64,000 nt of DNA from contig NZ_CP065856.1 of NCBI RefSeq assembly GCF_016065055.1, forward strand, positions 4,029,836-4,093,835, in the 5' to 3' direction. The DNA comes from Halosimplex litoreum. Lineage in GTDB: Archaea > Halobacteriota > Halobacteria > Halobacteriales > Haloarculaceae. Numbering within the stretch: position 1 is the first letter of the stretch; every line of letters starts with the position of its first letter. The notes below the pieces were generated by a model. That model was not told the origin of the DNA. It searched no databases and worked only from the letters and a program-made list of their open reading frames with translations. Positions 1 through 64,000 of the stretch are shown in pieces. The position numbers were made by a program, and so were the translations under genes.

Positions 1-168
1 GGCGGACGCCCGCTCGTCGAGGTCGGTATAGGTCCACTCGGCCCCCGTGTCGGCGTCGACGACGGCGGTCGCCCCGGGCGTCGAAGCGGCGCGCTGTGCG
101 AGGCTGTCGACGGACTGGTCCGCCATCGGGTCGTCGACGGGCCACTCGGTCGGACCCGGGAGCGTCAC
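1..168 (-). CDS. menE: 2-succinylbenzoate--CoA ligase (MenE), N-terminal fragment
   Basis: The reverse strand opens with GTG at 168 and reads through to the left edge without a stop, giving 56 residues that resemble the start of an adenylate-forming ligase (DSLAQRA, then TAVVDAD and WTYTDLDERA). Its GTG overlaps the TGA of menC by two bases, so it follows menC in the same transcript. MenE activates o-succinylbenzoate to its CoA thioester in menaquinone synthesis. The assignment leans mainly on position after menA-menC, because the ATP-binding motifs lie outside the window. An internal ATG (MADQSVDS) is an alternative start. Confidence 0.72.
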   Translation of the reverse strand, partial: MTLPGPTEWPVDDPMADQSVDSLAQRAASTPGATAVVDADTGAEWTYTDLDERASA

Positions 169-1229
169 GGACGGTCCTCCGTGATCTCGACACCGATCCC
201 CGGGTCCTGCGGAACCGCGATCCGTCCGTCTTTCACGGGCGCGGGGTCGTCGGCGAGGTCCTCGGCGAGCATGTCGGCCGTCGCGAGTCCGCAGGGAGCC
301 ACGTCGGGGATCGACGCGGCGACGTGGACCGCTGCCGTCCGGGCGACGACCGCGTCGACGGTGGTGGTCACCACCGGCTCCATCCCCTCGTCGCGAGCCC
401 GGAGTGCGAGGGTCCGTGCGTTACCCGGGCCGCCCAGTACCATCGGTTTCAGGACGACCACGTCGGCCGCCTCGGCGTCGAACACCTCGGCCATGGAGTG
501 TTCGACGAGCCCCTCGTCGATGGCGATATCGACCCCGCTCCCGCGGAGCCCCGCGAGTCCCGCGAGGTCGTCGGCCGGAACCGGCTGTTCGGCGTAGGCC
601 ACGCCGAGCGGTTCGACTCGTTCGAGCGCTCGCTCGGCCTCGGCACGGGACCAGCCGCCGTTGGCGTCCAGACGGAGCGTCACGTCGTCGCCGACCGCCT
701 GGCGGACGGCGCGGACGCGCTCGACGTCTTCGTCGACCGAGCGCGCACCGACCTTGAGCTTCAGGCAGTCGACCCCTTCCTCGACGGCCCCACTGGCGTG
801 GCCGACGGTGGTCTCCGGGTCGGCGTCGCCGACGGTGGCGTTGACCGGCACCGACTCCACCGTTCGCGAGTCGTCGAACCAGCGGTAGAGCGGGCGGTCG
901 TCGGCCCGCGCGTCGGCGTCGAGCAGCGCGGTCGCGAACCCGTGGCGGGCCGCCGGCGTCTCGTCGGCGTCGAGTTCGAGCAGCCCCGTGCTGTGGGCGC
1001 CGTCGGCCCCCGCGTCGAGCGCGCGGTCGAGGCCGCGCTCGCAGGCGTCGAGCGACTCCGTCCAGCCGGGGAGCGGCGTCGCCTCCCCGAGCCCCGTCTC
1101 GCCGCGGTGGTCGTAGCGGACGAGGTAGCCCGAGCGCTCGGTGACCTCGCCGGCGGCGGTCCCCAGCGGCGATTCGAGCGGGAGCGTGAAGGGGTCGACG
1201 TCCTCGCGGGTCGGGTGCTCGCCGCTCAT
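165..1229 (-). CDS. menC: o-Succinylbenzoate synthase
   Basis: A 354-residue enolase-superfamily enzyme that dehydrates SHCHC to o-succinylbenzoate. Family landmarks are all visible in order: the Lys-x-Lys acid/base pair (LKLKVG), the metal ligands LRLDANGGW, AYAEQP and IAIDEG, and the second catalytic lysine in VVLKPMVLGG. The ATG at 1229 forms an ATGA overlap with the stop of menA, which fixes the start. It sits between menA and menE, so the three are almost certainly co-transcribed. Muconate cycloisomerases share the fold, but the context selects MenC. Confidence 0.9.
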   Translation of the reverse strand: MSGEHPTREDVDPFTLPLESPLGTAAGEVTERSGYLVRYDHRGETGLGEATPLPGWTESLDACERGLDRALDAGADGAHSTGLLELDADETPAARHGFATALLDADARADDRPLYRWFDDSRTVESVPVNATVGDADPETTVGHASGAVEEGVDCLKLKVGARSVDEDVERVRAVRQAVGDDVTLRLDANGGWSRAEAERALERVEPLGVAYAEQPVPADDLAGLAGLRGSGVDIAIDEGLVEHSMAEVFDAEAADVVVLKPMVLGGPGNARTLALRARDEGMEPVVTTTVDAVVARTAAVHVAASIPDVAPCGLATADMLAEDLADDPAPVKDGRIAVPQDPGIGVEITEDRP

Positions 1230-2182
1230 AGCAGTTGGGGAGCGGCGAGGCCGGCAGCGAACAGGATCGAGTGGACGAACAGCGTCTGTCCGACGCGTTC
1301 GAGCGCCGGGTTGAGCGCCTCGCCCTCGGTGCGTTCGAGGACGGTCGTCGTCACGCCCCCCGCGAGCGGGAGCGAGGCCAGCGGCGCGAGCGCCCACAGC
1401 CCGTAGGCGGGGTCGAGCGCGAAGACCACGGGGACGACGTAGGCCATCCCGACCAGCGCGAGGAACTCGACGCGGCTCCAGCGGTAGCCGAGGATCACCG
1501 CCAGCGTCCGCTTGCCGGTCGCGGCGTCGGTCTCCCGGTCGCGGACGTTGTTCACGACGAGGATAGCCGTCGAGAGGCCCGCGGCGGGGAGGCTCGCGAC
1601 GACGGCCGCGAGCGACAGAGTTTCGGCGGGGAGTCCCGTGGGAAAGAGTCCGACGCCGGCCGCGGTGACCGCCTGGACGTAGTAGGTGCCCGTCACGGCG
1701 ACGACGCCGAAGTAGACGAACACGAAGAGATCGCCGAGCCCGCGGTAGCCGTAGGGGTAGGGACCGCCGGTGTAGAGCACGCCGGCGGCGATCGAGGAGA
1801 GCCCGACCAGAAGGATGGGGACGCCGCCGATGGCGACGAGGTAGGCGCCGACGACGACGGCCAGCGCGTAGGTGGCGACCATCGCCCACTTGACCTGGGC
1901 GGGCGGGATGAGCCCGCCGGCGGTGACGCGGGTGAACCCCTCGCGGTCGTCGGTGTCGGCGCCGTTGACGGCGTCGTAGTAGTCGTTGGCGAAGTTGGTC
2001 CCGACCTGGATGAGCAGTGCGCCGACGAGCGCCGCCAGCCAGGGAAGCGGGGCGAACACGCCGGCGTGGGCCGCCAGACCGGCACCGACCACCACCGGCG
2101 CCGACCCCGCGGGCAGCGTCTGGGGCCGAGCGGCCATCAGCCACGCTCGCCGTTTCGATACCTGCGCGTCTGCGGTCGACAT
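1226..2182 (-). CDS. menA: 1,4-Dihydroxy-2-naphthoate polyprenyltransferase
   Basis: A 318-residue integral membrane UbiA-family prenyltransferase that attaches the polyprenyl tail to DHNA, giving demethylmenaquinone. Both Asp-rich prenyl-diphosphate sites are present: NDYYDAVNGADTDDREG near residue 70 and NNVRDRETD near residue 190, with about eight hydrophobic segments between and after them. The N-terminal ARPQTLPAG motif is typical of MenA. The ATG at 2182 (MSTADAQVSK) gives the usual family length. A longer upstream extension of the frame is Arg-rich and implausible. Its stop overlaps menC by four bases. Confidence 0.92.
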   Translation of the reverse strand: MSTADAQVSKRRAWLMAARPQTLPAGSAPVVVGAGLAAHAGVFAPLPWLAALVGALLIQVGTNFANDYYDAVNGADTDDREGFTRVTAGGLIPPAQVKWAMVATYALAVVVGAYLVAIGGVPILLVGLSSIAAGVLYTGGPYPYGYRGLGDLFVFVYFGVVAVTGTYYVQAVTAAGVGLFPTGLPAETLSLAAVVASLPAAGLSTAILVVNNVRDRETDAATGKRTLAVILGYRWSRVEFLALVGMAYVVPVVFALDPAYGLWALAPLASLPLAGGVTTTVLERTEGEALNPALERVGQTLFVHSILFAAGLAAPQLL

Positions 2183-2256
2183 ACCCGCAGGTCGGGTCCC
2201 GCCGAGTGTCAAAGTTCGCATCCCCGGTCGGCTCTGCGGGCGGACGCTCTCCGCAG

Positions 2257-2841
2257 TCAGTCCACCGGCACGGCGGCCTGGAGGCCGAACCAGTGTGCGA
2301 CCGTCCCGTCGTCGCCCGGCCTCGGGACGAGCGTCAGGCGGTTCCGGAAGGGCGTGCCGTCGGCCCGGTAGTTGCACAGCTCGACCGTGACGCCGTTCCA
2401 GTTGCGCAGCGCGTTCCGGAGGGCGCCGACGGACGCGTCGTCGGTCTCGGGCCCCTGCAGTCGTCGCAGGTTCTCGCCGCACAGCTCCGCCAGCGAGTAC
2501 CCGGTGAGCCGCCGCGTCGCCCGGTTGGCGTACCGGATCGGGTTGTCGTGGTAGGCGGCGCCCGCGACGACGACGCCGAGCGGTGCCTCCGCCAGCGTCC
2601 ACGCGCGCCAGACCGGCTCTCTATCCGGCGCGTCGAGGTGCCCGACGGCGGCTGGCGCGTCGAACGTCTCGGGGTCGGTGTCCAGGCGATCCGTGTCGAA
2701 GCCGTGCTCGCCGGCCAGCCGGGCGACGGTCTCGCGGAACGTCCGGCGGTCCGCTGTGAGGGCCTCGCGGAGCCTCGCGCGCAGTTCCGGCTGCTGGGTC
2801 GGTCCTCGGTCCACACCAGCCGGTCGGCACCGGATCGGCAT
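2257..2841 (-). CDS. PAS/LOV-like sensor domain protein lacking the photoactive cysteine
   Basis: A 194-residue soluble protein. Residues about 80-192 form a PAS domain of LOV type: NPIRYANRA, LTGYS, then GENLRRLQGPETD, and later NYRADGTPFRN and the final WFGLQ. In photoactive LOV domains the core reads GxNCRFLQ; here the adduct cysteine is Leu125 and the Phe is Arg127, although the Asn and Gln that contact flavin remain. Residues 1-75 are charged and helical. There is no kinase or HTH output domain. It lies upstream of menA on the same strand with a 74-bp gap. Flavin binding and a redox role are inference. Confidence 0.75.
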   Translation of the reverse strand: MPIRCRPAGVDRGPTQQPELRARLREALTADRRTFRETVARLAGEHGFDTDRLDTDPETFDAPAAVGHLDAPDREPVWRAWTLAEAPLGVVVAGAAYHDNPIRYANRATRRLTGYSLAELCGENLRRLQGPETDDASVGALRNALRNWNGVTVELCNYRADGTPFRNRLTLVPRPGDDGTVAHWFGLQAAVPVD

Positions 2842-2902
2842 AGTCGCAGTGACTCTGACCCGGCGGTGTCGCGCGTCGACCCTCGGCGATGCGAGGACGA
2901 AG

Positions 2903-4378
2903 TCACCTACGCTGGCCGCGAGAGGAACTCGGCTCGGACCGTTCCGGATACGCCCGACGCCACAGCGCTCTGGGGACGGCCAGTCCGACCGGGAGGAAGA
3001 AGACGGCGTACAGCAGCGAGGTCGACGACTCCCACGGCCCCGCGACCAGCGCGACCGCGACGGCGACCAGCGCGACCAGCGAGCCGACCGCGGCGCCCGC
3101 GACCCGCCGGTCGACCGACGACAGTTCCGTCGTCCCGATCGACAGACCCAGGCGCTCGGCGGCACCGCTCGGGTCCGTGAATGGCCCGAGGAGCCGTCGG
3201 TCCTCCTCGTCCCAGCCGGTCGTGGCGGCGACCGTCCGCGTCCCGAGCAGTCGGTCCGAGACCCGGTCGCCGACGACTGCTACGTCCCGGAACGCGTCGA
3301 CCGAGGCGGCCCACTGCGGTTCGCCCAGCCAGCGGTCGTGGGCGACGACGCGGTCGCCGTACCGGCGGTACTCCAGCGGTCCGTATCGTAGGTAGTGGCT
3401 CGTCGCCTTCACCGCGAGCGCGACCAGCAACAGCCCCGCGCCGACGACCGTCGCCGCGACGATGGTCGCGGTCGAGGCGGTGTCGCCGCTCAGGAACACG
3501 AGCGCGAAGAACCAGAGGATCGAAAACACCCTGGCGTAGAGCGGCCCGGATTCGAGGACGGCGTGCCCGACCGCGGCGTACCCGGCGGAGCGCCGGTCGA
3601 CCGAGACCCGGTCGTCGGGCTCGCCCGCCGGGACCCGGGGCGGTTCGGGCTCGTCTGCGGACGCGTCCGGGCCCGAGAGCCAACCGGCGATCCGGCCGTC
3701 GCTGCCGTGCGTGGCACGGAACGCCGACCACTCGACGAGGAGTTTCGCAAGCACGAACGCCGCGAGGACCGGTGCGACGGGGGCCCCGCCGTCCTCGGGT
3801 CGCGGGACGGCGATCAACACGGCTATCAGGAAGAACGTCTGTCGCGCCGGCGTCTCGACGACCGTGTACGGCGAGACGGTTTCGTATCGACCGCCCCGGA
3901 GGTAGTCCCGCCAGGTGTCGACGGCCTGGCCGACGACCAGCGAAGCGACGCCCGTCAGGACCATCGGTTCCCCGAGAACGCCCAGCACGTCGACGGTCTC
4001 GTACAGCACGAGCCCGAGGATGCCGGTGAAACTCATCGAGACGCCCAGCACGGTGACGGCGAAGGGGACGGTCCGGAGGTGCAGCGGCGGGAGCCACCCG
4101 GCGACCGTCACGCTCCCCCGTTTCCCGGTCAGGTTCGCGTTCGAGACGCTGATCGTCCCGCCGTCGTCGCGGTCGGTCTCCGGCGGCCGCTGGGCGAACA
4201 GCGCCTTCGCCGCGGCGATCGGAAAGGAGAGCACGGCTTCGAGCGCGTAGATCACGACCAGCGTCGCCGGGTCCCAGCCGAACCGGAGGACGCCGACGAG
4301 CGGCACCAGATTGCCGAGGAGTATCGGCGCGAAGCCGACGAGTGTGGGAGAGCGTTTCGGATCGAGCGGGGAGGGCAT
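2903..4378 (-). CDS. Multi-pass membrane protein, DUF6498-like
   Basis: A 491-residue membrane protein with about ten hydrophobic segments. An N-terminal bundle (FAPILLGNLVPLVGVL, then ATLVVIYALEAVLSFPIAAAKALF) resembles the haloarchaeal DUF6498 family, and further segments lie near residues 270-320 and 435-470. A cytosolic-looking region rich in Asp and Arg separates the halves. The function is unknown; DUF6498 proteins have no established activity. The ATG at 4378 is supported by a TATA-like box about 30 bp upstream. It ends 61 bp before the LOV-like gene on the same strand, so the two may share a transcript. Confidence 0.7.
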   Translation of the reverse strand: MPSPLDPKRSPTLVGFAPILLGNLVPLVGVLRFGWDPATLVVIYALEAVLSFPIAAAKALFAQRPPETDRDDGGTISVSNANLTGKRGSVTVAGWLPPLHLRTVPFAVTVLGVSMSFTGILGLVLYETVDVLGVLGEPMVLTGVASLVVGQAVDTWRDYLRGGRYETVSPYTVVETPARQTFFLIAVLIAVPRPEDGGAPVAPVLAAFVLAKLLVEWSAFRATHGSDGRIAGWLSGPDASADEPEPPRVPAGEPDDRVSVDRRSAGYAAVGHAVLESGPLYARVFSILWFFALVFLSGDTASTATIVAATVVGAGLLLVALAVKATSHYLRYGPLEYRRYGDRVVAHDRWLGEPQWAASVDAFRDVAVVGDRVSDRLLGTRTVAATTGWDEEDRRLLGPFTDPSGAAERLGLSIGTTELSSVDRRVAGAAVGSLVALVAVAVALVAGPWESSTSLLYAVFFLPVGLAVPRALWRRAYPERSEPSSSRGQRR

Positions 4379-4405
4379 CTATCGTCCGCCGATTCGGACG
4401 GTATC

Positions 4406-4413
4406 GCTTAAAC
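4406..4413 (-). promoter_or_regulatory. TATA box for the DUF6498-like gene
   Basis: On the minus strand the motif reads GTTTAAGC and is centred about 31 bp upstream of the ATG at 4378. This spacing predicts a leaderless or nearly leaderless transcript. Confidence 0.45.
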
Positions 4414-4429
4414 ACAGGTGATGGCCGGA

Positions 4430-4560
4430 CGATGGCGCGGTCGCGGTGGCACCAGCGTGAACACCGGACGCGAGGGAGCGAAGCGAGGTGTGACCGGAGG
4501 GAGCACCTCGTTGTGAACGGCGAGCGTAGCGAGCCGTGAACGAGGCGACCGAGACAGTCG
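4430..4560. repeat. Intergenic short inverted and direct repeats
   Basis: The gap between menB and the DUF6498-like gene holds low-complexity elements: GCGAGGGAGCGAAGCGAGG, then a GTGAACGGCGAGC and GCGAGCCGTGAACGA pair of mirrored arms around 4512-4544. Such GCGAGCNNAGCGAGC blocks are common between haloarchaeal genes. No protein or RNA gene is supported. It could act as a terminator for menB, but there is no clear T-tract. Confidence 0.4.
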
Positions 4561-4581
4561 GTCTTTTCGCAGAAAGTGGGC

Positions 4582-5478
4582 CTAATAAAACCAGTCGTAG
4601 TCGTCGAACTCGGGGTCGCGGCCCTCGTTGAAGGCGTCGCGGCCTTCCTTGGCCTCGTCGGTCATGTAGCCCAGCCGGGTGGCCTCGCCGGCGAAGACCT
4701 GCTGGCCGACCATGCCGTCGTCGGCGGCGTTGAAGCCGTACTTCAGCATGCGGATGGCCATCGGCGACTTGCTCGTGATGCGGTCGGCCCACTCTATGGC
4801 GGTGGCCTCCAGTTCCTCGTGCGGGACGGCCTCGTTGACCATGCCCATGTCCGCGGCCTCGTCGGCGTCGTAGGTCTTGCCGAGGAAGAAGATCTCGCGG
4901 GCCTTCTTCTGGCCGACCTGGCGGGCGAGGTAGGCCGACCCGAAGCCGGCGTCGAAGCTCGCCACGTCGGGGTCGGTCTGGAGGAACTTGGCGTGGTCCT
5001 CGCTGGCGAGAGTGAGGTCGCAGATCACGTGCAGCGAGTGGCCGCCGCCGACGGCCCAGCCGGGGACGACGGCGACGACGGGCTTGGGGATGTGGCGGAT
5101 CTGGCGCTGGACCTCGAGGATGTGGAGGCGCCCGGCCTCGGCGGCGTCCTCGCGGTCGGCGTCGTCGTCGCGGTACTCGTAGCCGTCGTCGCCGCGGACG
5201 GACTGGTCGCCGCCCGAGCAGAAGGCCCAGCCGCCGTCTTTCGGCGACGGGCCGTTGCCGGTCAGCAGGACGCAGCCGACGTCCGATTGACGCTTGGCGT
5301 GGTCGAGCGCGGTCGAGAGTTCGTCGACGGTGCCCGGGCGGAACGCGTTGCGCTTCTCCGGACGGTCGAAGGCGATTCGGACGGCGGGGGTGTCGGTCCC
5401 GCGGTGATAGGTGATATCGCGGAAGTCGAACGCGTCGACCGACTCCCAGCGGTCGGGGTCGAAGATCTCCGAGACCAT
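4582..5478 (-). CDS. menB: 1,4-Dihydroxy-2-naphthoyl-CoA synthase
   Basis: A 298-residue crotonase-fold enzyme that cyclises o-succinylbenzoyl-CoA. Diagnostic MenB segments are present: an N-terminal ITYHR, RPEKRNAFRPGTV, the oxyanion-hole SGGDQ, GWAVGGGHSLHVICDLTLAS, the catalytic DPDVASFDAGFGS, and the C-terminal FNEGRDPEF. The start ATG at 5478 gives the normal length. It lies 35 bp after ridA on the same strand and is separated from menA by two genes of other families. Confidence 0.94.
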   Translation of the reverse strand: MVSEIFDPDRWESVDAFDFRDITYHRGTDTPAVRIAFDRPEKRNAFRPGTVDELSTALDHAKRQSDVGCVLLTGNGPSPKDGGWAFCSGGDQSVRGDDGYEYRDDDADREDAAEAGRLHILEVQRQIRHIPKPVVAVVPGWAVGGGHSLHVICDLTLASEDHAKFLQTDPDVASFDAGFGSAYLARQVGQKKAREIFFLGKTYDADEAADMGMVNEAVPHEELEATAIEWADRITSKSPMAIRMLKYGFNAADDGMVGQQVFAGEATRLGYMTDEAKEGRDAFNEGRDPEFDDYDWFY

Positions 5479-5513
5479 GGCGGCTCTCGGGTCGGGCCGC
5501 GCAAAAAGATTCC

Positions 5514-5900
5514 TCAGTCCGGGACGACCGCCGTCGCCTCGACTTCGACGCAGAAGTCCTCGTCGACGAGGCGGCTCACCTCGACCATCGTCGCGGCCGG
5601 GCGCACCTCGTCGAACACCTCGCCGTGGGCGCGGCCAACGGCCTCGTAGTCGTCGATGTCGGTGACGTACATCCGCGTTCGGACCACGTCCGCGATCTCC
5701 GCCCCCGCTTCTCCGAGCGCGCCTTCGACGATATCCAGTGCGGCCTTCGTCTGTTCGTACGGGCCGTCGCCGATCACCTCTCCATCGTCGTCGACCGGCG
5801 TCGTGCCGGCGACGTGGACCTGTCCGTCGACCGCGACCGCCCGGGAGTAACCGACGTGGGCTTCCCACCCGGTACCGCTGCCGACCGTCTGCCGAGACAT
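5514..5900 (-). CDS. RidA/YjgF-family enamine/imine deaminase
   Basis: A 128-residue protein of the RidA (YER057c/UK114) family, whose members hydrolyse reactive enamine/imine intermediates released by PLP enzymes. Recognisable elements are the N-terminal VGYSRAVAVDGQVHVAGTTP, KAALDIVEGALGEAGA, and VRTRMYVTD followed by RPAATMVEV, which carries the conserved Arg and Glu of the pocket. ATG 5900 is chosen; an in-frame ATG nine codons upstream is possible. It is directly upstream of menB on the same strand, and no specific link with menaquinone is known. Confidence 0.85.
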   Translation of the reverse strand: MSRQTVGSGTGWEAHVGYSRAVAVDGQVHVAGTTPVDDDGEVIGDGPYEQTKAALDIVEGALGEAGAEIADVVRTRMYVTDIDDYEAVGRAHGEVFDEVRPAATMVEVSRLVDEDFCVEVEATAVVPD

Positions 5901-6046
5901 GTGAGTGGACTGAGAGGGCGTGGGCAATAGCGTTCCGGTCGCCGAGGGTCTCGCCCGTCCGGACCGAACGCTATCGATCCCGATAGTTCGGGCACAGGGA
6001 TTTTACCGTCGGCCGCCGAAGTCGAGACGATTCAGGGCGTTCCCCC

Positions 6047-7150
6047 ATGACAGAGACCTTCTACGACCGCCTCGGTGTCGCCGACGACGCGACGACCGAG
6101 GAGATCGAGGACGCCTACCGCGAGTCGGTCAAACGGGTCCATCCGGACGTGAGCGACGACGTCGACGCCGGGGAGCGCACGAAACGACTCAACGAGGCCA
6201 AGCGCGTGCTGACCGACGGGGAGGAGCGCGCCAGGTACGACCGACTCGGCCACGCCACTTACACCGGCGAGGGGACGCCCGACGCCGGGTCGACGCGGAC
6301 GGCCGCCGGGAGCGGCGACACCGAATCGGGTTCGAACTCCGGGGCCGGATCGAGCTCCGGATCCACGACGGCCGGGTCGCGAGCGGGCAGGTCGGGAACG
6401 GGCGGTCCGAGTTCGGACACCGCGACCGGGACGGGGCGGTCCGACCGTCGCGGGAACACGTGGCGCGGGTCCCAGCAGCGCGGTCGGCGCTCCGGGTCCG
6501 GTCGATCGACAGGTGAGACCGACAGGCGTCGCCGCGACCGAGCGCGGGGGCGCAGGCGGGCGGACGCTCGCGGAGCGGCCGCGGGGTCCGCGGACGAGAC
6601 GAGCCGTTCGACCGGCGAGTCGACGGGGCCGTCCTGGCAGTCCGGCGGCACGGCCGCCGCTGCGGGGGGTGGCGGGAGCGCCGGCTCCCCCTCGGCCCAG
6701 CGGCAGGCGGCCGCGGGGGCTTCGAACGGGCCCAACGTCGACTGGTCGTGGAACGCGTGGGACGCCACCGGCGCCTGGGCCGTTCGCAACGGTTCCGACG
6801 GGGGCGGCGGGCTCCGACTCGGTCGCCTGTTCCCGGTCGAGCAGTCGGTCGTCCTGCTGGTGTCGACGTTCGTCTGCTACCCCTTCTTCGTCGGCGCCAC
6901 GCTGTTCCCCGGATTCCCACTGATCGCCCGGGTGACCGTCGGCGTCTGCACGCTCCTCACCTTCGCCTATCTGCTGTCGATCCCGGAGGTCGCGATCCTC
7001 GTGTTCGGCCTCTGGAGCGTCGTCGTCCCGATACTCCTGCTCGCGATCCCTGGAATCGGGGTCTTTTCGCTCGCGGGCGTCATCGGCCTGACCGCCACGT
7101 GGGTTCCGCTCGGCATGTCCGTACTGACGTTCTCGCTCGTGCGGTCGTGA
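6047..7150 (+). CDS. Membrane-anchored J-domain protein
   Basis: A 367-residue protein. Residues 1-68 form a J domain (FYDRLGVADDAT, the HPD signature at about 32-35, NEAKRVLTD) that would stimulate a DnaK ATPase. Residues about 75-240 are a disordered Ser/Gly/Arg linker that is unusually basic for a halophile. Residues about 260-367 carry four hydrophobic segments, so the protein is probably tethered to the membrane. It is not classical DnaJ: there are no Gly/Phe or zinc domains. It is the only plus-strand gene within the men region and converges with menD. A TATA-like tract near 6000 precedes it. Confidence 0.8.
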   Translation: MTETFYDRLGVADDATTEEIEDAYRESVKRVHPDVSDDVDAGERTKRLNEAKRVLTDGEERARYDRLGHATYTGEGTPDAGSTRTAAGSGDTESGSNSGAGSSSGSTTAGSRAGRSGTGGPSSDTATGTGRSDRRGNTWRGSQQRGRRSGSGRSTGETDRRRRDRARGRRRADARGAAAGSADETSRSTGESTGPSWQSGGTAAAAGGGGSAGSPSAQRQAAAGASNGPNVDWSWNAWDATGAWAVRNGSDGGGGLRLGRLFPVEQSVVLLVSTFVCYPFFVGATLFPGFPLIARVTVGVCTLLTFAYLLSIPEVAILVFGLWSVVVPILLLAIPGIGVFSLAGVIGLTATWVPLGMSVLTFSLVRS

Positions 7151-7178
7151 GCGTCGGCGAGACGAGGCGGAGCGAGAC

Positions 7179-8969
7179 TTAGCGGTCGGCGGCGACTCGA
7201 TCGCAGACGCGCTCGTGCAGTCGTTCGCGCCGGCGGTGGCTCGCCTCGCCGTCGGTCCGTACCTCGATAACCTGCGTGCCCTCGCTGTCGAGCGACTCGC
7301 GGTAGGCCGCCGCGAAGTCGTCGAGGTCCGTCGCGCGCCGGAACGACAGGTCGTACAGGTCCGCCGAGTGCTCGAAGTCGAGGCCGTGCGGCGTGACGAA
7401 CTGCTCGGTGAACGGCGGGTCGAACGCCTCGATGGGCAGGATGTGGAAGATGCCGCCGCCGTCGTTGTTGATCAGGACGATCGTCGCGTCGACGCCGCAA
7501 CGGGCGACCGAGAGCAGCCCGTTGGCGTCGTGGTAGTAGGCGAGATCGCCGGTGACGAGCACGAGCGGATCGTCGGTGGCGCTCCCGGCTCCCAGCGCGG
7601 TGCTCGTGATCCCGTCGATGCCGCTGGCGCCGCGGTTGCCCAACACCGTTAGATCCGCCTCGCGCGGGCGCCCGAAGCGGTCGCAGTCGCGGACCGGCAT
7701 GCTGTTCGAGACGAACACCGTCGCGGGATCGGGCGCGTCCGAGACGACTGCCGAGAGGACGGCCCCCTCGAACGGCGTCCCGGCGGCCGCCGACTCGGTG
7801 GCCTCGTCGACGAGGTCCCAGTAGCTGGCCTCGGCGCGTTCGAACCGGCGGCGCCACGTCGTCTCGGGGCCGTCCTCGGCCGCCCGCGGACTATCGACTC
7901 GCTCGGCGAGCGCACGCGCCACCGCACCGGGGTCGGCCTGGACGTAGTCGGTCGCGGTGAACTCGGCCTCGGGCCAGTCGCCGGCCGGGTCGACGACGAC
8001 CTGCCGCGCGTCGGCGTCCCGGAGGAACTGCCGCAACACCTTCGACGTGGGCGAGGCGCCGACCCGGAGGACGACATCGGGGTCGGGCCAGTCGGGCGCG
8101 TCGAGATACGAGTCGTAGCCGCCGAAGACCGGTCGGTCGGTGGCGAGCGACCCGTACCGTAGGCCCGAGAGCGGGTCGGCCAGCAGCGGGACGCCCGTCG
8201 CGTCGAGCAGTGCGCCGACGGCACCCGGGTCGGAGACGCCGGGGTTCAGCGGGCCGGCGACGACCAGGCCGCGCTCGGCCGACTCCAGGGCGTCCGCGAC
8301 CTCGTCCATCGCAGCGCTGTCGGGTTCCAGCCGCCCCGCGGTCGTCCGGACGAACGGGCCGTCCCGTCCCTCGACGGCAAGCGGCGCTTCCTCGGCCAGC
8401 GAGTCGGGCACGTCACCCGGCTCTTCGGTGGGTTCGAGCGGTTTGGCGACGGGGACGTTGAGGTGGACCGGTCCGGGGTTCGATCCGGTCGTCTTCGCGA
8501 CGGCGCGGTCGGCGGCGACCCGGAGCGACCGGAGCCGTCGGGGCTCGGGCGCGGGTTCTGGCAGGGTCTTGTACCACCGGACGGCGTCGCCGTAGAGCTT
8601 CTGCTGGTCGACGGTCTGGTTGGCGCCGCTGTCGGTGAGTTCGGCGGGCCGATCGGCCGTGAGCACGAGCAGCGGCACGCGGGACTGACTGGCCTCGACC
8701 ACGGCCGGGTGGTAGTTGGCCGCGGCCGTCCCGGAGGTACAGACGAGGGCGGTCGGTTCGCTGGTCCGCCGGCCGCGACCGAGCGCGAAGAAGGCGGCCG
8801 ACCGTTCGTCGAGGACGGAGAACGTCTCGATGCCGTCGTGTTCGGCGAGCGCGACGGTCAGCGGCGTCGAGCGGCTCCCCGGCGAGACGACGGCGGCGGT
8901 GACGCCGCCCTTCGCGAGTTCGTCGACGAGCGTCCGGCCCCACAGCGTCGCGCGGTTCGGTGCGGTCAT
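7179..8969 (-). CDS. menD: SEPHCHC synthase (MenD)
   Basis: A 596-residue thiamine-diphosphate enzyme that joins isochorismate and 2-oxoglutarate, the first committed step of menaquinone synthesis. Visible landmarks are VSPGSRSTPL near the N-terminus, LDERSAAFFALG, CTSGTAAANYHPAV, LTADRP, and the C-terminal ThDP/Mg site GDLAYYHDANGL followed by INNDGGGIF. The ATG at 8969 overlaps the menF stop (ATGA), which fixes the start and supports translational coupling. It ends 28 bp from the convergent J-domain gene. Confidence 0.95.
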   Translation of the reverse strand: MTAPNRATLWGRTLVDELAKGGVTAAVVSPGSRSTPLTVALAEHDGIETFSVLDERSAAFFALGRGRRTSEPTALVCTSGTAAANYHPAVVEASQSRVPLLVLTADRPAELTDSGANQTVDQQKLYGDAVRWYKTLPEPAPEPRRLRSLRVAADRAVAKTTGSNPGPVHLNVPVAKPLEPTEEPGDVPDSLAEEAPLAVEGRDGPFVRTTAGRLEPDSAAMDEVADALESAERGLVVAGPLNPGVSDPGAVGALLDATGVPLLADPLSGLRYGSLATDRPVFGGYDSYLDAPDWPDPDVVLRVGASPTSKVLRQFLRDADARQVVVDPAGDWPEAEFTATDYVQADPGAVARALAERVDSPRAAEDGPETTWRRRFERAEASYWDLVDEATESAAAGTPFEGAVLSAVVSDAPDPATVFVSNSMPVRDCDRFGRPREADLTVLGNRGASGIDGITSTALGAGSATDDPLVLVTGDLAYYHDANGLLSVARCGVDATIVLINNDGGGIFHILPIEAFDPPFTEQFVTPHGLDFEHSADLYDLSFRRATDLDDFAAAYRESLDSEGTQVIEVRTDGEASHRRRERLHERVCDRVAADR

Positions 8970-10312
8970 TCCAGCGCGTCCAGCACCGGGCGGTACTTCA
9001 GTTGTACCTCGTCCCACTCGCGGTCGGGGTCGCTATCGCTGACGATGCCGTTACCGGCGAACAGCGTCGCCCGCCGGTCGGTCGCGACCGCCGAGCGGAT
9101 CGCGACGGCGAAGGTGCCGTCGCCCTCGGCGTCGAACCACCCCACCGGCGAGGCGTACCAGCCGCGGTCGAACGCTTCGGCGTCTTTGATCGTCTCCAGG
9201 GCCTCGTCCGGCGGGAGTCCCCCGACCGCGGGCGTCGGGTGCAGCGCCTCGACCAGCGAGAGGACGTGGTCGTCCTCCGCGAGTTCGGCCGTCACCGGCG
9301 TCTGAAGGTGCTGTACCGTCGCGAGCCGACGCACGGTCCGGTCGCCGGTCGAGATCGAGGTGGCGTACGGTGACAGCTGCGTCTTGATCGTCTCGACGAC
9401 CAGGTCGTGTTCGTGGCGGTCCTTCTCGCTGTCCTGGAGTTCGCTGGCGAGCCACTCGTCCTCCTCTGGGGTGTCGCCCCGGCCGGTCGAACCGGCCAGG
9501 GCCTCGGTCCTGACGGTCCGGCCGTCACGGCTGATCAGCCGCTCGGGCGTCGCGCCGAAGAAGTGCCCGCCGCCCTCGGGGGCGACGAGGAAGCGAAAGC
9601 AGTCGGGATAGGTCGCCGAGAGGCGTTCGTACACCGACGGGACCGACAGCTCCTCGCGCAGGTCGACCGTCAGCGCCCCCGCGAGGACGACCTTCCGGAG
9701 GGTCCCGCGTCGGATGCGCTCGACGGCGGCCTCGACCTGGCGGCGCCAGCCGGCGTCGTCCGGCGTGAACGTGCGGCGTTCGATCCCCGGCCCGTCGTCC
9801 GACAGCGTGTCGTCGAGCGCCTCGACGCGACCGACCCACTCGTCGAGTCGCGCCCCGGCCTCGGTCCCCGCCGACGTCCCGGTGGCAGTCGCGACGACCC
9901 AGGTCGACCCGTCGTCGGTCCGAACGACCTGGACGGCCGGGAGCACGAACTGCGCGTCGGGGAAGCCGTCCCACGGCGACCCGTCCTCGTCCTTGTCGCC
10001 TTCGTGGAACGCGAAACCGCCGAACAGCCGCGGTCGGGCGGCCCGCGGCAGGTCAGATTCGACGGTGCGGCCGGCGAACAGCGCCTCGCCGGCCCGCCGG
10101 ACGTGGTCGAAGCGGTACGGGCCGTCGGCTGTGATCGTCGCCACCGACCCGCCAGCGGCGACGCGCTGGCCCTCGGCCCACCAGGCGACCGTCGGTCGCG
10201 GGAGGTCGGCCAGCACGGTCCCGACCGCGACGCCGTCGACCTCGCGTCCGCGAGTCGCGATGGTCGTCTCGTCGGGTTCGACCGGCGACTCGTCACCACG
10301 GAGAGGTTCCAT
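8966..10312 (-). CDS. menF: Isochorismate synthase
   Basis: A 448-residue chorismate-binding enzyme converting chorismate to isochorismate. The C-terminal catalytic half shows KVVLAGALTVD, FGATPERLISR, EALAGSTGRG, SEKDRHEHDLVV and the final WDEVQLKYRP, all typical of MenF/EntC. It is the first gene of the menF-menD pair and starts at ATG 10312. It could also serve other isochorismate uses, but coupling to menD argues for menaquinone. Confidence 0.92.
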   Translation of the reverse strand: MEPLRGDESPVEPDETTIATRGREVDGVAVGTVLADLPRPTVAWWAEGQRVAAGGSVATITADGPYRFDHVRRAGEALFAGRTVESDLPRAARPRLFGGFAFHEGDKDEDGSPWDGFPDAQFVLPAVQVVRTDDGSTWVVATATGTSAGTEAGARLDEWVGRVEALDDTLSDDGPGIERRTFTPDDAGWRRQVEAAVERIRRGTLRKVVLAGALTVDLREELSVPSVYERLSATYPDCFRFLVAPEGGGHFFGATPERLISRDGRTVRTEALAGSTGRGDTPEEDEWLASELQDSEKDRHEHDLVVETIKTQLSPYATSISTGDRTVRRLATVQHLQTPVTAELAEDDHVLSLVEALHPTPAVGGLPPDEALETIKDAEAFDRGWYASPVGWFDAEGDGTFAVAIRSAVATDRRATLFAGNGIVSDSDPDREWDEVQLKYRPVLDALE

Positions 10313-10530
10313 CTCCAGGCGCTTAGGACCGTACGCCTTTCAGCCTAACTACTTCGGACCGCACCGCCGGAACCCCGACGGTGGGTCGGTACCACGCCGA
10401 AGCGGTGGCCGGTCGGTCTGTCGAGTTGGCCATCTCTCGGCCCAGCGACCGGCAGTCCGGCGGCGATAGGTGCGAGCCGGACGAATCGACCGCTGTGCCG
10501 TGATCGGTTCGGCTATCACCCCCGCCAGGC

Positions 10531-10538
10531 TTAAATAC
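10531..10538 (+). promoter_or_regulatory. TATA box for the RHH gene
   Basis: TTAAATAC lies 28-35 bp upstream of the ATG at 10566, the spacing expected for a leaderless archaeal transcript. Confidence 0.55.
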
Positions 10539-10565
10539 ACCCTCCCCGAAGCATCGAGCGATCCG

Positions 10566-10784
10566 ATGCCCAAGGTAGATCTCACGATCCCCGAACACCT
10601 CGAGATGCGTATCACCCAGCTCGTCGAGCAGGGTGAGTTCCTCAACCGCGAGGAAGCCATCGAGGACCTGCTCTCGACGGGGCTGAAGGCGTACAAGACG
10701 AGCGGGCCGATGGACGACGACGACGAGGCGGGCGGGTACGAGGACGACGGGATGATGGGCCACGAAGACGAGTACGTTTTCTGA
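10566..10784 (+). CDS. Ribbon-helix-helix (CopG-like) small regulator
   Basis: A 72-residue protein. Residues 1-45 fit a ribbon-helix-helix DNA-binding unit: the strand PKVDLTIPE, then MRITQLVEQGEFLNREEAIEDLLSTGL. The rest is an acidic tail ending EDEYVF, a pattern conserved in haloarchaeal homologues. It should dimerise on DNA, but its targets are unknown. A longer frame starting upstream at 10470 is not supported, because the TATA box at 10531 lies inside it. UPF0058 follows 67 bp downstream. Confidence 0.78.
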   Translation: MPKVDLTIPEHLEMRITQLVEQGEFLNREEAIEDLLSTGLKAYKTSGPMDDDDEAGGYEDDGMMGHEDEYVF

Positions 10785-10851
10785 CCCCGACGATTCGCGT
10801 GTGACCCTCTGACGGACAATCGTTAAACCGGCGGTTCACATAGGGACGCCC

Positions 10852-11130
10852 ATGCACAAGGACGAACTCCTGGAACTCCACGCGCAGATGCTCACGATCA
10901 AGGATTATTTCGCCGGGCTCGAAGACGTCGACGCGACGCTGTTCGACGCCTACGAGGAACTCGACGTGACCCCCGAAGACGTCCACAAGTCCAAGAGCGA
11001 GCACAAACACGCAGTGTTCGTCCTCGGCAACGCCCTCGCGATCGCGATGAGCGAAGACGAGTTCTCCGACGCCGGCCGCGTCGGCAAGCGCATGAAGGAA
11101 CTCGCCGAGGACGCCGAGAAGAAGCTGTAG
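10852..11130 (+). CDS. UPF0058 family protein
   Basis: A 92-residue archaeal protein of the UPF0058 family (MHKDELLELHAQM, a helical body with HKSKSEHKHAVFVLGNALA, ending KRMKELAEDAEKKL). Predicted all-helical. The His-rich stretch HKSKSEHKH suggests metal or nucleic-acid contact, but no function is established for the family. A TATA-like CGTTAAACC lies about 30 bp upstream of the ATG. Confidence 0.8.
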   Translation: MHKDELLELHAQMLTIKDYFAGLEDVDATLFDAYEELDVTPEDVHKSKSEHKHAVFVLGNALAIAMSEDEFSDAGRVGKRMKELAEDAEKKL

Positions 11131-11347
11131 CCCGCCGCCATCGACCGATCGACCGCCCGGAGTTCGTCGCTCCCAGGAGTCCGTGTGCTCTTCTCACCGC
11201 GATCGCTTCACCGCATCTCACTCGACGCCTCTCTGCACCGTGACGGCCAGGATCGCGGACCGCCAGCGTCGATCCGGTCCCGAACGCCGTCGATTTCGGC
11301 CCCGGAACCCCGTGTCGATGCGTGACCGCGAGCGGGGGTGAAACCCG

Positions 11348-11800
11348 TCAGCGGCGTTCCGCCGGTTCTTCCCGGTCGGGAACCCAGGTGAGTCGGGCCA
11401 GTCCCGCTCGGAACCGCCGGGCCGTTTCGGCAGGTCCCCACCGGATCCCGAGCACGTACGCGCTCAGCAGTGGGAACAGGTGAGTGAGACCCGACGGCAT
11501 CGGATCCACGAACACAAGCGCAAGGATCAACACCGTCGAGAGCTGGACGACTCCGAAAGCGACGAAAAACGCGACCGACTGGACCGCGTCGGGCCGATTG
11601 CCCGTCGCCTCCACGAGCGCTATCGGGACGGCACCGGCCACCAGAATCGTTTCGGTCATGGACAATCCGAGCAGGTGGGCTGTGGGCCAGGTGAAGGCCG
11701 CGGCCACGGTGCCCCCGACCGGAACGCCCACGAGCACGAAGGCGACGAGCAGACCACCGAGGTCGCGCGTCTCCTCCGAGGCCGTCCGCTCGTGATCCAT
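11348..11800 (-). CDS. Small membrane protein of unknown function
   Basis: A 150-residue protein with four hydrophobic segments: LLVAFVLVGVPVGGTVAAAF, ETILVAGAVPIALVEA, SVAFFVAFGVVQLSTVLILALVFV and LFPLLSAYVLGIRWG. It has charged termini. The layout resembles haloarchaeal DUF8-type four-helix proteins, but I cannot name a family. ATG 11800 is preferred because a TATA-like GATTTACAC sits about 28 bp upstream on the minus strand. It is divergent from the alpha/beta hydrolase. Confidence 0.6.
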   Translation of the reverse strand: MDHERTASEETRDLGGLLVAFVLVGVPVGGTVAAAFTWPTAHLLGLSMTETILVAGAVPIALVEATGNRPDAVQSVAFFVAFGVVQLSTVLILALVFVDPMPSGLTHLFPLLSAYVLGIRWGPAETARRFRAGLARLTWVPDREEPAERR

Positions 11801-11922
11801 CTGTCACGAGTCGTCGGCCGCACGGTGTAAATCTTGTGTCGGCGACAGATCGGTCGGTGTGGGTCCTGACCGGTCTGACCCGCTCGTGACCTACGCGACG
11901 ACACCGTGCCGAGAGTTGGCAA

Positions 11923-11930
11923 GCGTATAT
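11923..11930 (+). promoter_or_regulatory. TATA box for the alpha/beta hydrolase gene
   Basis: GCGTATAT lies 26-33 bp upstream of ATG 11956. This favours the inner ATG over an in-frame ATG at 11932, which is too close to the box. Confidence 0.5.
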
Positions 11931-11955
11931 CGTGGACTGTCTCGTAGGGAGACAC

Positions 11956-12867
11956 ATGAGGGCCGACGTGACGTTCGAATCGGACGGTGCAGCGATCAGC
12001 GGCTGGTTCTACTCGCCCGATACGCCACCACTGTGGCCACTGATCGTGATGGCTCACGGGTTCTCGGCGACCAAACAGATGGTCGCCGACAGATACGCGG
12101 AGGCCTTCACCGAGCGGGGACTGGCCGTATTGTTGTACGACCACCCCGGGTTCGGTGAGAGCGGTGGCGAGCCTCGACAGCAGATCGATCCCTGGGTGCA
12201 GTCACGGGGGTACCGTGACGCGATCGCCTTCGGGACCACGCTCGAGAACGTCGACCCCGATCGTATCGCCGTGTGGGGCGACAGTTACAGCGGTGGCGTT
12301 GCGTTGGTCGTCGCGGCTGTCGACGACCGGGTCACGGCCCTGGTCGTTCAGGTGCCGGCGCTCGGCGGTGAAGACCCTCCAGACGACCCGGATGGCTCCC
12401 GTCGTGAATCGATGAAAGAGACGGTTCGCGCCGGCTCTGTCGAACCGACCGAGGACGAAGTTCGCGGGCCGATGCCCGTCGTCTGGGACGACCAACAGCG
12501 GCGCCCGTCAGCGCTGAAACCGGAGACGGCGTTTCGGTGGTTCAACGGATACGGGACCCGTCCGGGTACCAACTGGGAAAACGAGGTCAGTATCGTCCGT
12601 CCGGAAACCCCACAGTGGCACCCTGGGCTCTGTGCTACGGACGTTTCGTGTCCGGCCTTGTTCGTGGTCTCTCCCGAGGACGAGATGCCTCGGTCCGTTC
12701 CCGCCGTAGCACGCGACGCCTACGAGAGGCTATCAGGCGCGAAAGACTGGGTGGAGATTCCCGGCGGTCACTTCGGGCTGCTGTACTACCCGAGCGAGGC
12801 GTTCGACCGGTCGTCGTCCGCCCAAGCGCGGTTCCTCGCGGAACGTCTCGTATCGACGGACACGTGA
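11956..12867 (+). CDS. Alpha/beta hydrolase (dienelactone-hydrolase/acetylxylan-esterase type)
   Basis: A 303-residue alpha/beta-hydrolase. It has the oxyanion-hole HG in MAHGFSATK, the nucleophile elbow GDSYSGG, the acid-containing VVSPEDEMP, and the catalytic His in IPGGHFGLLYY. The fold resembles UPF0227/DUF1100-like hydrolases acting on esters, but the substrate is unknown. The start is chosen from the TATA position. It stands alone between a small membrane gene and a long palindrome-rich non-coding stretch. Codon use is similar to its neighbours, with slightly lower GC around the promoter. Confidence 0.78.
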   Translation: MRADVTFESDGAAISGWFYSPDTPPLWPLIVMAHGFSATKQMVADRYAEAFTERGLAVLLYDHPGFGESGGEPRQQIDPWVQSRGYRDAIAFGTTLENVDPDRIAVWGDSYSGGVALVVAAVDDRVTALVVQVPALGGEDPPDDPDGSRRESMKETVRAGSVEPTEDEVRGPMPVVWDDQQRRPSALKPETAFRWFNGYGTRPGTNWENEVSIVRPETPQWHPGLCATDVSCPALFVVSPEDEMPRSVPAVARDAYERLSGAKDWVEIPGGHFGLLYYPSEAFDRSSSAQARFLAERLVSTDT

Positions 12868-13048
12868 ACGCGGACACGTCCTCGGGGTCGACGACTGACG
12901 CGAGCGAGCGCAGCGAGCCCGTCGTCCGGCATTCCCGTGAGGGTAGTGAACGATATGGTTCGAGACAGCAGAGCTGTCTCGTCGTGCCGAAAATCTCCGA
13001 TTTTCGAGCATCTCGTCAGAGCAAGCTCTGACGGTGTCTCTCCCCACG

Positions 13049-13166
13049 TTTTTGCAGCGGCGGATAGGGTCGCGGACCGTCGACCCGCGACCGCAAATCG
13101 TGACGGCGAAGCCGCCACGCGCCCGCGACGCGTCCCCGGCGCGCGGGGAACTCTCCGCTGCAAAAA
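13049..13166. repeat. Long-span inverted repeat
   Basis: TTTTTGCAGCGG at 13049-13060 and its exact complement CCGCTGCAAAAA at 13155-13166 enclose 94 bp of GC-rich sequence. It could be the end of a decayed mobile element or a structured RNA. No transposase is nearby. Confidence 0.45.
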
Positions 13167-13240
13167 GTGGTACCGGCGTGACGGGACTGAGCGAAACCGT
13201 CGGTTTCGCGAATGTCGAGAGACGCCACCGGCGTCTCTCG

Positions 13241-13370
13241 GGATTCGAACCGGAGCCAGACGTGCTCGTTCGCTCCGCTCGCTGCGCGCGACTTCCAGGA
13301 TTCGAACCGGAGGAAGACGTGCTCGTTCGCTTCGCTCACTGCGCGCGACTTCCAGGGTTCGAATCCCGTT
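13241..13370. repeat. 57-bp tandem repeat carrying tRNA T-loop-like core
   Basis: The motif GGATTCGAACCGG starts at 13241 and 13298, and GGGTTCGAATCCCG starts at 13355, exactly 57 bp apart each time. Between them GACGTGCTCGTTCGCT and GCGCGCGACTTCCA recur with few changes. On the minus strand the core reads like a tRNA T-arm. There are two full units and a third partial one. Confidence 0.75.
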
Positions 13371-13500
13371 CCGGTTCGGTCGCGCGAGCCGAGGCTCGCG
13401 CTCCCTGCACGGGCGTGGCGGGACCGAGCGAAACCGCAGGTTTCGCGAGGGCCGCCACGCCCGCGAGCGTGTTCCGAGCGGACGCGAGGAACCGCGAAGC

Positions 13501-13523
13501 GGGCGTGGCGGGATTCGAACCCG
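13501..13523. repeat. Exact duplicate of the tRNA-Arg 3' end (att-like)
   Basis: Positions 13501-13523 are identical to 13598-13620, the acceptor and T-arm end of tRNA-Arg. A shorter copy, GGGCGTGGCGGGA, occurs near 13414. Duplicated tRNA 3' ends commonly mark integration sites. No integrase gene is present in the window. Confidence 0.6.
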
Positions 13524-13596
13524 ATGCGAGACTCGCTTCGCTCGTCTCGCGTGATTCGAATCCCGCCATGCCGGTTCGCTCCCTACGGTCGCTGCA

Positions 13597-13669
13597 CGGG
13601 CGTGGCGGGATTCGAACCCGCGATCGAGGGGTTAGGAACCCCTCGCCCTGTCCCCTAGGCCACACGCCC
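13597..13669 (-). tRNA. tRNA-Arg (anticodon CCU)
   Basis: The 73-nt minus-strand sequence folds as a standard cloverleaf. The acceptor stem is GGGCGUG paired with CACGCCC. The D arm is GCCU...GGGC. The anticodon stem is AGGGG/CCCCU around the loop UUCCUAA, with anticodon CCU. The variable loop is short, and the T arm is GCGGG-UUCGAAU-CCCGC. The discriminator base is G and CCA is not encoded. It decodes AGG. No intron is visible. Confidence 0.95.
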
Positions 13670-13746
13670 TACCGAGGACGGCGGGCGCCGGGAGAAAGAA
13701 CCTTGCTGTTGCTCGCCGGCGTGAGAGAGCGGGGAGAACGGAGTCG

Positions 13747-14067
13747 TCAGTTCGAGGACGAGGACGAGTCCGAGGAGTCGATGGACGCCTCGGTCTCGCG
13801 CTCGGCCTCGGTCTTGAGGATCTCGCCGTCTTCGTCGACGATGTTGCCGTCGTCGTCGATAGTCGCGCCCTCTTTCATCTCCTCGAGCTCTGCCTCGACC
13901 TGCTCGCGACCCTTCTGGAACTCGCCCATGGCCTGGCCGGTCGACCGCGCGAGTTTCGGGATCTTGTTGGCGCCGAACAGTAGCACGGCGATCAACAGGA
14001 TCACGATCAGTTCCGTCCCGCCCGGCATGCCCCCGACCGGGAACAGGGGGATGAGTGTATCCATCAT
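13747..14067 (-). CDS. tatA: Twin-arginine translocase TatA subunit
   Basis: A 106-residue single-pass membrane protein that forms the pore of the Tat system, the main export route in haloarchaea. It has one N-terminal transmembrane helix (ELIVILLIAVLLFGANKIPKLARS), the FG hinge, an amphipathic helix (GQAMGEFQKGREQVE) and a long acidic tail ending in Ser repeats. The start is ATG 14067 or the adjacent ATG 14064; a TATA box 26-33 bp upstream supports this pair over a longer frame. Substrates in this window include the Tat lipoproteins at 25416, 30843 and 62060. Confidence 0.92.
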   Translation of the reverse strand: MMDTLIPLFPVGGMPGGTELIVILLIAVLLFGANKIPKLARSTGQAMGEFQKGREQVEAELEEMKEGATIDDDGNIVDEDGEILKTEAERETEASIDSSDSSSSSN

Positions 14068-14092
14068 CTCTACCCGACGCTTACTCGACGCC

Positions 14093-14100
14093 AATTATAA
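14093..14100 (-). promoter_or_regulatory. TATA box for tatA
   Basis: On the minus strand TTATAATT lies 26-33 bp upstream of the tatA ATG at 14067, implying a leaderless mRNA. Confidence 0.6.
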
Positions 14101-14218
14101 CCTTTTTGCTGTCTATCACCCCGCTTGGTACCCGTTTCATCAATCTTTCGCCGGGGCCGGATCCGGCCGCGCCCGCCGGTGTCCCAACGCCCTTGCCGCG
14201 CGAGGCTAACCGGCCCGT

Positions 14219-14695
14219 ATGGTCGACGAGGGAGACGCCGCACCCGATTTCACCGCACCGCTGGCCAACGGCGACGTGACGCAGTTCACGCTGTCCGACC
14301 GGCTCGACGAGGCGCCGCTCGTGCTCGCATTCTTCCCCGGCGCGTTCACCGGGACCTGCACCCACGAGATGGAGACTTTCGAGGACCGCCTCGGCGAGTT
14401 CGACGACCTCGGCGCGACGGTGTACGGCGTCAGCGTCGACACGCCGTTCGCCCTCGACGCCTTCCGCGAGGACAGCGATCTCACGTTCGGGATGATCAGC
14501 GACACGAACAGACGGATCGTCGACGCATACGACCTCGGTATGGACTTCGCGTCGATCGGCGTCGACGACGTGGCCAAGCGTGCAGTGCTCGTGATCGACG
14601 GCGACGGCGTCGTCCGCTACGAGTGGGTCGCCGGCGACCCGAGCCTCGAACCCGACTACGACGACGTACGCGACGCCGTCGCCGCGCTGAACTGA
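14219..14695 (+). CDS. Peroxiredoxin, 1-Cys AhpC/TSA type
   Basis: A 158-residue thioredoxin-fold peroxidase that reduces peroxides in the cytosol. The peroxidatic motif FFPGAFTGTCT places the catalytic Cys at residue 47. There is no other cysteine, so recycling must use an external thiol. The N-terminus EGDAAPDFTAPL is typical of the family. ATG 14219 is the first possible start. It sits between tatA (divergent) and an HD-domain gene, with no operon evident. Confidence 0.88.
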   Translation: MVDEGDAAPDFTAPLANGDVTQFTLSDRLDEAPLVLAFFPGAFTGTCTHEMETFEDRLGEFDDLGATVYGVSVDTPFALDAFREDSDLTFGMISDTNRRIVDAYDLGMDFASIGVDDVAKRAVLVIDGDGVVRYEWVAGDPSLEPDYDDVRDAVAALN

Positions 14696-14782
14696 GGGGG
14701 TCGGCTCGCGGTCGCGGCGCCGGATCGACCGGGACCCGAGCGGGTACGAGGGTTTTTGCGCACCCGGCCGGACAGTGGAGAC

Positions 14783-15595
14783 ATGAGTGACGACCGAGAC
14801 GCCGTCGACGGGCAGTCGTACGACCCCGAGGCCGAGCACGCCTTCCCCGACGAGCGACTCGAGGAGGTCCTCGCGTTCGTCGACGACGACGAGGAGATAC
14901 AGACGTATCTCGACGCCCAGAACGTCAACCCGGTGGCGCGGATGCGCTACAACGACCACGGTGCCAAACACGTCAGCATCGTCCGTGACCGGGCGCTAGC
15001 GCTGTACGACCTCTGCTACGAGGGCGGCGTCGAGTTCAACGGCGCCGCCGATCAGGGGCTCGACACCGCCGACGAGCCGGTGATCGTCGCGCTCGCCGCG
15101 ACGCTACACGACATCGGTCACGTCGTCCACCGGGACGAACACCCCTACTACTCCATCCCGCTGGCGGCCGACCTGCTCGACCGGATTCTCGAGGAGTGGT
15201 ACGACACCGCCGACGCCGTGCGGATGAAAGGTGAGGTGCTGCACGCGATCCTCTGTCACCACACCGCGGAGACGCCGCTGACGACCGAGGCGGGGATCGT
15301 CCGGCTGGCCGACGGGCTCGACATGGAGCACGGCCGGTCGCGGTACCCCTACGAGCGTGGCGGGCGCGGGATCAACACGGTCTCCAGCCAGGCCATCGAG
15401 TCGGTGACGCTGAAGCCGGGCGACGGCGCGGCGGTCCTCGTGGAGATCGAGATGCACAACGCCGCCGGCGTCTATCAGGTCGACGAGCTGCTGAAGGCGA
15501 AACTCCGCGGGTCCGGCCTCGAAGAGCAGGTCCGGATCGTCGCTGTCAACACCTCCGAGCGTGGCGAGAACATCGTCGAACGGATCGAGCTGTGA
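14783..15595 (+). CDS. HD-domain phosphohydrolase
   Basis: A 270-residue protein with an HD metal-binding domain. The ligands are HVSIVRDRA, ATLHDIGHVVHRDEH (the HD pair), HAILCHHTAETP, and a late Asp in VRLADGLDMEHGR. Residues 190-270 form a beta-rich tail (VTLKPGDGAAVLVEIEMHN). HD proteins of this type hydrolyse nucleotides or cyclic nucleotides; the substrate here is unknown. The ATG at 14783 is preferred over longer frames, with GGAG just upstream. Confidence 0.8.
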   Translation: MSDDRDAVDGQSYDPEAEHAFPDERLEEVLAFVDDDEEIQTYLDAQNVNPVARMRYNDHGAKHVSIVRDRALALYDLCYEGGVEFNGAADQGLDTADEPVIVALAATLHDIGHVVHRDEHPYYSIPLAADLLDRILEEWYDTADAVRMKGEVLHAILCHHTAETPLTTEAGIVRLADGLDMEHGRSRYPYERGGRGINTVSSQAIESVTLKPGDGAAVLVEIEMHNAAGVYQVDELLKAKLRGSGLEEQVRIVAVNTSERGENIVERIEL

Positions 15596-15690
15596 GGCGA
15601 CAGAGCGTCGCCGTCGGGGGGCGCCGAGGACAGCCGGAAGGGCCCGCCGGAGACGAAACGCCCTTTCGGCCGTAGCCGGACCGGTCGATC

Positions 15691-16983
15691 GTGAGCGACG
15701 GCTCGGGCGGATCGCTTCGGCTGTTCGGCAACGCCGAGTTCGTGGCCCTGGCGGGCACGGCCTTCGCGCGGTCGCAGGCGTACTCGACGATCGCGATCGC
15801 GCTGGCGCTGTACGCCGACGAGTTCGCCACCTCCGGGACCGTCGAAGGGCTGTTCGGCACCGCCTTCGCGCTGATCCAGCTGATCATCGTCCTGCCGCTC
15901 GGGCGGAAGATCGACACCGGCAACGCCAAGCGCTATCTGCTGGTCGGGCTCGCACTGAACGTCGCCGTGTTCGTCGGCTTCGCGATGGTCGAGACGGTGA
16001 GCCACGTCGTGATAATGCGGGTGTTCCAGGGACTGGGCGCGAGCCTGCTGTGGATAACCGGATCGACCGTCGTCGGCGAGATCAGCCCGGACGCCGAGCG
16101 CGGGCAGTGGCTCGGCACCTACAACCAGGTCGGCGCGTTCTCCAGCCTCGCCGGCGACCTCGTTGGCGGGATCCTGCTCGCGACCAGCGGGTTCGCCCTC
16201 ACCTACAGCGTGCTCAGCGGCGTGACGCTGCTGGCGTTCGTCGGCGTCTACGTCTTCCTCCGGGACGACCCCGGCGGCCAGGCAGACCCGGAGGAGGCGA
16301 CCGGCGTCGAGACCCTGCGAATGTTGCTCGGCCGCGCGGCCATCCGCGCGCTTGTCGTCTTCCGGCTCGGCCTGAGTTTCGGCAAGATGGCGGTCATCCT
16401 CTTTCTGCCCATATACGCGCGGACACGTTTCGGGATGAGTCCAGTTCTGGTCGGCGGGATCCTCGCCGGCGGGAAGCTCACGAAGTCGCTGACCCAGGGG
16501 GTCGTGGGCTCGTACACCGACGAGCTGGGCCACAAACACGTGTTCGTCTTCGTCGGGGCGGTGCTGTACGCCCTCGGTGCGGCGATAATCCCCTTCGCGG
16601 AGTACGCCGTCGACTACTTCGCGCCGTACACGGTCGCCGTCGCGGGCCTGTCGACGACGCTTCCGCCCGCCTTCTTCCCGCTGTTCGGTGCCTTCGCCGT
16701 CTGTGGGGTCGCCGACAGCCTCCGCCTCCCGGCGAGCATGGCGCTGTTCGTCGAGGAGGGCGAGCACTTCGACGCGGTCGCGGGGAGCATGTCCCTGCGG
16801 TCGATCGCCTGGAAGGTCGGCCAGGTCGTCGGCCCGGTCTCGGTCGGCGCGCTGTGGGACGCCACCTCCGTGTTCGCCGCCTTCTTCACCGCCAGCGCGT
16901 TCATCGTCGTCGCGGCGGTCGCCTTCTTCGGGCTCTACACCGTCGAACCCGCACCTGAGGGCGTCCCGGCGGCGGGAGACTGA
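15691..16983 (+). CDS. Major facilitator superfamily transporter
   Basis: A 430-residue polytopic protein with about twelve hydrophobic segments and the MFS layout. The cytosolic loop 2-3 signature is degenerate (LPLGRKIDTGNAKRYL). The second half contains LVGGILAGGKLTKSLTQGVVGSYTDELGHK. It starts with GTG at 15691; an in-frame ATG is not available nearby. The substrate cannot be deduced; drug/multidrug exporters look similar. It has no linked regulator. Confidence 0.82.
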   Translation: MSDGSGGSLRLFGNAEFVALAGTAFARSQAYSTIAIALALYADEFATSGTVEGLFGTAFALIQLIIVLPLGRKIDTGNAKRYLLVGLALNVAVFVGFAMVETVSHVVIMRVFQGLGASLLWITGSTVVGEISPDAERGQWLGTYNQVGAFSSLAGDLVGGILLATSGFALTYSVLSGVTLLAFVGVYVFLRDDPGGQADPEEATGVETLRMLLGRAAIRALVVFRLGLSFGKMAVILFLPIYARTRFGMSPVLVGGILAGGKLTKSLTQGVVGSYTDELGHKHVFVFVGAVLYALGAAIIPFAEYAVDYFAPYTVAVAGLSTTLPPAFFPLFGAFAVCGVADSLRLPASMALFVEEGEHFDAVAGSMSLRSIAWKVGQVVGPVSVGALWDATSVFAAFFTASAFIVVAAVAFFGLYTVEPAPEGVPAAGD

Positions 16984-17094
16984 TACCGAGGGCGACGCGA
17001 ACCCCCGTGGACGCACCTGACGGGATCGCGGTAGTACCACGAGTGTGTCATCGGTTAGCACAATGATTTTTACCGTTCCACACCAAGGATAGGT

Positions 17095-17547
17095 ATGAGC
17101 CAGACCCCCGTCGACGGGTCCGACAGGGAGGGTCGGACCGTCGGGGACCCAGACCGGGGTACCGAGCCCGATTCGTTCGTCAGCCGCTTCGCCGCACGAC
17201 TCCGATCGCTCGGACGATCACTCCGCGCCCGGTTCGGGTCGCTGACCGACCGCGAGGAGCGCTCGGCATTCGACGACGCGCAGGCGGTCGAACGAGCAGA
17301 GACGGCCGACCGGACGCGCTCGGTGCAGTGCGTCGGACTCACCGAGGAGGTCGTCGAAGGGGACGGCCGCGCCGTCACCGACGACCTCGTCCGCGCGCAG
17401 GCGGCCGATGCGCCCGAGCGAGACGGGCCTTCGGAGGATCGCCCGGAACTGGTCGTCAGGTGGACCGACGGCGAACTGACCCTGTCCTCGCCGGACGAAC
17501 CGGACGCCCACATCACGTCGACCTACTGGGAAGACGTCGAACCCTGA
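17095..17547 (+). CDS. Hypothetical acidic protein
   Basis: A 150-residue protein I do not recognise. The N-terminal third has a basic amphipathic stretch (FAARLRSLGRSLRARFGSL), followed by an acidic disordered region and a C-terminal part with LVVRWTDGELTLSSPD and TSTYWEDVEP. A low-GC leader with an ATTTTTACC tract 25-30 bp upstream suggests a real promoter. It converges with gfcR and ends 16 bp from it. Confidence 0.55.
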   Translation: MSQTPVDGSDREGRTVGDPDRGTEPDSFVSRFAARLRSLGRSLRARFGSLTDREERSAFDDAQAVERAETADRTRSVQCVGLTEEVVEGDGRAVTDDLVRAQAADAPERDGPSEDRPELVVRWTDGELTLSSPDEPDAHITSTYWEDVEP

Positions 17548-17563
17548 CTCGGGCCCAGCCCGG

Positions 17564-18199
17564 CTACTCGGACTGACCGACGCGCAGCACCTGCACGAGC
17601 GAGTAGACGGGGACGCCCTCGATCTCTTCGACGCCGCGCTTGTCCGTCAGCACCGCGCAGGCGACGGGCTCGCCGCCGCGGTCGCGGATGGCCTCGACGG
17701 TCTCGGTCATAGTCGTGCCGCTGGTGATGGTGTCGTCGACGACGTAGCACTCGCGGCCGCGGATGCCGGCGAAGTTGCGGGAAAACGAGCCCGACAGCTC
17801 CTCGCTCTCGCCGTCGTCCCACTGGTGTTTGCTCGGTGCGTAGGTGCCGAGATCCGTGTCGAGTTCCCGGGCGACCGTCGTCGCGATGGGCGCGCCGGCC
17901 TTCTCGATGCCGATGGTCAGGTCGACCTCCTCGCCCTGTTTGGAGAGCAGGTCGGCGACGGCGCGGCCGACGTAGGTGAGCCGGGCGCTGTCGCGACCGA
18001 TCGCCGACCAGTCGACGTGGATGTCGTGCGGGCTCTGGGAGGTCTTCGAGGTCGCCGTCGTCGTCGTGGCGCCGCTGCGCGAGACGAGCCACGACGCCGT
18101 CTCCTTCGAGACGTTGAGCTCGTCCGCGATCTCGCCCTTCGAGAGGCCCCCTTCGGCCAGCTCCGCCGCGCTGTCGATGAGATCGTCGATGTTCTTCAT
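17564..18199 (-). CDS. gfcR: GfcR, PRTase-type transcriptional regulator of sugar catabolism
   Basis: A 211-residue protein. Residues 1-45 are an HTH (GLSKGEIADELNVSKETASWLV). Residues 60-205 are a phosphoribosyltransferase domain with the PRPP loop CYVVDDTITSGTT. In Haloferax, GfcR is an activator of glycolytic and pentose genes. Earlier annotations call such proteins PyrE-like, but the N-terminal HTH distinguishes it. ATG 18199 gives the family length. It is divergent from a HAD phosphatase and precedes glucose oxidation genes, which fits the proposed role. Confidence 0.87.
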   Translation of the reverse strand: MKNIDDLIDSAAELAEGGLSKGEIADELNVSKETASWLVSRSGATTTTATSKTSQSPHDIHVDWSAIGRDSARLTYVGRAVADLLSKQGEEVDLTIGIEKAGAPIATTVARELDTDLGTYAPSKHQWDDGESEELSGSFSRNFAGIRGRECYVVDDTITSGTTMTETVEAIRDRGGEPVACAVLTDKRGVEEIEGVPVYSLVQVLRVGQSE

Positions 18200-18391
18200 G
18201 CGTCTTACCCGTTCGTTCGCACGCGGGGGTGTTACCCGTTGTGGGTTCCAGTCGCTGGCTCGCAGGGCGCCTACGCGACCACCGGGCCCGAAGAGCCGTC
18301 CCCCGAGCCGACCGCCTGGAACGAGCCGCGGACCCGCCGTAGTGCGACCCCGATCCCAATCTACACAACGCGCCCCGACGGAACTACGACA

Positions 18392-19705
18392 ATGGAACGC
18401 TACGACCAGCTCTATCGGCTCTACGAGGAGTTCGACGCCGAACGACTGGCCGCCCACCAGGCGTTCGTCGACCTGTTCCCGCCGCTGGACTCGCGGGTCG
18501 CGCTGACCTACTGGGAGGACGCCAGCGACGAACTCGAGGAGTTGCGCGGGGAGATACGCGACGCCTTCCCCGGCACCGGCGAGACCTACGCCGACGTGGC
18601 CGCCCACGCCACCCGCGACCAGGCTTTCGCCGGGCTCGACCTGGCGACGAAGTACGACCGGTCGGTCAACGCCCTGGTCCTCGACGTCGACGAGACGTTG
18701 CGCTCGGCGGGAACGACCGACAACGAGATCCCCCGCGAGACGCTGCACCTGCTGACCGAGTTCCACGAGGACGGGATCCCGATCGTCGTCTGTACCGGCC
18801 AGACCCTCGAGAACGTCAAGGGCTTTCTCAGCCAGGGGCTGGGCAACGCCGTCGTCAACTCCGGCGACGTGAGCGTCGTCTACGAGAGCGGGACCGGCGT
18901 GTTCACGCCCGGCCACGGCCCCGACACCAAGCGCCTGCTGTACGAGGGCCTGGACGAGACGGTCCGCGGGGTGTTCGACCGCCTGCGCCAGCGCGTGCTC
19001 TCCGAGGCGCCCGAGACGGTCGCCCGCGGCTGCCACCTCCAGGGCAACGAGTTCAACGTCACGCTGAAGCCGAACTTCGAGACCGGGAGCGACGACGCCG
19101 TCGCCGTGATCGACGACGCGCTCGTCTACCTGCTCGACCTGCTCGGCGTCGTCGTCGCCGAGTGCGTCGAGGGCATCCAGGCGGGCGAGCGCGGCGACGA
19201 CGAAGACGTTCTCGGCGCGGCCGCCGGCGAGTGGACCCGGGCGTTCTACGCCGCTCGGGACCCGGAGATCGAGGCGGTGCTCGACGACCGGGGCGAACTG
19301 CCGGCGGAGGGCGCCGAGACCGAAGGGGCGGATGGGACCGGCGAGTCGGGCGTGCCCGACGCGGTCGCGGCGTTCCTCGACCGCGTGGACGTGGCCTACT
19401 ACGAGGGCGACGCGGCGGAGGTCGTGAGCCGGGAACTCGACAAGCCCGGCGGGGTCGAGGCGGCCTTCGAAGTGCTGGGGGTCGACGACCCGTTCGCGCT
19501 GGTGCTGGGCGACAGCAAGAGCGACCTGCGGGTGATGGAATGGGTCGCCGAGCGCGACGCGGGGATCGCCGCCGCGCCCGAGCACGCCTCGACGGTCGTC
19601 CTCGAGCACGTCCGGGAGCGCGACGACCTCGTCTTCCCCGCGGGCGACGCCGGCGACGTGCTGCGGACGGTGTACGCCCTCGACAGGCTGGTCGCCGCCG
19701 AGTGA
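18392..19705 (+). CDS. HAD-superfamily hydrolase, haloarchaeal type
   Basis: A 437-residue cytosolic protein. Residues 1-85 are a helical N-terminal extension. HAD motif I is LVLDVDETLRS (DxDxT near residue 105), motif II is IVVCTGQT, and motif IV is LGDSKSDLRVME near the C-terminus. There is an acidic, low-complexity insert around residues 300-330. The fold resembles COG0561 sugar-phosphatases. The position between gfcR and sugar dehydrogenases suggests a sugar-phosphate substrate, but that is inference. ATG 18392 is the first start after the divergent gfcR promoter region. Confidence 0.78.
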   Translation: MERYDQLYRLYEEFDAERLAAHQAFVDLFPPLDSRVALTYWEDASDELEELRGEIRDAFPGTGETYADVAAHATRDQAFAGLDLATKYDRSVNALVLDVDETLRSAGTTDNEIPRETLHLLTEFHEDGIPIVVCTGQTLENVKGFLSQGLGNAVVNSGDVSVVYESGTGVFTPGHGPDTKRLLYEGLDETVRGVFDRLRQRVLSEAPETVARGCHLQGNEFNVTLKPNFETGSDDAVAVIDDALVYLLDLLGVVVAECVEGIQAGERGDDEDVLGAAAGEWTRAFYAARDPEIEAVLDDRGELPAEGAETEGADGTGESGVPDAVAAFLDRVDVAYYEGDAAEVVSRELDKPGGVEAAFEVLGVDDPFALVLGDSKSDLRVMEWVAERDAGIAAAPEHASTVVLEHVRERDDLVFPAGDAGDVLRTVYALDRLVAAE

Positions 19706-19880
19706 CGGCGCGGACGTCGTCGGACGACCACGGAAGTTACGGGTGAGCGGCGCCCTGTGTCCCGGAAGATCGAACGGTGCGGGTGGTCGTTCGACTGGCC
19801 ACGACGTTCAGCCCGCGATCGCGGGAGATTTACAGGAGTCGGTGTGTAGGTTTCCGTGAGAGCCGAACGGAGTCAACACT

Positions 19881-20945
19881 ATGGTCGATATCTCATCTGT
19901 CAGACTCGGTATCGTCGGTCTGGGTAACATCGGACACCACCACGCGGAGCGGTTCGTCGACCAGGGAGCGAACCTGGTCGGCGGTGTCGACATCGCGGAG
20001 GGGGCCCGTGCCTCTTTCGGCGACGAGTTCGGGGTTCCCACGTATCAGGACCACCACGAACTGTACGACGAGGTCGACGCCGTCGCCGTCACGACCCCCA
20101 ACAAGTTCCACGAGCAGTACGTCGTCGACGCTCTGGAACAGGGGCTGGACGTACTCGTCGAGAAGCCGCTGGCCAACACGCTGGAGGCGGCCGAGCGGAT
20201 CGCCGACGCGGCCCGCGCCGCGGAAGGCTTTTGTATGGTCGGCTTCCACACCCGCTTCGAGAGCCCCGTCGAGGTCATCAACGGCTACCGTCAGGAGGGT
20301 CGGTTCGGCGAGTTGAGCCACGTCGAGGCCAACTACATCCGACGGCGGGGCGTCCCCGGCCGCGGCTCGTGGTTCACGAGCAAGGAGGTCGCCGGCGGCG
20401 GCGCGCTCATCGACATCGGCGTCCACGCCGTCGACCTGTCGCTGTACCTGCTGGGCTACCCCGACGTCGAGGAGGTCTCGGGGGTCACCCGCTCGCAGTT
20501 CGGCGGCCGCGACGACTACACGTACATCCAGATGTGGGGCGACGACCAGGGCCCCGAAGGGTTCAACGTCGACGACTCCGCGACCGCCCTCATCCGCTGT
20601 GCCGAGGACCGCACCATCTCCCTGGAGGTCGCCTGGGCCGTCAACCGCCCGAAGAAACAGGAGTACGTCCTCCGCGGCACCGAGGCCGGCGCGACCTTCC
20701 GCCCCGGCGAGGGCGTCACTTTCCACGAGTCGGGGACCCAGGGCGCCGGCCACATGGTCGAGTCCGAGGTCGAGACCCGGGGCAACGACGCCCACGCCGC
20801 CGAACAGACCTACTTCCTCGAACACTGCGCGGCCGGCGAGACGCCCGAACGCAACACCGTCGACCAAGGCCTGACCGTCCAGCGCGTGCTCGACGGTATC
20901 TACCGCTCCAGCGAGACCGGCGAAGCCGTCCCGGTCGAAGACTGA
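19881..20945 (+). CDS. Gfo/Idh/MocA-family sugar dehydrogenase
   Basis: A 354-residue NAD(P)-dependent oxidoreductase. The Rossmann motif is GIVGLGNIGHHH near residue 10, the family EKP signature is LVEKPLAN near residue 95, and the C-terminal substrate domain contains GGGALIDIGVHAVDL, which has the conserved Asp and His. It probably oxidises an aldose or myo-inositol-like sugar. It lies 176 bp upstream of glucose dehydrogenase in the same orientation, between GfcR and TrmB, so a role in sugar catabolism is likely. It may be related to haloarchaeal xylose dehydrogenase, but this is not certain. Confidence 0.85.
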   Translation: MVDISSVRLGIVGLGNIGHHHAERFVDQGANLVGGVDIAEGARASFGDEFGVPTYQDHHELYDEVDAVAVTTPNKFHEQYVVDALEQGLDVLVEKPLANTLEAAERIADAARAAEGFCMVGFHTRFESPVEVINGYRQEGRFGELSHVEANYIRRRGVPGRGSWFTSKEVAGGGALIDIGVHAVDLSLYLLGYPDVEEVSGVTRSQFGGRDDYTYIQMWGDDQGPEGFNVDDSATALIRCAEDRTISLEVAWAVNRPKKQEYVLRGTEAGATFRPGEGVTFHESGTQGAGHMVESEVETRGNDAHAAEQTYFLEHCAAGETPERNTVDQGLTVQRVLDGIYRSSETGEAVPVED

Positions 20946-21088
20946 CCGCCGAGCGTCTCCCGTCTCCGACGACCGATTTCGGTCCCGATTCGACGACCGG
21001 CGGACCGTGCCCCGGCCCCGGTTCGGCCGGAGCCACGGCCGAGACTCGACCCGGACTCGGCGGTGGTCGCGGCGCTCCAGAAAGACTT

Positions 21089-21104
21089 AACTCGGAATAG
21101 AGTG
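21089..21104. promoter_or_regulatory. TrmB-like operator upstream of gdh
   Basis: AACTCGGAATAGAGTG has the form ACT-N7-GAGT, close to the TACT-N7/8-GAGTA consensus reported for Halobacterium TrmB. Only the outermost base on each side differs. It ends 17 bp before the gdh ATG and lies over or just downstream of the probable CTTAA TATA element, a position that would favour repression. Confidence 0.55.
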
Positions 21105-21121
21105 GTCATTTTTAGCAACTG

Positions 21122-22219
21122 ATGAAAGCGATCGCTGTCCAGCGAGGATCGGAGGGACCGACGGTGATAGAGAAGCCGCGGCCTGAGCCCGACGAGGGCG
21201 AGGCGTTGCTTCGGACGCTCAGGGTCGGGGTCGACGGGACCGACCACGAGGTCATCGGCGGCTCCCACGGCGGGTTCCCCGAGGGTGAGGACCACATGGT
21301 GCTGGGCCACGAGGCCGTCGCAGTCGTCGAAGACGCGAACGGCACCGACCTCGCGGAGGGCGACGTGGTCGTTCCGACCGTCCGGCGGCCGCCCGCGGAG
21401 GGGACCAACGACTACTTCGAGCGAGGCGAGCCCGACATGGCACCGGACGGCGAGTACGTCGAGCGTGGGATCGTCGGCGAGCACGGCTACATGGCCGAGT
21501 ACGTCACGAGCGCGCCGGAGTACCTGATCCCGGTCCCGGCCGAGCGCTGGGAAGTCGGGTTCCTCGTCGAACCGATCAGTATCACCGAGAAGGCGCTGGA
21601 ACACGCCTACGCCTCGCGGTCGGCCTTCGAGTGGGCGCCCGAGTCGGCGCTCGTGCTGGGCAACCGGTCGCTGGGGCTGCTCACGCTCGCGATGCTGGAG
21701 TACGGCGTCGACAGCGACCGCTCCTTCGCCGCCCACGACTTCGAGCGAACCTACTGTCTGGGTCGCCGCCAGCGGCCCGACCCGACCGTCGACATCATCG
21801 AGGAGATCGGCGCGACGTACGTCGACTCGACGGAGACGCCGCTGGAGACGGTCCCCGACGAGTTCGAGCCGATGGACTTCGTCTACGAGGCGACGGGCTA
21901 CGCGCCCCACGCCTTCGAGACGGTGGAAGCCCTGGCGCCCAACGGCGTCGGGGCGCTGCTTGGCATCCCGGACTCCTGGGAGTTCGAGGTCGACGGCGGG
22001 CGGATCCACAACGAACTCGTCCTGCACAACAAGGCGCTCGTGGGGACGGTCAACTCCCACGTCGAACACTTCGAGGGGGCGGTCGATACGCTGGCAGAAC
22101 TGCCCGAGTGGCTGCTCTCCGACCTCGTGACGACCGTCGCGACCCCCGAGGACGTGGAACCGGCCTTCGAGTACGGCGACGACCAGATCAAGGCGGTCGT
22201 CGAGTTCGACCGTCTGTAG
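21122..22219 (+). CDS. gdh: Glucose 1-dehydrogenase, zinc-dependent
   Basis: A 365-residue medium-chain dehydrogenase of the Haloferax mediterranei type, oxidising glucose to gluconolactone at the head of the semi-phosphorylative Entner-Doudoroff route. The zinc site residues expected for this family are visible: Asp38 (VGVDGTDHE), His63-Glu64 (LGHEA) and a later LVEPIS. The phosphate-binding motif CLGRRQRPDPT is also present. The nucleotide loop reads VLGNRSLGLL, so the middle glycine of GxGxxG is Arg. The start at 21122 matches the family N-terminus MKAIAV. trmB follows 103 bp downstream. Confidence 0.93.
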   Translation: MKAIAVQRGSEGPTVIEKPRPEPDEGEALLRTLRVGVDGTDHEVIGGSHGGFPEGEDHMVLGHEAVAVVEDANGTDLAEGDVVVPTVRRPPAEGTNDYFERGEPDMAPDGEYVERGIVGEHGYMAEYVTSAPEYLIPVPAERWEVGFLVEPISITEKALEHAYASRSAFEWAPESALVLGNRSLGLLTLAMLEYGVDSDRSFAAHDFERTYCLGRRQRPDPTVDIIEEIGATYVDSTETPLETVPDEFEPMDFVYEATGYAPHAFETVEALAPNGVGALLGIPDSWEFEVDGGRIHNELVLHNKALVGTVNSHVEHFEGAVDTLAELPEWLLSDLVTTVATPEDVEPAFEYGDDQIKAVVEFDRL

Positions 22220-22322
22220 CGAGCGCGTCGGCGCGGGCGACCGGCGGTGGCGCCGGCGGGGTCGCGCGTGGACTGCGCGAAGGGACAGACTGATTTACTC
22301 GGTGGCGAAAGAGGGAACCGAC

Positions 22323-23381
22323 ATGGCTGGTGACGACCTCCTCGCCTCGCTCGAAGCGGTCTCCGAGCGGTTCGACTTCGGGGAGTACGAGGCCAAGGCG
22401 TACCTCACGATCCTCGAACACGGACAGGTCACGGCGTCGGAGATCGCCGACTACACCGATATCCCCCAGCCGCGTGTCTACGACACGGTCCGGAGCCTGA
22501 GCGACATCGGTCTCGTCGAGCTCCAGGAGTCGCGACCCATGAAGGTGCTGGCGCTCGACCCCGCCGAGGCGTTCGACGACCTCCAGGAGTCACTGGACAC
22601 GCTCGTCGACGGGCTCGAACAGCAGTACACCCAGCCCGCTCGCGGCACGGAAGCGGTCTCGCTCGTCAAGTCTCGGCCCACGATCCTCCGATATCTCTCC
22701 GAGGTCATCGATTCGGCGCAGTACGAGCTGATGCTCTCGCTGACGCCCGAACTGCTGGAGCGCTTCGAGAGCCAGCTCCGCCACCAGTACGAGGAGGGTG
22801 TGGCCATCGAGCTTCTCATCTCGCCGGCGGCGGAGGTCGAAGCCTCCGATGAGCACGAGTACGACGACCTCGCCAGCACGGTCAAGGAGCGCCGCGGCGT
22901 CACGACGCCGGTCGTCGCCGTCGCCGACGGCCGCTACTCGATCTACGCTACCCGCGAGAGTCTGAAGGGCGACACCGACCGCTACGGCGTCATCTTCGAC
23001 CGCTCGGAGCTGGGCTTTCTCGTCTCGATGTTCATGAACACCGTCCTGTGGACCACTGCCGAGACGGTCCGGACGGACGGCGAGGAGCTGACGTTCCCCC
23101 GGCGCTACGGGACGATCCGCCGCGCTATCGCCGACATGGTCGATCTCGAGGGCGAGTTCTACGCGACCATCGAAGGCCGGGACGTGCTGACCGGCGAGGA
23201 ACTGGTCGTCGCGGGGAAAGTCGCGGACGCGAGTATCACCCCGAGCCTCGAAGAGGCGTCGCTCGTCGTCGAGACCGACGAGGGCCGAGTCACCGTCGGC
23301 GGGCAGGTCGCCGCGCTCGAGGACATCGAATCCTTCGAGATCCGGGTCGGCCGCGACTCGCCGCCGGAACCCGCCGACTGA
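22323..23381 (+). CDS. trmB: TrmB-family sugar-sensing transcriptional regulator
   Basis: A 352-residue regulator. Residues 1-75 are a winged HTH (EYEAKAYLTILEHGQVTASEIADYTDIPQPRVYDTV) and residues 105-350 are the TrmB sugar-binding domain, with the phospholipase D-like fold segment LMLSLTPELLERF and a C-terminal beta region. In Halobacterium, TrmB coordinates glycolysis and gluconeogenesis. ATG 22323 is chosen; GAGG lies about 9 bp upstream. An upstream in-frame GTG at 22302 is possible. The adjoining gdh promoter carries a TrmB-like site. Confidence 0.9.
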   Translation: MAGDDLLASLEAVSERFDFGEYEAKAYLTILEHGQVTASEIADYTDIPQPRVYDTVRSLSDIGLVELQESRPMKVLALDPAEAFDDLQESLDTLVDGLEQQYTQPARGTEAVSLVKSRPTILRYLSEVIDSAQYELMLSLTPELLERFESQLRHQYEEGVAIELLISPAAEVEASDEHEYDDLASTVKERRGVTTPVVAVADGRYSIYATRESLKGDTDRYGVIFDRSELGFLVSMFMNTVLWTTAETVRTDGEELTFPRRYGTIRRAIADMVDLEGEFYATIEGRDVLTGEELVVAGKVADASITPSLEEASLVVETDEGRVTVGGQVAALEDIESFEIRVGRDSPPEPAD

Positions 23382-23734
23382 CGGGCGAGTCGTCGAACGG
23401 TTATCGAGTCAACGGAACCCTGTCACGACAGCGGATCGCTCACGAGCGGACGTTTCTCCACGGGAGGGCCGAAAGAACGTGGGCCGGGGCGAGACGGACG
23501 ACGCCAGTGAGCCGCTCTCCCCATTCGAATCCGAGAGGCCAGCAGGGACCCTACATCCCCCATCGGACCGCATTGTGTCCTCACTCCCCCAACGGTATAA
23601 ATCTTGAACTTTTCACTCGAAAATAGTTCTATCTATCGAATATCGTTCCGTAAGACCGAAGTAATTCCGAATAGTATGGAATTCGATATGGAACCGAGTG
23701 ACGGACACGTTCGACGGGTTCGGGGGGGAGCGAG
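23382..23734. other. Gene-free stretch upstream of the HTH regulator
   Basis: No gene is supported here. The last 160 bp are much AT-richer than the surroundings. They contain a TATA-like TATAAAT at 23596-23602 and an inverted repeat at 23663-23683 (AATTCC, 9-bp spacer, GGAATT). If that TATA is used, the regulator at 23735 has an untranslated leader of roughly 110 nt, unusual beside the leaderless genes around it. Confidence 0.55.
23663..23683. promoter_or_regulatory. Candidate operator (inverted repeat)
   Basis: Arms AATTCC and GGAATT are separated by 9 bp, in an AT-rich tract 52-72 bp upstream of the regulator start. The size suits a dimeric HTH protein, perhaps acting on its own gene. Confidence 0.4.
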
Positions 23735-24526
23735 GTGAGTTCTGAGTCCATCGTCGGTTACGTGCTCGGGTCGTCGGTCCGGACGGACGTGTTGCTCGCG
23801 GTCGTCGTCGAGCGGCGGTCGATGGCTGCGCTCATCGACGCGGTCGAGGCGAGCGAGTCCGCCGTCTACAACGCAGTCGGCGACCTCGAACGCAAGGGGC
23901 TGGTGCGCTCGCTGGAGACGGACTGGGCGGCGACGGGGAGCGGACAGCTGGTCGCGGACCTGATCGAACAGCAAGGGAACCTCTGTCGGCTGCTCGCCGA
24001 CGACTACTGGCGGAGCCACGACGTGTCCGCGCTCCCCCGTCGGTTCCGGCTCAGGCTGACCGAACTAGCCGGCGCCGAGGTGGTCCGCGCTTCGGACACC
24101 GACCCCCACGCGGTCGTCAGGGAGGTCCGCGACCGTGTCGACCGGGCGGGCACGAACGTCGACATCGTGACACCGATCTACCAGGCCGAGTACGAGGCCG
24201 TCATGCCCGACTCGGCCGACGCGCGACTGCTAGTCGACGAGAGCGTCGCCCTCGACGCTCTCGAGCGCGTCGACTCGCCCGACGAGGCCGACCAGTGGAC
24301 CGAGACCACCGTCCGTGTGCTCGACGCCGACGTGGGCATCGCCGTCACCGACGAGGAGGTCATGCTCTCGCTGCCCACCATCGACGGCCAGTGGGACTCC
24401 CGTACCGAGGTAGTGGCCGCGGACGACCGCGCGATGGAGTGGGGCCGGGACCTGTTCGAACACTACTGGGACCGTGCGACACCGAACGACGAGTTCGTCG
24501 CCGAGTACGTCGCCGACCCACCGTAG
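23735..24526 (+). CDS. HTH transcriptional regulator, FilR1/TrmB-like
   Basis: A 263-residue protein. Residues 1-75 form a winged HTH (RTDVLLAVVVERRSMAALIDAVEASESAVYNAVGDLERKGLV). Residues 110-255 resemble the C-terminal ligand domain of FilR1 (formerly DUF1724) regulators, with DIVTPIYQAEY and VGIAVTDEEVMLSLP. It starts with GTG at 23735. It is followed after 57 bp by a GT2 glycosyltransferase, whose promoter it might control. The ligand is unknown. Confidence 0.75.
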   Translation: MSSESIVGYVLGSSVRTDVLLAVVVERRSMAALIDAVEASESAVYNAVGDLERKGLVRSLETDWAATGSGQLVADLIEQQGNLCRLLADDYWRSHDVSALPRRFRLRLTELAGAEVVRASDTDPHAVVREVRDRVDRAGTNVDIVTPIYQAEYEAVMPDSADARLLVDESVALDALERVDSPDEADQWTETTVRVLDADVGIAVTDEEVMLSLPTIDGQWDSRTEVVAADDRAMEWGRDLFEHYWDRATPNDEFVAEYVADPP

Positions 24527-24535
24527 CGATCTGTT

Positions 24536-24549
24536 TTTGGCGAACCTAA
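24536..24549. promoter_or_regulatory. Possible DtxR/Idr-like box upstream of GT2
   Basis: TTTGGCGAACCTAA matches the TTAGG-N4-CCTAA palindrome seen twice elsewhere in this locus, with one mismatch. It overlaps the likely TATA element CCTAAAAATT, 35-48 bp upstream of the ATG at 24584. Confidence 0.4.
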
Positions 24550-24583
24550 AAATTCAAGAGGGTCGAGTCGAGAGTGGTGAGCA

Positions 24584-25393
24584 ATGAGTCAGCTACAGCG
24601 TGACGATGGCGTGGACGCGGGCGAAACGGACACCGACGACGGTACCGGACGAGCGACGGTCGATAGCGACGCGGCGGCCCAGTCGGGGACGGAGCCCTCG
24701 ACGGGGACGGACGGTGAGTTCACGTTCGACGACGTGACGGTCGTGATGGGCACGTACAACGAGGAGGCGGCGATCGGGGCGGTCCTCGACGACGTCGACC
24801 GGGTGACCGACGGCCGGGCGAACGTGGTCTGCGTCGACGGCTCGGACGACCGGACGCCGGAGATCGCCCGCGAGCACGGGGCCCGCGTCATCGAACAGGA
24901 GCCCCAGGGCTACGGCGTGGCCGTCCGCGCGGCAGTGCTCGCGGCCGACCGGCCCGTCGTGGTCACGACCGACTGCGACGACACCTACCCGATGGAGGCC
25001 CTACCGGAGTTCCTCGACCTCGTCAACGACGGCGCCGACGTGGTCAGCGGCGACCGCATCACACCCGGTGCCGACGCGATGCCGGCGTTCAACCGCCAGG
25101 GCAACCGCGCGTTCGCCCTCCTCGCCAGCGGCCTGATGGGCGAGCGCGTCTACGACACGACGACCGGCATGCGCGCCTACCGCCGCGAGGTCGTCCAGGA
25201 GATCACCTGGACCGAGAACACCGGCCTCTCGGCAGAACTGCTCGTGCGGCCGCTGATGCGGGGTTACGACGTTCGCGAAGTGCCGATCGAGTACGACGAG
25301 CGCAAAGGCGAGACGAAGCTCGACCCGCTCGCCGGCGGCGCCGCAATCGCCAAGTCCATCGTGAAAGTCTGTCTCGAAGAGCGACGCCGGTAG
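24584..25393 (+). CDS. Family 2 glycosyltransferase, dolichyl-phosphate-sugar synthase type
   Basis: A 269-residue protein. About 45 acidic, disordered N-terminal residues precede a GT2 domain. The strand VVMGTYNEEAAIG opens the Rossmann-like fold, followed by VVCVDGSDDRTPEI, the DxD-type metal site TTDCDDTYP, and the acceptor region TTGMRAYRREV. There is no C-terminal membrane anchor, so it should act at the cytosolic face, loading a sugar onto a lipid phosphate. It is convergent with a Tat lipoprotein gene. An ArnT-like membrane glycosyltransferase two genes away could use its product. Confidence 0.85.
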   Translation: MSQLQRDDGVDAGETDTDDGTGRATVDSDAAAQSGTEPSTGTDGEFTFDDVTVVMGTYNEEAAIGAVLDDVDRVTDGRANVVCVDGSDDRTPEIAREHGARVIEQEPQGYGVAVRAAVLAADRPVVVTTDCDDTYPMEALPEFLDLVNDGADVVSGDRITPGADAMPAFNRQGNRAFALLASGLMGERVYDTTTGMRAYRREVVQEITWTENTGLSAELLVRPLMRGYDVREVPIEYDERKGETKLDPLAGGAAIAKSIVKVCLEERRR

Positions 25394-25415
25394 GTGAACC
25401 CACCGGTTCGTCGTC

Positions 25416-26003
25416 TCACTGCGGTCCGCGCCGGTAGCTCTCCGTGCCGCCGGGGTGGCCCTGCGGGTTCTCGATACCGACCAGCTCCCCGCCCGTCGGC
25501 GACGCGTACAGCGCGAACAGCAACTCGTTGACCACGTAGTAGCGGACGCGCTCGGCGTCACTCCCTTCGGGGTCGGGGTCCGCCTCCCGCGCGCCGATCC
25601 GGTCCAGCGCTTCCTCCCGACGGTCGGGTTCGAGCGCCGGGAACTCGCCGCCCAGCCACGAGCGACTCCACTCGACGACGTAGTCGGCCGTCTCGGCGAC
25701 GCCGGCCGCGTGGTCGGACCGCTCGGCCGCACGTCCGCGGGCGAATCGCTCGACGAAGTCGTCGGCGCCGTCGAGGTCGCTCGGGTAGAGCACGTCGGCG
25801 GCGGCCGTCAGCACGTCGAGGTGGCGCCGCTCGAGCGGGTCCGGCGGCGGTCCGGCGTCGGCTCCCGCCGCCGCCGTCTCGTCGGCCCGTGTCGCGTCGT
25901 CGTCGGTCGAACACCCCGCCAGCGCGGCGCTGCCGGTGATGCCGGCCGCCGCGAGGGCGGCTATCGCGTCGCGTCGCGTCAGTTCGGTGTCGTCGGTGGT
26001 CAT
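25416..26003 (-). CDS. Tat lipoprotein, gluconate 2-dehydrogenase subunit 3-like
   Basis: A 195-residue exported protein. The N-terminus has a twin-arginine motif (LTRRDAIAA), a hydrophobic core and the lipobox ALAGC, so it is probably anchored outside the membrane. The mature part resembles subunit 3 of gluconate 2-dehydrogenase/GMC complexes (LDVLTAAADVLYPSD, then VVNELLFALYASPTGG). The usual GMC flavoprotein partner is absent next to it. It begins 6 bp after the stop of the GT-C gene and ends the fbp operon. Confidence 0.78.
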   Translation of the reverse strand: MTTDDTELTRRDAIAALAAAGITGSAALAGCSTDDDATRADETAAAGADAGPPPDPLERRHLDVLTAAADVLYPSDLDGADDFVERFARGRAAERSDHAAGVAETADYVVEWSRSWLGGEFPALEPDRREEALDRIGAREADPDPEGSDAERVRYYVVNELLFALYASPTGGELVGIENPQGHPGGTESYRRGPQ

Positions 26004-26009
26004 GAGTAG

Positions 26010-28070
26010 TCAAGTGTCGCGTTCGGTCGCGGTCAGGTCGGTCTCCACTGAGACGCCGTCGGGCGCGGTCTCCGGGACGTACGCGGCCGCGCCGCCGCAG
26101 GAGCGGACGCCCCGACAGAGTTCGACTTCGGGAGTGAGCGCACGGACCCGGCCGTCGGTCGCGTCGACCGGCAGGTCGAAGCGGTAGGTGAAGCTCCCGC
26201 CGGGACCGTAGTCGACGAAGGCGCTCGCGTGGACGGTCTCGACGCCGTCGACCGCTAGCGTCTCCTCGGGCCCGCCGAGCCCCTCGACAGCGACCCGCTC
26301 GTCGGTGACGACCAGGCGAAAGTCGACCGACGAGTTCGCGCCGTTCGCGACGCGGTAGAGGCTTCCGTCGTCGGTGCCGACGCGGACGGTGACGCTGTCG
26401 GCCCCGGCCGGGACGCCGACGGTCGCGTCCAGCGCCAGCCGATCGCCGCGCACGTCCTCGACGCGCTGGAGGCGGGCCGCGCTGGGTGACCCGTCGTAGG
26501 GCGCCCAGCCGCCGCGGTAGGCGTACCGGTGGAGCCGTCGGTCGGGGAACGCGTCGGCCGTCGCGAACGGTCGGTCGTCGATGGCGTAGACCGCCCGGCC
26601 GTCGTAGCCGGGGTCGTTGCGCACCGCCTGGAACGGGTGGTTGAGCCAGTTCCCGTACGGGTCCGGCAGCAGGATCAGCGAGTTGACCGGCGGCCCACCT
26701 TCGAAGGGCTCGTAGGCCCGCTCGTAGCTGTCGGTCACCTCGGCGTTGCGCTCGACGGGCTCGCGGGCGATGTCGGCCGTGACCGCCCCGACGGCGCCGG
26801 CGAGCAGGAGGAGGGCCACAGCGGCCGCGACGCGACCCGCCCGCGCGTCGACCGTCCGGCGGCCGGCGACCGCCGCGCGGACCCGACCGGCTACGGCGAG
26901 TACCACGACCGCCGCGAAGGTGGCCGTCGGGAGCAGCAGGTCGAAGTGGTAGTACGGGCCGAGCGCGGACACGAGGCCGTCGCCCGCGGTGTCGAGCCCG
27001 CCGAGGACGTTGAAGTTGCCCCAGAAGTAGACGTTGCCGAGCGGGATCGAAACCAGGAGAGCGGCCAGGGGCGCCTGCCGGGCCGTCAGACCGCGACGCG
27101 CGGCGACGGCGACGCCGAGGCCGGCCAGCGCCGCGGTGACCAGTCCGCCGGCGATCCACTTCGCGAAGAATATCCAGAGGACCCGCCCGTTGGCTTCCAG
27201 CGCCAGCTCGGGCGTGTAGACGACCTCGTGGGAGAGGATGCGTCGCTGGCCGAACCCGAGGCCGTCCAACGGCGCGAACGCCGCGTACGGGAAGGTCAGG
27301 GCGTGGCCGGTCACGACGGTGTTGTAGCCCAGGGCGAGGCCGACGCCGACCAACCCGAGCGCCGCCGTCGTCGCCTGTCGGCCGACCGCGTCGGAGCCGC
27401 GAACGAGCGCGACCGGGTCGCGGAGCGCGTCCACGCCGACCTCGTCCCGGAGCGTCCACAGCGCGTGGCCGACGAACGGCAGCGCGAACAGGACCGCCGT
27501 GTACGGTCGCGCGAAGAAGGCGAGTCCCACTGCAGCGCCCGCTCCCGCGGCCCAGCGCCGACTCTCGGTGCGGTCGGCCCGCAGGTAACAGTAGGCGAAG
27601 GCGAGGTTCAGGAAGTGCGTCGGTGCGTACGGCAGGAACACCGACGAGTTGAGGACGAACAGCGGAGACGCGAGCACGAGGACGCCCGCGAGTAGTCCCG
27701 TCCGCGCGTCGAAGGCTTCGCGGACGACACCGGCGGCCAGCGCCAGGTTCCCGGCGGCGACGGCGACGAGCGTCAGGCGGTAGCCGCCGAACAGTTCCCC
27801 GACGGCGAACATGGCCGCCGGGACGGGCGCGTACTTGGGGTACATCCCCTCGGGGGCGTCGACGAAGAACCACGGTCGCAACACTCCCTCGACCGGCGGG
27901 TCGAGGTAGAGCTGGCCCTCCAGCAACATCGCGGCCTGCTGGAGGTAGACGGCCTCGTCGTGGTTCAGCGAGTGGTACGGAAACAGGGTCGTCGAGACGA
28001 ACCAGACGAGGAGGGCGCCGGCGAGCGCGAGTGCGGCCGTCCCGAGAGTCGCGCTCCGGCGGCGCATCAT
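26010..28070 (-). CDS. ArnT-like GT-C membrane glycosyltransferase
   Basis: A 686-residue membrane protein. Residues 1-440 carry about ten to twelve transmembrane segments. The first extracytoplasmic loop holds SLNHDEAVYLQQAAML, the acidic motif of GT39/ArnT enzymes that take a sugar from a polyprenyl phosphate. Residues 450-686 form an extracytoplasmic beta-rich domain with paired cysteines (ELCRGVRSCGG). It probably glycosylates a lipid or protein outside the cell. ATG 28070 overlaps the fbpC stop (ATGA), placing it in the iron-uptake operon. Confidence 0.82.
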   Translation of the reverse strand: MMRRRSATLGTAALALAGALLVWFVSTTLFPYHSLNHDEAVYLQQAAMLLEGQLYLDPPVEGVLRPWFFVDAPEGMYPKYAPVPAAMFAVGELFGGYRLTLVAVAAGNLALAAGVVREAFDARTGLLAGVLVLASPLFVLNSSVFLPYAPTHFLNLAFAYCYLRADRTESRRWAAGAGAAVGLAFFARPYTAVLFALPFVGHALWTLRDEVGVDALRDPVALVRGSDAVGRQATTAALGLVGVGLALGYNTVVTGHALTFPYAAFAPLDGLGFGQRRILSHEVVYTPELALEANGRVLWIFFAKWIAGGLVTAALAGLGVAVAARRGLTARQAPLAALLVSIPLGNVYFWGNFNVLGGLDTAGDGLVSALGPYYHFDLLLPTATFAAVVVLAVAGRVRAAVAGRRTVDARAGRVAAAVALLLLAGAVGAVTADIAREPVERNAEVTDSYERAYEPFEGGPPVNSLILLPDPYGNWLNHPFQAVRNDPGYDGRAVYAIDDRPFATADAFPDRRLHRYAYRGGWAPYDGSPSAARLQRVEDVRGDRLALDATVGVPAGADSVTVRVGTDDGSLYRVANGANSSVDFRLVVTDERVAVEGLGGPEETLAVDGVETVHASAFVDYGPGGSFTYRFDLPVDATDGRVRALTPEVELCRGVRSCGGAAAYVPETAPDGVSVETDLTATERDT

Positions 28071-29218
28071 TCGGCGGGGAACCAGGCCAGGGGGTGGTCG
28101 ACCCGGAGGTCGACGCGGACGCGCTGGTCCAGCGCGAGGTCGTCGGCGTGGTTGTGCTCGCAGTACACGTGGTCGCCGCCGTCGAGTTGCACCTGGTAGA
28201 CGAACGAGGGGCCGGTGTACTGGCGGTGGACGATCTCGCCGTTGCCGGGGTCGATCCCCGGTTCGGCCTCGACCGAGTCCCCGTCGGCGGGCGTCGCCAC
28301 GAGGTCGTCGGGCCGCACCATCACGTCGACGCGGGCGCCGTCGTACTCGCGGCCCAGGCCCTCGATCACGTCCGCCGACAGCGTCCCCAGGTCCGTCTCG
28401 ACGGACCCCGAATCGAGCGTCCCGGAGACGAAGCCGGCCTGGCCGAGGAACTCGGCGACGAACCGCGACTCGGGCTGCTCGAAGACGACCTCCGGGCGAC
28501 CGACCTGCTCCACGTCGCCGTCGCTGATGACGGCCACGCGGTCGGAGATCGACAGGGCCTCCTCCTGGTCGTGAGTCACGGAGACGGCCGTGACGCCCGT
28601 CTGCTTGATGATCCGTCGGACCTCCTCGCGCATCTCCACGCGGAGGCTCACGTCGAGGTTCGAGAACGGCTCGTCGAGCAGGAGCACGTCCGGCTCCGGC
28701 GCGAGCGAGCGGGCGAGCGCGACGCGCTGGCGCTGGCCGCCCGACAGGTCGTCGGGCGAGCCCTCGCGGTAGTCGCTCAGGTTCACCAGGTCCAGCAGTT
28801 CCTCGACGCGGGCCTCGCGGTCGTCGGCCGACCAGTCGTCGATGCCGAACGCGACGTTCTCGCCGACGGTGAGGTGTGGAAAGAGCGCGAAGGACTGGAA
28901 GACCAGCCCCACGTCCCGGTCGTCGGGCGCGACGAAGGCGTCGGGGCCGGCGACGACCTCGTCGTCGACGCGGATGGTACCCCCGTCGGGACTGTCGAGG
29001 CCGGCCAGGAGGCGTAGCGTCGTCGTCTTGCCACAACCCGACGGGCCCAACAGTGTGAGCAACTCGCCCTCGTAGACGGACAGCGACAGCTCGTCGACGG
29101 CCGTCTCCTGGCCGAACTCGCGGGTGACGCCGTCGAGGTCGAGCACCGGTTCGCCGTCGTGCTCGTCGCGGGTCCGCACGCGGTCGTCGGCCGCCGAGGG
29201 AACTGTTTGCTCGATCAT
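28067..29218 (-). CDS. fbpC: Iron(III) ABC transporter ATP-binding protein
   Basis: A 383-residue ABC ATPase of the FbpC/PotA subgroup. Walker A is GPSGCGKTT, the Q-loop is VFQSFALFPH, the signature is LSGGQRQ, Walker B is VLLLDEPF, and the switch His is in SVTHDQEEAL. Residues 250-383 form a TOBE-like regulatory domain (VDVMVRPDDLV, GPSFVYQVQL). It energises the adjacent permease. It starts 19 bp downstream of fbpB and overlaps the GT-C gene. Thiamine or molybdate importers are alternatives, but the iron-box promoter favours iron. Confidence 0.86.
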   Translation of the reverse strand: MIEQTVPSAADDRVRTRDEHDGEPVLDLDGVTREFGQETAVDELSLSVYEGELLTLLGPSGCGKTTTLRLLAGLDSPDGGTIRVDDEVVAGPDAFVAPDDRDVGLVFQSFALFPHLTVGENVAFGIDDWSADDREARVEELLDLVNLSDYREGSPDDLSGGQRQRVALARSLAPEPDVLLLDEPFSNLDVSLRVEMREEVRRIIKQTGVTAVSVTHDQEEALSISDRVAVISDGDVEQVGRPEVVFEQPESRFVAEFLGQAGFVSGTLDSGSVETDLGTLSADVIEGLGREYDGARVDVMVRPDDLVATPADGDSVEAEPGIDPGNGEIVHRQYTGPSFVYQVQLDGGDHVYCEHNHADDLALDQRVRVDLRVDHPLAWFPAE

Positions 29219-29237
29219 CGTCGGAACTCTTTAGCCG

Positions 29238-30842
29238 TCAGTTGTCCTCCTGAGTCAAAAGCACGGCCATCGAGAGCCCCGAGACGACGACGAGGACGAA
29301 CGCCGGAATTGCGGCCTGGCCGTACAGACCGGTCTCCTCCGCGCGCCAGATGAACGTGACGAGCGTGTCGAAGCCGAACGGGCGCAACAGCAGCGTCGCC
29401 GGCAGCTCTTTCATCGAGGTCAGGAACACGAGCGCCGCGCCGGTCACGATCCCGGGGAGGATGAGCGGGAACGTCACGGCCCGGAACGCCCCGAACCGGG
29501 AGCGCCCGAGCGTGCGCGCGGCCTCGACGAGCCGGTCGTCGACCTGCATCGTCGAGGTCCGGATCGAGCCGATGGCCTGCGGCATGAACCGGACGACGTA
29601 CGCGAACACGACCAGCGCGACCGTGTCGCGACCCAGTTCGTACAGCGGCGGCGCGGCTTCGAGCGTGAAGGCGATCAGCGCGATCGCCAGCACGATCCCC
29701 GGCGTCGCGTAGCCGACGTAGGGGATCCGCGCCGTCACCGAGGAGAGCTTCGAGTCGGCCGTCGCCGAGCGCAGCGCGATGGGCAGGGCGACGAGGATCG
29801 ACGCGACCGCCGCCAGCAGCGAGACCTTCACCGAGTTCCAGCCGTAGCTCCACGAGAAGGTCAGCTGTGCGAGCTCGTAGCCGGGGCCGCCCCGGAGCAG
29901 CCAGAAGCCGAAGATGCCGATTGGGAGCGCGAGCGCGGCGGCGGCGACCAGCGCGGGCAGCGCCATCGCGGGGTAGCGCCACGCGCCGAGGTCGAGTTCG
30001 GCCGCGCCGCGGTTGCCGCGACTGGCGTAGGCGCCCGAATCGTCGGCGCCGATCGCCGACTCGGCGGCGAGGATGACGCCGGTGACTGCGAGCAACTGCA
30101 GCGACAAAAGCGCGGCGTACCCGCCCATGCCCGCCCGGTGGCGGCTGTAGATGAACTGCGTGTACACCTCGAGGTTCATGAAGTTCGGCGTCCCGAAGTC
30201 CGCGAGGGTGTACAGCGCGACCAGCAGCGCGCCCGCGGCGATCCCCGGGAGGATCTGCGGGAGCGTCACCCGGCGGAACGCCGCCAGCCGCCCGCAGTTG
30301 AGCGTCCGGGCCGCCTCGACCAGCGACGCGTCCAGCGACAGCAGCGACGCGCGCGTGGTGAGGAAGATGTACGGGTAGGTGTACAGCGTGAGGACGACCG
30401 CGGCCCCGACGAACCCTTCGAGAGCCGGGAGCGGAACGCCCAGCGCCTCAGAGAGCGGGCCCGAGGGGCCAAAGGCGGATATCGCGGCGAACGCGCCGAG
30501 GTAGCTCGGGACCGCCAGCGGCAGGGCGATCAGCACCGTCCAGAACCGGCGGAACGGGATGGACGCCTGGACGGTCAGCACCGCCAGCGGGACGCCGATC
30601 GCGACCCCGCCGACGGTGACGACGGCGACGAGCGCGACGCTGCGAACGAGCACCGCGAGCGTCTCCGAGGCGACGAGAAAGTCGAGCGCCTCGCCGCCGA
30701 GCCCGGCGGCGTCGACGAGGAGCCAGGCCAGCGGCGCGACCAGTACCAGCGCCAGCAGCGTCGCGAGCGCGGCGTAGGCGGCGTCGACCCCGTCCTCGGG
30801 GAGGAAGTCGCTCGCCGGCCCGACGCGCTCGCGGACGCTCAT
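29238..30842 (-). CDS. fbpB: Iron ABC transporter permease, fused double domain
   Basis: A 534-residue membrane protein with about twelve transmembrane helices. It is arranged as two binding-protein-dependent permease halves, each with an EAA-like loop: VEAARTLNCGRLAAFRRVTLPQILPG near residue 180 and VEAARTLGRSRFGAFRAVTFPLILPG near residue 440. This duplicated form is typical of FbpB/ThiP permeases. Its ATG directly abuts the fbpA stop with no gap. Confidence 0.88.
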   Translation of the reverse strand: MSVRERVGPASDFLPEDGVDAAYAALATLLALVLVAPLAWLLVDAAGLGGEALDFLVASETLAVLVRSVALVAVVTVGGVAIGVPLAVLTVQASIPFRRFWTVLIALPLAVPSYLGAFAAISAFGPSGPLSEALGVPLPALEGFVGAAVVLTLYTYPYIFLTTRASLLSLDASLVEAARTLNCGRLAAFRRVTLPQILPGIAAGALLVALYTLADFGTPNFMNLEVYTQFIYSRHRAGMGGYAALLSLQLLAVTGVILAAESAIGADDSGAYASRGNRGAAELDLGAWRYPAMALPALVAAAALALPIGIFGFWLLRGGPGYELAQLTFSWSYGWNSVKVSLLAAVASILVALPIALRSATADSKLSSVTARIPYVGYATPGIVLAIALIAFTLEAAPPLYELGRDTVALVVFAYVVRFMPQAIGSIRTSTMQVDDRLVEAARTLGRSRFGAFRAVTFPLILPGIVTGAALVFLTSMKELPATLLLRPFGFDTLVTFIWRAEETGLYGQAAIPAFVLVVVSGLSMAVLLTQEDN

Positions 30843-32027
30843 CTACAGGACACCCGCCTCCCGCATCAGCTCCAGCGTCGGCTGGAGGTTCGCCAGTTCC
30901 GCCAGGTCGATCTCCGGCGGGTTCAGCTCGTCGACCGTCGGCAGGCCGCCGACCGGCTGGACGCCCGGGATCATCGGGTAAGCGAAACTCACCGTGGCGA
31001 AAAACTCCTGGGCCTCCGCCGAGAGGAGGTGTTGCACGAAGTCCGCGACCAGATCGGCTTTCTCGGTGCCCTGGACCGCGAGCGCACCGGCGACGTTGAC
31101 CAGCGCGCCGGCGTCGCCGCTGGTGAACGCCAGGTCGATCGGCGCCTCGGGCCGCTGGTTCAGCACGCGCATCGCGTAGTAGTGATTCGCGAAGCCGGCC
31201 GACAGCGTCCCGTCGGCGACCTGCTGGGAGACGACGTACTCGTTGCCGCGGCGGACGATCCCGGCCTCTTGCATCGATTCGAGCCACTGCTGGGTTGCGT
31301 CGGCCCCGCGCTGGAGGCGCATGGCGGTGACGAAGGACTTGAACGCGCCGTAGGTCGGCGCCCACCCCATCGCGTCCTGGAACGCGTCGGTTCCGGGGAA
31401 GTCGGCGACCTTGTCGGGGATGTCGCTCTCGCTGAGTTCGTCGGTGTTGTACGGGACCGACCGCGCGCGGCCGGCGACGCCGACCCACGCGTTGTCGTCG
31501 CCGCGGAAGTCCGACGGGACCGACTCGACCGCCTCGTCGGGCATCGGCTCGTAGGCGTCGTTGTTCGCGACGTAGCCGAGCGAACTCGCGTCGATCGACC
31601 AGAACACGTCGGCCTGGGCCGCGCCGGCCTCGACCTCGTCGACGATGGTCTGGGCGAGCGACGCCGACCCCGCGTCCGAGGAGAACACCGTGAACTCCGG
31701 GTAGATCTCTTGGAGCATCTCGACGAACTGGTAGTAGATCCCGCCCTCGCCCCCGCCGATGTAGAGGTTGAGGTCGCCCGACAGATCGGGCAGGTCCTGG
31801 ATCGACGTGCCCTCCGGCGCCGGTCGTCCCGACGCGAGCGTTCCCGACCCGCGGAACTCGGTGAGTGAGGGGATCTCTGCGTTCGACCCGCCGTCGCCAC
31901 CGTCTCCGCCGGAGTCGGTGGCCGTCCCCGAACCGGGCGCGAGCCCGCACCCGGCCAGTCCCACCGCCGACCCCGCGGCGAGTGTCTTGACGAACCGACG
32001 CCGCCCGAATCCTGTGTTGTCGCTCAT
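30843..32027 (-). CDS. fbpA: Iron(III)-binding lipoprotein of ABC transporter
   Basis: A 394-residue extracellular solute-binding protein. The signal contains twin arginines (GRRRFVKTLAAG) and a lipobox LAGC near residue 27, so it is Tat-exported and lipid-anchored. A Gly/Asp linker precedes the periplasmic-binding fold (LNLYIGGGEGG, YPEFTVFSSDAGS, ADVFWSIDASSLGYV). It is the first gene of a five-gene operon (fbpA-fbpB-fbpC-GT-C-lipoprotein). Its promoter has a TATA element and a DtxR-type palindrome over the expected transcription start, indicating iron repression. Confidence 0.88.
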   Translation of the reverse strand: MSDNTGFGRRRFVKTLAAGSAVGLAGCGLAPGSGTATDSGGDGGDGGSNAEIPSLTEFRGSGTLASGRPAPEGTSIQDLPDLSGDLNLYIGGGEGGIYYQFVEMLQEIYPEFTVFSSDAGSASLAQTIVDEVEAGAAQADVFWSIDASSLGYVANNDAYEPMPDEAVESVPSDFRGDDNAWVGVAGRARSVPYNTDELSESDIPDKVADFPGTDAFQDAMGWAPTYGAFKSFVTAMRLQRGADATQQWLESMQEAGIVRRGNEYVVSQQVADGTLSAGFANHYYAMRVLNQRPEAPIDLAFTSGDAGALVNVAGALAVQGTEKADLVADFVQHLLSAEAQEFFATVSFAYPMIPGVQPVGGLPTVDELNPPEIDLAELANLQPTLELMREAGVL

Positions 32028-32032
32028 GTGGT

Positions 32033-32046
32033 TTAGGCCTACCTAA
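32033..32046. promoter_or_regulatory. DtxR/Idr-type iron box at the fbpA promoter
   Basis: TTAGGCCTACCTAA is a TTAGG-N4-CCTAA palindrome, the form described for haloarchaeal DtxR-family (SirR/Idr) regulators. It lies 6-19 bp upstream of the fbpA ATG and just downstream of the TATA-like CTTTTTATT (32050-32058), so a bound repressor would block initiation. Confidence 0.72.
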
Positions 32047-32076
32047 AGAAATAAAAAGTTCCCGGTATCGTCGCGC

Positions 32077-33246
32077 TCAGTCGTCGGTGGCGACGGGTGT
32101 CGCGGCCGGGGTCGACCCCTCGATCCCGTCGATCTCGTCGAGACATGCGAGCCAGTCGCGCATGTGCTCGCCGACGAAGTTGAGGAACTCGCCGTTCTCG
32201 TAGTCGAACTCGCCTTCGGCGAGTTCGTCGGCGATCGCGGCGAAGACGCCGGCGTAGGTGTCGGCGTCGCCGCCGACTCGGTCCGCGACCTCCCAGACGT
32301 GTTCGTTGAGTTCGAGGCCCGGGACCTCGTTGTTGAGGTCGCCGAACGTCGAGCGGGGGGCCTTGTTGTGCTCACAGAGGGGGGCGCCGTTGTAGATCCG
32401 CGTGCCGAGCACGTCGCAGGCGCGCTTGAGGAACACGCCGCTCCAGATGTCGTCGAACCGGCCCACGTCCCACGGGTTGTCGTCCATCGGCAGCTGGTAG
32501 AAGGCGGGGATCACTTCCCGTCGGAAGGCGAGGTTCATCGAGCAGACGGTGAGATAGTGCTCGCGCGCGGCGACGAAGTCCTCCCCGTAGTCGTCGGCGT
32601 CGAGGCGAGTCTGGGCCTGACCCTGCAGGTCGCCGTCCATCAGGATACGGACAGCGTCGAGGTCGGGCACGTTCGTCCACAGGCCCTGGGAGGCGACCAC
32701 GTCCGAGACCTCGGTCGTCTCCGTGTCGACGGTCTCGTCCATCGCGCTGTAAGGGTACCCCCGCGGGTACAACTCGTGATCCTCGACGTTGTCGTAGAGG
32801 ACGTTCACCCACTGCTCGTCGGAGGACACTTCGGTGATCTCCCCCTCGTAGGCCAGATTCTCCAGGTGGCGACCGAAGAAGTCCTCGTCCTCGTGGGGGA
32901 GGGTGTCGTCGTCGATGAAGAAGCCGATGTCGTACTCGCCGGCCCACATGTACAGCAGGCCGAAGCTCGTCTCGGCGTGGCTCGCAGCCGGGACGACGTG
33001 TTCGTAGTCGGCGACACCGTGGTCGCGATACCACTGTTCGCGACCGCTCCCGTCGAACACCTCGCCCGACAGTCCCTCCTCGTCCAGCATCGCCCGCATC
33101 TCGTCGGTGTCGCAGAAGTCCTCGGTGACGAGGACGAACTGCAGCCGATCGAGGTCGAACCCGTTCGCTCGCGCGTTCTCGGCGTACGCCCGCACACACT
33201 CGTACTCGCGGATCGTCGGCACCACGACACAGATATCCCCTGACAT
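32077..33246 (-). CDS. Reversibly glycosylated polypeptide (RGP)-family protein
   Basis: A 389-residue cytosolic protein of the RGP/UDP-arabinopyranose mutase family, often annotated alpha-1,4-glucan-protein synthase. The family pattern is clear: VVVPTIRE, the nucleotide-sugar site FFIDDDTLP, YPRGYPYSA, GLWTNVPDLDA, MNLAFRREVIPAFY and GRFDDIWSGVFLK, then a His-Lys pair (CEHNKAP). Members self-glycosylate or interconvert NDP-sugar rings; the substrate here is unknown. It has its own promoter with an iron box and lies immediately upstream of the fbp operon on the same strand. Confidence 0.84.
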   Translation of the reverse strand: MSGDICVVVPTIREYECVRAYAENARANGFDLDRLQFVLVTEDFCDTDEMRAMLDEEGLSGEVFDGSGREQWYRDHGVADYEHVVPAASHAETSFGLLYMWAGEYDIGFFIDDDTLPHEDEDFFGRHLENLAYEGEITEVSSDEQWVNVLYDNVEDHELYPRGYPYSAMDETVDTETTEVSDVVASQGLWTNVPDLDAVRILMDGDLQGQAQTRLDADDYGEDFVAAREHYLTVCSMNLAFRREVIPAFYQLPMDDNPWDVGRFDDIWSGVFLKRACDVLGTRIYNGAPLCEHNKAPRSTFGDLNNEVPGLELNEHVWEVADRVGGDADTYAGVFAAIADELAEGEFDYENGEFLNFVGEHMRDWLACLDEIDGIEGSTPAATPVATDD

Positions 33247-33269
33247 TGCTTTCTCTCGCCCGTATGTCT

Positions 33270-33283
33270 TTAGGTCGCCCTAA
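33270..33283. promoter_or_regulatory. DtxR/Idr-type iron box at the RGP gene promoter
   Basis: TTAGGTCGCCCTAA is the second TTAGG-N4-CCTAA palindrome, 24-37 bp upstream of ATG 33246. It overlaps the minus-strand TATA-like GTATTTTA, so binding should prevent promoter recognition. Confidence 0.7.
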
Positions 33284-33538
33284 AATACCTGTCGTTGTCG
33301 GACGAGCGACCGAGGCGGTCGGGGTTCCCACGTGGGTATCGACTCCGGTCACTCTCGTCGGGTGTCGGGGGACGGACGGCGCTTCGGTCGTCCTATCGTC
33401 GGATTCCGGAGGTTTCGGTCGGGTGTTCGGGCCGACAGTACCGACGACATGTGTAAATTTTTTAAGGGGAACTATTAACCCGTCTCCGGGGGCCACTGTA
33501 GATATGAATCGGTACCGTCGCGAGCGGAGGTCGGGGCC

Positions 33539-34282
33539 ATGAATCTGGAGGGCCAGACCTGCGTCGTCACGGGGAGTTCCCGGGGCATCGGGAAAGGTAT
33601 CGCCGAGGACCTCGCCGGCCGCGGCGCGGACGTGGTCGTCAACTACCGCTCGTCTGCAGCGGAGGCCCGGGCGGTCGTCGAGTCGATCGAGGACGAGGGA
33701 GGACGGGCGGTCGCCGCTCAGGCCGACGTGTCCGACTTCGAGGACGTGCAGGCCATGCGCGAGGAGGTCGTCGACGCGTTCGGTTCCGTCGACGTACTCG
33801 TCAACAACGCCGGGGTCACCGTCGACAAGAAGTTCGAGCACATGACCCGCGACGACTGGGACACCGTGATCGACGTCAACCTCGGCGGCGTCTACAACTG
33901 CACGAAGGCCTTCTTCGACGACATCAAGGAGAGCCGCCACGGCCGGCTGGTCAACATCTCGTCGGTCGTCGGCCAGCAGGGAAACTACGGCCAAGCAAAC
34001 TACGCGACGACCAAATCGGGCCTGTTCGGGTTCACCCGCACGATCGCCCTGGAGATGGCCGCCTCGGGTTCGACGGCCAACTGCATCGCGCCCGGATTCG
34101 TCGAGACGGACATGCTGGAGGAGGTGCCCGAGCGGGTCCAGGAGAAGATCCTGCGGGAGATCCCGCTCGACCGGTTCGCCACCGTCGAGGACATCTGCGG
34201 GATCGTCTCGTTCGTCGCCAGCGAGGAGTCCAGCTACATGACCGGCCAGGTGATCGGTGTCAACGGCGGGATGGAGTGGTGA
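33539..34282 (+). CDS. 3-Oxoacyl/acetoacetyl-CoA reductase (FabG/PhaB type)
   Basis: A 247-residue short-chain dehydrogenase. The cofactor motif is TGSSRGIGKG, followed by the NNAG motif, the catalytic Ser in NISSVVGQQG, and YATTK with Tyr and Lys. NYRSS after strand 2 suggests NADPH preference. The sequence resembles PhaB reductases that make (R)-3-hydroxyacyl-CoA for polyhydroxyalkanoate. pccB starts 2 bp after its stop, so it heads the pcc-thiolase cluster. An AT-rich promoter tract (TTTTTTAA near 33458) lies upstream. Confidence 0.88.
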   Translation: MNLEGQTCVVTGSSRGIGKGIAEDLAGRGADVVVNYRSSAAEARAVVESIEDEGGRAVAAQADVSDFEDVQAMREEVVDAFGSVDVLVNNAGVTVDKKFEHMTRDDWDTVIDVNLGGVYNCTKAFFDDIKESRHGRLVNISSVVGQQGNYGQANYATTKSGLFGFTRTIALEMAASGSTANCIAPGFVETDMLEEVPERVQEKILREIPLDRFATVEDICGIVSFVASEESSYMTGQVIGVNGGMEW

Positions 34283-34283
34283 G

Positions 34284-35906
34284 ATGAGCCAGGAAGAGAC
34301 AGACGAGGCGACGGATTCCGACGCATCGGACGACACGACCGAGGGAAGCGCGACGCCGGCGGAGGAGACCGCCCTGGAGGAACTGCGACGGCGCCGCGAG
34401 GAGTCGCGGATCGGCGGCGGCGAGGAGCGCATCGAGCGCCAGCACGCTCGCGGGAAGATGACCGCCCACGAGCGCGTCGAATACCTCCTCGACGACGGCA
34501 CGTTCACCGAGATCGACCCGTTCGTCGAGCACCGGGCGACATCCTTCGGCATGGAGGAGAAGGAGTTCCCCGGCGACGCCGTCGTCACCGGCTACGGCGA
34601 CGTCAACGGTCGGAAGGTGTTCGTCTTCGCCCACGACTTCACGGTGCTGGGCGGCTCCGTCGGCGAGGTCGTCGCCGACAAGATCTGCAAGGCGATGGAT
34701 CGTGCGGTCGACGCCGGCGTCCCGGTGGTCGGGCTCAACGACTCCGGCGGCGCGCGCATCCAGGAGGGCGTCGACTCGCTGGTCGGCTTCGCGAAGATCT
34801 TCGAGCGCAACACCAAAGCCTCGGGGATGATCCCCCAGATCTCGGCGATCATGGGGCCCTGCGCTGGCGGCGCGACCTACTCGCCTGCGCTGACCGACTT
34901 CACGTTCATGGTCCAGGACACCTCCCACATGTTCATCACCGGCCCGGACGTGATCGAGACTGTCACCGGCGAGCAGGTCTCGAAGGAAGAACTCGGCGGC
35001 GCGAGCAGCCACTCGACGAAGTCGGGCGTCGCGCACTTCGCCTGCGAGGACGAGAAAGCGGCGCTGGACGACATCCGCAGGCTCCTCTCCTACCTCCCGC
35101 AGAACAACATGGAGGACCCGCCGCGAGTCGCCTCCTGGGACGACCCCGACCGCGAACTCGACGGCATCACCGACATCGTGCCCGAAGCGCCGCGCAAGCC
35201 CTACGACATGACGAAGGTGATCGACCGCGTGGTCGACGAGGACTCCTTCTTCGAAGTCCACGAGAACTGGGCGCGCAACGTCGTCGTCGGCTACGCCCGC
35301 ATGGACGGTCGCGTGGTCGGTATCGTCGCCAACCAGCCACGGGTCAGCGCGGGCACCCTCGACATCGACGCCTCCGAGAAGGCCGCGCGGTTCATCCGCA
35401 CCTGCGACTCGTTCAACGTCCCCATCGTCTCGCTGGTGGACGTGCCGGGGTTCATGCCCGGGACCGACCAGGAGCACAACGGGATCATCCGCCGGGGCGC
35501 GAAGCTCATCTACGCCTACGCCGAGGCGACGGTCCCGCTGCTGTCGGTGGTCGTCCGGAAGGCCTACGGCGGCGCCTACATCGTCATGTCTTCGAAGTTC
35601 CTCGGCTCGGACGTGAACTACGCCTGGCCCGCCTCGGAGATGGCGGTGCTGGGTCCCCGCGGCGCCGTCAACATCCTCTACCGGAAGGAGCTCCAGCAGG
35701 CCGAGAACACCGACGAGCGCCGCCAGGAACTGATGGACGAGTTCCGCGAGGAGTTCGCCCACCCCTACGGCCCCGCCAGACGGGGCTATCTCGACGACGT
35801 GATCGAGCCGAAAGACACGCGCAGGCGCCTGATCCGCGACCTGGACATGCTGGAGCGCAAGCGCGAGGACAGCCCGCCGAAAGACCACGGCAACATCCCA
35901 CTGTAA
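34284..35906 (+). CDS. pccB: Propionyl/acetyl-CoA carboxylase carboxyltransferase (beta) subunit
   Basis: A 540-residue carboxyltransferase that moves CO2 from biotin to propionyl- or acetyl-CoA. It has the CoA-binding half (GLNDSGGARIQEGV, MGPCAGGATYSPA) and the carboxybiotin half (VANQPRVSAGTLDI, DVPGFMPGTDQEHNGI, RKAYGGAYIVM). About 25 acidic residues precede the conserved start. ATG 34284 is the first after the reductase. Its TAA overlaps the ATG of the small subunit. The biotin carboxylase/BCCP (alpha) gene is not within this window. Confidence 0.93.
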   Translation: MSQEETDEATDSDASDDTTEGSATPAEETALEELRRRREESRIGGGEERIERQHARGKMTAHERVEYLLDDGTFTEIDPFVEHRATSFGMEEKEFPGDAVVTGYGDVNGRKVFVFAHDFTVLGGSVGEVVADKICKAMDRAVDAGVPVVGLNDSGGARIQEGVDSLVGFAKIFERNTKASGMIPQISAIMGPCAGGATYSPALTDFTFMVQDTSHMFITGPDVIETVTGEQVSKEELGGASSHSTKSGVAHFACEDEKAALDDIRRLLSYLPQNNMEDPPRVASWDDPDRELDGITDIVPEAPRKPYDMTKVIDRVVDEDSFFEVHENWARNVVVGYARMDGRVVGIVANQPRVSAGTLDIDASEKAARFIRTCDSFNVPIVSLVDVPGFMPGTDQEHNGIIRRGAKLIYAYAEATVPLLSVVVRKAYGGAYIVMSSKFLGSDVNYAWPASEMAVLGPRGAVNILYRKELQQAENTDERRQELMDEFREEFAHPYGPARRGYLDDVIEPKDTRRRLIRDLDMLERKREDSPPKDHGNIPL

Positions 35907-36265
35907 TGGCCGAATCTGCACTCTCCGACGGCGAGGAATCGAACGCCGGCGACGCGGGACCCGACGGATCGAGCGGTGGCCCGGACGGCGAGACGGTGAC
36001 GCTCACCGTCGACGGCGAGGAGGTGGCGCTGTCGCTCCCCGCAGACGCCGACGCGGCCGAGGCGGCGGCTATCGCGTCGGCCGTCGGCGCGCACGTCCAC
36101 GACCGGCAGGTCGCCGCGGCCGCGGCGGCCGCCGCGGAGGACGAACCCGACAGCGTCGACGCGTGGACGCTCGCCGGGCGGATGAAGTCGATAGGTCGGA
36201 GCCGCTGGCCGAAAGACGTTCGGAAGGGCGACGAGTGGAAGGCCAGCGCCCGCTCGTTCTACTGA
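35906..36265 (+). CDS. pccX: Propionyl-CoA carboxylase small subunit (PccX/epsilon-like)
   Basis: A 119-residue protein with a short N-terminal acidic stretch, a beta-hairpin-like core (ETVTLTVDGEEVALSLPADADAAEAAAI), an Ala-rich helix and the C-terminal tail WTLAGRMKSIGRSRWPKDVR, rich in basic and aromatic residues. This matches the small third subunit of haloarchaeal propionyl-CoA carboxylase (PccX). TAATG overlap with pccB argues for coupled translation. It probably stabilises the carboxylase complex. Confidence 0.8.
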   Translation: MAESALSDGEESNAGDAGPDGSSGGPDGETVTLTVDGEEVALSLPADADAAEAAAIASAVGAHVHDRQVAAAAAAAAEDEPDSVDAWTLAGRMKSIGRSRWPKDVRKGDEWKASARSFY

Positions 36266-36362
36266 GAGCCGAGCCCCGCTGAGGCGAGTGTGAACCGCAA
36301 CGCTCCGCCGGCGGACCGTCGCCACCGTAACACCCACATTACAGCCCTCCGAGGTGGCACAC

Positions 36363-37511
36363 ATGACAGTCGCAGTGATCGGCGCGTCGATGACGAAGTT
36401 CGGCGAGCGCGACGCCTGGATCCAGGAGCTGATCGCCCAGGCGGGCGAGGCCGCGCTCGACGACGCCGGCATCGAGCCCGACGACGTGGAGCACCTCTAC
36501 GTCTCGAACATGTCCAGCGGCGAGTTCCAAGGCCAGACGGGGATCATGAACGCACTCGCTCACGACCTGGGCGTCATGCCCGCCTACAGCGAGCGAGTGG
36601 ACCAGACCTCCTCGTCGGGCGGCGCCGGTATCTACGAGGCCTGGCAGTCCGTGGCGTCGGGCGCCAGCGAGATGAGCCTGCTCGTCGGCGGCGAGAAGAT
36701 GACCCACCGCTCGACCGCCGAGTCGACGGACATCATCGCCTCGATCACCCACCCCGCCGAGTACAAGCACGGCCTGACCCTGCCCTCGTTCGCCGGCCTC
36801 ACGGCGCGACACTACCTCGAACGGTTCGACGCGCCCCGGGACGCGCTGGCGAAGGTCGCCGTCAAGAACCACAGGAACGGCGTCGACAACCCCCACGCGC
36901 AGTTCCGGAAGGAGATCGACGAGGAGACCGCCCTCGAAAGCCCGATCGTCGCCGACCCGCTCCGGCTGTACGACTTCTGTCCGATCACCGACGGCAGCGC
37001 CGGCCTCGTGTTCACCACCGAGGAGCGCGCCGAGGAGATCGCCGACGACTACGCCGTGATCTCGGGTATCTCGGGCGCGACGGACACCCACGTCGTCCAC
37101 GAGCGCGACGACCCGACGGTCATGGGCGGGGTCGTCGATTCGGCCGACGACGCCTACGAGATGGCCGGGCTCGGCCCCGACGACGTCGACGTGGCCGAAC
37201 TGCACGACATGTTCACGATCCTGGAGTTCCTCCAGATGGAGGGCTGTGGCTTCGCCGAGCAGGGCGAGGCCTGGAAGCAAGTGGAGGAGGGCCGCACCGA
37301 GAAAGACGGCGAACTGCCGATCAACACCTCCGGGGGGCTGAAGTCGAAGGGTCATCCGCTGGGCGCCAGCGGGGTCGCACAGGGCTACGAGATATACAAA
37401 CAGCTCGTCGGCGAGGCGGGACCGCGGCAGGTCGAGGCCGAGACCGGTCTCGCGTGCAACGTCGGCGGATTCGGAAACTGCGTCATCACCACGATCATGG
37501 AGGCACGATAA
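36363..37511 (+). CDS. Beta-ketothiolase catalytic subunit, haloarchaeal type
   Basis: A 382-residue thiolase. The N-terminal nucleophile region reads QTSSSGGAGI at 81-90, with Ser where bacterial thiolases have Cys. The two histidine motifs are present as LHDMFTILEF and KGHPLGASG, and the usual C-terminal Cys motif is replaced by NVGGFGN. This Ser-His-His arrangement is reported for Haloferax PhaA/BktB. It should condense acyl-CoAs to 3-ketoacyl-CoA. ATG 36363 is preferred over an upstream GTG at 36354. It overlaps the OB-fold subunit by one base. Confidence 0.85.
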   Translation: MTVAVIGASMTKFGERDAWIQELIAQAGEAALDDAGIEPDDVEHLYVSNMSSGEFQGQTGIMNALAHDLGVMPAYSERVDQTSSSGGAGIYEAWQSVASGASEMSLLVGGEKMTHRSTAESTDIIASITHPAEYKHGLTLPSFAGLTARHYLERFDAPRDALAKVAVKNHRNGVDNPHAQFRKEIDEETALESPIVADPLRLYDFCPITDGSAGLVFTTEERAEEIADDYAVISGISGATDTHVVHERDDPTVMGGVVDSADDAYEMAGLGPDDVDVAELHDMFTILEFLQMEGCGFAEQGEAWKQVEEGRTEKDGELPINTSGGLKSKGHPLGASGVAQGYEIYKQLVGEAGPRQVEAETGLACNVGGFGNCVITTIMEAR

Positions 37512-37888
37512 TGTCGCTCGACGCCCACGTCTGCGAGAACGGCCACGTCACCTACCCCGGACACACGCTCTGTCCGGACTGCGGCGAGAAACAGACCGAC
37601 TCACTGGATCTGACCGATCGCACCGGCGAGGTCGTCACCTGGACGACGTCGACGGCGACGCCGCCCGGCGTGCGAGCGCCGAACACCATCGCCATCGTCG
37701 AGTTCGATCTGGCCGACGACGAGGTGGCCGACGAGTTCGTTCGCGCGGTCGGGCAGGTCACGACCGAGGACGTCGAGACGGGCGACGCCGTCGAGCCGAC
37801 CTACGTCGAGGAGCTACGGGACCCCGAGGCGGGGATCAAGGTGCCCGAGAGCCAGGAGTGGGACGGCTACCGGTTCGAGCCGGTCTGA
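37511..37888 (+). CDS. OB-fold (DUF35/ChsH2-like) thiolase partner subunit
   Basis: A 125-residue protein. Residues 8-27 are a rubredoxin-like zinc ribbon (CENGH...CPDCG) and residues 35-100 an OB fold (GEVVTWTTSTATPPG, IAIVEFDL). Such proteins form complexes with thiolases; in Haloferax, PhaA and BktB each need a small OB-fold subunit. TAATG overlap with the thiolase gene supports a stoichiometric pair. Confidence 0.86.
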   Translation: MSLDAHVCENGHVTYPGHTLCPDCGEKQTDSLDLTDRTGEVVTWTTSTATPPGVRAPNTIAIVEFDLADDEVADEFVRAVGQVTTEDVETGDAVEPTYVEELRDPEAGIKVPESQEWDGYRFEPV

Positions 37889-37918
37889 GTTCCGGTCTCG
37901 ACGTTCGCAGTTCGACCC

Positions 37919-39442
37919 TCAGCAGTACTCGTCGAGCGCGAGCAACACGCTCGCGTCGCGGTCGAAGTCGTAGCGTGCGAAGTCCTCGCCGGTCAGCCGC
38001 CGGTCCGGTTCGAGAACGTCGCCCGGGCCGTCGGGGAGCGTCTCGATCCGCGATGTCGCGGTCATCGCCGTGATCTCGGAGTTCGGGAGCGTGAACGAGA
38101 CCAAGTCTCCGAAGTACGTCGGCGCCTGGACCGGCGGCGTGCCGACGTGGGAGGCCCCGAGCCGCCGGAGCGTCGCCAGGAGCGAGACCCCGGCACTGAA
38201 CGTCCTCGCCGCGGTCACGACGACGACCGCCGGCGGCGCGTAGCTCCCGGCCGACGGCCAGTCCGGTGCCTCCAGCCGTTCGAACGTCGGGACCGACTCG
38301 ACGAGGTCGTCCCGGATCTCCTCCACAGTGCTGTCGCCACCGCCGATGGCGTACTCGCCGGGCCGGAGCGACCACTCCCTGCCCTCGTCCTCGAACGGCT
38401 CCGTCCCGCGGCGCTCGACCAGTCGGTCGGAGTACCGGAGCGCGCCCGGTCGGTCCCGGGCCGTCGCGACGCCGTCCCAGCCGTACAGGACGTAGGCCAG
38501 GAGGTCCACGAGGACCCGATTTCCGCCGGTGTTGTCCCGGAGGTCGACGAGCAGGGTACTCGTCCCCGCCGTCGCCATCTCGTCGGCGAGGTCGCGGAAC
38601 AAGTCCAGCGCCGCCGGGACTTTGTCGAGGACTTCGTCGAAGTCGTCGGGGTCAGGCTCGCCCGTCGCCGCCCGGCAGAGCGAGCGCGCGCTCGCTCGGG
38701 CGTGTTCGTCGAGGTCGCCCTGTCGATACTGGAACGCCTCCCGATGATCGCTCATCGAGGGGATCCGTAGCCACGCGGCGTCGCGCTCTGGGAGCAGTTG
38801 ATAGGTGGGCCACGCTTCCGAGTCTGGCCGTTCGAGCGTCGACGGCGCGACGCGCTCCGCGCCGTCCCCGGTCGTCGGTTCGAGCGGCTCGCGTCGAGTG
38901 GTGCCGTCCGACGCTTCGAACGCGAAGGTCGCTTCGTCGGGTCGTTCCGCTCGGTCGAGGAGCGGTGCCATCGCCCGCCAGTTGCGCAGCGAGAGCGCGA
39001 GGTTGAGCAGGTCTCCGTGCGGCGTCTCGCTCCCCCGGAGGCGCGCCTGCCGTTCGATGAGTTCGCCGACGGGAACACCGTCGACCCGGCGGAGCCGTGA
39101 ACCGACGAGACTCTCCGGCACTCCCTCGCGGACCGACCGGACCCGAATCTCCCCGTCGACGACGCCGAGCCGGAGCGGAATCGTTCCGTCCGCGGTCGGC
39201 CAGACGACGAACATGTGAGCGTCACGAACTGCCGCGGCCAGGGACGCAACCGTCTCCTGGAGGCCCCGTTCGGGCCACCCGTCGCTCGGCACGTCGTCGA
39301 GCGCGGACTGTACGCGCTCGTAGTACGCGAAGCGTCCGCCCGCTCCCACGAACGGCGCCGGATGCGTCGCTTCCAGCACGTCGACGAACGTTCGGACGTC
39401 TGCCAGGACCGCCTCGTGCGTCAGGTCGGCGTCTTCGGCCAT
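37919..39442 (-). CDS. S41-family peptidase-like protein
   Basis: A 507-residue protein without a signal peptide. The C-terminal 230 residues show the S41/tail-specific protease pattern: LLVDLRDNTGGNRVLVDLLAY, then AVVVVTAARTFSAGVSLLATLRRLGA, where the Ser of TFSAG is the probable nucleophile. The Lys of the classical Ser-Lys dyad is not obvious. A possible PDZ-like segment (SRLRRVDGVPVGELI) lies near residue 120. It could act on proteins in the cytosol, or be an inactive homologue. It is convergent with the thiolase cluster. Confidence 0.72.
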   Translation of the reverse strand: MAEDADLTHEAVLADVRTFVDVLEATHPAPFVGAGGRFAYYERVQSALDDVPSDGWPERGLQETVASLAAAVRDAHMFVVWPTADGTIPLRLGVVDGEIRVRSVREGVPESLVGSRLRRVDGVPVGELIERQARLRGSETPHGDLLNLALSLRNWRAMAPLLDRAERPDEATFAFEASDGTTRREPLEPTTGDGAERVAPSTLERPDSEAWPTYQLLPERDAAWLRIPSMSDHREAFQYRQGDLDEHARASARSLCRAATGEPDPDDFDEVLDKVPAALDLFRDLADEMATAGTSTLLVDLRDNTGGNRVLVDLLAYVLYGWDGVATARDRPGALRYSDRLVERRGTEPFEDEGREWSLRPGEYAIGGGDSTVEEIRDDLVESVPTFERLEAPDWPSAGSYAPPAVVVVTAARTFSAGVSLLATLRRLGASHVGTPPVQAPTYFGDLVSFTLPNSEITAMTATSRIETLPDGPGDVLEPDRRLTGEDFARYDFDRDASVLLALDEYC

Positions 39443-39467
39443 GGCGTTCCGTTAACCTCGGTGGCCG

Positions 39468-39475
39468 ATAAATTA
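39468..39475 (-). promoter_or_regulatory. TATA box for the S41-like gene
   Basis: TAATTTAT on the minus strand is 26-33 bp upstream of ATG 39442, consistent with a leaderless transcript. Confidence 0.5.
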
Positions 39476-39687
39476 TGGTAGTATGACTGAAATATCCAAA
39501 CGTATAAGTATCGCGTACTCACTTTCGAGTGAAGCGGTCGCTGTGGGTCCGGACGGGCCGAGAGAGCTGACACCGACGACCCGCGGCTTATCGCGTCGTC
39601 TCACGGAGACTCCGGGCCGGCGGGGGCCGGTCCGCCCGCCGGAATGAATCGGGGTGTCGGTGGTTGCGGGTGGCTGACAGCAGATGA

Positions 39688-40170
39688 TCAGTCGGCCAGC
39701 GCCACGGAGCCGTGGTCGCCGACCAAATCGCCGGAGCCCCCGGCGAGCGCGGACAACCCATCCGCCACCGAGCGGTACTCCTCGCCGTCGGCGTGCGGGT
39801 AGACGGCGACGAGGTCGCCCTCGTCGTAGACGGCGAGGGTGATGGCGGGGAAGACCAGCCAGTCGCACAGCTCGCCGGTGTCCGCGGCGTAGCACTCCCG
39901 GGTCGCGAAGAACGGTCGCAAGCGCACGCCGCGGTCGCGCGCCCACTGCGCGAACGACAGGTACCGGTCCCGCGCCGCTACCGCGTCCGGCGCCTCGCTG
40001 CGGATGCGTTTCGGACAGGTCCGCACCTCGAAGTAGTCGATCTGCTCCGCCGCCTCGAGTGCGCGCAGTCTGTCCGCGAGCCGGTCTCGCTGGCGCGCAG
40101 CCGGCTCCGGGAGCGTCTCCCTGAGATGCAGCGCGACGCGCCGGTCCCCCCTCCGCTCGGTTGGCGTCAT
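39688..40170 (-). CDS. Conserved haloarchaeal hypothetical protein
   Basis: A 160-residue protein that I cannot assign. It starts TPTERRGDRRVALHLRETLP, has a helical region with repeated Arg, then IDYFEVRTCPKR and LRPFFATRECY, with two cysteines (in RTCPK and RECYA) and another in GELCDWLVFP. The arrangement recalls haloarchaeal small HTH or thiol proteins of uncharacterised DUF families. A TAATAAATC TATA-like element sits about 33 bp upstream of the ATG. Confidence 0.6.
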   Translation of the reverse strand: MTPTERRGDRRVALHLRETLPEPAARQRDRLADRLRALEAAEQIDYFEVRTCPKRIRSEAPDAVAARDRYLSFAQWARDRGVRLRPFFATRECYAADTGELCDWLVFPAITLAVYDEGDLVAVYPHADGEEYRSVADGLSALAGGSGDLVGDHGSVALAD

Positions 40171-40198
40171 GGGTACTCCACTCTACGAGCGTAGTGGG

Positions 40199-40207
40199 TA
40201 ATAAATC
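40199..40207 (-). promoter_or_regulatory. TATA box for the 40170 gene
   Basis: The minus strand reads GATTTATTA 29-37 bp before ATG 40170. Confidence 0.45.
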
Positions 40208-40298
40208 ATTATGTTTTGGATTTGGGTAGTATTCGGACGACCGCTCGGAGCGGCGTCCGCTGGTCGAGCCGAGAGAACGGAGCGACGAACCGGGCGGG

Positions 40299-41018
40299 TT
40301 ACTCGCGGTTCGAGCCGTCGGAGCCGTCGTCGGGCGAGGCGTCCGAGGGCGGTTCGTCGTCGTCACCGTCGCCGTCTCCGGACGCCTCGCCGTCGCCGTC
40401 GGTCGGGGCGTCGTCGGCGCCCGGGAGTTCGTCGAGGTCGCGCTTGATCGACTCCAGTTCGGCGTCGACGTCGACCGAAACCGCGTCGTCACCGTCCGCG
40501 TCGGAGCGGCCGTCGGGGTCGGACGACTCGTCTTCGGCTCCACCCGACGCGCGGTCGACGTCGCTGTCCTCGGGAGCGCTCTCGCGGATGCGCCGGTGGA
40601 TCTCCGCGCGCAGTTCGCGGGCGTCGTCGAGCAGCTCGGCGGCCTCGTCGTCGTTCGGTCGCCCCTCGACGGCGTCCTGGAGGCCGACGAGCGCCTCGTC
40701 GAGCCGCGAGAGCGTCGACTCGCTGGCCGACTTGGCACGCTCGCGGAGCTGTTCGGTCTCCCGGCTGGCCGTCTCGGCGCCGTCGGCGAGCCGCAAGGCG
40801 CGCTGGAGGAGTCTGAGCGCGCGGATGTTCGTCTCGAGGATCAGGATAAAGCCGGGGATCGCGACCTCGCTGGTGAACCGGCGGAGGTCCCGCGGCGTCG
40901 GGAGGCGCGGCCCGTCGTCGGGTCGCGGGGGCTCCAGTTCGTCTTCGAGTTCGCGGAGCGTCCGGACGAGGTCGGTGACCAGCCGCGCCAGGTCCTCGTC
41001 CGAGGAGTCGTCTGCCAT
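40299..41018 (-). CDS. Acidic coiled-coil protein of unknown function
   Basis: A 239-residue protein. Residues 1-30 are helical and acidic. A moderately hydrophobic segment (VAIPGFILILETNIRALRLLQ) near residue 55 may touch the membrane. Residues 75-150 are predicted coiled coil (ETEQLRERAKSASESTLSRLDEALVGLQDAVEG), and the last 80 residues are a disordered Asp/Gly/Ser tail. It resembles uncharacterised haloarchaeal DUF proteins. ATG 41018 is preferred to an upstream ATG that adds a non-acidic leader. Confidence 0.65.
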   Translation of the reverse strand: MADDSSDEDLARLVTDLVRTLRELEDELEPPRPDDGPRLPTPRDLRRFTSEVAIPGFILILETNIRALRLLQRALRLADGAETASRETEQLRERAKSASESTLSRLDEALVGLQDAVEGRPNDDEAAELLDDARELRAEIHRRIRESAPEDSDVDRASGGAEDESSDPDGRSDADGDDAVSVDVDAELESIKRDLDELPGADDAPTDGDGEASGDGDGDDDEPPSDASPDDGSDGSNRE

Positions 41019-41094
41019 GTCCCGGCCTTCGTGGGCCGACGGAAAAAGCGTGACCACTCGCGTGACTGCGAACTCGGGGACCGGGCGTGGGCCG

Positions 41095-42192
41095 TTAGCG
41101 GTCCACGTCCGGGAAGTCGGCGGGGAGCGGCGCGGGGCGGCCGGGATCGGAGTCGATCGTCGCGAAGGCGCTCTCCTCGGAGGCGGTCCGGACGGCCTCC
41201 ATGACGTCGAGGACGTGGCCGGCCAGTGCGTCGCTGGTACGGTGCTCCCAGTCGCCGCGGACGGCGAACGCCAGGTCCGCCAGCCCGGCGCCGCGACCCT
41301 CCGTGTACTCGTGGGTCAGCGGGACCGTCTCCCAGTCGTCGTCCTCGTGGTCGCGCACCCGGACCGGCCCTTCGAAGTGGTTGGGGTCCGGCAGCGCGAG
41401 CGTCCCCTCGGTGCCGTAGATCTCGAAGGCGGGGAACGGCATCGTCGAGGCCTCGACGTCGAAGCTCGTCAGCAGGTTCGCCGTCGCACCGTTCGCGAAG
41501 TCGACGATCCCGGCCTCGTGGGTCGGCACCTCCGCGTCGATCTCCTCGCCCGCACGCGGACCACTCCCGATGGTCCGTGTGGCGCGCGGCCGGCTGACCG
41601 ACCCGGCCACCCGCTCGGCGCTCCCCAACAGGAAGACGAGCGCGGTCACGTAGTACGGCCCCATGTCGAACAGCGGGCCGCCGCCCTCCTGGTAGTACAG
41701 GTCGGGGTTCGGGTGCCAGAGCTCGTGGCCGGGCGAGGTCCAGTGAGCGGTCGCGCCGACCGGCTCGCCGATACGGCCGTCGTCGACGACCTGCCGAGCG
41801 GTCTGGAGCCCCGCGCCGAGGAACGTGTCTGGCGCCGAGCCGACCAGCAGCTCCGACTCGGCGGCCCGGTCGCGGGTCGTCTCCGCTTCGGCGGCCGTCG
41901 CGGCGAACGGTTTCTCGGTGTAGACGTGGTTACCGGCGTCGAGCGCGTCCGTGATAACCTGAGCGTGTGCGCTCGGCGGCGTCAGGTTGACTACCGCCTC
42001 CACCGCGTCGGCGGCGAGCAGTTCGTCGACCGCCATCGCCTCGATCCCGTGTTCTTCGGCCGTCTCGCGCGCCAGCTCGGCGTCTAGGTCGGCGCAGGCG
42101 ACCAACTCGAACGCGTCGAAGACCGCGTCCGCCGAGAGATACGCGTCGCTGATGTTGCCACAACCGACGAGGCCGACCGAGAGCGGATCCAT
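41095..42192 (-). CDS. Gfo/Idh/MocA-family oxidoreductase
   Basis: A 365-residue NAD(P)-dependent dehydrogenase with the Rossmann loop GLVGCGNISDAYL, the EKPFA signature near residue 95 and the substrate-domain GGGPLFDMGPYYVTAL. It differs clearly from the homologue at 19881, and no sugar operon surrounds it. It could act on a sugar or inositol derivative, but the substrate is unknown. It starts at ATG 42192. Confidence 0.82.
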   Translation of the reverse strand: MDPLSVGLVGCGNISDAYLSADAVFDAFELVACADLDAELARETAEEHGIEAMAVDELLAADAVEAVVNLTPPSAHAQVITDALDAGNHVYTEKPFAATAAEAETTRDRAAESELLVGSAPDTFLGAGLQTARQVVDDGRIGEPVGATAHWTSPGHELWHPNPDLYYQEGGGPLFDMGPYYVTALVFLLGSAERVAGSVSRPRATRTIGSGPRAGEEIDAEVPTHEAGIVDFANGATANLLTSFDVEASTMPFPAFEIYGTEGTLALPDPNHFEGPVRVRDHEDDDWETVPLTHEYTEGRGAGLADLAFAVRGDWEHRTSDALAGHVLDVMEAVRTASEESAFATIDSDPGRPAPLPADFPDVDR

Positions 42193-42316
42193 GGACTGGC
42201 CTGCACGAGCGAGTTAATCAATCCCACGACTCCGGACGGACGTTCCGCCGGACGGCTCCGCACCTCCCCACTCGAACGTCGGGACCGACCTCGCGGTCGA
42301 GACGCGACGATAGCGC

Positions 42317-42865
42317 TTACTTCTCGACGGCTTCGGGCGTGACCAGCGTGTCGTCTTCGAGGTAGTGTTCGACGTGGTGTGCGTCCTCTTCGACCTGGAC
42401 GAGAATCTCACGGAGGATCTCCGCGGTGGCGTGGTCGCCAAGATCGGTCGCGAGTTCGACGTGCTCGCGGAGGTCCTCGACGATATCACCGTACATCGAC
42501 AGGTCGTGCTCGAGCGACGTGCGGATGTCGTACACGTCGTCGCCTTCGAACTGGACGGGCGCCGTCTCGGCGACGGTCACCGGGTTCGAGACCGGCGTGC
42601 CGCCCAGCGCCTGGAGTCGCTCAGCAGTCTCGTCGGCCGCCTCCTCGGCGCGGTCGGCAGCCTCGCCGAGGAAGACGTGCAGGTCACGGAACTCCGCGCC
42701 CTCGACGTTCCAGTGGTGCTTTTTTAGCTGGTGGTAGAGCACGTACGTCGACGCGAGGTCCGCGTTCAGCGCCCGGACGATCTGCTCCGCCGTCCCCCGT
42801 TCGAGTCGCAGTGAGTTCTCTTCGACCGTGCCTGCCTCCTGCAGAACGCGCTTCTGGGTGCTCAT
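42317..42865 (-). CDS. dpsA: DNA-protecting ferritin-like protein DpsA
   Basis: A 182-residue Dps protein that stores iron using peroxide and protects DNA. Ferroxidase-centre residues are visible in KKHHWNVEGAEFRDLHVFLGEAADRAEEAADE, and the C-terminal helix has QVEEDAHHVEHYLED. The N-terminal MSTQKRVLQEAGTVEENSLRL matches halobacterial DpsA. A TATA-like GTATAAG near 42893-42899 lies about 30 bp upstream of ATG 42865. No TTAGG-N4-CCTAA box is present here. Confidence 0.92.
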   Translation of the reverse strand: MSTQKRVLQEAGTVEENSLRLERGTAEQIVRALNADLASTYVLYHQLKKHHWNVEGAEFRDLHVFLGEAADRAEEAADETAERLQALGGTPVSNPVTVAETAPVQFEGDDVYDIRTSLEHDLSMYGDIVEDLREHVELATDLGDHATAEILREILVQVEEDAHHVEHYLEDDTLVTPEAVEK

Positions 42866-42989
42866 TGCGTTCGTATCGTCGGTCGCCTGCCCCTTATACG
42901 TTCCCTTTTCGAAAAATAATATTTTGTACTGCGAAAGAATGAGTGGCTTTTCGGGATTCAAGATTGGCGATCTGCCGTGCTCGAACGGA

Positions 42990-43376
42990 TCAGGGGCGAG
43001 TCAGCACGAGCGCGGCGTCGTCGTCGAGCCGTCCAGTCTCGACGCCCGCCTCGGACGGGGCGGCCCGCGCCTGCGCGTCGTGGGCAGCCAGGAGGGCAGC
43101 GCTCTCGGCCTCCTCGAGCCCGAGGTCGTCGGTGAACTCCGCCCAGACGTGGTCGGGCAGCGCCAGGTAGTACGCGCACTCCGTCCGCCCCACGAGCGGG
43201 TCCCGATGGAAGTAGTTGCGCCACTCGTAGACGATGTCCTCGACGCCCGGCAGCTCGCGCACGTTCGACTGGTGGGTGCGAACGATGTCGGTCAGTCGCT
43301 CGACGGACACGTCGCGGTCGGTCGCGACCGATTCGAGGACCGCCCCGTCGAAGGCCGCGAGTTCGTCGCTCGTCAT
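42990..43376 (-). CDS. Conserved haloarchaeal hypothetical protein
   Basis: A 128-residue soluble protein that I do not recognise. It contains VERLTDIVRTHQSNVRELPGVEDIVYEWRNYF and a Trp/Tyr-rich middle (CAYYLALPDHVWAEFTDDLG), then a helical segment and a variable tail. No catalytic motif is evident. It stands alone between dpsA and acd. Confidence 0.6.
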   Translation of the reverse strand: MTSDELAAFDGAVLESVATDRDVSVERLTDIVRTHQSNVRELPGVEDIVYEWRNYFHRDPLVGRTECAYYLALPDHVWAEFTDDLGLEEAESAALLAAHDAQARAAPSEAGVETGRLDDDAALVLTRP

Positions 43377-43454
43377 TCGACTACACTGGGCGTGCCAGCG
43401 AGTTTACCGTTGTGCTCCCCACCTGCCTTCCTGCGATTTGAGAAGCCGGGCCAG

Positions 43455-43462
43455 CTTATAAA
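43455..43462 (+). promoter_or_regulatory. TATA box for acd
   Basis: CTTATAAA lies 27-34 bp upstream of ATG 43489, a strong archaeal TATA match implying a leaderless acd-pta transcript. Confidence 0.6.
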
Positions 43463-43488
43463 CCCGGTCGGGTCGAACTAACGGGTAG

Positions 43489-45591
43489 ATGGGCGAATTA
43501 GCGACGCTCTTCGGGCCGAGACGAGTCGCCGTCGTGGGCGCGACCGACCGGGACGGGTCGGTCGGACGGGCGATCACGGAGAACCTCCTCGCGGACTTCG
43601 AGGGGGACGTGGTCGCCGTCAACCCCACGAAAGACGAGGTCCTGGGGCTGGAGAGTCACGACAGCGTCGGGGCCGTCCCCGACGTGGACGTGGCCGTCGT
43701 CGTGGTCCCGCCCCCTATCGTCCTCGACGCCATCCGCGAGGCCGCCGAGGCCGGGATCCGCGACGTGGTCGTCATCACCGCCGGCTTCGGCGAGTCCGGC
43801 AGCGAGGGCGCCCGCCGCGAGCGCGAGCTCAGAGAGCTCGCCACGGAACACGACCTCAACGTCGTCGGACCCAACAGCCTGGGAATCATGAACACCGGTG
43901 TCGGGCTCAACGCCACGTTCGGCCCCGAGAACGCCCGTGACGGGTCGATCTCCTTCATGAGCCAGTCGGGCGCGTTCGTCACCGCGGTCGTCGACTGGGC
44001 CAACGACCGTAACCTCGGCTTCCACAACGTCGTCTCGCTGGGGAACAAGGCCGTCCTCGACGAGTCCGACTTCGTCCGCGAGTGGGGCGAGGACCCCGAC
44101 ACCGACGTGATACTCGGCTACCTCGAAGACGTCGTCGACGGTCGCGCGTTCGTCGAGTCGGCCCGCGAGGTCTCGGGTGAGACACCGATCGTCGTCGTCA
44201 AGTCCGGCCGCACCGAGGCCGGCGCCTCGGCCGCGGCCTCCCACACCGGCGCCATCGCCGGCTCGGAGGAGGCCTACGAGGCCGCCCTGGACCAGGCCGG
44301 CGTGCTCCGCGTCGACACCGTCCAGGACCTGTTCGACTTCGGGTCCATCCTCGCCGGGCAGCCCCTGCCCGAGCGCGACGGCGTCGCCATCGTCACCAAC
44401 GCCGGCGGCCCCGGCGTGATGACGACCGACGCCGTCGGCGACTCCGACCTCTCGCTCGCGTCGTTCACCGACGACACGGTCGAGCGATTCCAGGACGCGC
44501 TGCCCGACGAGGCCAACGTCTACAACCCGGTCGACATCATCGGCGACGCGCCGGTCGAGCGCTTCGAGGATGCGCTGGACATCGCGCTGGCCGACCCGAA
44601 CGTCGGCGCCGCGGTCGTGCTGGCCTGCCCGACGGCGACGCTCTCCTACGAGGCGCTGGCCGACTCGGTCGTCGACCTGCAGGCCGAGTACGACACGCCG
44701 GTCGCCGCGACGCTGATGGGCGGCTCGTCGGCCCGTGACGCCAACGAACGACTCTCGCAGGCCGGCATCCCGACGTACTTCGACCCGGCCCGCGCCGTCC
44801 GCAGCCTCGACGCGCTCCGGGAGTACCGGGCGATCGGCGACCGGGAGTACACCGAACCGGAGACGTTCGACGTGGACCGCGAGGCGGCCCGCGAGATCCT
44901 CGAGTCGGCCGCTCGGCGCGACACCAACCGACTCGGTGTCGAGGCGATGGACTTGCTCGACGCCTACGGCATCCCGACGCCCGACGGCGAGATCGTCGAC
45001 GCCCGCTCCGACGCCGTCGACGCCGCCGAGCGGATAGCACCAGACGGCGAAGTCGTCATGAAGATCGTCAGCCCGGATATCCTCCACAAATCCGACATCG
45101 GCGGCGTGGCCGTCGGCGTCCCGCCGGAGGAGGTCGGCGACACCTACGAGGACCTTGTGACCCGCGCCCGTAACTACCAGCCCGACGCGACGATCCTCGG
45201 CGTCCAGGTCCAGGAGATGGTCGATCTGGACAGCGGCGTCGAGACCATCGCGGGCATGAACCGCGACCCGCAGTTCGGGCCGCTGGTCCTGTTCGGTCTC
45301 GGCGGTATCTTCGTCGAGGTGCTGGAAGACACGACCCTGCGGCTCGCCCCCGTCAGCGAACCGTCGGCCCGGGAGATGCTATCGGAGATCGACGCCGCGC
45401 CGCTGCTGCGAGGGGCCCGGGGCCGTGACCCCGTCGACGAGGGGAGCGTCGTCGAGACGCTCCAGCGCCTCTCGCAGCTGGTCACCGACTTCCCCGCCAT
45501 CGTGGAACTGGACATCAACCCGCTCGTCGCGACCCCCGACGGCGCCCAGGCCGTCGACGTGCGACTCACCATCGACCAGGAGCAACTATGA
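43489..45591 (+). CDS. acd: ADP-forming acetate--CoA ligase, fused alpha-beta
   Basis: A 700-residue enzyme converting acetyl-CoA, ADP and phosphate to acetate, CoA and ATP. Residues 1-450 are the alpha part: VVGATDRDGSVGRA CoA-binding fold, VGPNSLGIMN, the phospho-His loop ASHTGAIAGS. Residues 460-700 are the ATP-grasp beta part, with VVMKIVSPDILHKSDIGGV and LVLFGLGGIFVEVL. The fusion order is that of haloarchaeal ACD. Its stop overlaps the next gene by four bases. It may also accept propionyl- or branched acyl-CoAs. Confidence 0.93.
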   Translation: MGELATLFGPRRVAVVGATDRDGSVGRAITENLLADFEGDVVAVNPTKDEVLGLESHDSVGAVPDVDVAVVVVPPPIVLDAIREAAEAGIRDVVVITAGFGESGSEGARRERELRELATEHDLNVVGPNSLGIMNTGVGLNATFGPENARDGSISFMSQSGAFVTAVVDWANDRNLGFHNVVSLGNKAVLDESDFVREWGEDPDTDVILGYLEDVVDGRAFVESAREVSGETPIVVVKSGRTEAGASAAASHTGAIAGSEEAYEAALDQAGVLRVDTVQDLFDFGSILAGQPLPERDGVAIVTNAGGPGVMTTDAVGDSDLSLASFTDDTVERFQDALPDEANVYNPVDIIGDAPVERFEDALDIALADPNVGAAVVLACPTATLSYEALADSVVDLQAEYDTPVAATLMGGSSARDANERLSQAGIPTYFDPARAVRSLDALREYRAIGDREYTEPETFDVDREAAREILESAARRDTNRLGVEAMDLLDAYGIPTPDGEIVDARSDAVDAAERIAPDGEVVMKIVSPDILHKSDIGGVAVGVPPEEVGDTYEDLVTRARNYQPDATILGVQVQEMVDLDSGVETIAGMNRDPQFGPLVLFGLGGIFVEVLEDTTLRLAPVSEPSAREMLSEIDAAPLLRGARGRDPVDEGSVVETLQRLSQLVTDFPAIVELDINPLVATPDGAQAVDVRLTIDQEQL

Positions 45592-46736
45592 AACCCATAT
45601 TCGTCACCTCGACCGGAGAAGGCACCGGCAAGACAGCCATCGCGATCGCCGCCGCGAAACTCGCGCAGGAGCGCGGCCTCGACGTGGGGTACTTCAAACC
45701 GAAGGGCACCCGGCTCAAGAGCCCCGTCGGCAAGACCCGCGACGAGGACCCGCTACTCGCCATGGAGATGCTCGGTATCGACGCCGACCTCTCCGAACTC
45801 GAACCGGTCGTCTACTCACCGGCGTTCGTCGAGGAAGCCATCCGCGGCAACCGCGACGGCGAGGTCCGCGAGCGGGTGCGCGAGCACTTCGACGCGCTGG
45901 CCGACGACTACGATCTGGTCGTCGTCGAGGGCGGCGGCCGTCTGGAGACCGGCGGTATCGTCGGCCTGACCGACCCCGACGTGGCCGAGCTGCTCGACGC
46001 GCGCACGGTCGTCGTCGGCGGCTACGCCAACCCGGCCGACGTGGACGAAGTGCTCGCCGCCGCCCGACAGTTCGAGGGTCACCTCGCGGGCGTGCTCTTT
46101 AACGCCGTCGCGGACGCGAACTTCGACTCGCTGAACACGGACGTGGTCCCGTTTCTGGAGACCCGCGACATCCCCGTGCTCGGCATCGTCCCGCGGGTGC
46201 AGGAACTGGCCGGCGTCACCGTCGCCGACCTGGCCGACGCGCTCGGCGCCGATCTGCTCAATCCCGAGGCCTCGACCGACGGCTTCGTCGAGCGATTCGC
46301 CGTCGGCGCGATGGGCAGCGACGCGGCGCTGCGTCACTTCCGGCGGATGCGCAACGCCGCCATGATAACCGGCGGCGACCGCTCGGAGATCCAGGCGGCC
46401 GCGCTCGGAGCGCCGGGCATCGAGGCCGTCGTCCTCACCGGCGGGCTCAGACCCTCGGGCGCCATCCTCGGCAAAGCCGCGGACGCGGACGTGCCGGTCC
46501 TGCTCGTCCAGTCCGACACCAAGGTCACCGTCGACCGGATCGAGAACGTGCTCTCGACCGGGCGGACCCGCGACCCCGAGACCGTCGAGCGGATGGTCGA
46601 CCTCCTGGCCGACCACGCCGACCTCGAAGGGCTGTTCGCCGACGGCCCAGAGCCCCTCGGCACCGACCCCGAGACCGGCGCCGAGACCGGAACCGCCACC
46701 GACTCCGAAACCGACGACGACACCGACGAGGAGTGA
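45588..46736 (+). CDS. Phosphotransacetylase-family protein (BioD-like P-loop plus DRTGG)
   Basis: A 382-residue protein. Residues 1-200 are a dethiobiotin-synthetase-like P-loop domain (STGEGTGKTAIAIA, VVVEGGGRLE). Residues 210-330 form a DRTGG domain (MRNAAMITGGDRSEIQ, VVLTGGLRPSG). The last 30 residues are acidic repeats of E, T and D. This is the N-terminal architecture of Pta without the catalytic acyltransferase domain, so it is probably a regulatory partner of Acd, with which it overlaps (ATGA). The pair is common in haloarchaea. Confidence 0.8.
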   Translation: MKPIFVTSTGEGTGKTAIAIAAAKLAQERGLDVGYFKPKGTRLKSPVGKTRDEDPLLAMEMLGIDADLSELEPVVYSPAFVEEAIRGNRDGEVRERVREHFDALADDYDLVVVEGGGRLETGGIVGLTDPDVAELLDARTVVVGGYANPADVDEVLAAARQFEGHLAGVLFNAVADANFDSLNTDVVPFLETRDIPVLGIVPRVQELAGVTVADLADALGADLLNPEASTDGFVERFAVGAMGSDAALRHFRRMRNAAMITGGDRSEIQAAALGAPGIEAVVLTGGLRPSGAILGKAADADVPVLLVQSDTKVTVDRIENVLSTGRTRDPETVERMVDLLADHADLEGLFADGPEPLGTDPETGAETGTATDSETDDDTDEE

Positions 46737-47027
46737 CGACACGGACCAGTATCGGCGGAATCGAAACGGCCCTCCCGACTGGAACGAGGCGGCCGGATAG
46801 CGTGTTCGAAGCCGGGTAACGGCCCCTTACCTCGGTAACGGGAGGATTCGGGGCGCGAACGATCGCGTACACTTTTACGCACTCGAACCTTCGTTTCCGA
46901 TGGAGCCAGTTGGCTCCGTAGTGTCACACGCTGGGGCGCCCCGCCCCACCGTTCCCCTTTGTGACAGACCGACTACCCGACAGCGACCGCTCCGTCAGAC
47001 CGGAAGCCACGGTCCGGGCAGGGTCGG
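46737..47027. other. Intergenic stretch between convergent gene ends
   Basis: About 290 bp between the convergent phosphotransacetylase-like gene and bioD. I see no gene or RNA. There is a TTTTTACG tract near 46873 but no paired hairpin that would identify a terminator. Confidence 0.5.
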
Positions 47028-47741
47028 TCACGCCTTCGGAAACGCGTCGGTCGGGAGGTGTTCACGGAGGCCAGCGACGGCGTCGGAAGGGTCCTCGAGG
47101 GCCAGCGGCGGAAGCGTCCACACCGGGCAGCCAGTCATCTCCGCCAGTACGTCGGGATTGGTTCGCTCGGCGACGGACGTGCCCTCGTACTCGTTGCAAA
47201 CGATCCCTTCGACCGTACAGCCGCGACGTTCGAGCGCTTCGACGGTCAGCGCGGTGTGGTTGAGCGTCCCGAGCCCGGAGCGCGTGACGACCAGCACGGG
47301 CACCGACAGGTCCGCGACGAGGTCGACCACCTCCCGGTCGTCGGCCAGCGGGACGCGCAGCCCGCCGATCCCTTCGACTACGCCGACCGCCGCGTCGGCG
47401 AGTTCGCGCGCACAGCCGTCGCGGATCGACTCGTAGGACAGGTCGACGCCCGCGCGGTCGGCGGCGACCGCCGGCGCGAGCGCCGGTTCGAGCCGTTCGA
47501 GACAGGTCGCCGCGTCGTCGGTTTCGCAGGCCTCCGCCACGTATCCGGCGTCGTCGTCCGGCGGGTAGCCCGTCTGTGCCGGTTTGACGGCCCGCGCGTC
47601 GACGCCGACCGCCCGGAGCCATCCGACCAGCCCGGTGGTCACGACCGTCTTGCCGACACCCGTGTCGGTGCCGACGACGGCGAAATCGGAGACGCACTCG
47701 GCGGACGGTTCCGTCGCGGCCGTCCTCCGGTCGTCGCTCAC
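47028..47741 (-). CDS. bioD: Dethiobiotin synthase
   Basis: A 237-residue ATP-dependent carboxylase that closes the ureido ring to form dethiobiotin. The P-loop VVGTDTGVGKTVVT, the substrate segment VKPAQTG, GIGGLRVPL (Mg/diamine site) and CNEYEG are family features. The GTG start at 47741 overlaps the bioF stop (GTGA), the last gene of the bio operon. In a BioU pathway the substrate would be DAPA carbamate or a related intermediate already carrying CO2. Confidence 0.92.
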   Translation of the reverse strand: MSDDRRTAATEPSAECVSDFAVVGTDTGVGKTVVTTGLVGWLRAVGVDARAVKPAQTGYPPDDDAGYVAEACETDDAATCLERLEPALAPAVAADRAGVDLSYESIRDGCARELADAAVGVVEGIGGLRVPLADDREVVDLVADLSVPVLVVTRSGLGTLNHTALTVEALERRGCTVEGIVCNEYEGTSVAERTNPDVLAEMTGCPVWTLPPLALEDPSDAVAGLREHLPTDAFPKA

Positions 47742-48949
47742 AGCAGTTCCACCTCCCGACCGGCCGCCTCGAAGGCGTCGAGACACCTCGCCACCTCCTC
47801 GTCGGTATGCGTCGCCATCGGCGCGACCCTGATGCGGGCGGTCCCCTCCGGAACCGTCGGCGGGCGGATCGCCGGCGCCTCGACCCCGCGGTCGGCCAGT
47901 CGCTCCCCCAGTTCCAGCGCGTCCGCCCGGTCACCGACGAGAACAGGGAGGATCTGCGTCTCGCCGAGCACGTCGTAGCCCATCGATTCCAGCCCCTCGC
48001 GGAGCGTCGCGACGGTCTCCCAGAGCCGCTCGACCCGGTCCGTCTCGCGGGCGATCCGGAGCGACTCGCGGGCGGCGCCGACCGCCGGCGGCGCCAGCCC
48101 CGTCGAGAAGACGAACGAGCGGGCGGCGTTCAGGAGGTACTCCACGAGCGCTTCGTCGCCGGCGACGTAGCCGCCCTGACTCGCCAGCGCCTTCGAACAC
48201 GTCCCGAGTTGCACGTCGACGCGGTCGGCCAGCCCCTCGCGCTGGACGACCCCGCCGCCGTCGCCGAACAGGCCAGTCGCGTGGGCCTCGTCGACCATCA
48301 CCCACGCGCCGAACGCCTCGGCCGCGTCGCAGATCGCGTCCAGCGGCGCCACGTCGCCGTCCATCGAGAACACCGAGTCGGTGACGACCAGCCACGACTC
48401 CTCGGCCCCGCTGTCGAGCGACCCGGCCGCCCGCTGGGCCAGCTTCGCCCGGAGGTCGTCGGGGTCGGCGTGGTCGTAGACGACAGTCTCGTCGGCGCCG
48501 ACGCGGCAGCCGTCGACGATGCTCGCGTGGTTGAGTTCGTCCGAGAAGACGACGTCCGGCGCGAGCGCCTCGATGGTCCCGATATTGGCGGCGTAACCAG
48601 AGGAGAACAGCAGCGCCCTGTCCGCGCCCTTGCAGTCGGCCAGGTCGCGCTCGAACGCACGGTGCAGGCCGGTGTCACCGGTGACGAGTCGGGAGGCGCC
48701 GGCGCCGGTCCCGACCGCGCGGGCGCCGTTCTCGGCGGCCTGCAGGACTCGCCGGTCGTTCGCCAGTCCGAGGTAGTTGTTCGAGGCGAACACGAGCCGC
48801 TCGGCGCCGTACTCGGGCGCACCGCCGCGCGGGTCGTCGCTGATTCGGGCCCGCGCCCCGATGGATTCGGCGGGGTCGAGATGGCGGCGCAGGCCCGCGC
48901 GCTCCCGTTCGCGCAGCCGCGCGTCGAGGTCGAAACCGCGCTCTGTCAT
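47738..48949 (-). CDS. bioF: 8-Amino-7-oxononanoate synthase
   Basis: A 403-residue PLP enzyme condensing pimeloyl thioester with alanine. Family segments are FASNNYLGLANDRRV, GTGAGASRLVTGD, HASIVDGCR, DEAHATGLFG, and the PLP lysine in TCSKALASQGGYVAG. The C-terminus has PPTVPEGTARIRV. It overlaps bioD. KBL (glycine C-acetyltransferase) is similar, but the biotin context decides. Confidence 0.93.
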   Translation of the reverse strand: MTERGFDLDARLRERERAGLRRHLDPAESIGARARISDDPRGGAPEYGAERLVFASNNYLGLANDRRVLQAAENGARAVGTGAGASRLVTGDTGLHRAFERDLADCKGADRALLFSSGYAANIGTIEALAPDVVFSDELNHASIVDGCRVGADETVVYDHADPDDLRAKLAQRAAGSLDSGAEESWLVVTDSVFSMDGDVAPLDAICDAAEAFGAWVMVDEAHATGLFGDGGGVVQREGLADRVDVQLGTCSKALASQGGYVAGDEALVEYLLNAARSFVFSTGLAPPAVGAARESLRIARETDRVERLWETVATLREGLESMGYDVLGETQILPVLVGDRADALELGERLADRGVEAPAIRPPTVPEGTARIRVAPMATHTDEEVARCLDAFEAAGREVELL

Positions 48950-49018
48950 ACCCGGGAGCGGGGACCGCTCGCCCCTCGTCCTTTCGGTCCGGGGCGGTTC
49001 GACTCCCGACAGCCCCGC

Positions 49019-49618
49019 CTACCCGTCCAGATACGAGACGAAGACCATCCCGTCGGTCTTCAGCTCGTAGTCGACCGCCGTCGAAAGCTCGTTGTAGTTG
49101 AACGGCTCGGTGACGACGTGATAGCCGTTTGGCGTCTCGCGAGTCAGCGCGACCGCGGTGTGACTCCGCAGATCGTCGACGAGGGCGTCGCGGTCGGCCG
49201 CGGTCGCGTCGTCGAGGTCGAAGACGAAGTTCGTCTCGTCGCGACAGGCGTCGGACTGCAGCGTCGATTTGAACTCGCTGTCGACTCGCTTGAACTTCCC
49301 GCGAATGCCCTCGTCGCCGTGGATCCGGCCCTCCAGCCAGTCGTCCATCGATCGCCGAAGTTCGAAGGTGGCCTTCAGCGCGTCACGAGCGTTCGCGGTC
49401 AGGTAGAGCCGGAATCGCTCGTCGAAGCGCTGGGCGGCGTGTTCCAGCTCGCCGGCCGTCCGGGCGAGGTCGCCCTCGTCCTCGACGACCTTCCGGATCG
49501 CCGGGGCCGAGTTGCTCGTCGTCCCCTCGTTCTCCTTGGCTCGCGCGAGCGCCATCAGCAGGTACACCCTGTCGCCGCCGAACTCGCAGTACTCGCCGAA
49601 CGGGCCCATGTCGACCAT
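49019..49618 (-). CDS. Unknown protein in the biotin operon, primase-like motifs
   Basis: A 199-residue protein between bioU and bioF on the same strand (gaps 82 and 69 bp). Residues 20-125 are helical and charged. The C-terminal third contains NFVFDLDDATAAD (D134-L-D136) and LTRETPNGYHVVTEPFN (TPNGYH at 162-167), a DxD then TP-x-G-x-H arrangement reminiscent of archaeo-eukaryotic primase/PrimPol catalytic motifs. I do not recognise the family otherwise. Any role in biotin synthesis is inferred only from position. Confidence 0.6.
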   Translation of the reverse strand: MVDMGPFGEYCEFGGDRVYLLMALARAKENEGTTSNSAPAIRKVVEDEGDLARTAGELEHAAQRFDERFRLYLTANARDALKATFELRRSMDDWLEGRIHGDEGIRGKFKRVDSEFKSTLQSDACRDETNFVFDLDDATAADRDALVDDLRSHTAVALTRETPNGYHVVTEPFNYNELSTAVDYELKTDGMVFVSYLDG

Positions 49619-49700
49619 GGTCGTTCTGGGCGGCCAGGGGACTAAACGCTGGTCGAAGCGTGCGAACGGTGAACGAGGGGGCGAGGGCGCACACCGCCGC

Positions 49701-50825
49701 TCAGAAGCTCGGCATGACTTCGCTCGGCCCGTAGACGCCGTAGTCGCCGGCCCGGTTGCGGAGCACTGCGGCCTTCAGGTAGCCCAGTGCCGGGCCGTTG
49801 ACGTTGGCCTCCATGCTCGTCGCGTCGTCGAGTTCGAAGGTGTTGGTGCCCCGCTCGCCGTCGAAGGTCGTCCCCGTCACGCGAACGGTCGTCGTCGTCG
49901 GCTTCTCGTCGGACCGCACGTCGAGGACGCCACCCACAGAAACGTCGGCGGCGTCGCAGATGCCCGCCCGTTCGAGCAACACGTCGTCGGCGTGCTCCAT
50001 ATCGTGGAACTCCAGCCGGCCGTCGTGCTCCTCGACGAGTTCCTCGATCTCGGTCTCGCTCAGCTCGCGGGCACGCTCGATGTCGTAGCCGTCGAGGTGG
50101 GCGATGTCCTCGCGGACCGTCCCACGATTATCCTCGTAGCCCGACTTGAGGCCGACGCCCCACCAGATCTCGACCTCCTCGACCTCGACGAACGACTGAG
50201 CGGCCAGCGCCGCCGCGCCGGTGAGGAAGCCGGGCGTCGCGCCCGCGCCGCAGACGAAGGTGATACCGCTGTCTTCGAGGGTGTCGGCGCGGTCGTCGAG
50301 CATGCCGACGACCCGCGAGCGCTTGAGGACGTCGACGAGGACGCCCTCGTAGCCCGCGGCGGCGAACCGCTCGGCGACGCGGGGGACGAAGTCGTGTTCG
50401 AGGTTGGGGAGCGCCAGCAGCACCGCGTCGATAGCGTCGCTCTCGTCGATCACGTCGTCGATGGGCGTCTCGGTCGGCTCGCCCTGTCCGCTGGCGACGA
50501 TGCCGGCGTCCTCGCCGGCCTGTTTCACGCCGTCGCTGGCCGTCTGGCCGTTCCCGCCACCGTCCATCGCGGTCGCGCCTCCGTCCGACGCGTAGTCGCT
50601 CTCCGGCGTCGCGGGCGTGTCGCCGTCGGCCTCGGGACCGGAGGCGATGTTGCCCTCCGTCGCGTCGAGCAGTTCGGCGACGTCGAGTCCCGAGTGGTCG
50701 ACCGCGACGCCGTTACGGTCGCAGGCCGCGACCGGGGTGAGTCCCTCCTTGTGTCGCGCCACGTCGAGCGTTCGTCTGCCGATGCCACCGGTTCCCAGTA
50801 CCGCGAATGTCACGTCGTCGTCCAT
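49701..50825 (-). CDS. bioU: (S)-8-Amino-7-oxononanoate synthase BioU
   Basis: A 374-residue NAD(P)-binding protein with the Rossmann loop VLGTGGIGRRTLD at the N-terminus and a homoserine/saccharopine-dehydrogenase-like body. Its position between bioB and bioF, with no bioA in the operon, fits BioU, the single-turnover suicide enzyme that replaces BioA in cyanobacteria and haloarchaea and donates its own lysine nitrogen. Lys168 in VDVLKRSR is a candidate donor. Residues about 62-116 are a Gly/Asp/Thr-rich insert. Exclusion of a plain dehydrogenase needs alignment. Confidence 0.75.
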   Translation of the reverse strand: MDDDVTFAVLGTGGIGRRTLDVARHKEGLTPVAACDRNGVAVDHSGLDVAELLDATEGNIASGPEADGDTPATPESDYASDGGATAMDGGGNGQTASDGVKQAGEDAGIVASGQGEPTETPIDDVIDESDAIDAVLLALPNLEHDFVPRVAERFAAAGYEGVLVDVLKRSRVVGMLDDRADTLEDSGITFVCGAGATPGFLTGAAALAAQSFVEVEEVEIWWGVGLKSGYEDNRGTVREDIAHLDGYDIERARELSETEIEELVEEHDGRLEFHDMEHADDVLLERAGICDAADVSVGGVLDVRSDEKPTTTTVRVTGTTFDGERGTNTFELDDATSMEANVNGPALGYLKAAVLRNRAGDYGVYGPSEVMPSF

Positions 50826-50849
50826 GGGTCGAGTATCGAAACCGCGTCG

Positions 50850-51986
50850 TCAGTCGGAAACGTTACTGGTCGCGCTGCCCGCGGCCGTCTCCGCGTCGCC
50901 GCCGCGGTCGGTCGATGCGTCCGCCCCGCCGTCCGCGTGACGGGCCTTCACCGCCGCCGGGTCGAAGTCGTTGGCCTCGGTGTTGGGTTCCAGCCCCGCA
51001 CGTTCGACGACCTCGATGTCGTCGGCGGGGGACTGGCCCTCCGTCGTGAGGTAGTCGCCGGTGAGCATCCCGTCGGCGCCCGCCTCGAACGGGAGATGCT
51101 GTTCGTCCGCGTCGAGGTTCGCCTCGCGCCCCCCGGTCAGGCGCACGCGCGCCTCGGGATGGAGCAGCCGGTAGACCGCGATGGTCGCGACGATCTCCTC
51201 GGTCGAGATCGCCGCGCCGTCGTCGAACTGTTCGCCCAGCGGTGTCCCCGCGACGGGGTTGAGCACGTTCACCGGCAGCGATGAGACGCCGATATCCTGG
51301 AGCGCCACGGCCGCGTCGACCCGGTCGGTCGGGCTCTCGCCCATGCCGAGTATGACGCCGGCACACAGGTTCATACCCGCTTCCTTGGCGACCTCCAGCG
51401 TCTGCACGCGGTCCTCGAAGGCATGGGAGTCGACGATCTCCGGGAAGAAGTTGGGCGAGGTCTCGATGTTGTGATTGTAGTGGTTGAGCCCCTCCTCGGC
51501 GAGGATCTCGGCTTCCTCCTCGGTGAGGATGCCCAGGGAGGCGTCGACCTCCACGTCGGTCTCGTCGCGGACCAGTCGGACGGCTTCGAGGACCTCCGCC
51601 CACTCCTCGGGGCGGCGTTCCTTCGAGACCCCCTTCTCGGCGACGACGATGCCGAAGCGCTGAGCGCCGTCGCGTTCGGCCCGCTTCGCCGCGTCGAGTA
51701 TCTTCTCGGGGCCGAGGAAGCCGTAGTTGTCGATCCCGGTATCGAAGTGGACCGACTGGGCGCAGAAGCCGCAGTCCTCGGCGCAGTCGCCGGCCTTGGC
51801 GTTGACGATCGAGCAGGCGTCGACGGTGCCGTCGCCGAACTCGGCGCGGACCGCGTCGGCGGCCGCCGCCAGCTCGTCGACCGGCTGTGCGATCAGCGCG
51901 AGCCCGTCGCGACGCGTCAGGCGCTCGCCAGCCAGCACGCGCTCGACGGCGTCGTCTATCGTTCGGTTGCCGGTCTCGTAAACCAC
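50850..51986 (-). CDS. bioB: Biotin synthase
   Basis: A 378-residue radical SAM enzyme inserting sulfur into dethiobiotin. The cluster motif CAEDCGFC uses Cys68, Cys72 and Cys75; downstream are NHNIETSPNFFPEI and LNPVAGTPL. The second-cluster Arg region RVRLTGGREANL is present. The C-terminal 40 residues are a variable acidic/Ala tail. GTG 51986 (VYETGNRTID) is chosen because the upstream frame is Arg-rich. bioU starts 24 bp after its stop. An AT-rich tract near 52000-52015 may hold the TATA box. Confidence 0.93.
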   Translation of the reverse strand: MVYETGNRTIDDAVERVLAGERLTRRDGLALIAQPVDELAAAADAVRAEFGDGTVDACSIVNAKAGDCAEDCGFCAQSVHFDTGIDNYGFLGPEKILDAAKRAERDGAQRFGIVVAEKGVSKERRPEEWAEVLEAVRLVRDETDVEVDASLGILTEEEAEILAEEGLNHYNHNIETSPNFFPEIVDSHAFEDRVQTLEVAKEAGMNLCAGVILGMGESPTDRVDAAVALQDIGVSSLPVNVLNPVAGTPLGEQFDDGAAISTEEIVATIAVYRLLHPEARVRLTGGREANLDADEQHLPFEAGADGMLTGDYLTTEGQSPADDIEVVERAGLEPNTEANDFDPAAVKARHADGGADASTDRGGDAETAAGSATSNVSD

Positions 51987-52054
51987 GATCGAGTCGTCGG
52001 TTGACGTATTGAAAAAGGTTCCCCAGCGAACGGGTGGTCGACGGTCCCCGTCGG

Positions 52055-52759
52055 TCACTCGCCCCAGTAGAACCGCGGCGCGAGGAACATGTACCCGAGC
52101 GCCGCGACGAGGAGGAATCGGGGGAGGAGTCGCCCGAAGGCCGTCGGCGCGAGGATGGCCGCGGCCTGGACGACCCCCAGAATCCCGGCGTCGCGGGCCA
52201 GCAGCTTCGGGTAAGAGACCGGCGCGACCATCGCCACCGAGAGGACGGCGGTGACGGCCAGCAGGCCAGGGACCCACGTCAGGCCAGCGAGGTACGCCGC
52301 GGCGAGGATCGTCGCGCCGAGAGTGTTCTGGATACCCGGGCGGTTCTCGTCCTCGCCGACGAACTCGCTGTAGAGGCTGGTCCGCAGGACCGAGAAGACG
52401 ACGAACAGCGCACCGGCACCGACGGCCGCGACGGCCTCGGCGGGCGGTGCCGCCGCGATCCCGTCGGCGAGCCACGCCCACTCGGCGCTGGCGATACCGA
52501 CGACCAGCAGCGCGGGCGTCGCGCCGAACGAGACCACGTCGGTCACCGAATCGAGCAGCGGACCGACCTCGGTGCCGCCGAAGGCCCGGGCCGCGATCCC
52601 GTCGAGCGCGTCCGCGATGGCCGCCAGCAGGACGAGCCGGGCGGCGAGATGGGGGTCCGAGAGCGCGACGACGCCGGCGGCGAAGCCGACGACGGCGTTG
52701 GCGAGCGTGACGGCGTCGGCGACGCCGAGTCGCTCGCGCACGCGCAACCCCTCGTTCAT
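52055..52759 (-). CDS. pssA: CDP-alcohol phosphatidyltransferase (archaetidylserine synthase-like)
   Basis: A 234-residue membrane enzyme. The CDP-alcohol signature begins DALDGIAARAFGG and continues VGPLLDSVTDVVSFG, supplying the DG-xx-AR and G-xxx-D-xxx-D elements. About six hydrophobic segments surround it. In haloarchaea this family makes archaetidylserine or related ether-lipid headgroups. ATG 52759 (MNEGLRV) is preferred over a longer frame. It lies upstream of bioB on the same strand with a 68-bp gap. Substrate specificity is inferred. Confidence 0.85.
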   Translation of the reverse strand: MNEGLRVRERLGVADAVTLANAVVGFAAGVVALSDPHLAARLVLLAAIADALDGIAARAFGGTEVGPLLDSVTDVVSFGATPALLVVGIASAEWAWLADGIAAAPPAEAVAAVGAGALFVVFSVLRTSLYSEFVGEDENRPGIQNTLGATILAAAYLAGLTWVPGLLAVTAVLSVAMVAPVSYPKLLARDAGILGVVQAAAILAPTAFGRLLPRFLLVAALGYMFLAPRFYWGE

Positions 52760-52857
52760 ACCAGCCCGGTCGGTGAGCGGGTACATCAATCACGGGGAAG
52801 CACGGTCGCCGGTCGCGACCGTCGAGTCCGCGGAGAACGGACCGTGGCAGCGTCTGC

Positions 52858-53193
52858 TTACCCGACGACGTCGAGCACCTGCACGAGCGATCCGACGCGT
52901 TCCCGCGGTTCGACGATGTCGCCCTCCTGGTCGTAGCGGACGGCGTCGCCGTCGACCAGTTTCGGCACGTGGGTGTGGTACAGCGCGAGGTACAGCTCCG
53001 AGACGGTCTCGGAGGCGATCTCGCTCACCGGCCTCCCGTGTTCGCGGCGGGCCGTCTCGTCGGCGAGATCCGCGAGCGTGAGCTCGCGGCCGTGGTCGTC
53101 CAGCGTCCGCACGACGTGCCGTCGGTATCGATGGTCTAGCAGTCCGAAGGCGTCCGTTACGGGGTTCGAAGCCGCTGTCGGCTGTGACTTCAT
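52858..53193 (-). CDS. Winged-HTH protein (DUF7344-like)
   Basis: A 111-residue protein carrying a haloarchaeal winged-helix domain: FGLLDHRYRRHVVRTLDDHGRELTLADLADETARRE, then VSELYLALYHTHVPKLVDGDAVRYD, typical of DUF7344 regulators. It should bind DNA as a small repressor or activator; targets are unknown. ATG 53193 is preferred to the ATG at 53244. It lies 75 bp downstream of another HTH gene on the same strand. Confidence 0.78.
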   Translation of the reverse strand: MKSQPTAASNPVTDAFGLLDHRYRRHVVRTLDDHGRELTLADLADETARREHGRPVSEIASETVSELYLALYHTHVPKLVDGDAVRYDQEGDIVEPRERVGSLVQVLDVVG

Positions 53194-53268
53194 ACACCGG
53201 AGGACGGGCGACGCCCGGGTCCCCGTTCGTACTGCCCACGTCAAGGGTTTATCAGGGAGCCGGAACGG

Positions 53269-53934
53269 CTACGCTTTCTCGGCGGCGAGCGGCGTCACGC
53301 GGATGGTACTGGCGACGAGGGCGTGGTGGCCCCGGCGCAGCCGCTGGGAGAGCGACTGACGCGTGATGTCGAGTTCGTCGGCGACCTCGTCGAGCGTCGT
53401 CTCGCGCGGTTCCTCGAAGTATCCCATCTCCCAGGCGGTGTCGAGCGCCGCGTGTTGCTTCTCGGTGAGGCCGTACTGGCTGCCGGTCCGAGGGTGTTCG
53501 GTCTCGTAGAGCTTCACGAGGTCGTAGGTGATGTCGAACCGATGGGCGTACTCCTGGAACGACTCCAGCGGTTCGCGGTCGTCGAAGCGGATGCGGATAT
53601 TCCAGACGCCGCGTTGGCCCTTGGCCTCGAGGATCGTCGCGCCGGCCTGCGTCGAGGCGTACACCATCGTGTCGACGTTCTCCGTCCAGGTCGCGCGGTA
53701 CAGCGACGCCGACTCGAAGTCGTCGAGCCGCCGGAGGTCCTCGATCGATGGGTCCGCCCCGGCCGCGGCCTCGAACTCGTCGAGGTCCACGTCGGAGATC
53801 CAGAAGTAGGGGGTGAGCAGCTCGTCGGCGGCCGCGACGCGGTCGATCTCGACGACGAGGTCGGGGAGTCGCCCGAGCGTCGACGACAGCGCGAAGTCCT
53901 CCGAGGGGACGTGGAACTCGGCGAAGAGACTCAT
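53269..53934 (-). CDS. Bat-type HTH-10 transcriptional regulator
   Basis: A 221-residue regulator. Residues 1-150 resemble the bacterio-opsin activator N-terminal GAF-like domain (LFAEFHVPSEDFALSSTL, DDFESASLYRATW, GVWNIRIRFD). Residues 160-215 are the HTH-10 domain (LTEKQHAALDTAWEMGYFEEPRETTLDEVADELDITRQSLSQRLRRG). Such proteins are among the most numerous haloarchaeal regulators. ATG 53934 is chosen. The ligand and targets are unknown. Confidence 0.88.
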   Translation of the reverse strand: MSLFAEFHVPSEDFALSSTLGRLPDLVVEIDRVAAADELLTPYFWISDVDLDEFEAAAGADPSIEDLRRLDDFESASLYRATWTENVDTMVYASTQAGATILEAKGQRGVWNIRIRFDDREPLESFQEYAHRFDITYDLVKLYETEHPRTGSQYGLTEKQHAALDTAWEMGYFEEPRETTLDEVADELDITRQSLSQRLRRGHHALVASTIRVTPLAAEKA

Positions 53935-54064
53935 GCTCGCTCGGTTAGAGGCCCCCTCGGATAACGTCGTTTGCGGGATCGGTGTCGGTCGCTTGCGCCG
54001 AGGACGCCGAAAAGCCAGAAGGCATTTGTGACGGTCGGAACGACAGGTAGGCCAAGGCAACCCC

Positions 54065-55303
54065 ATGACACTCGTCGAGGCCCTGGCCTGCGAACGCTGC
54101 GGGCGCCGCTACGCGCCCGCCGACGTCGAGTACACCTGCCCCGAACACGACGGCGTGGGCGGCATCCTCGACGTACGCTACGAGTACGACGCCGTCAGCG
54201 ACGAACTCGCCGGCGTCCTCGACGGACCCATCGGTGACCTGTGGACCTACGAACCGCTGTTGCCCGTCGACGGCGACCCCGTCAGGCTGGGCGCCGGCGG
54301 CACCGACCTGCTCGACGCGCCCGCGCTCGGCGACGCGCTGGGCGTCGATGCACTCGTCAAAAACGAGACGACCAATCCCACCGGATCGAACAAGGACCGC
54401 GGGAGCGCCGTCGCCGTCTCACGAGCGCGCCAGCAGGGCCACGAGGTCGTCGCCTGCGCGTCGACTGGCAACGCCGCCGCGTCGCTGGCGGGCTACGCCG
54501 CCCGCGCCGGCCTCGACTGCCGCATCTTCGTCCCCGCCGACCTGCCCGAAGCGAAGGCCGTCCAGCCGCGCCTCTACGGCGCGACCGTCCTCGGCGTCGA
54601 CGGCACCTACGCAGACGCCTACGAACTCTGCCGGGAGGTCTCGGCCGAACGCGGCTGGTACAACCGCAACGCCGCGATGAACCCCTACGCGGTCGAAGGC
54701 AAGCGCACGCTGGGGTTCGAACTCGCCGAACAGGCCCCGGCGGCCGACTGGGTCGTGATGCCGATGGGTAACGGCTGCTCGCTCGCCGGCGTCTGGAAGG
54801 GACTCCGGGAGTTCGAACGACTCGGCGTCGTCGACGACACGCCGCGGCTGCTCGGCGTCCAGGCCGAGGGCGCGACGGCCATCTACGACCGGTTCGTCGC
54901 CGAATCGGACGACAGCGACGCCGGCGCGTTCCCGATCGGGGAGCGCGAGGACGGCGCGGACACGACCGCCGACAGCATCGACGTGAGCGTCCCGCACAAC
55001 GCGGGCAAGGCCTGTCGCGCGCTCGTCGAGAGCGGCGGCGACGCCGTCGTCGTCTCGGACGACGAGATCCTCGACGCCCAGCGACTCCTCGGCGAGTGCG
55101 AGGGCGTCTTCGCCGAACCGGCCTCCGCCGCGGCGGTCGCCGGCGTCCGCGCGGCGGTCGAGCGCGGGACCGTCGCGCCAGGCGAGCAGGTCGTCACCGT
55201 CGCGACGGGGACGGGTCTCAAGGACTCGGCCAGCGCCCGCGAGGCCGTCGACGACGTGATATCCGTCGACGCCGCCGGCGAGGGCCTTCCGGAAGACCTC
55301 TGA
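54065..55303 (+). CDS. thrC: Threonine synthase
   Basis: A 412-residue PLP enzyme converting O-phosphohomoserine to threonine. An N-terminal zinc-ribbon-like segment (CERCGRRY, then TCPEH) precedes the fold type II core. The PLP lysine is in NPTGSNKDRGS, CASTGNAAASLAGYAARAG carries the phosphate-binding loop, and MPMGNGCSLAG lies in the C-terminal half. The ATG at 54065 (MTLVEALACERCG) fits family starts. Cysteate synthase or another related lyase is a minor alternative. It is divergent from the Bat-type regulator. Confidence 0.88.
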   Translation: MTLVEALACERCGRRYAPADVEYTCPEHDGVGGILDVRYEYDAVSDELAGVLDGPIGDLWTYEPLLPVDGDPVRLGAGGTDLLDAPALGDALGVDALVKNETTNPTGSNKDRGSAVAVSRARQQGHEVVACASTGNAAASLAGYAARAGLDCRIFVPADLPEAKAVQPRLYGATVLGVDGTYADAYELCREVSAERGWYNRNAAMNPYAVEGKRTLGFELAEQAPAADWVVMPMGNGCSLAGVWKGLREFERLGVVDDTPRLLGVQAEGATAIYDRFVAESDDSDAGAFPIGEREDGADTTADSIDVSVPHNAGKACRALVESGGDAVVVSDDEILDAQRLLGECEGVFAEPASAAAVAGVRAAVERGTVAPGEQVVTVATGTGLKDSASAREAVDDVISVDAAGEGLPEDL

Positions 55304-55321
55304 AGGCGGATTCGCACTCAC

Positions 55322-55996
55322 TCAGTTCTCTTCGATCTCCCCGAGCCCGAGTCGGGCGGCCGTCACGACCGTCCCGGTGACGAGGATGGCCAGCTGCCAG
55401 CCGTGGCGGACGACCGGGAACATCCGCTCGGGGTCCTCGACGGTGTCCGGGTCGGGGCCGCCGCCGACGCCGCCGGGGTTGGGGTCGACGCCGGTCGAGA
55501 TGTTGACCTCCTGTGAGGAACCGCGGCTGCGCGGGCCGGACTGCTCGGTGTCGGGGCTCAGGTCGACGTAGCTCTGGACGATCCCGCGCTGGTCGGAGAC
55601 CTCGAAGCGGCCGTCGAGGACGTAGAACTGGTCGTGGAGCGGCCACAGCGGGTTGACGCCGTGGTCGACGAAGTCCAGCCCGATGCCCGCGAAGGCCAGC
55701 GCGACGACGCTGACCCACGCGAGGCGGACCCCCTCCGGACCCCAGCGGCCGCGGACGAACGAACGGTCGCGCAGACGGAGGTCGACGTACAGGAGCGCGC
55801 TCGCGACGATCGGGATGAGGTACGTGTGCAAGAGCGTGCGGTGACCGGCGACGAAAAAGAGGGCCAGAAACGAGTCCAGGTCCGGCGCGGCGACGACGGC
55901 GAGGACGACCAGCAGCGACCGACGATCGAAGACCGACCCCAGCAGCGCGGCGGCGATCATCCCGCCGAAGGCGAGATGGACCAGCGTGGAAGGCAT
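55322..55996 (-). CDS. Membrane-bound metal-dependent hydrolase-like protein (DUF457)
   Basis: A 224-residue membrane protein of the YdjM/DUF457 type. The N-terminal LVHLAFGGMIAAALLG, APDLDSFLALF and GHRTLLHTYLIP carry the conserved His and Asp residues, followed by two more hydrophobic segments, an extracytoplasmic acidic loop and a C-terminal helix. Its role is unknown. ATG 55996 is preferred; nine upstream codons are also open. It converges with thrC, leaving 18 bp. Confidence 0.75.
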   Translation of the reverse strand: MPSTLVHLAFGGMIAAALLGSVFDRRSLLVVLAVVAAPDLDSFLALFFVAGHRTLLHTYLIPIVASALLYVDLRLRDRSFVRGRWGPEGVRLAWVSVVALAFAGIGLDFVDHGVNPLWPLHDQFYVLDGRFEVSDQRGIVQSYVDLSPDTEQSGPRSRGSSQEVNISTGVDPNPGGVGGGPDPDTVEDPERMFPVVRHGWQLAILVTGTVVTAARLGLGEIEEN

Positions 55997-56112
55997 ACCC
56001 GTGGCTGTGTGATGTAGTGGCATAACCTTTCAGGGCCGAGCGGCGAGCGGCGAAATCGGATCGAGAGAGTCCAAGACACCACAATTTTCCGGAATCAGCC
56101 GTTCCGCCGCTT

Positions 56113-56120
56113 CTATAATC
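56113..56120 (+). promoter_or_regulatory. TATA box for the CNNM/CBS gene
   Basis: CTATAATC lies 23-30 bp upstream of ATG 56143, so the first of two duplicated starts is probably the one used. Confidence 0.5.
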
Positions 56121-56142
56121 CTCGAAAGAGAAGCGGGCGGCG

Positions 56143-57282
56143 ATGACCGCCCTGGAGACGTGGATCCGGTTGATCGCGGGCGTCGGCGTAGCGCAGGCGC
56201 ACAGCTCGATGACCTCCCTGGAGGTGTGGGCCCGACTGATCGCAGGCGTCGGGTTGATCCTCGCCAACGGCTTCTTCGTCGCGATCGAGTTCGCGCTGAC
56301 GCGGGCGCGACAGTTCACCGAGGAGGAGTTCGTGGACGGCAGCGCGGCGCTCGAACGAGCCTGGGAGATGACGAACAACCTGGAGATCTACCTGACCACC
56401 TGCCAGGTGGGAATCACGGCCTCCAGCATCGCCGTCGGGATCGTCGCCGAACCCGCGCTGGCGGCGATCTTCTTCCCGCTGTTCGAGGGGACGCGGCTGG
56501 CGACTATCGGCGCCGGCGCCATCATCGCGTTCCTGATCATCAACCTCGTCCACCTGACCCACGGCGAGCAGACGCCGACGTATCTCGGCGTCGAGCGCTC
56601 GCGGATGGTCTGCCGGTACGGCGCGGCGCCGCTGTACTGGTTCAACTACGCGATCTCGCCGCTGATCACCCTGGGCGACTACGTCGCCAAAGGGACGCTG
56701 GGACTGTTCGGCATCGAGATGACCGGCGCCTGGCTCGAGACCGAGGAGGACGTCATCGAGTCTCGCGCCGACTTGCGCAACAAGATGGGATCGGTCCTCG
56801 ACGAGGGGGACCTCTCGGAGGAACGCCGCGACGAGGTGATGAACGCGCTGCACATCGGCGAGCGCCCCGTCAGCGAGGTGATGGTTCCCGTCGACGACAT
56901 CGTCGCGCTCTCGACGACGGCCGACGTGACCGAGAACTTCCGCCGGATGGAGGCGAACCCACACACCCGCTACCCGCTCGTCGGCGACGACCTCACCGAC
57001 TTCCGTGGGATCCTCTATCTCCCCGTCCTCGCGGGCCACCGCGAGGACCTGGCGAACGACGAGGCGATAGACTTCGAGGACCTGGCGGCGCCGCCGATGA
57101 CGCTCTCGCCCGACGCGGACGTGAGCGACGCTATCGACCAGTTCCAGGCCGAAAATCAGGAGCTCGCCCTGGTCATCGAGGACGGCGAAGTGGTCGGGAT
57201 GGTCACCGTCACCGACCTGCTCGAATCCGTTACCGGCGACATCGAGGACCCGATCGACACCGGCGAGGCGACGCCGAACTGA
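56143..57282 (+). CDS. CNNM/CBS-domain membrane protein (hemolysin C family)
   Basis: A 379-residue protein. Residues about 30-190 form a CNNM membrane domain (LILANGFFVAIEFALTRARQF, TCQVGITASSIAVGIVAEPAL, HGEQTPTYLGVERS). Residues 220-360 hold two CBS domains (VMVPVDDIVALSTTADV, HTRYPLVGD). Homologues transport Mg2+ or other cations. The first 22 residues are a divergent copy of the next 22: MTALETWIRLIAGVG against MTSLEVWARLIAGVG. The second copy matches the usual family start, so the duplication created an extension. The TATA position favours ATG 56143. Confidence 0.86.
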   Translation: MTALETWIRLIAGVGVAQAHSSMTSLEVWARLIAGVGLILANGFFVAIEFALTRARQFTEEEFVDGSAALERAWEMTNNLEIYLTTCQVGITASSIAVGIVAEPALAAIFFPLFEGTRLATIGAGAIIAFLIINLVHLTHGEQTPTYLGVERSRMVCRYGAAPLYWFNYAISPLITLGDYVAKGTLGLFGIEMTGAWLETEEDVIESRADLRNKMGSVLDEGDLSEERRDEVMNALHIGERPVSEVMVPVDDIVALSTTADVTENFRRMEANPHTRYPLVGDDLTDFRGILYLPVLAGHREDLANDEAIDFEDLAAPPMTLSPDADVSDAIDQFQAENQELALVIEDGEVVGMVTVTDLLESVTGDIEDPIDTGEATPN

Positions 57283-57335
57283 CCGGGTCGGCCGGTACCG
57301 ACACGCGGCGAGTTTTCCGGAGCGGTCCCGCTCGC

Positions 57336-57800
57336 TCAGACGTGCTGGCCGACGAGTTCCCGGAGCGCTCCTTCGTCCTGCACGCCGACGCGGCGCTCGG
57401 CCGGTTCGCCGTCGACGAACAGGACGAGCGTGGGGACGCCCTGGACGCCGTACTCGCGGGCCAGTCCCTGGTGGGCGTCAACGTCGACCTTCGCGACGGT
57501 CGCGTCGGTCGTCTCGGCGATGTCTTCGACGATCGGTTCGAGCATCTTGCAGGGACCACACCAGTCGGCGTAGAAGTCGACCAGGACGACCCCCTCGGCG
57601 ACGGTCTCCTCGAACTCGCTCTCGGTCTCGATATGGACCGGGTCGTCGGGGGTAGCTACGCCACCCACACCCGGTTCGGACTCGTCGGTCGCCGAATCGC
57701 CCGAGAGAGTCGAACTCTCCCCGGCCTCGAGCCGTTCTCGCTTGCGCTCGCGGATCCGTTCGAGCTCCTCGTCGGTCGCGTCGTCGCTGGCGTCACTCAT
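57336..57800 (-). CDS. Thioredoxin with charged N-terminal extension
   Basis: A 154-residue protein. Residues about 50-154 are a thioredoxin domain with active site WCGPC (Cys81, Cys84), cis-Pro in GVPTLVLF, and a C-terminal helix. Residues 1-50 are a helical, highly charged extension (ELERIRERKRERLE) not found in short thioredoxins. It should reduce disulphides in the cytosol; it could recycle the 1-Cys peroxiredoxin, but no linkage shows that. ATG 57800 is preferred over a longer frame. Confidence 0.88.
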   Translation of the reverse strand: MSDASDDATDEELERIRERKRERLEAGESSTLSGDSATDESEPGVGGVATPDDPVHIETESEFEETVAEGVVLVDFYADWCGPCKMLEPIVEDIAETTDATVAKVDVDAHQGLAREYGVQGVPTLVLFVDGEPAERRVGVQDEGALRELVGQHV

Positions 57801-57944
57801 CGGCCACCCGTAGGAGTCGCGCCCGTTTAACGCCCACGGCGTCGTGTCCGTCGGACGCACGGACGACGCCCGACAGACGGGATTTCGGCGGCTGCGTCAG
57901 ACACAGAACAAGAATTTAAGACCCCGCCAGCCGAGTTACGGCAT

Positions 57945-58244
57945 ATGAATCCCGAGACGGCGCCACAGGAGATCACGACGCTCGTGGGGCGGGAAGTCTA
58001 CACCAAAAACGGCGTGTTCGTCGGTGAGGTCGAGGACCTGCGGCTCGACCTGAACGTCGAGCAGGTGACTGGCCTCGCGCTCCACCAGATCAACGCGGAG
58101 CTGTTCGGCCCGGACGTCTCCGGCTCGCGCGGCGTCATCGTCCCCTACCGCTGGGTGCAGGCCGTCGGCGACATCGTCATCGTCAACGACGTGGTCGAGC
58201 GCGTCCACGGCGACGAGGGCGACGAGGAAGAAGTCGCGGCCTGA
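57945..58244 (+). CDS. PRC-barrel domain protein
   Basis: A 99-residue beta-barrel protein: LVGREVYTKNGVFVGEVEDLRLDL, then VSGSRGVIVPYRWVQAVGDIVIV, ending in an acidic tail. PRC-barrel proteins in archaea include cell-division factors CdpB1 and CdpB2 and RNA-processing proteins. I cannot say which subgroup this is without alignment. A short TTTAAG element near 57916 precedes the ATG by about 30 bp, suggesting a leaderless mRNA. Confidence 0.82.
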   Translation: MNPETAPQEITTLVGREVYTKNGVFVGEVEDLRLDLNVEQVTGLALHQINAELFGPDVSGSRGVIVPYRWVQAVGDIVIVNDVVERVHGDEGDEEEVAA

Positions 58245-58426
58245 CGCTCCGTTCTCGGTTCTGACCACCGTTCCCCGTCTCGCGCCACCGCCGTCCCAGG
58301 AGCGCGAGCGCGACGACGAGCGCCACGGGTCCCGCAGTCAGTCGCCTCACGGCGGCTACTCCGCACTCTCCGGCAAGCGCCTCGGCCCGTGCAGGGCCGA
58401 AAAAGCTGCGAGAGTGGGACCGGTCC
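58245..58426. other. Intergenic, no gene identified
   Basis: About 180 bp after the PRC-barrel gene and before the OsmC stop. Open frames here encode Arg-rich shadow peptides only. No structural RNA is visible. Confidence 0.5.
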
Positions 58427-58825
58427 TCAGAAGGCGTCGTCTTCGAGCGTGATGTCGGCGTGGAGCTCGTCGCGCAGCGACGAGTGGACGTGGCAGATCT
58501 CCTCGCCGAGCTCGACGATCTCCTGGCCGTCCTCGCCGAGCGACTCCTCGACGTGGATCGTCCACGTGAACGCCTCGATGTCGTCGTCCTCGTCGAGGTC
58601 GGCCTCGACCTCGACCTCGACGTGACCGATATCGTCGTAGCCGGTCTGGTCGGCGGCGACGCGCAGGGCCGGGATGTAACAGGAGGCGTAGTCGGCCGCC
58701 AGCACCTGGTTCGGCGACGGGCCGTCGTTCGAGAGCGCGTCGACGACCAGCGACCACTCGCCGTCGATCTCGTTTTCGACCGTGTACCCTTCCTCACAGA
58801 CGCTCGTGACTTCGATGTCGGACAT
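58427..58825 (-). CDS. OsmC-family protein
   Basis: A 132-residue OsmC/Ohr-fold protein. LSNDGPSPNQVLAADYASCYIPALRV contains the conserved first Cys, and the second typical Cys appears as EICHVHSS. Such proteins reduce organic hydroperoxides using Cys thiols. ATG 58825 is the obvious start. It lies between a plus-strand PRC-barrel gene and the UPF0173 hydrolase. Confidence 0.85.
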   Translation of the reverse strand: MSDIEVTSVCEEGYTVENEIDGEWSLVVDALSNDGPSPNQVLAADYASCYIPALRVAADQTGYDDIGHVEVEVEADLDEDDDIEAFTWTIHVEESLGEDGQEIVELGEEICHVHSSLRDELHADITLEDDAF

Positions 58826-58943
58826 ACGCGAAGACGTTCGGTAGCCCCCTTCTAAAAGCTGCCCAACCGAGGCGAGCGCGCCGGAGACGGCGGCGGCGAG
58901 CGGGCTGTTCGAACCAGGCCCGAACTGCGTCGTCCTCGAGTTG

Positions 58944-59678
58944 TCAGTGGCCTTCCGTGAGGTCGAACGTCTCGTCGCCGTCGAGGACGTGGACCTCGGC
59001 GTCGCTCCCGGTCGCCGCCACCTCGTCGACGAAGTCGTCGGTGTCCATCTCGATCGGCGGGAACGTGTCGTAGTGCATCGGGAAGGCGTGATCGACGTCG
59101 AGCCAGTCGGCCGCGATAGCGCCCTGCATCGGCCCCATCGTGAAGTGGTCACCGACCGGGAGCGCCGCGGCGTCCGGTTCGAGGAACGGCCCGATCACGT
59201 CGCGCATCTCCGTCATGAGACCGGTGTCGCCCGCGTGGTAGAACGCCTCGCTCTCCTCGTCTTCGACCTGCGTCGGCTTGGTGTCGGAGATCACGAAGCC
59301 GGCGGGCGGCCCGGCCGAGTACTCGTAGCCGGTCTCGATGCCGTTGGTGTGGTCTGCGCGGTGCATCGTCACGAAGGCGTCGCCGCACTCGACGGTCCCG
59401 CCGAGGTTCATGCCCATCCCGCCGACGGCGTCCTCGAAGCCCAGTTCCTCCTGAGCGTAGGTCGCCAGCTCCGGGACCGCGACCAGCGTCGCGTCCGAGA
59501 AGGCCCCTGCGTGGCCGATGTGGTCGGCGTGACCGTGTGTCAACAGGACGTAATCGGGTGTGTCGACGTCCTCCGGCGACAGGTCGGTCTTCGGGTTGTC
59601 GAAGAACGGGTCGATCAGGAGATCCGTGCTACCCACCGTGACGTGCCACGTCGAGTGGCCGTGCCAGGTCAGTTCCAT
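58944..59678 (-). CDS. UPF0173 metallo-beta-lactamase-fold hydrolase
   Basis: A 244-residue metal-dependent hydrolase. The start [12 protein letters not shown] and the metal motif [10 protein letters not shown] are characteristic of UPF0173. Further ligands occur in [20 protein letters not shown] and PMHYDTFP. The substrate is unknown. ATG 59678 begins the conserved domain; 15 upstream codons in frame look non-conserved. Confidence 0.88.
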
Positions 59679-59818
59679 AGTCGGTCCGTGGTACGTGGCA
59701 GACGCACTTAATGGCACGACCACCGGCAGGCCCTCGCCCGAAGCCGTCGCTCCTCACCGGCCGCCGCGGGTCCCCGCGGACCGGTCGACTTTTATCGGTT
59801 AGTTGTTAAGAACGTCTC

Positions 59819-60175
59819 GTGTCCGACGAGGTCCTCCGCTGCGCGTATCGCTGGGGCGTCCGCGGCGCGGGCGCCGTGACGCTGCTCGTCTACGGCGGGC
59901 TCTGGCTGGGCGGTGCGACCCACGACGACCTCGTCGCGACGACGCTCGCGCTGGCGTTTCTCTGTCTCTCGCCGGGTGCCCTCATCCTCGGGTGGGGCGA
60001 GTCAGGGACGAGCGAGGTGGGCGCCGCCTCGGAGATGGGCGTGACGCTGGATGCCGACACGCGACAGCGCGCGGTGGTCTCGACCGGTTCGCGGCTCGTC
60101 CCGCTCGGCTTTTTCCTCACCGGCGTCGGAGTGCAGGGGGTCGTCGTCACCGCGCTCGTGGGGCTGATCGGATGA
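59819..60175 (+). CDS. Small membrane protein of unknown function
   Basis: A 118-residue protein starting at GTG 59819. There are three hydrophobic segments (AGAVTLLVYGGLWLGG, TLALAFLCLSPGALILGWG, LVPLGFFLTGVGVQGVVVTALVGLIG) separated by an acidic loop. I do not recognise the family. A TTTTATCGG tract about 30 bp upstream may be the promoter, followed by GTTAAGAACG. Confidence 0.55.
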   Translation: MSDEVLRCAYRWGVRGAGAVTLLVYGGLWLGGATHDDLVATTLALAFLCLSPGALILGWGESGTSEVGAASEMGVTLDADTRQRAVVSTGSRLVPLGFFLTGVGVQGVVVTALVGLIG

Positions 60176-60212
60176 GCGTGCGGGGACGCGACCGGACCGG
60201 CGCCGTTCCGTC

Positions 60213-60530
60213 TCACTCGTCGGTCTCGGGCCGTTGCTGTCGACGACGTCGCTTCTCGCGCTCCCATCGCTTCTGTCGCTGGCTCTCCTGGGCGCGGTTG
60301 CTCGCGTAGCGGACCCAGGCGTAGGCCTGCCGGTCGAGCGCGCGAAAGAGCAGCGCGGCCGACCCGACGACGGCACCGACCACGATCGGCGCGACGACCA
60401 GCGGCGAGGAGAGGTGGACGGCGACGTAGGCCGCGACGAGCGCGATCAGACTGATCTCCAGGCCGACCCGCAACGCGGGTCGGCGCCAGTCCGGCCGCCC
60501 CTTCTCGTCCGTCGCGACCCATCGGCTCAT
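60213..60530 (-). CDS. Small membrane protein of unknown function
   Basis: A 105-residue protein with two membrane helices (ISLIALVAAYVAVHLSS and VVAPIVVGAVVGSAALLF) and a strongly basic C-terminal tail (SQRQKRWEREKRRRRQQRPE), the reverse of typical halophilic acidity, possibly for lipid or nucleic-acid contact. ATG 60530 is used. It converges with the 59819 gene. Confidence 0.55.
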   Translation of the reverse strand: MSRWVATDEKGRPDWRRPALRVGLEISLIALVAAYVAVHLSSPLVVAPIVVGAVVGSAALLFRALDRQAYAWVRYASNRAQESQRQKRWEREKRRRRQQRPETDE

Positions 60531-60614
60531 GGCACACCCTTTGGGCAACTCCGTGTTGTAGTTTGCCCCGCGGATCACGTACCGATTTGCGCGCTCGCCG
60601 AGAGGGAGAGCGTG

Positions 60615-61982
60615 ATGGCCCCGCCAGCGACTTCGCCCGATCGCGTCGAATCGGCGCTCGACCGTGTCGAATCGTGGGTCGACGACGAAGGGATCCCCGG
60701 CGCGAGCATCGCGCTCGTCGACGGGTCGGAGGTCGTCGCGACCGATGGGTTCGGACGGCGGGGCCCGGACCGACCCGCCACCGGAGACACGCTGTACGCC
60801 GTTGGCTCCGTCACCAAGCCGGTGACTGCCCTCGCGACGCTCGTCCTCGCCGACCGCAAGGGGATCGACCTCGACGACCCGATAGCCGACTACGTCCCGT
60901 ACTTCGCGGACGCGCCGGGTGAGCCGGTCACCGTCGGACGGCTGCTCTCGCACACCTCCGGCATGCCGAACGACGACCTCGCGTTCGCGGCCGACGCGCT
61001 CGACGGGTGGGACGAGTTCCGATCGTTCGTCGCCGAGTCGACCGACCGGGGGCTTCTCGATGACGACCGCTTCTACTACTACAACAGCGGGTACGCGGTC
61101 CTCGACCGTCTCGTGACGGCCGTCTCGGGGACGGAGTTTCCGACGTTCGTGCGACGGGCGGTGTTCGACCCGCTGGAGATGCGCGAGGCGACCTTCGACC
61201 GTTCCGTGTTCACCGATCCGTCCGCCGACGTGATGACGCCGTACGTCAGCGCCGCCGAGGAGTTCCGCGACGCCGCTGGGTCGGAGAACCCGATCCTGAC
61301 GAGCGACCTGCTGCGAGCCCCCGGCGGACTGCTCGCGAGCGTCACCGACCTCGCTCGCCTCGTTCGAGCCCATCTGGCCGACGACCCACCGCTGTCCGAG
61401 ACGGTATTCGATCGGCTGTCGACGCGCGTCGCGACTCGCGAGCGACTGGTCGACGGAACGGAGACGGCGTACGGCCACGGGCTGGAGAGCGAGCCGTTCG
61501 GATCGGACCGGCTCGTGGGACACGGCGGCAACACCGGCTGCTCCGGTGGATACGTCGGATTCCTCGAGGACGCCGGCGTCGGTATCGCGATCGCTCACAC
61601 CGGCGTCGCCGACGGGAAGGCAGCGACGCGAGACGCCCTCGCGGTACTGGTGGGCGTAGACCCGGACGCGATCGACCCGGTCGCCGCAGTCGACGCCGTG
61701 CTCGACGACCTGGTCGGTCGCTACGAGAGCCCTGGCGGGAACCACCACGCGACCGTCCGACGGGACGAGGCCAGACTGGACGTCGCGTTCGGCGGGGACG
61801 GCGGTCGTTTCGAGGTCCGCGCGCTCCCGCTCGACCTGTCGGGGAGCCTCTACCGGTTCACCGACGTGGACTGCGCGGAGAGCACGACCGACGTGGAGTG
61901 GTACGCGGGGGACACTCCGAAACTCGTGTTCGAGGGGATGCCGTTCCGGCGCGTCGGACCCCGCTCCGCCGACGGGGACTGA
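60615..61982 (+). CDS. Serine hydrolase, class C beta-lactamase fold
   Basis: A 455-residue enzyme. The SxxK nucleophile is SVTK (Ser65, Lys68), the YxN motif lies in YYYNSGYAVLDRLV, and the third HxG-like motif is in LVGHGGNTGC. Residues about 370-455 form an extra beta-rich C-terminal domain. No signal peptide is seen, so it acts in the cytosol or is secreted by another route. It is not necessarily a beta-lactamase; esterases and D-aminopeptidases share the fold. ATG 60615 is preferred to an overlapping GTG at 60612. Confidence 0.85.
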   Translation: MAPPATSPDRVESALDRVESWVDDEGIPGASIALVDGSEVVATDGFGRRGPDRPATGDTLYAVGSVTKPVTALATLVLADRKGIDLDDPIADYVPYFADAPGEPVTVGRLLSHTSGMPNDDLAFAADALDGWDEFRSFVAESTDRGLLDDDRFYYYNSGYAVLDRLVTAVSGTEFPTFVRRAVFDPLEMREATFDRSVFTDPSADVMTPYVSAAEEFRDAAGSENPILTSDLLRAPGGLLASVTDLARLVRAHLADDPPLSETVFDRLSTRVATRERLVDGTETAYGHGLESEPFGSDRLVGHGGNTGCSGGYVGFLEDAGVGIAIAHTGVADGKAATRDALAVLVGVDPDAIDPVAAVDAVLDDLVGRYESPGGNHHATVRRDEARLDVAFGGDGGRFEVRALPLDLSGSLYRFTDVDCAESTTDVEWYAGDTPKLVFEGMPFRRVGPRSADGD

Positions 61983-62059
61983 GTGGACAACCGGCGCGAC
62001 CGCTCCGAGACCACCGCCCCCGTCCGCGGTTTTATTCGGCTGGTCTCCTACGAACCAAC

Positions 62060-63247
62060 ATGGACGACTCCGACTCGTCGCGGCGGCGATTCCTCGCGGT
62101 CTGCGGGACGGCGCTGTCGGCGGGCGTCGCCGGCTGTTCCGGCTCGATCTTCGGCGGAGAGACCGAGGACACGACGCCGGTCGATCCCCAGCCGTCGACG
62201 CCCGTTCCGGACGCCGAAGGCGACGGCGGCCCGGGCGGTTCGGACGGCGCCGCCGGCGACTTCGAGCAGTTCGACCAGTCCGACCAGTCCGACCAGTCCG
62301 ACGCGGCGACCTACACCGACGTGTACCGGTCGACCGCTCCGTCGGTCGCGCAGATCCAGGTGTACACCGGCGCGCCCGGCCCCTCGCAGGGGACCGGCTT
62401 CGTCTACAGCGACGGCCACGTCGTCACGAACCAGCACGTCGTCGAGGGCGCAGAGACGATCTTCCTGCGGTTCAGCGAGGGCGGCTGGCTCGGCGCGGCC
62501 GTCGAAGGGACGGACGTGTACAGCGACCTCGCGGTCCTCTCCGTCGAAGGACTCCCCGAGAGCGCCGAGCCGCTGGCGCTCCGGGAGTCCGACCCCGACG
62601 TGGGAACGGAGGTCATCGCGATCGGCAACCCGTTCGGCTTCTCCGGGTCGGTCTCCTCGGGCATCGTCAGCGGCCTCAACCGGACGCTCCCGGCGCCGAA
62701 CGACTTCTCCATCCCCGACGCGATCCAGACCGACGCGCCGGTCAACCCCGGCAACTCCGGCGGGCCGCTGGTCACGCTCGACGGCTCGGTGGCGGGCGTC
62801 ATCAACTCCGGCGGCGGCAACGACATCGGCTTCGGCATCTCCGCGCCGCTCACGCGCAGAGTGATCCCCGCACTGCTCGAAGACGGGGAGTTCGAACACG
62901 CCTACATGGGCGTCCGCCTCCAGACGGTCGGCCCGCTGCACGCCGAGGCCAACGACGTGGACGAACGCGTCGGCGTCTACATCGCCGTCGTCCGCGACGG
63001 CGGCCCGTCAGAGGGCGTCCTACAGGGTTCGACCGGCGAGACGACCGTCGCTGGGCAGTCCGGCGTCGAGACCGGCGGCGATATCGTCGTCTCGATGGGC
63101 GGCACACCGGTCCCGACCAGGGAAGCGCTCGCCAGCTACCTCGCGCTGGAGACCAGTCCCGGCGACACCATCGACGTGACCGTCCTTCGCGACGGAGAGG
63201 AACGGACGGTCGAACTCACCCTCGGATCGCGACCCGACCCGGTCTGA
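62060..63247 (+). CDS. HtrA/DegP-like Tat lipoprotein serine protease
   Basis: A 395-residue exported protease. The signal carries twin arginines (SRRRFLAVCG) and a lipobox VAGC near residue 26. An acidic linker with DQS repeats follows. The trypsin-like triad is His in VVTNQHVVEG, Asp in YSDLAVLS and Ser in PGNSGGPL. A PDZ domain near residues 285-390 ends it (MGVRLQTVGP, TIDVTVLRDG). It should degrade or refold damaged surface proteins. It is downstream of the serine-hydrolase gene on the same strand with a 77-bp gap. Confidence 0.9.
   Translation: MDDSDSSRRRFLAVCGTALSAGVAGCSGSIFGGETEDTTPVDPQPSTPVPDAEGDGGPGGSDGAAGDFEQFDQSDQSDQSDAATYTDVYRSTAPSVAQIQVYTGAPGPSQGTGFVYSDGHVVTNQHVVEGAETIFLRFSEGGWLGAAVEGTDVYSDLAVLSVEGLPESAEPLALRESDPDVGTEVIAIGNPFGFSGSVSSGIVSGLNRTLPAPNDFSIPDAIQTDAPVNPGNSGGPLVTLDGSVAGVINSGGGNDIGFGISAPLTRRVIPALLEDGEFEHAYMGVRLQTVGPLHAEANDVDERVGVYIAVVRDGGPSEGVLQGSTGETTVAGQSGVETGGDIVVSMGGTPVPTREALASYLALETSPGDTIDVTVLRDGEERTVELTLGSRPDPV
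62273..62299. repeat. 9-bp tandem repeat inside the HtrA linker
   Basis: Three copies of GACCAGTCC encode successive Asp-Gln-Ser units in the disordered region between the lipobox and the protease domain. The repeat could expand or contract by slippage without breaking the frame. Confidence 0.6.
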
Positions 63248-63317
63248 TCGGTCGGGAATCGACAGTAGGGCCGCCGCTGTGCGGTCGGTCTTCGCGTCTG
63301 ATCCGCGGTGAGACGTC

Positions 63318-64000
63318 TCAGTCCAGCCGCTCGGCCGCGTCCCGTTCGACGAGCGGCCCGGCGTTGGCCTCGGGCAGCGTCACCACGTCCTCGGCGGTGA
63401 GGTCGTACGAGCGGTCGTCGACGCCGAAGATCTCGCCCACGTCGCTCGTGATCTTCACCGTCGCGCGGTCGACGGACGGCTCCGCGTCCGGCTCCGGCTC
63501 GTCGGCCGAAGCTGGCGCCGGCCCGGAGCCGCTCCCCGGATCGACGGCGGTGGACCCGCCGTCGGCCTGTGGCGGCCGGTCGCGGGGGTCGTCGTCCGGT
63601 GATCGATCGCCGGAGGTCTGTCCCTCCGAGCCGACCGACTCGGCCGTCTCCGAACCGTTCCCCATCAGGTCGGCCGCGTCGACCCCGGACGCTTCCGGGG
63701 GCGTGTCGGGCGGCGGACTCGGCGCCGAGTCGTCCGCGGGCGTGTCCGTCGGGGGCGCGTCCGGCGGCGCCGTCCCGGGGGCGTCACCCAGTTCGTCGGG
63801 GTCGGTCGGCATGTCGCGTCGGTCGCCGTCGGCGGGCGACGGTTCCCGGTCCGGATCCGCGGGCGAGGCGTCCGCGGCGCCGGCGTCGACTGCCGGGCCT
63901 GCGTCGGCCTGCTCGGCCGGGTCCCTTCCGACCGCGGGCTCCGGGGTGTCCACGTCGGCCGCGGCCGCCGCTGGATTCTCGCCGTCGATGACGGCCTCGA
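63318..64000 (-). CDS. GINS-type DNA replication subunit, C-terminal part
   Basis: The minus-strand frame is open from the right edge to the TGA at 63318, so 227 codons of a larger gene are visible. The last 46 residues (TVKITSDVGEIFGVDDRSYDLTAEDV, then LPEANAGPLVERDAAERL) match the small B domain of haloarchaeal GINS51-type protein, which helps activate the CMG replicative helicase. Before it is an unusually long Pro/Asp/Ala/Ser-rich disordered stretch. The helical A domain is beyond the edge. The internal GTG at 63953 is not a start. Confidence 0.78.
   Translation of the reverse strand, partial: EAVIDGENPAAAAADVDTPEPAVGRDPAEQADAGPAVDAGAADASPADPDREPSPADGDRRDMPTDPDELGDAPGTAPPDAPPTDTPADDSAPSPPPDTPPEASGVDAADLMGNGSETAESVGSEGQTSGDRSPDDDPRDRPPQADGGSTAVDPGSGSGPAPASADEPEPDAEPSVDRATVKITSDVGEIFGVDDRSYDLTAEDVVTLPEANAGPLVERDAAERLD

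Follow-up and report, generated by a model that had tools for sequence, protein, structure and literature searches.

The tRNA-Arg(CCU) gene of Halosimplex litoreum, which was analysed here within a 64,000-nucleotide stretch of the genome (the window), is followed by an array of short units that are bounded by copies of the 3' end of the tRNA gene. We propose that these units are miniature integrative cassettes without ORFs, stacked one behind another at the 3' end of the gene, and that tyrosine recombinases probably move them in trans; we would put the probability of this reading at about 0.55. The results suggest that such cassettes are very small insertion elements of haloarchaea and form an undescribed family. 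Mobile DNA in prokaryotes commonly inserts at the 3' ends of tRNA genes.

The genome is a single contig of 4.158 Mb with 45 tRNA genes, and the parts of the array are listed in Table 1. Cassette 1 consists of a leader, an inverted copy of the T-arm (about 13552-13572), a GC hairpin and, at 13500-13523, an exact copy of the last 24 bases of the tRNA gene (13597-13620), of which 23 had been recognised in a preliminary description of this DNA. In cassette 2, an inverted copy of the acceptor end (13452-13463) is followed by a hairpin and by an exact 14-nt copy of the tRNA end (13410-13423), which had previously been noticed in part near 13414. The T-loop-like core that had been described as recurring every 57 bp, at about 13241, 13298 and 13355, was also found and corresponds to the T-arm ends of overlapping hairpin units, which we call type-B units. 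The first of these is made up of an inverted T-arm, an AGTCGC...ACGTCT core and a direct T-arm, and it overlaps the second with a T-arm in common, which is the source of the 57-bp repeat. The next copy of the tRNA end is decayed (13173-13186, 2 mismatches in 14). The inverted T-arm and acceptor copies inside each unit had gone unreported, as had the extension of the pattern over the genome described below.

Table 1. Features of the tRNA-Arg(CCU) locus (positions in the window; z, fold as DNA against shuffled sequence)
Feature	Position	Strand	Remarks
tRNA-Arg(CCU) gene	13597..13669	-	3' end (13597) is the insertion point
Cassette 1, 97 bp	13500..13596	-	absent from H. carlsbadense; z -3.6
Cassette 2, 90 bp	13410..13499	-	directly behind the tRNA in H. 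carlsbadense; z -5.0
Type-B hairpin unit	13294..13369	-	covariance model E 8.3e-20; z -4.9
Second type-B unit	13237..13312	-	covariance model E 5.7e-16; own fold unexceptional, z -0.84
Two hairpins ending in decayed tRNA-end copy	13173..13250	-	segment 13172-13250, z -3.8
T-rich hairpin module (TACCACTTTTTGCAGCGG ... GCAAAAACGTGGGG), last part of the array	13040..13172	-	segment 13040-13171, z -4.1

Five of the six minus-strand segments of the array folded as DNA better than all of 200 shuffled sequences (z -3.6 to -5.0). When 14-mers resembling the T-arm were counted in either orientation with up to 2 mismatches, 6 were found in the 600 nt downstream of the gene; 500 first-order Markov controls contained 0.016 on average and never more than 1. 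The association with tRNA 3' ends also extends over the whole genome: the last 16 nt of the gene itself (≤2 mismatches) recurred within 600 nt downstream of 19 of the 45 tRNA genes and upstream of none, while the ends of other tRNAs gave no match in 1794 control pairs. With the last 12 nt and exact identity, the numbers were 16 of 45 downstream, 0 of 45 upstream and 0 of 1976 pairs with other tRNAs. G+C-rich hairpins are common in haloarchaea, and similarity by chance in a G+C-rich genome might be considered on that account, but it is refuted by the tRNA-end, upstream-match and Markov controls and its probability is negligible. The repeats behind tRNA-Arg(CCU) are genuine and greatly exceed what chance would produce.

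A haloarchaeon of another family (G113) gave a similar picture, with copies of the own end downstream of 14 of the 30 tRNAs sampled (out of 42) and upstream of none, whereas a non-haloarchaeal member of the same phylum (G066) had 2 downstream and 2 upstream in a sample of 30 of its 50 tRNAs. Tandem duplication of a whole tRNA was apparent in both downstream matches of G066; this explanation did not apply to the haloarchaea. The flanks were split at the tRNA-end copies, as global alignment of the flanks was too noisy. Over the own genome, H. carlsbadense and G113, 79 copies were counted, and the length of their identity to the tRNA end was bimodal, with modes at 14 and 22 nt; most copies that form cassette borders measured 13-16 or 21-25 nt. 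The cassettes had a median length of 132 bp (range 63-262) and contained no ORF, and part of their length is taken up by the tRNA copy and the hairpin. None of the 79 copies was followed by CCA, and copying from a mature tRNA, as by a SINE-like retroelement, was therefore rejected. Two other kinds of repeat were noticed: downstream of a tRNA-Leu(GAG) (L085), there is a different, longer tandem hairpin repeat of about 170-190 bp, the units of which end in CCCACGCA, the end of that tRNA, and which is perhaps another class of cassette; and at three loci of G113 (L250, L251, L260) a T-rich hairpin module (CTCGCAAAAACTTGGGGAAAA) resembling window positions 13040-13172 lies behind several tRNAs.

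The arrays change from species to species. The comparisons were made between species rather than strains, and the names of the relatives, H. pelagicum (G003), H. salinum (G004) and H. carlsbadense (G007), were inferred. The number of cassettes differed from that in H. carlsbadense at 14 of the 40 orthologous tRNAs compared (the other 5 of the 45 had no exact match to the 22-nt 3' end), and more than half of the tRNAs carried no cassette. At tRNA-Arg(CCU), the 90-bp unit lies directly behind the tRNA in H. carlsbadense and comes after the 97-bp unit in the own genome, and the flank following the 90-bp unit is homologous from base 0, so that the 97-bp cassette is exactly present in one species and absent from the other. 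Similarly, two cassettes separate the tRNA from the T-rich module in G002, while the start of the module adjoins the tRNA directly in H. pelagicum, and the two flanks are identical at 155 of 165 positions from base 0. The H. pelagicum locus was not accepted as an empty site, because the first module there has a decayed copy of the tRNA end at its own terminus, and we describe this locus only as lacking the two proximal cassettes. A copy was present at 24 of 28 tRNA-Arg(CCU) loci, a rate biased by the collection of these loci through their similarity to the window.

A true empty site was found at tRNA-Ile(GAT). In the own genome, this tRNA (908081-908154) is followed by an element of about 9.1 kb, a tRNA-end copy, a type-B cassette of 135 bp and then the flank. 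The element (C1:908081-917436, L168) contains an integrase ORF (916209-917220) and is absent from H. carlsbadense, in which the tRNA runs straight into the orthologous flank, with a local alignment score of 1318 over about 990 nt; unrelated flanks reached at most 44 over 400-nt stretches. This was the only fully empty site with unmistakable flank homology; the flanks of most differing loci have diverged. Ser-cga resembled, by eye, a pair of empty and filled sites and was not counted, its flank score of 40 being below the maximum of 44 for unrelated flanks.

Such differences could also have arisen if hairpin repeats were spread and lost only by general processes, such as slippage, fold-back template switching and recombination between short direct repeats, with no site-specific recombinase acting at present. 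Short-repeat recombination is the main rival to the cassette reading and explains losses and tandem duplications well; homologous recombination over repeats of 14-24 bp could account for many of the losses and some of the gains. For example, the tandem, near-identical units behind Gly-tcc (74 bp) and Arg-gcg (64 bp) look like duplications, deletion mediated by repeats of usually less than 20 bp has been reported in Haloquadratum (available part of PMC3119063), no recombinase is linked to the arrays, and fold-back copying would also yield arms that covary. However, the cassette at tRNA-Ile is missing from an orthologous site that is empty and whose flank does not contain it, several of the gains are proximal to the tRNA, integrase elements use the same point, and identical cores occur at tRNAs with different 3' ends. 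We therefore regard an origin by general processes only as rather unlikely.

The cores common to different tRNA loci are seen as exact shared stretches, of 71 nt behind Gly-ccc and Ser-gga in the own genome, 59 nt behind Val-gac and Val-cac in H. carlsbadense, and 87 and 47 nt in G113, where the two loci of the 87-nt pair have the same tRNA-end letters, so that exchange between like tRNAs is also possible. Upstream of tRNAs the longest shared match was 14-16 nt. In the Val-gac cassette of H. carlsbadense, the left arm is complementary to the T-loop of Val-cac and the right end carries the T-loop of Val-gac, an arrangement which fits a cassette that would have come from one tRNA and taken its closing copy from the other.

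The type-B units are built on a common plan, in which an inverted T-arm is followed by a short asymmetric loop, a 5-bp stem, AGTCGC, a variable G+C-rich hairpin, ACGTCT, the other side of the stem, a direct T-arm and the acceptor end. For the analysis of covariation, 87 units were collected by pattern, of which 84 were distinct and 47 remained after near-identical ones had been thinned; five were left out by hand as chance-like, truncated or otherwise awkward, and 42 were aligned. Because the pattern demands AGTC..C and GTCT, those columns are invariant by selection. In the alignment, 13 of the 21 pairs had changes on both sides, and the covariation score was 0.315. Shuffling gave 0.140, with none of 500 shuffles reaching the observed value, and slid controls did not exceed 0.120. 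The covariation is partly forced, since the right arm copies the tRNA. However, covariation is also seen at the three variable inner-stem pairs (GCC/GGC, GGA/TCC, ATC/GAT), which are independent of the tRNA. The inverted arm fits the own tRNA modestly better than others (9.62 versus 7.94 of 14 in the own genome), and for 21 of 79 cassettes the own tRNA was in the top 5% of this fit; that the fit is no better than modest speaks against the cassette reading.

Conserved stems might be taken to mean that the hairpins act as RNA, as 3' trailers, terminators or regulatory tRNA-like RNAs of the tRNA transcript, and a source of tRNA-like RNA had been considered in the preliminary description. The hairpins do lie on the strand of the tRNA, their stems covary, and T-rich starts follow many tRNAs. 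However, the departures from pairing in the type-B stems showed no significant excess of G.U over A.C (p=0.25), and thus nothing points to selection on an RNA; furthermore, the units lack the 5' half of a tRNA, vary in number between sister species as described above and are missing from more than half of the tRNAs. A function as RNA is therefore very improbable, and the proposal of a tRNA-like RNA was not borne out.

When one genome from each of 84,980 species was scanned with the core pattern, from which the letters of the tRNA are absent, 81 stretches with the core were found, and 79 of the 80 listed were haloarchaeal or archaeal by title, the other being a MAG labelled Bacteroidetes. This MAG (L104) shares its tRNA-Val hairpin context with a halobacterial MAG (L163) and was judged likely to be mis-binned. 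Of 83 core matches over the class, 71 lay no more than 700 nt 3' of a tRNA and on the same strand, and the remaining 12 were at loci where ARAGORN found no tRNA. Among these 12, L112, L116 and L149 were cut close to the edge of the locus; Rfam placed a tRNA at the start of L088, L102 and L154, in the last case about 7 kb before the core. At L090, L118, L138 and L154, a tRNA 3' fragment immediately ahead of the hairpin forms the end of an insertion that contains a tyrosine integrase gene; the integrase protein of L138 scored below the PF00589 cut-off and above that of the N-terminal SAM-like domain. A tRNA 3' fragment also precedes the hairpin at L123 and L133, at which no integrase was identified. 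With a covariance model (R1), 27 matches were obtained in the own genome at E≤2.4e-4, of which 25 were behind 17 tRNA genes, one was behind the attR of the tRNA-Ile element and one was a weak hairpin away from tRNAs, the distances between matches and tRNAs being judged by eye. Under strict filters, 31 of 196 genomes of the phylum had matches, all of them members of the own order and none from outside it; two members of the order that were shown had none. One match was on a plasmid of Natronorubrum bangense, also behind tRNA-Val. There was no match in 50,697 phage records and none to one exact pattern in IMG/VR, and thus no free form was seen in these collections.

The preliminary description had suggested that the locus may be a decayed attachment site of several elements. 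In agreement with an attachment site, insertions at the tRNA 3' end are bordered by the repeats, which are not identical in all relatives, so that the refuting condition given there, unchanged repeats that never border an insertion, does not apply. Integrase-bearing elements do occur between a tRNA 3' end and such arrays, at tRNA-Ile here and at the four loci named above. A stretch following tRNA-Pro(GGG), in which the 3' end of this tRNA is copied 7.9 kb downstream, past an integrase match at 125737-126180 (C1:125387-133379, L170), is a second tRNA-inserted element in the own genome. Elements with integrases at the same tRNA ends could suggest that each unit is the decayed remnant of an element that was once larger and encoded an integrase. 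This is improbable, as the units share a conserved, covarying hairpin over the class and behind many kinds of tRNA, which argues for a family of its own rather than for leftovers; in addition, the tRNA-Ile element ends without a type-B hairpin, as judged by eye. The earlier interpretation is thus partly supported, with the part concerning decayed remains of several integrase elements given up.

Exact joining at the tRNA end, the restored tRNA, the closing copy, stacking and the point shared with integrase elements fit site-specific integration of cassettes. The earlier statement that no integrase remains nearby holds: the genome has 6 PF00589 matches, none in the window, with the nearest about 120 kb away, and none of these integrases is beside an array except that of the tRNA-Ile element. 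Because the cassettes encode nothing and the integrases are, with this exception, not beside the arrays, help by tyrosine recombinases in trans is the most likely, and action of archaeal integrases in trans has been reported (available part of PMC8371274). We infer from the sequences a recombinase and a mobile form, and the hairpin may serve as a recognised structure. A cassette, perhaps as a small circle or a folded single strand, would recombine with the tRNA 3' end by using the tyrosine recombinases of resident tRNA-integrating elements. The incoming cassette would restore the tRNA and supply a new downstream leader, and the old tRNA end would remain as the closing copy. Further rounds would build up the stack, and the recent gains are found beside the tRNA.

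Larger tRNA-integrating elements with tyrosine integrases comprise archaeal proviruses, plasmids and islands, for which tandem insertion is known, and like these the cassettes are located at the tRNA 3' end, with the gene restored and a copy of the 3' end at the far end (available part of PMC8371274). Two of their marks, an intact tRNA with a direct copy of its 3' end and an empty site joined exactly at the tRNA end (at tRNA-Ile, and as a partial series at tRNA-Arg(CCU)), were found, while an integrase of their own, as a PF00589 match in the window, was not. In contrast to such elements, the cassettes are only 63-262 bp long, encode nothing, contain a conserved hairpin and are stacked behind many tRNAs. 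An analogy can be drawn with integrons, the attC sites of which fold as imperfect hairpins: their arrays are bounded by these recombination sites and recent gains are proximal, and an imperfect hairpin is also found at the cassette boundary here. However, the cassettes have no gene, the anchor is a tRNA gene, and no PF00589 integrase adjoins the array. The R' core of attC is GTTRRRY, which is not matched by the consensus right arm GGTTCRAATC, as this has C at the fourth place of GTTC. Tentatively, and as a doubtful possibility, one could imagine in haloarchaea a gene-less, integron-like system with tRNA 3' ends as the entry site, in which a recombinase recognising both T-arm and hairpin would capture and stack hairpin cassettes, exchange them between tRNAs and remove them. 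The arrays would then be a lasting landing field where viruses and plasmids that target tRNAs are absorbed or redirected, so that the tRNA genes are spared. A further comparison is with pSSVi, a replicating plasmid of several kb, beside which the cassettes are much smaller, code for nothing and are found at many tRNAs. Non-autonomous integrative plasmids of the pSSVi type are integrated and depend on a related virus, with integrase action in trans reported (PMC8371274, available part). Haloarchaeal MITEs, PATEs and other small mobile repeats are likewise short and gene-less, and several are palindromic, but these repeats are related to transposons or have inverted ends, whereas the cassettes are bounded by tRNA 3'-end copies and lie behind tRNAs (PMC3119063, in the part available). 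In the open-licence literature searched, including the available parts of PMC3119063, PMC8371274, PMC7230728 and PMC11078007, we found no description of the arrays, and they may have been described before elsewhere; a class-wide family of miniature cassettes at tRNA 3' ends is thus apparently undescribed.

Movement in trans, if it occurs, would place the cassettes among the smallest elements that depend on an integrase and would make them a natural assay for recombination at tRNA sites in archaea. Many puzzling repeats beside haloarchaeal tRNAs would also be explained by such cassettes, which could possibly be used as fast strain markers. At the other side of the tRNA-Arg(CCU) gene, a small adjoining ORF on the minus strand (13747-14094) resembles, as judged by eye, a TatA/E-type translocase protein.
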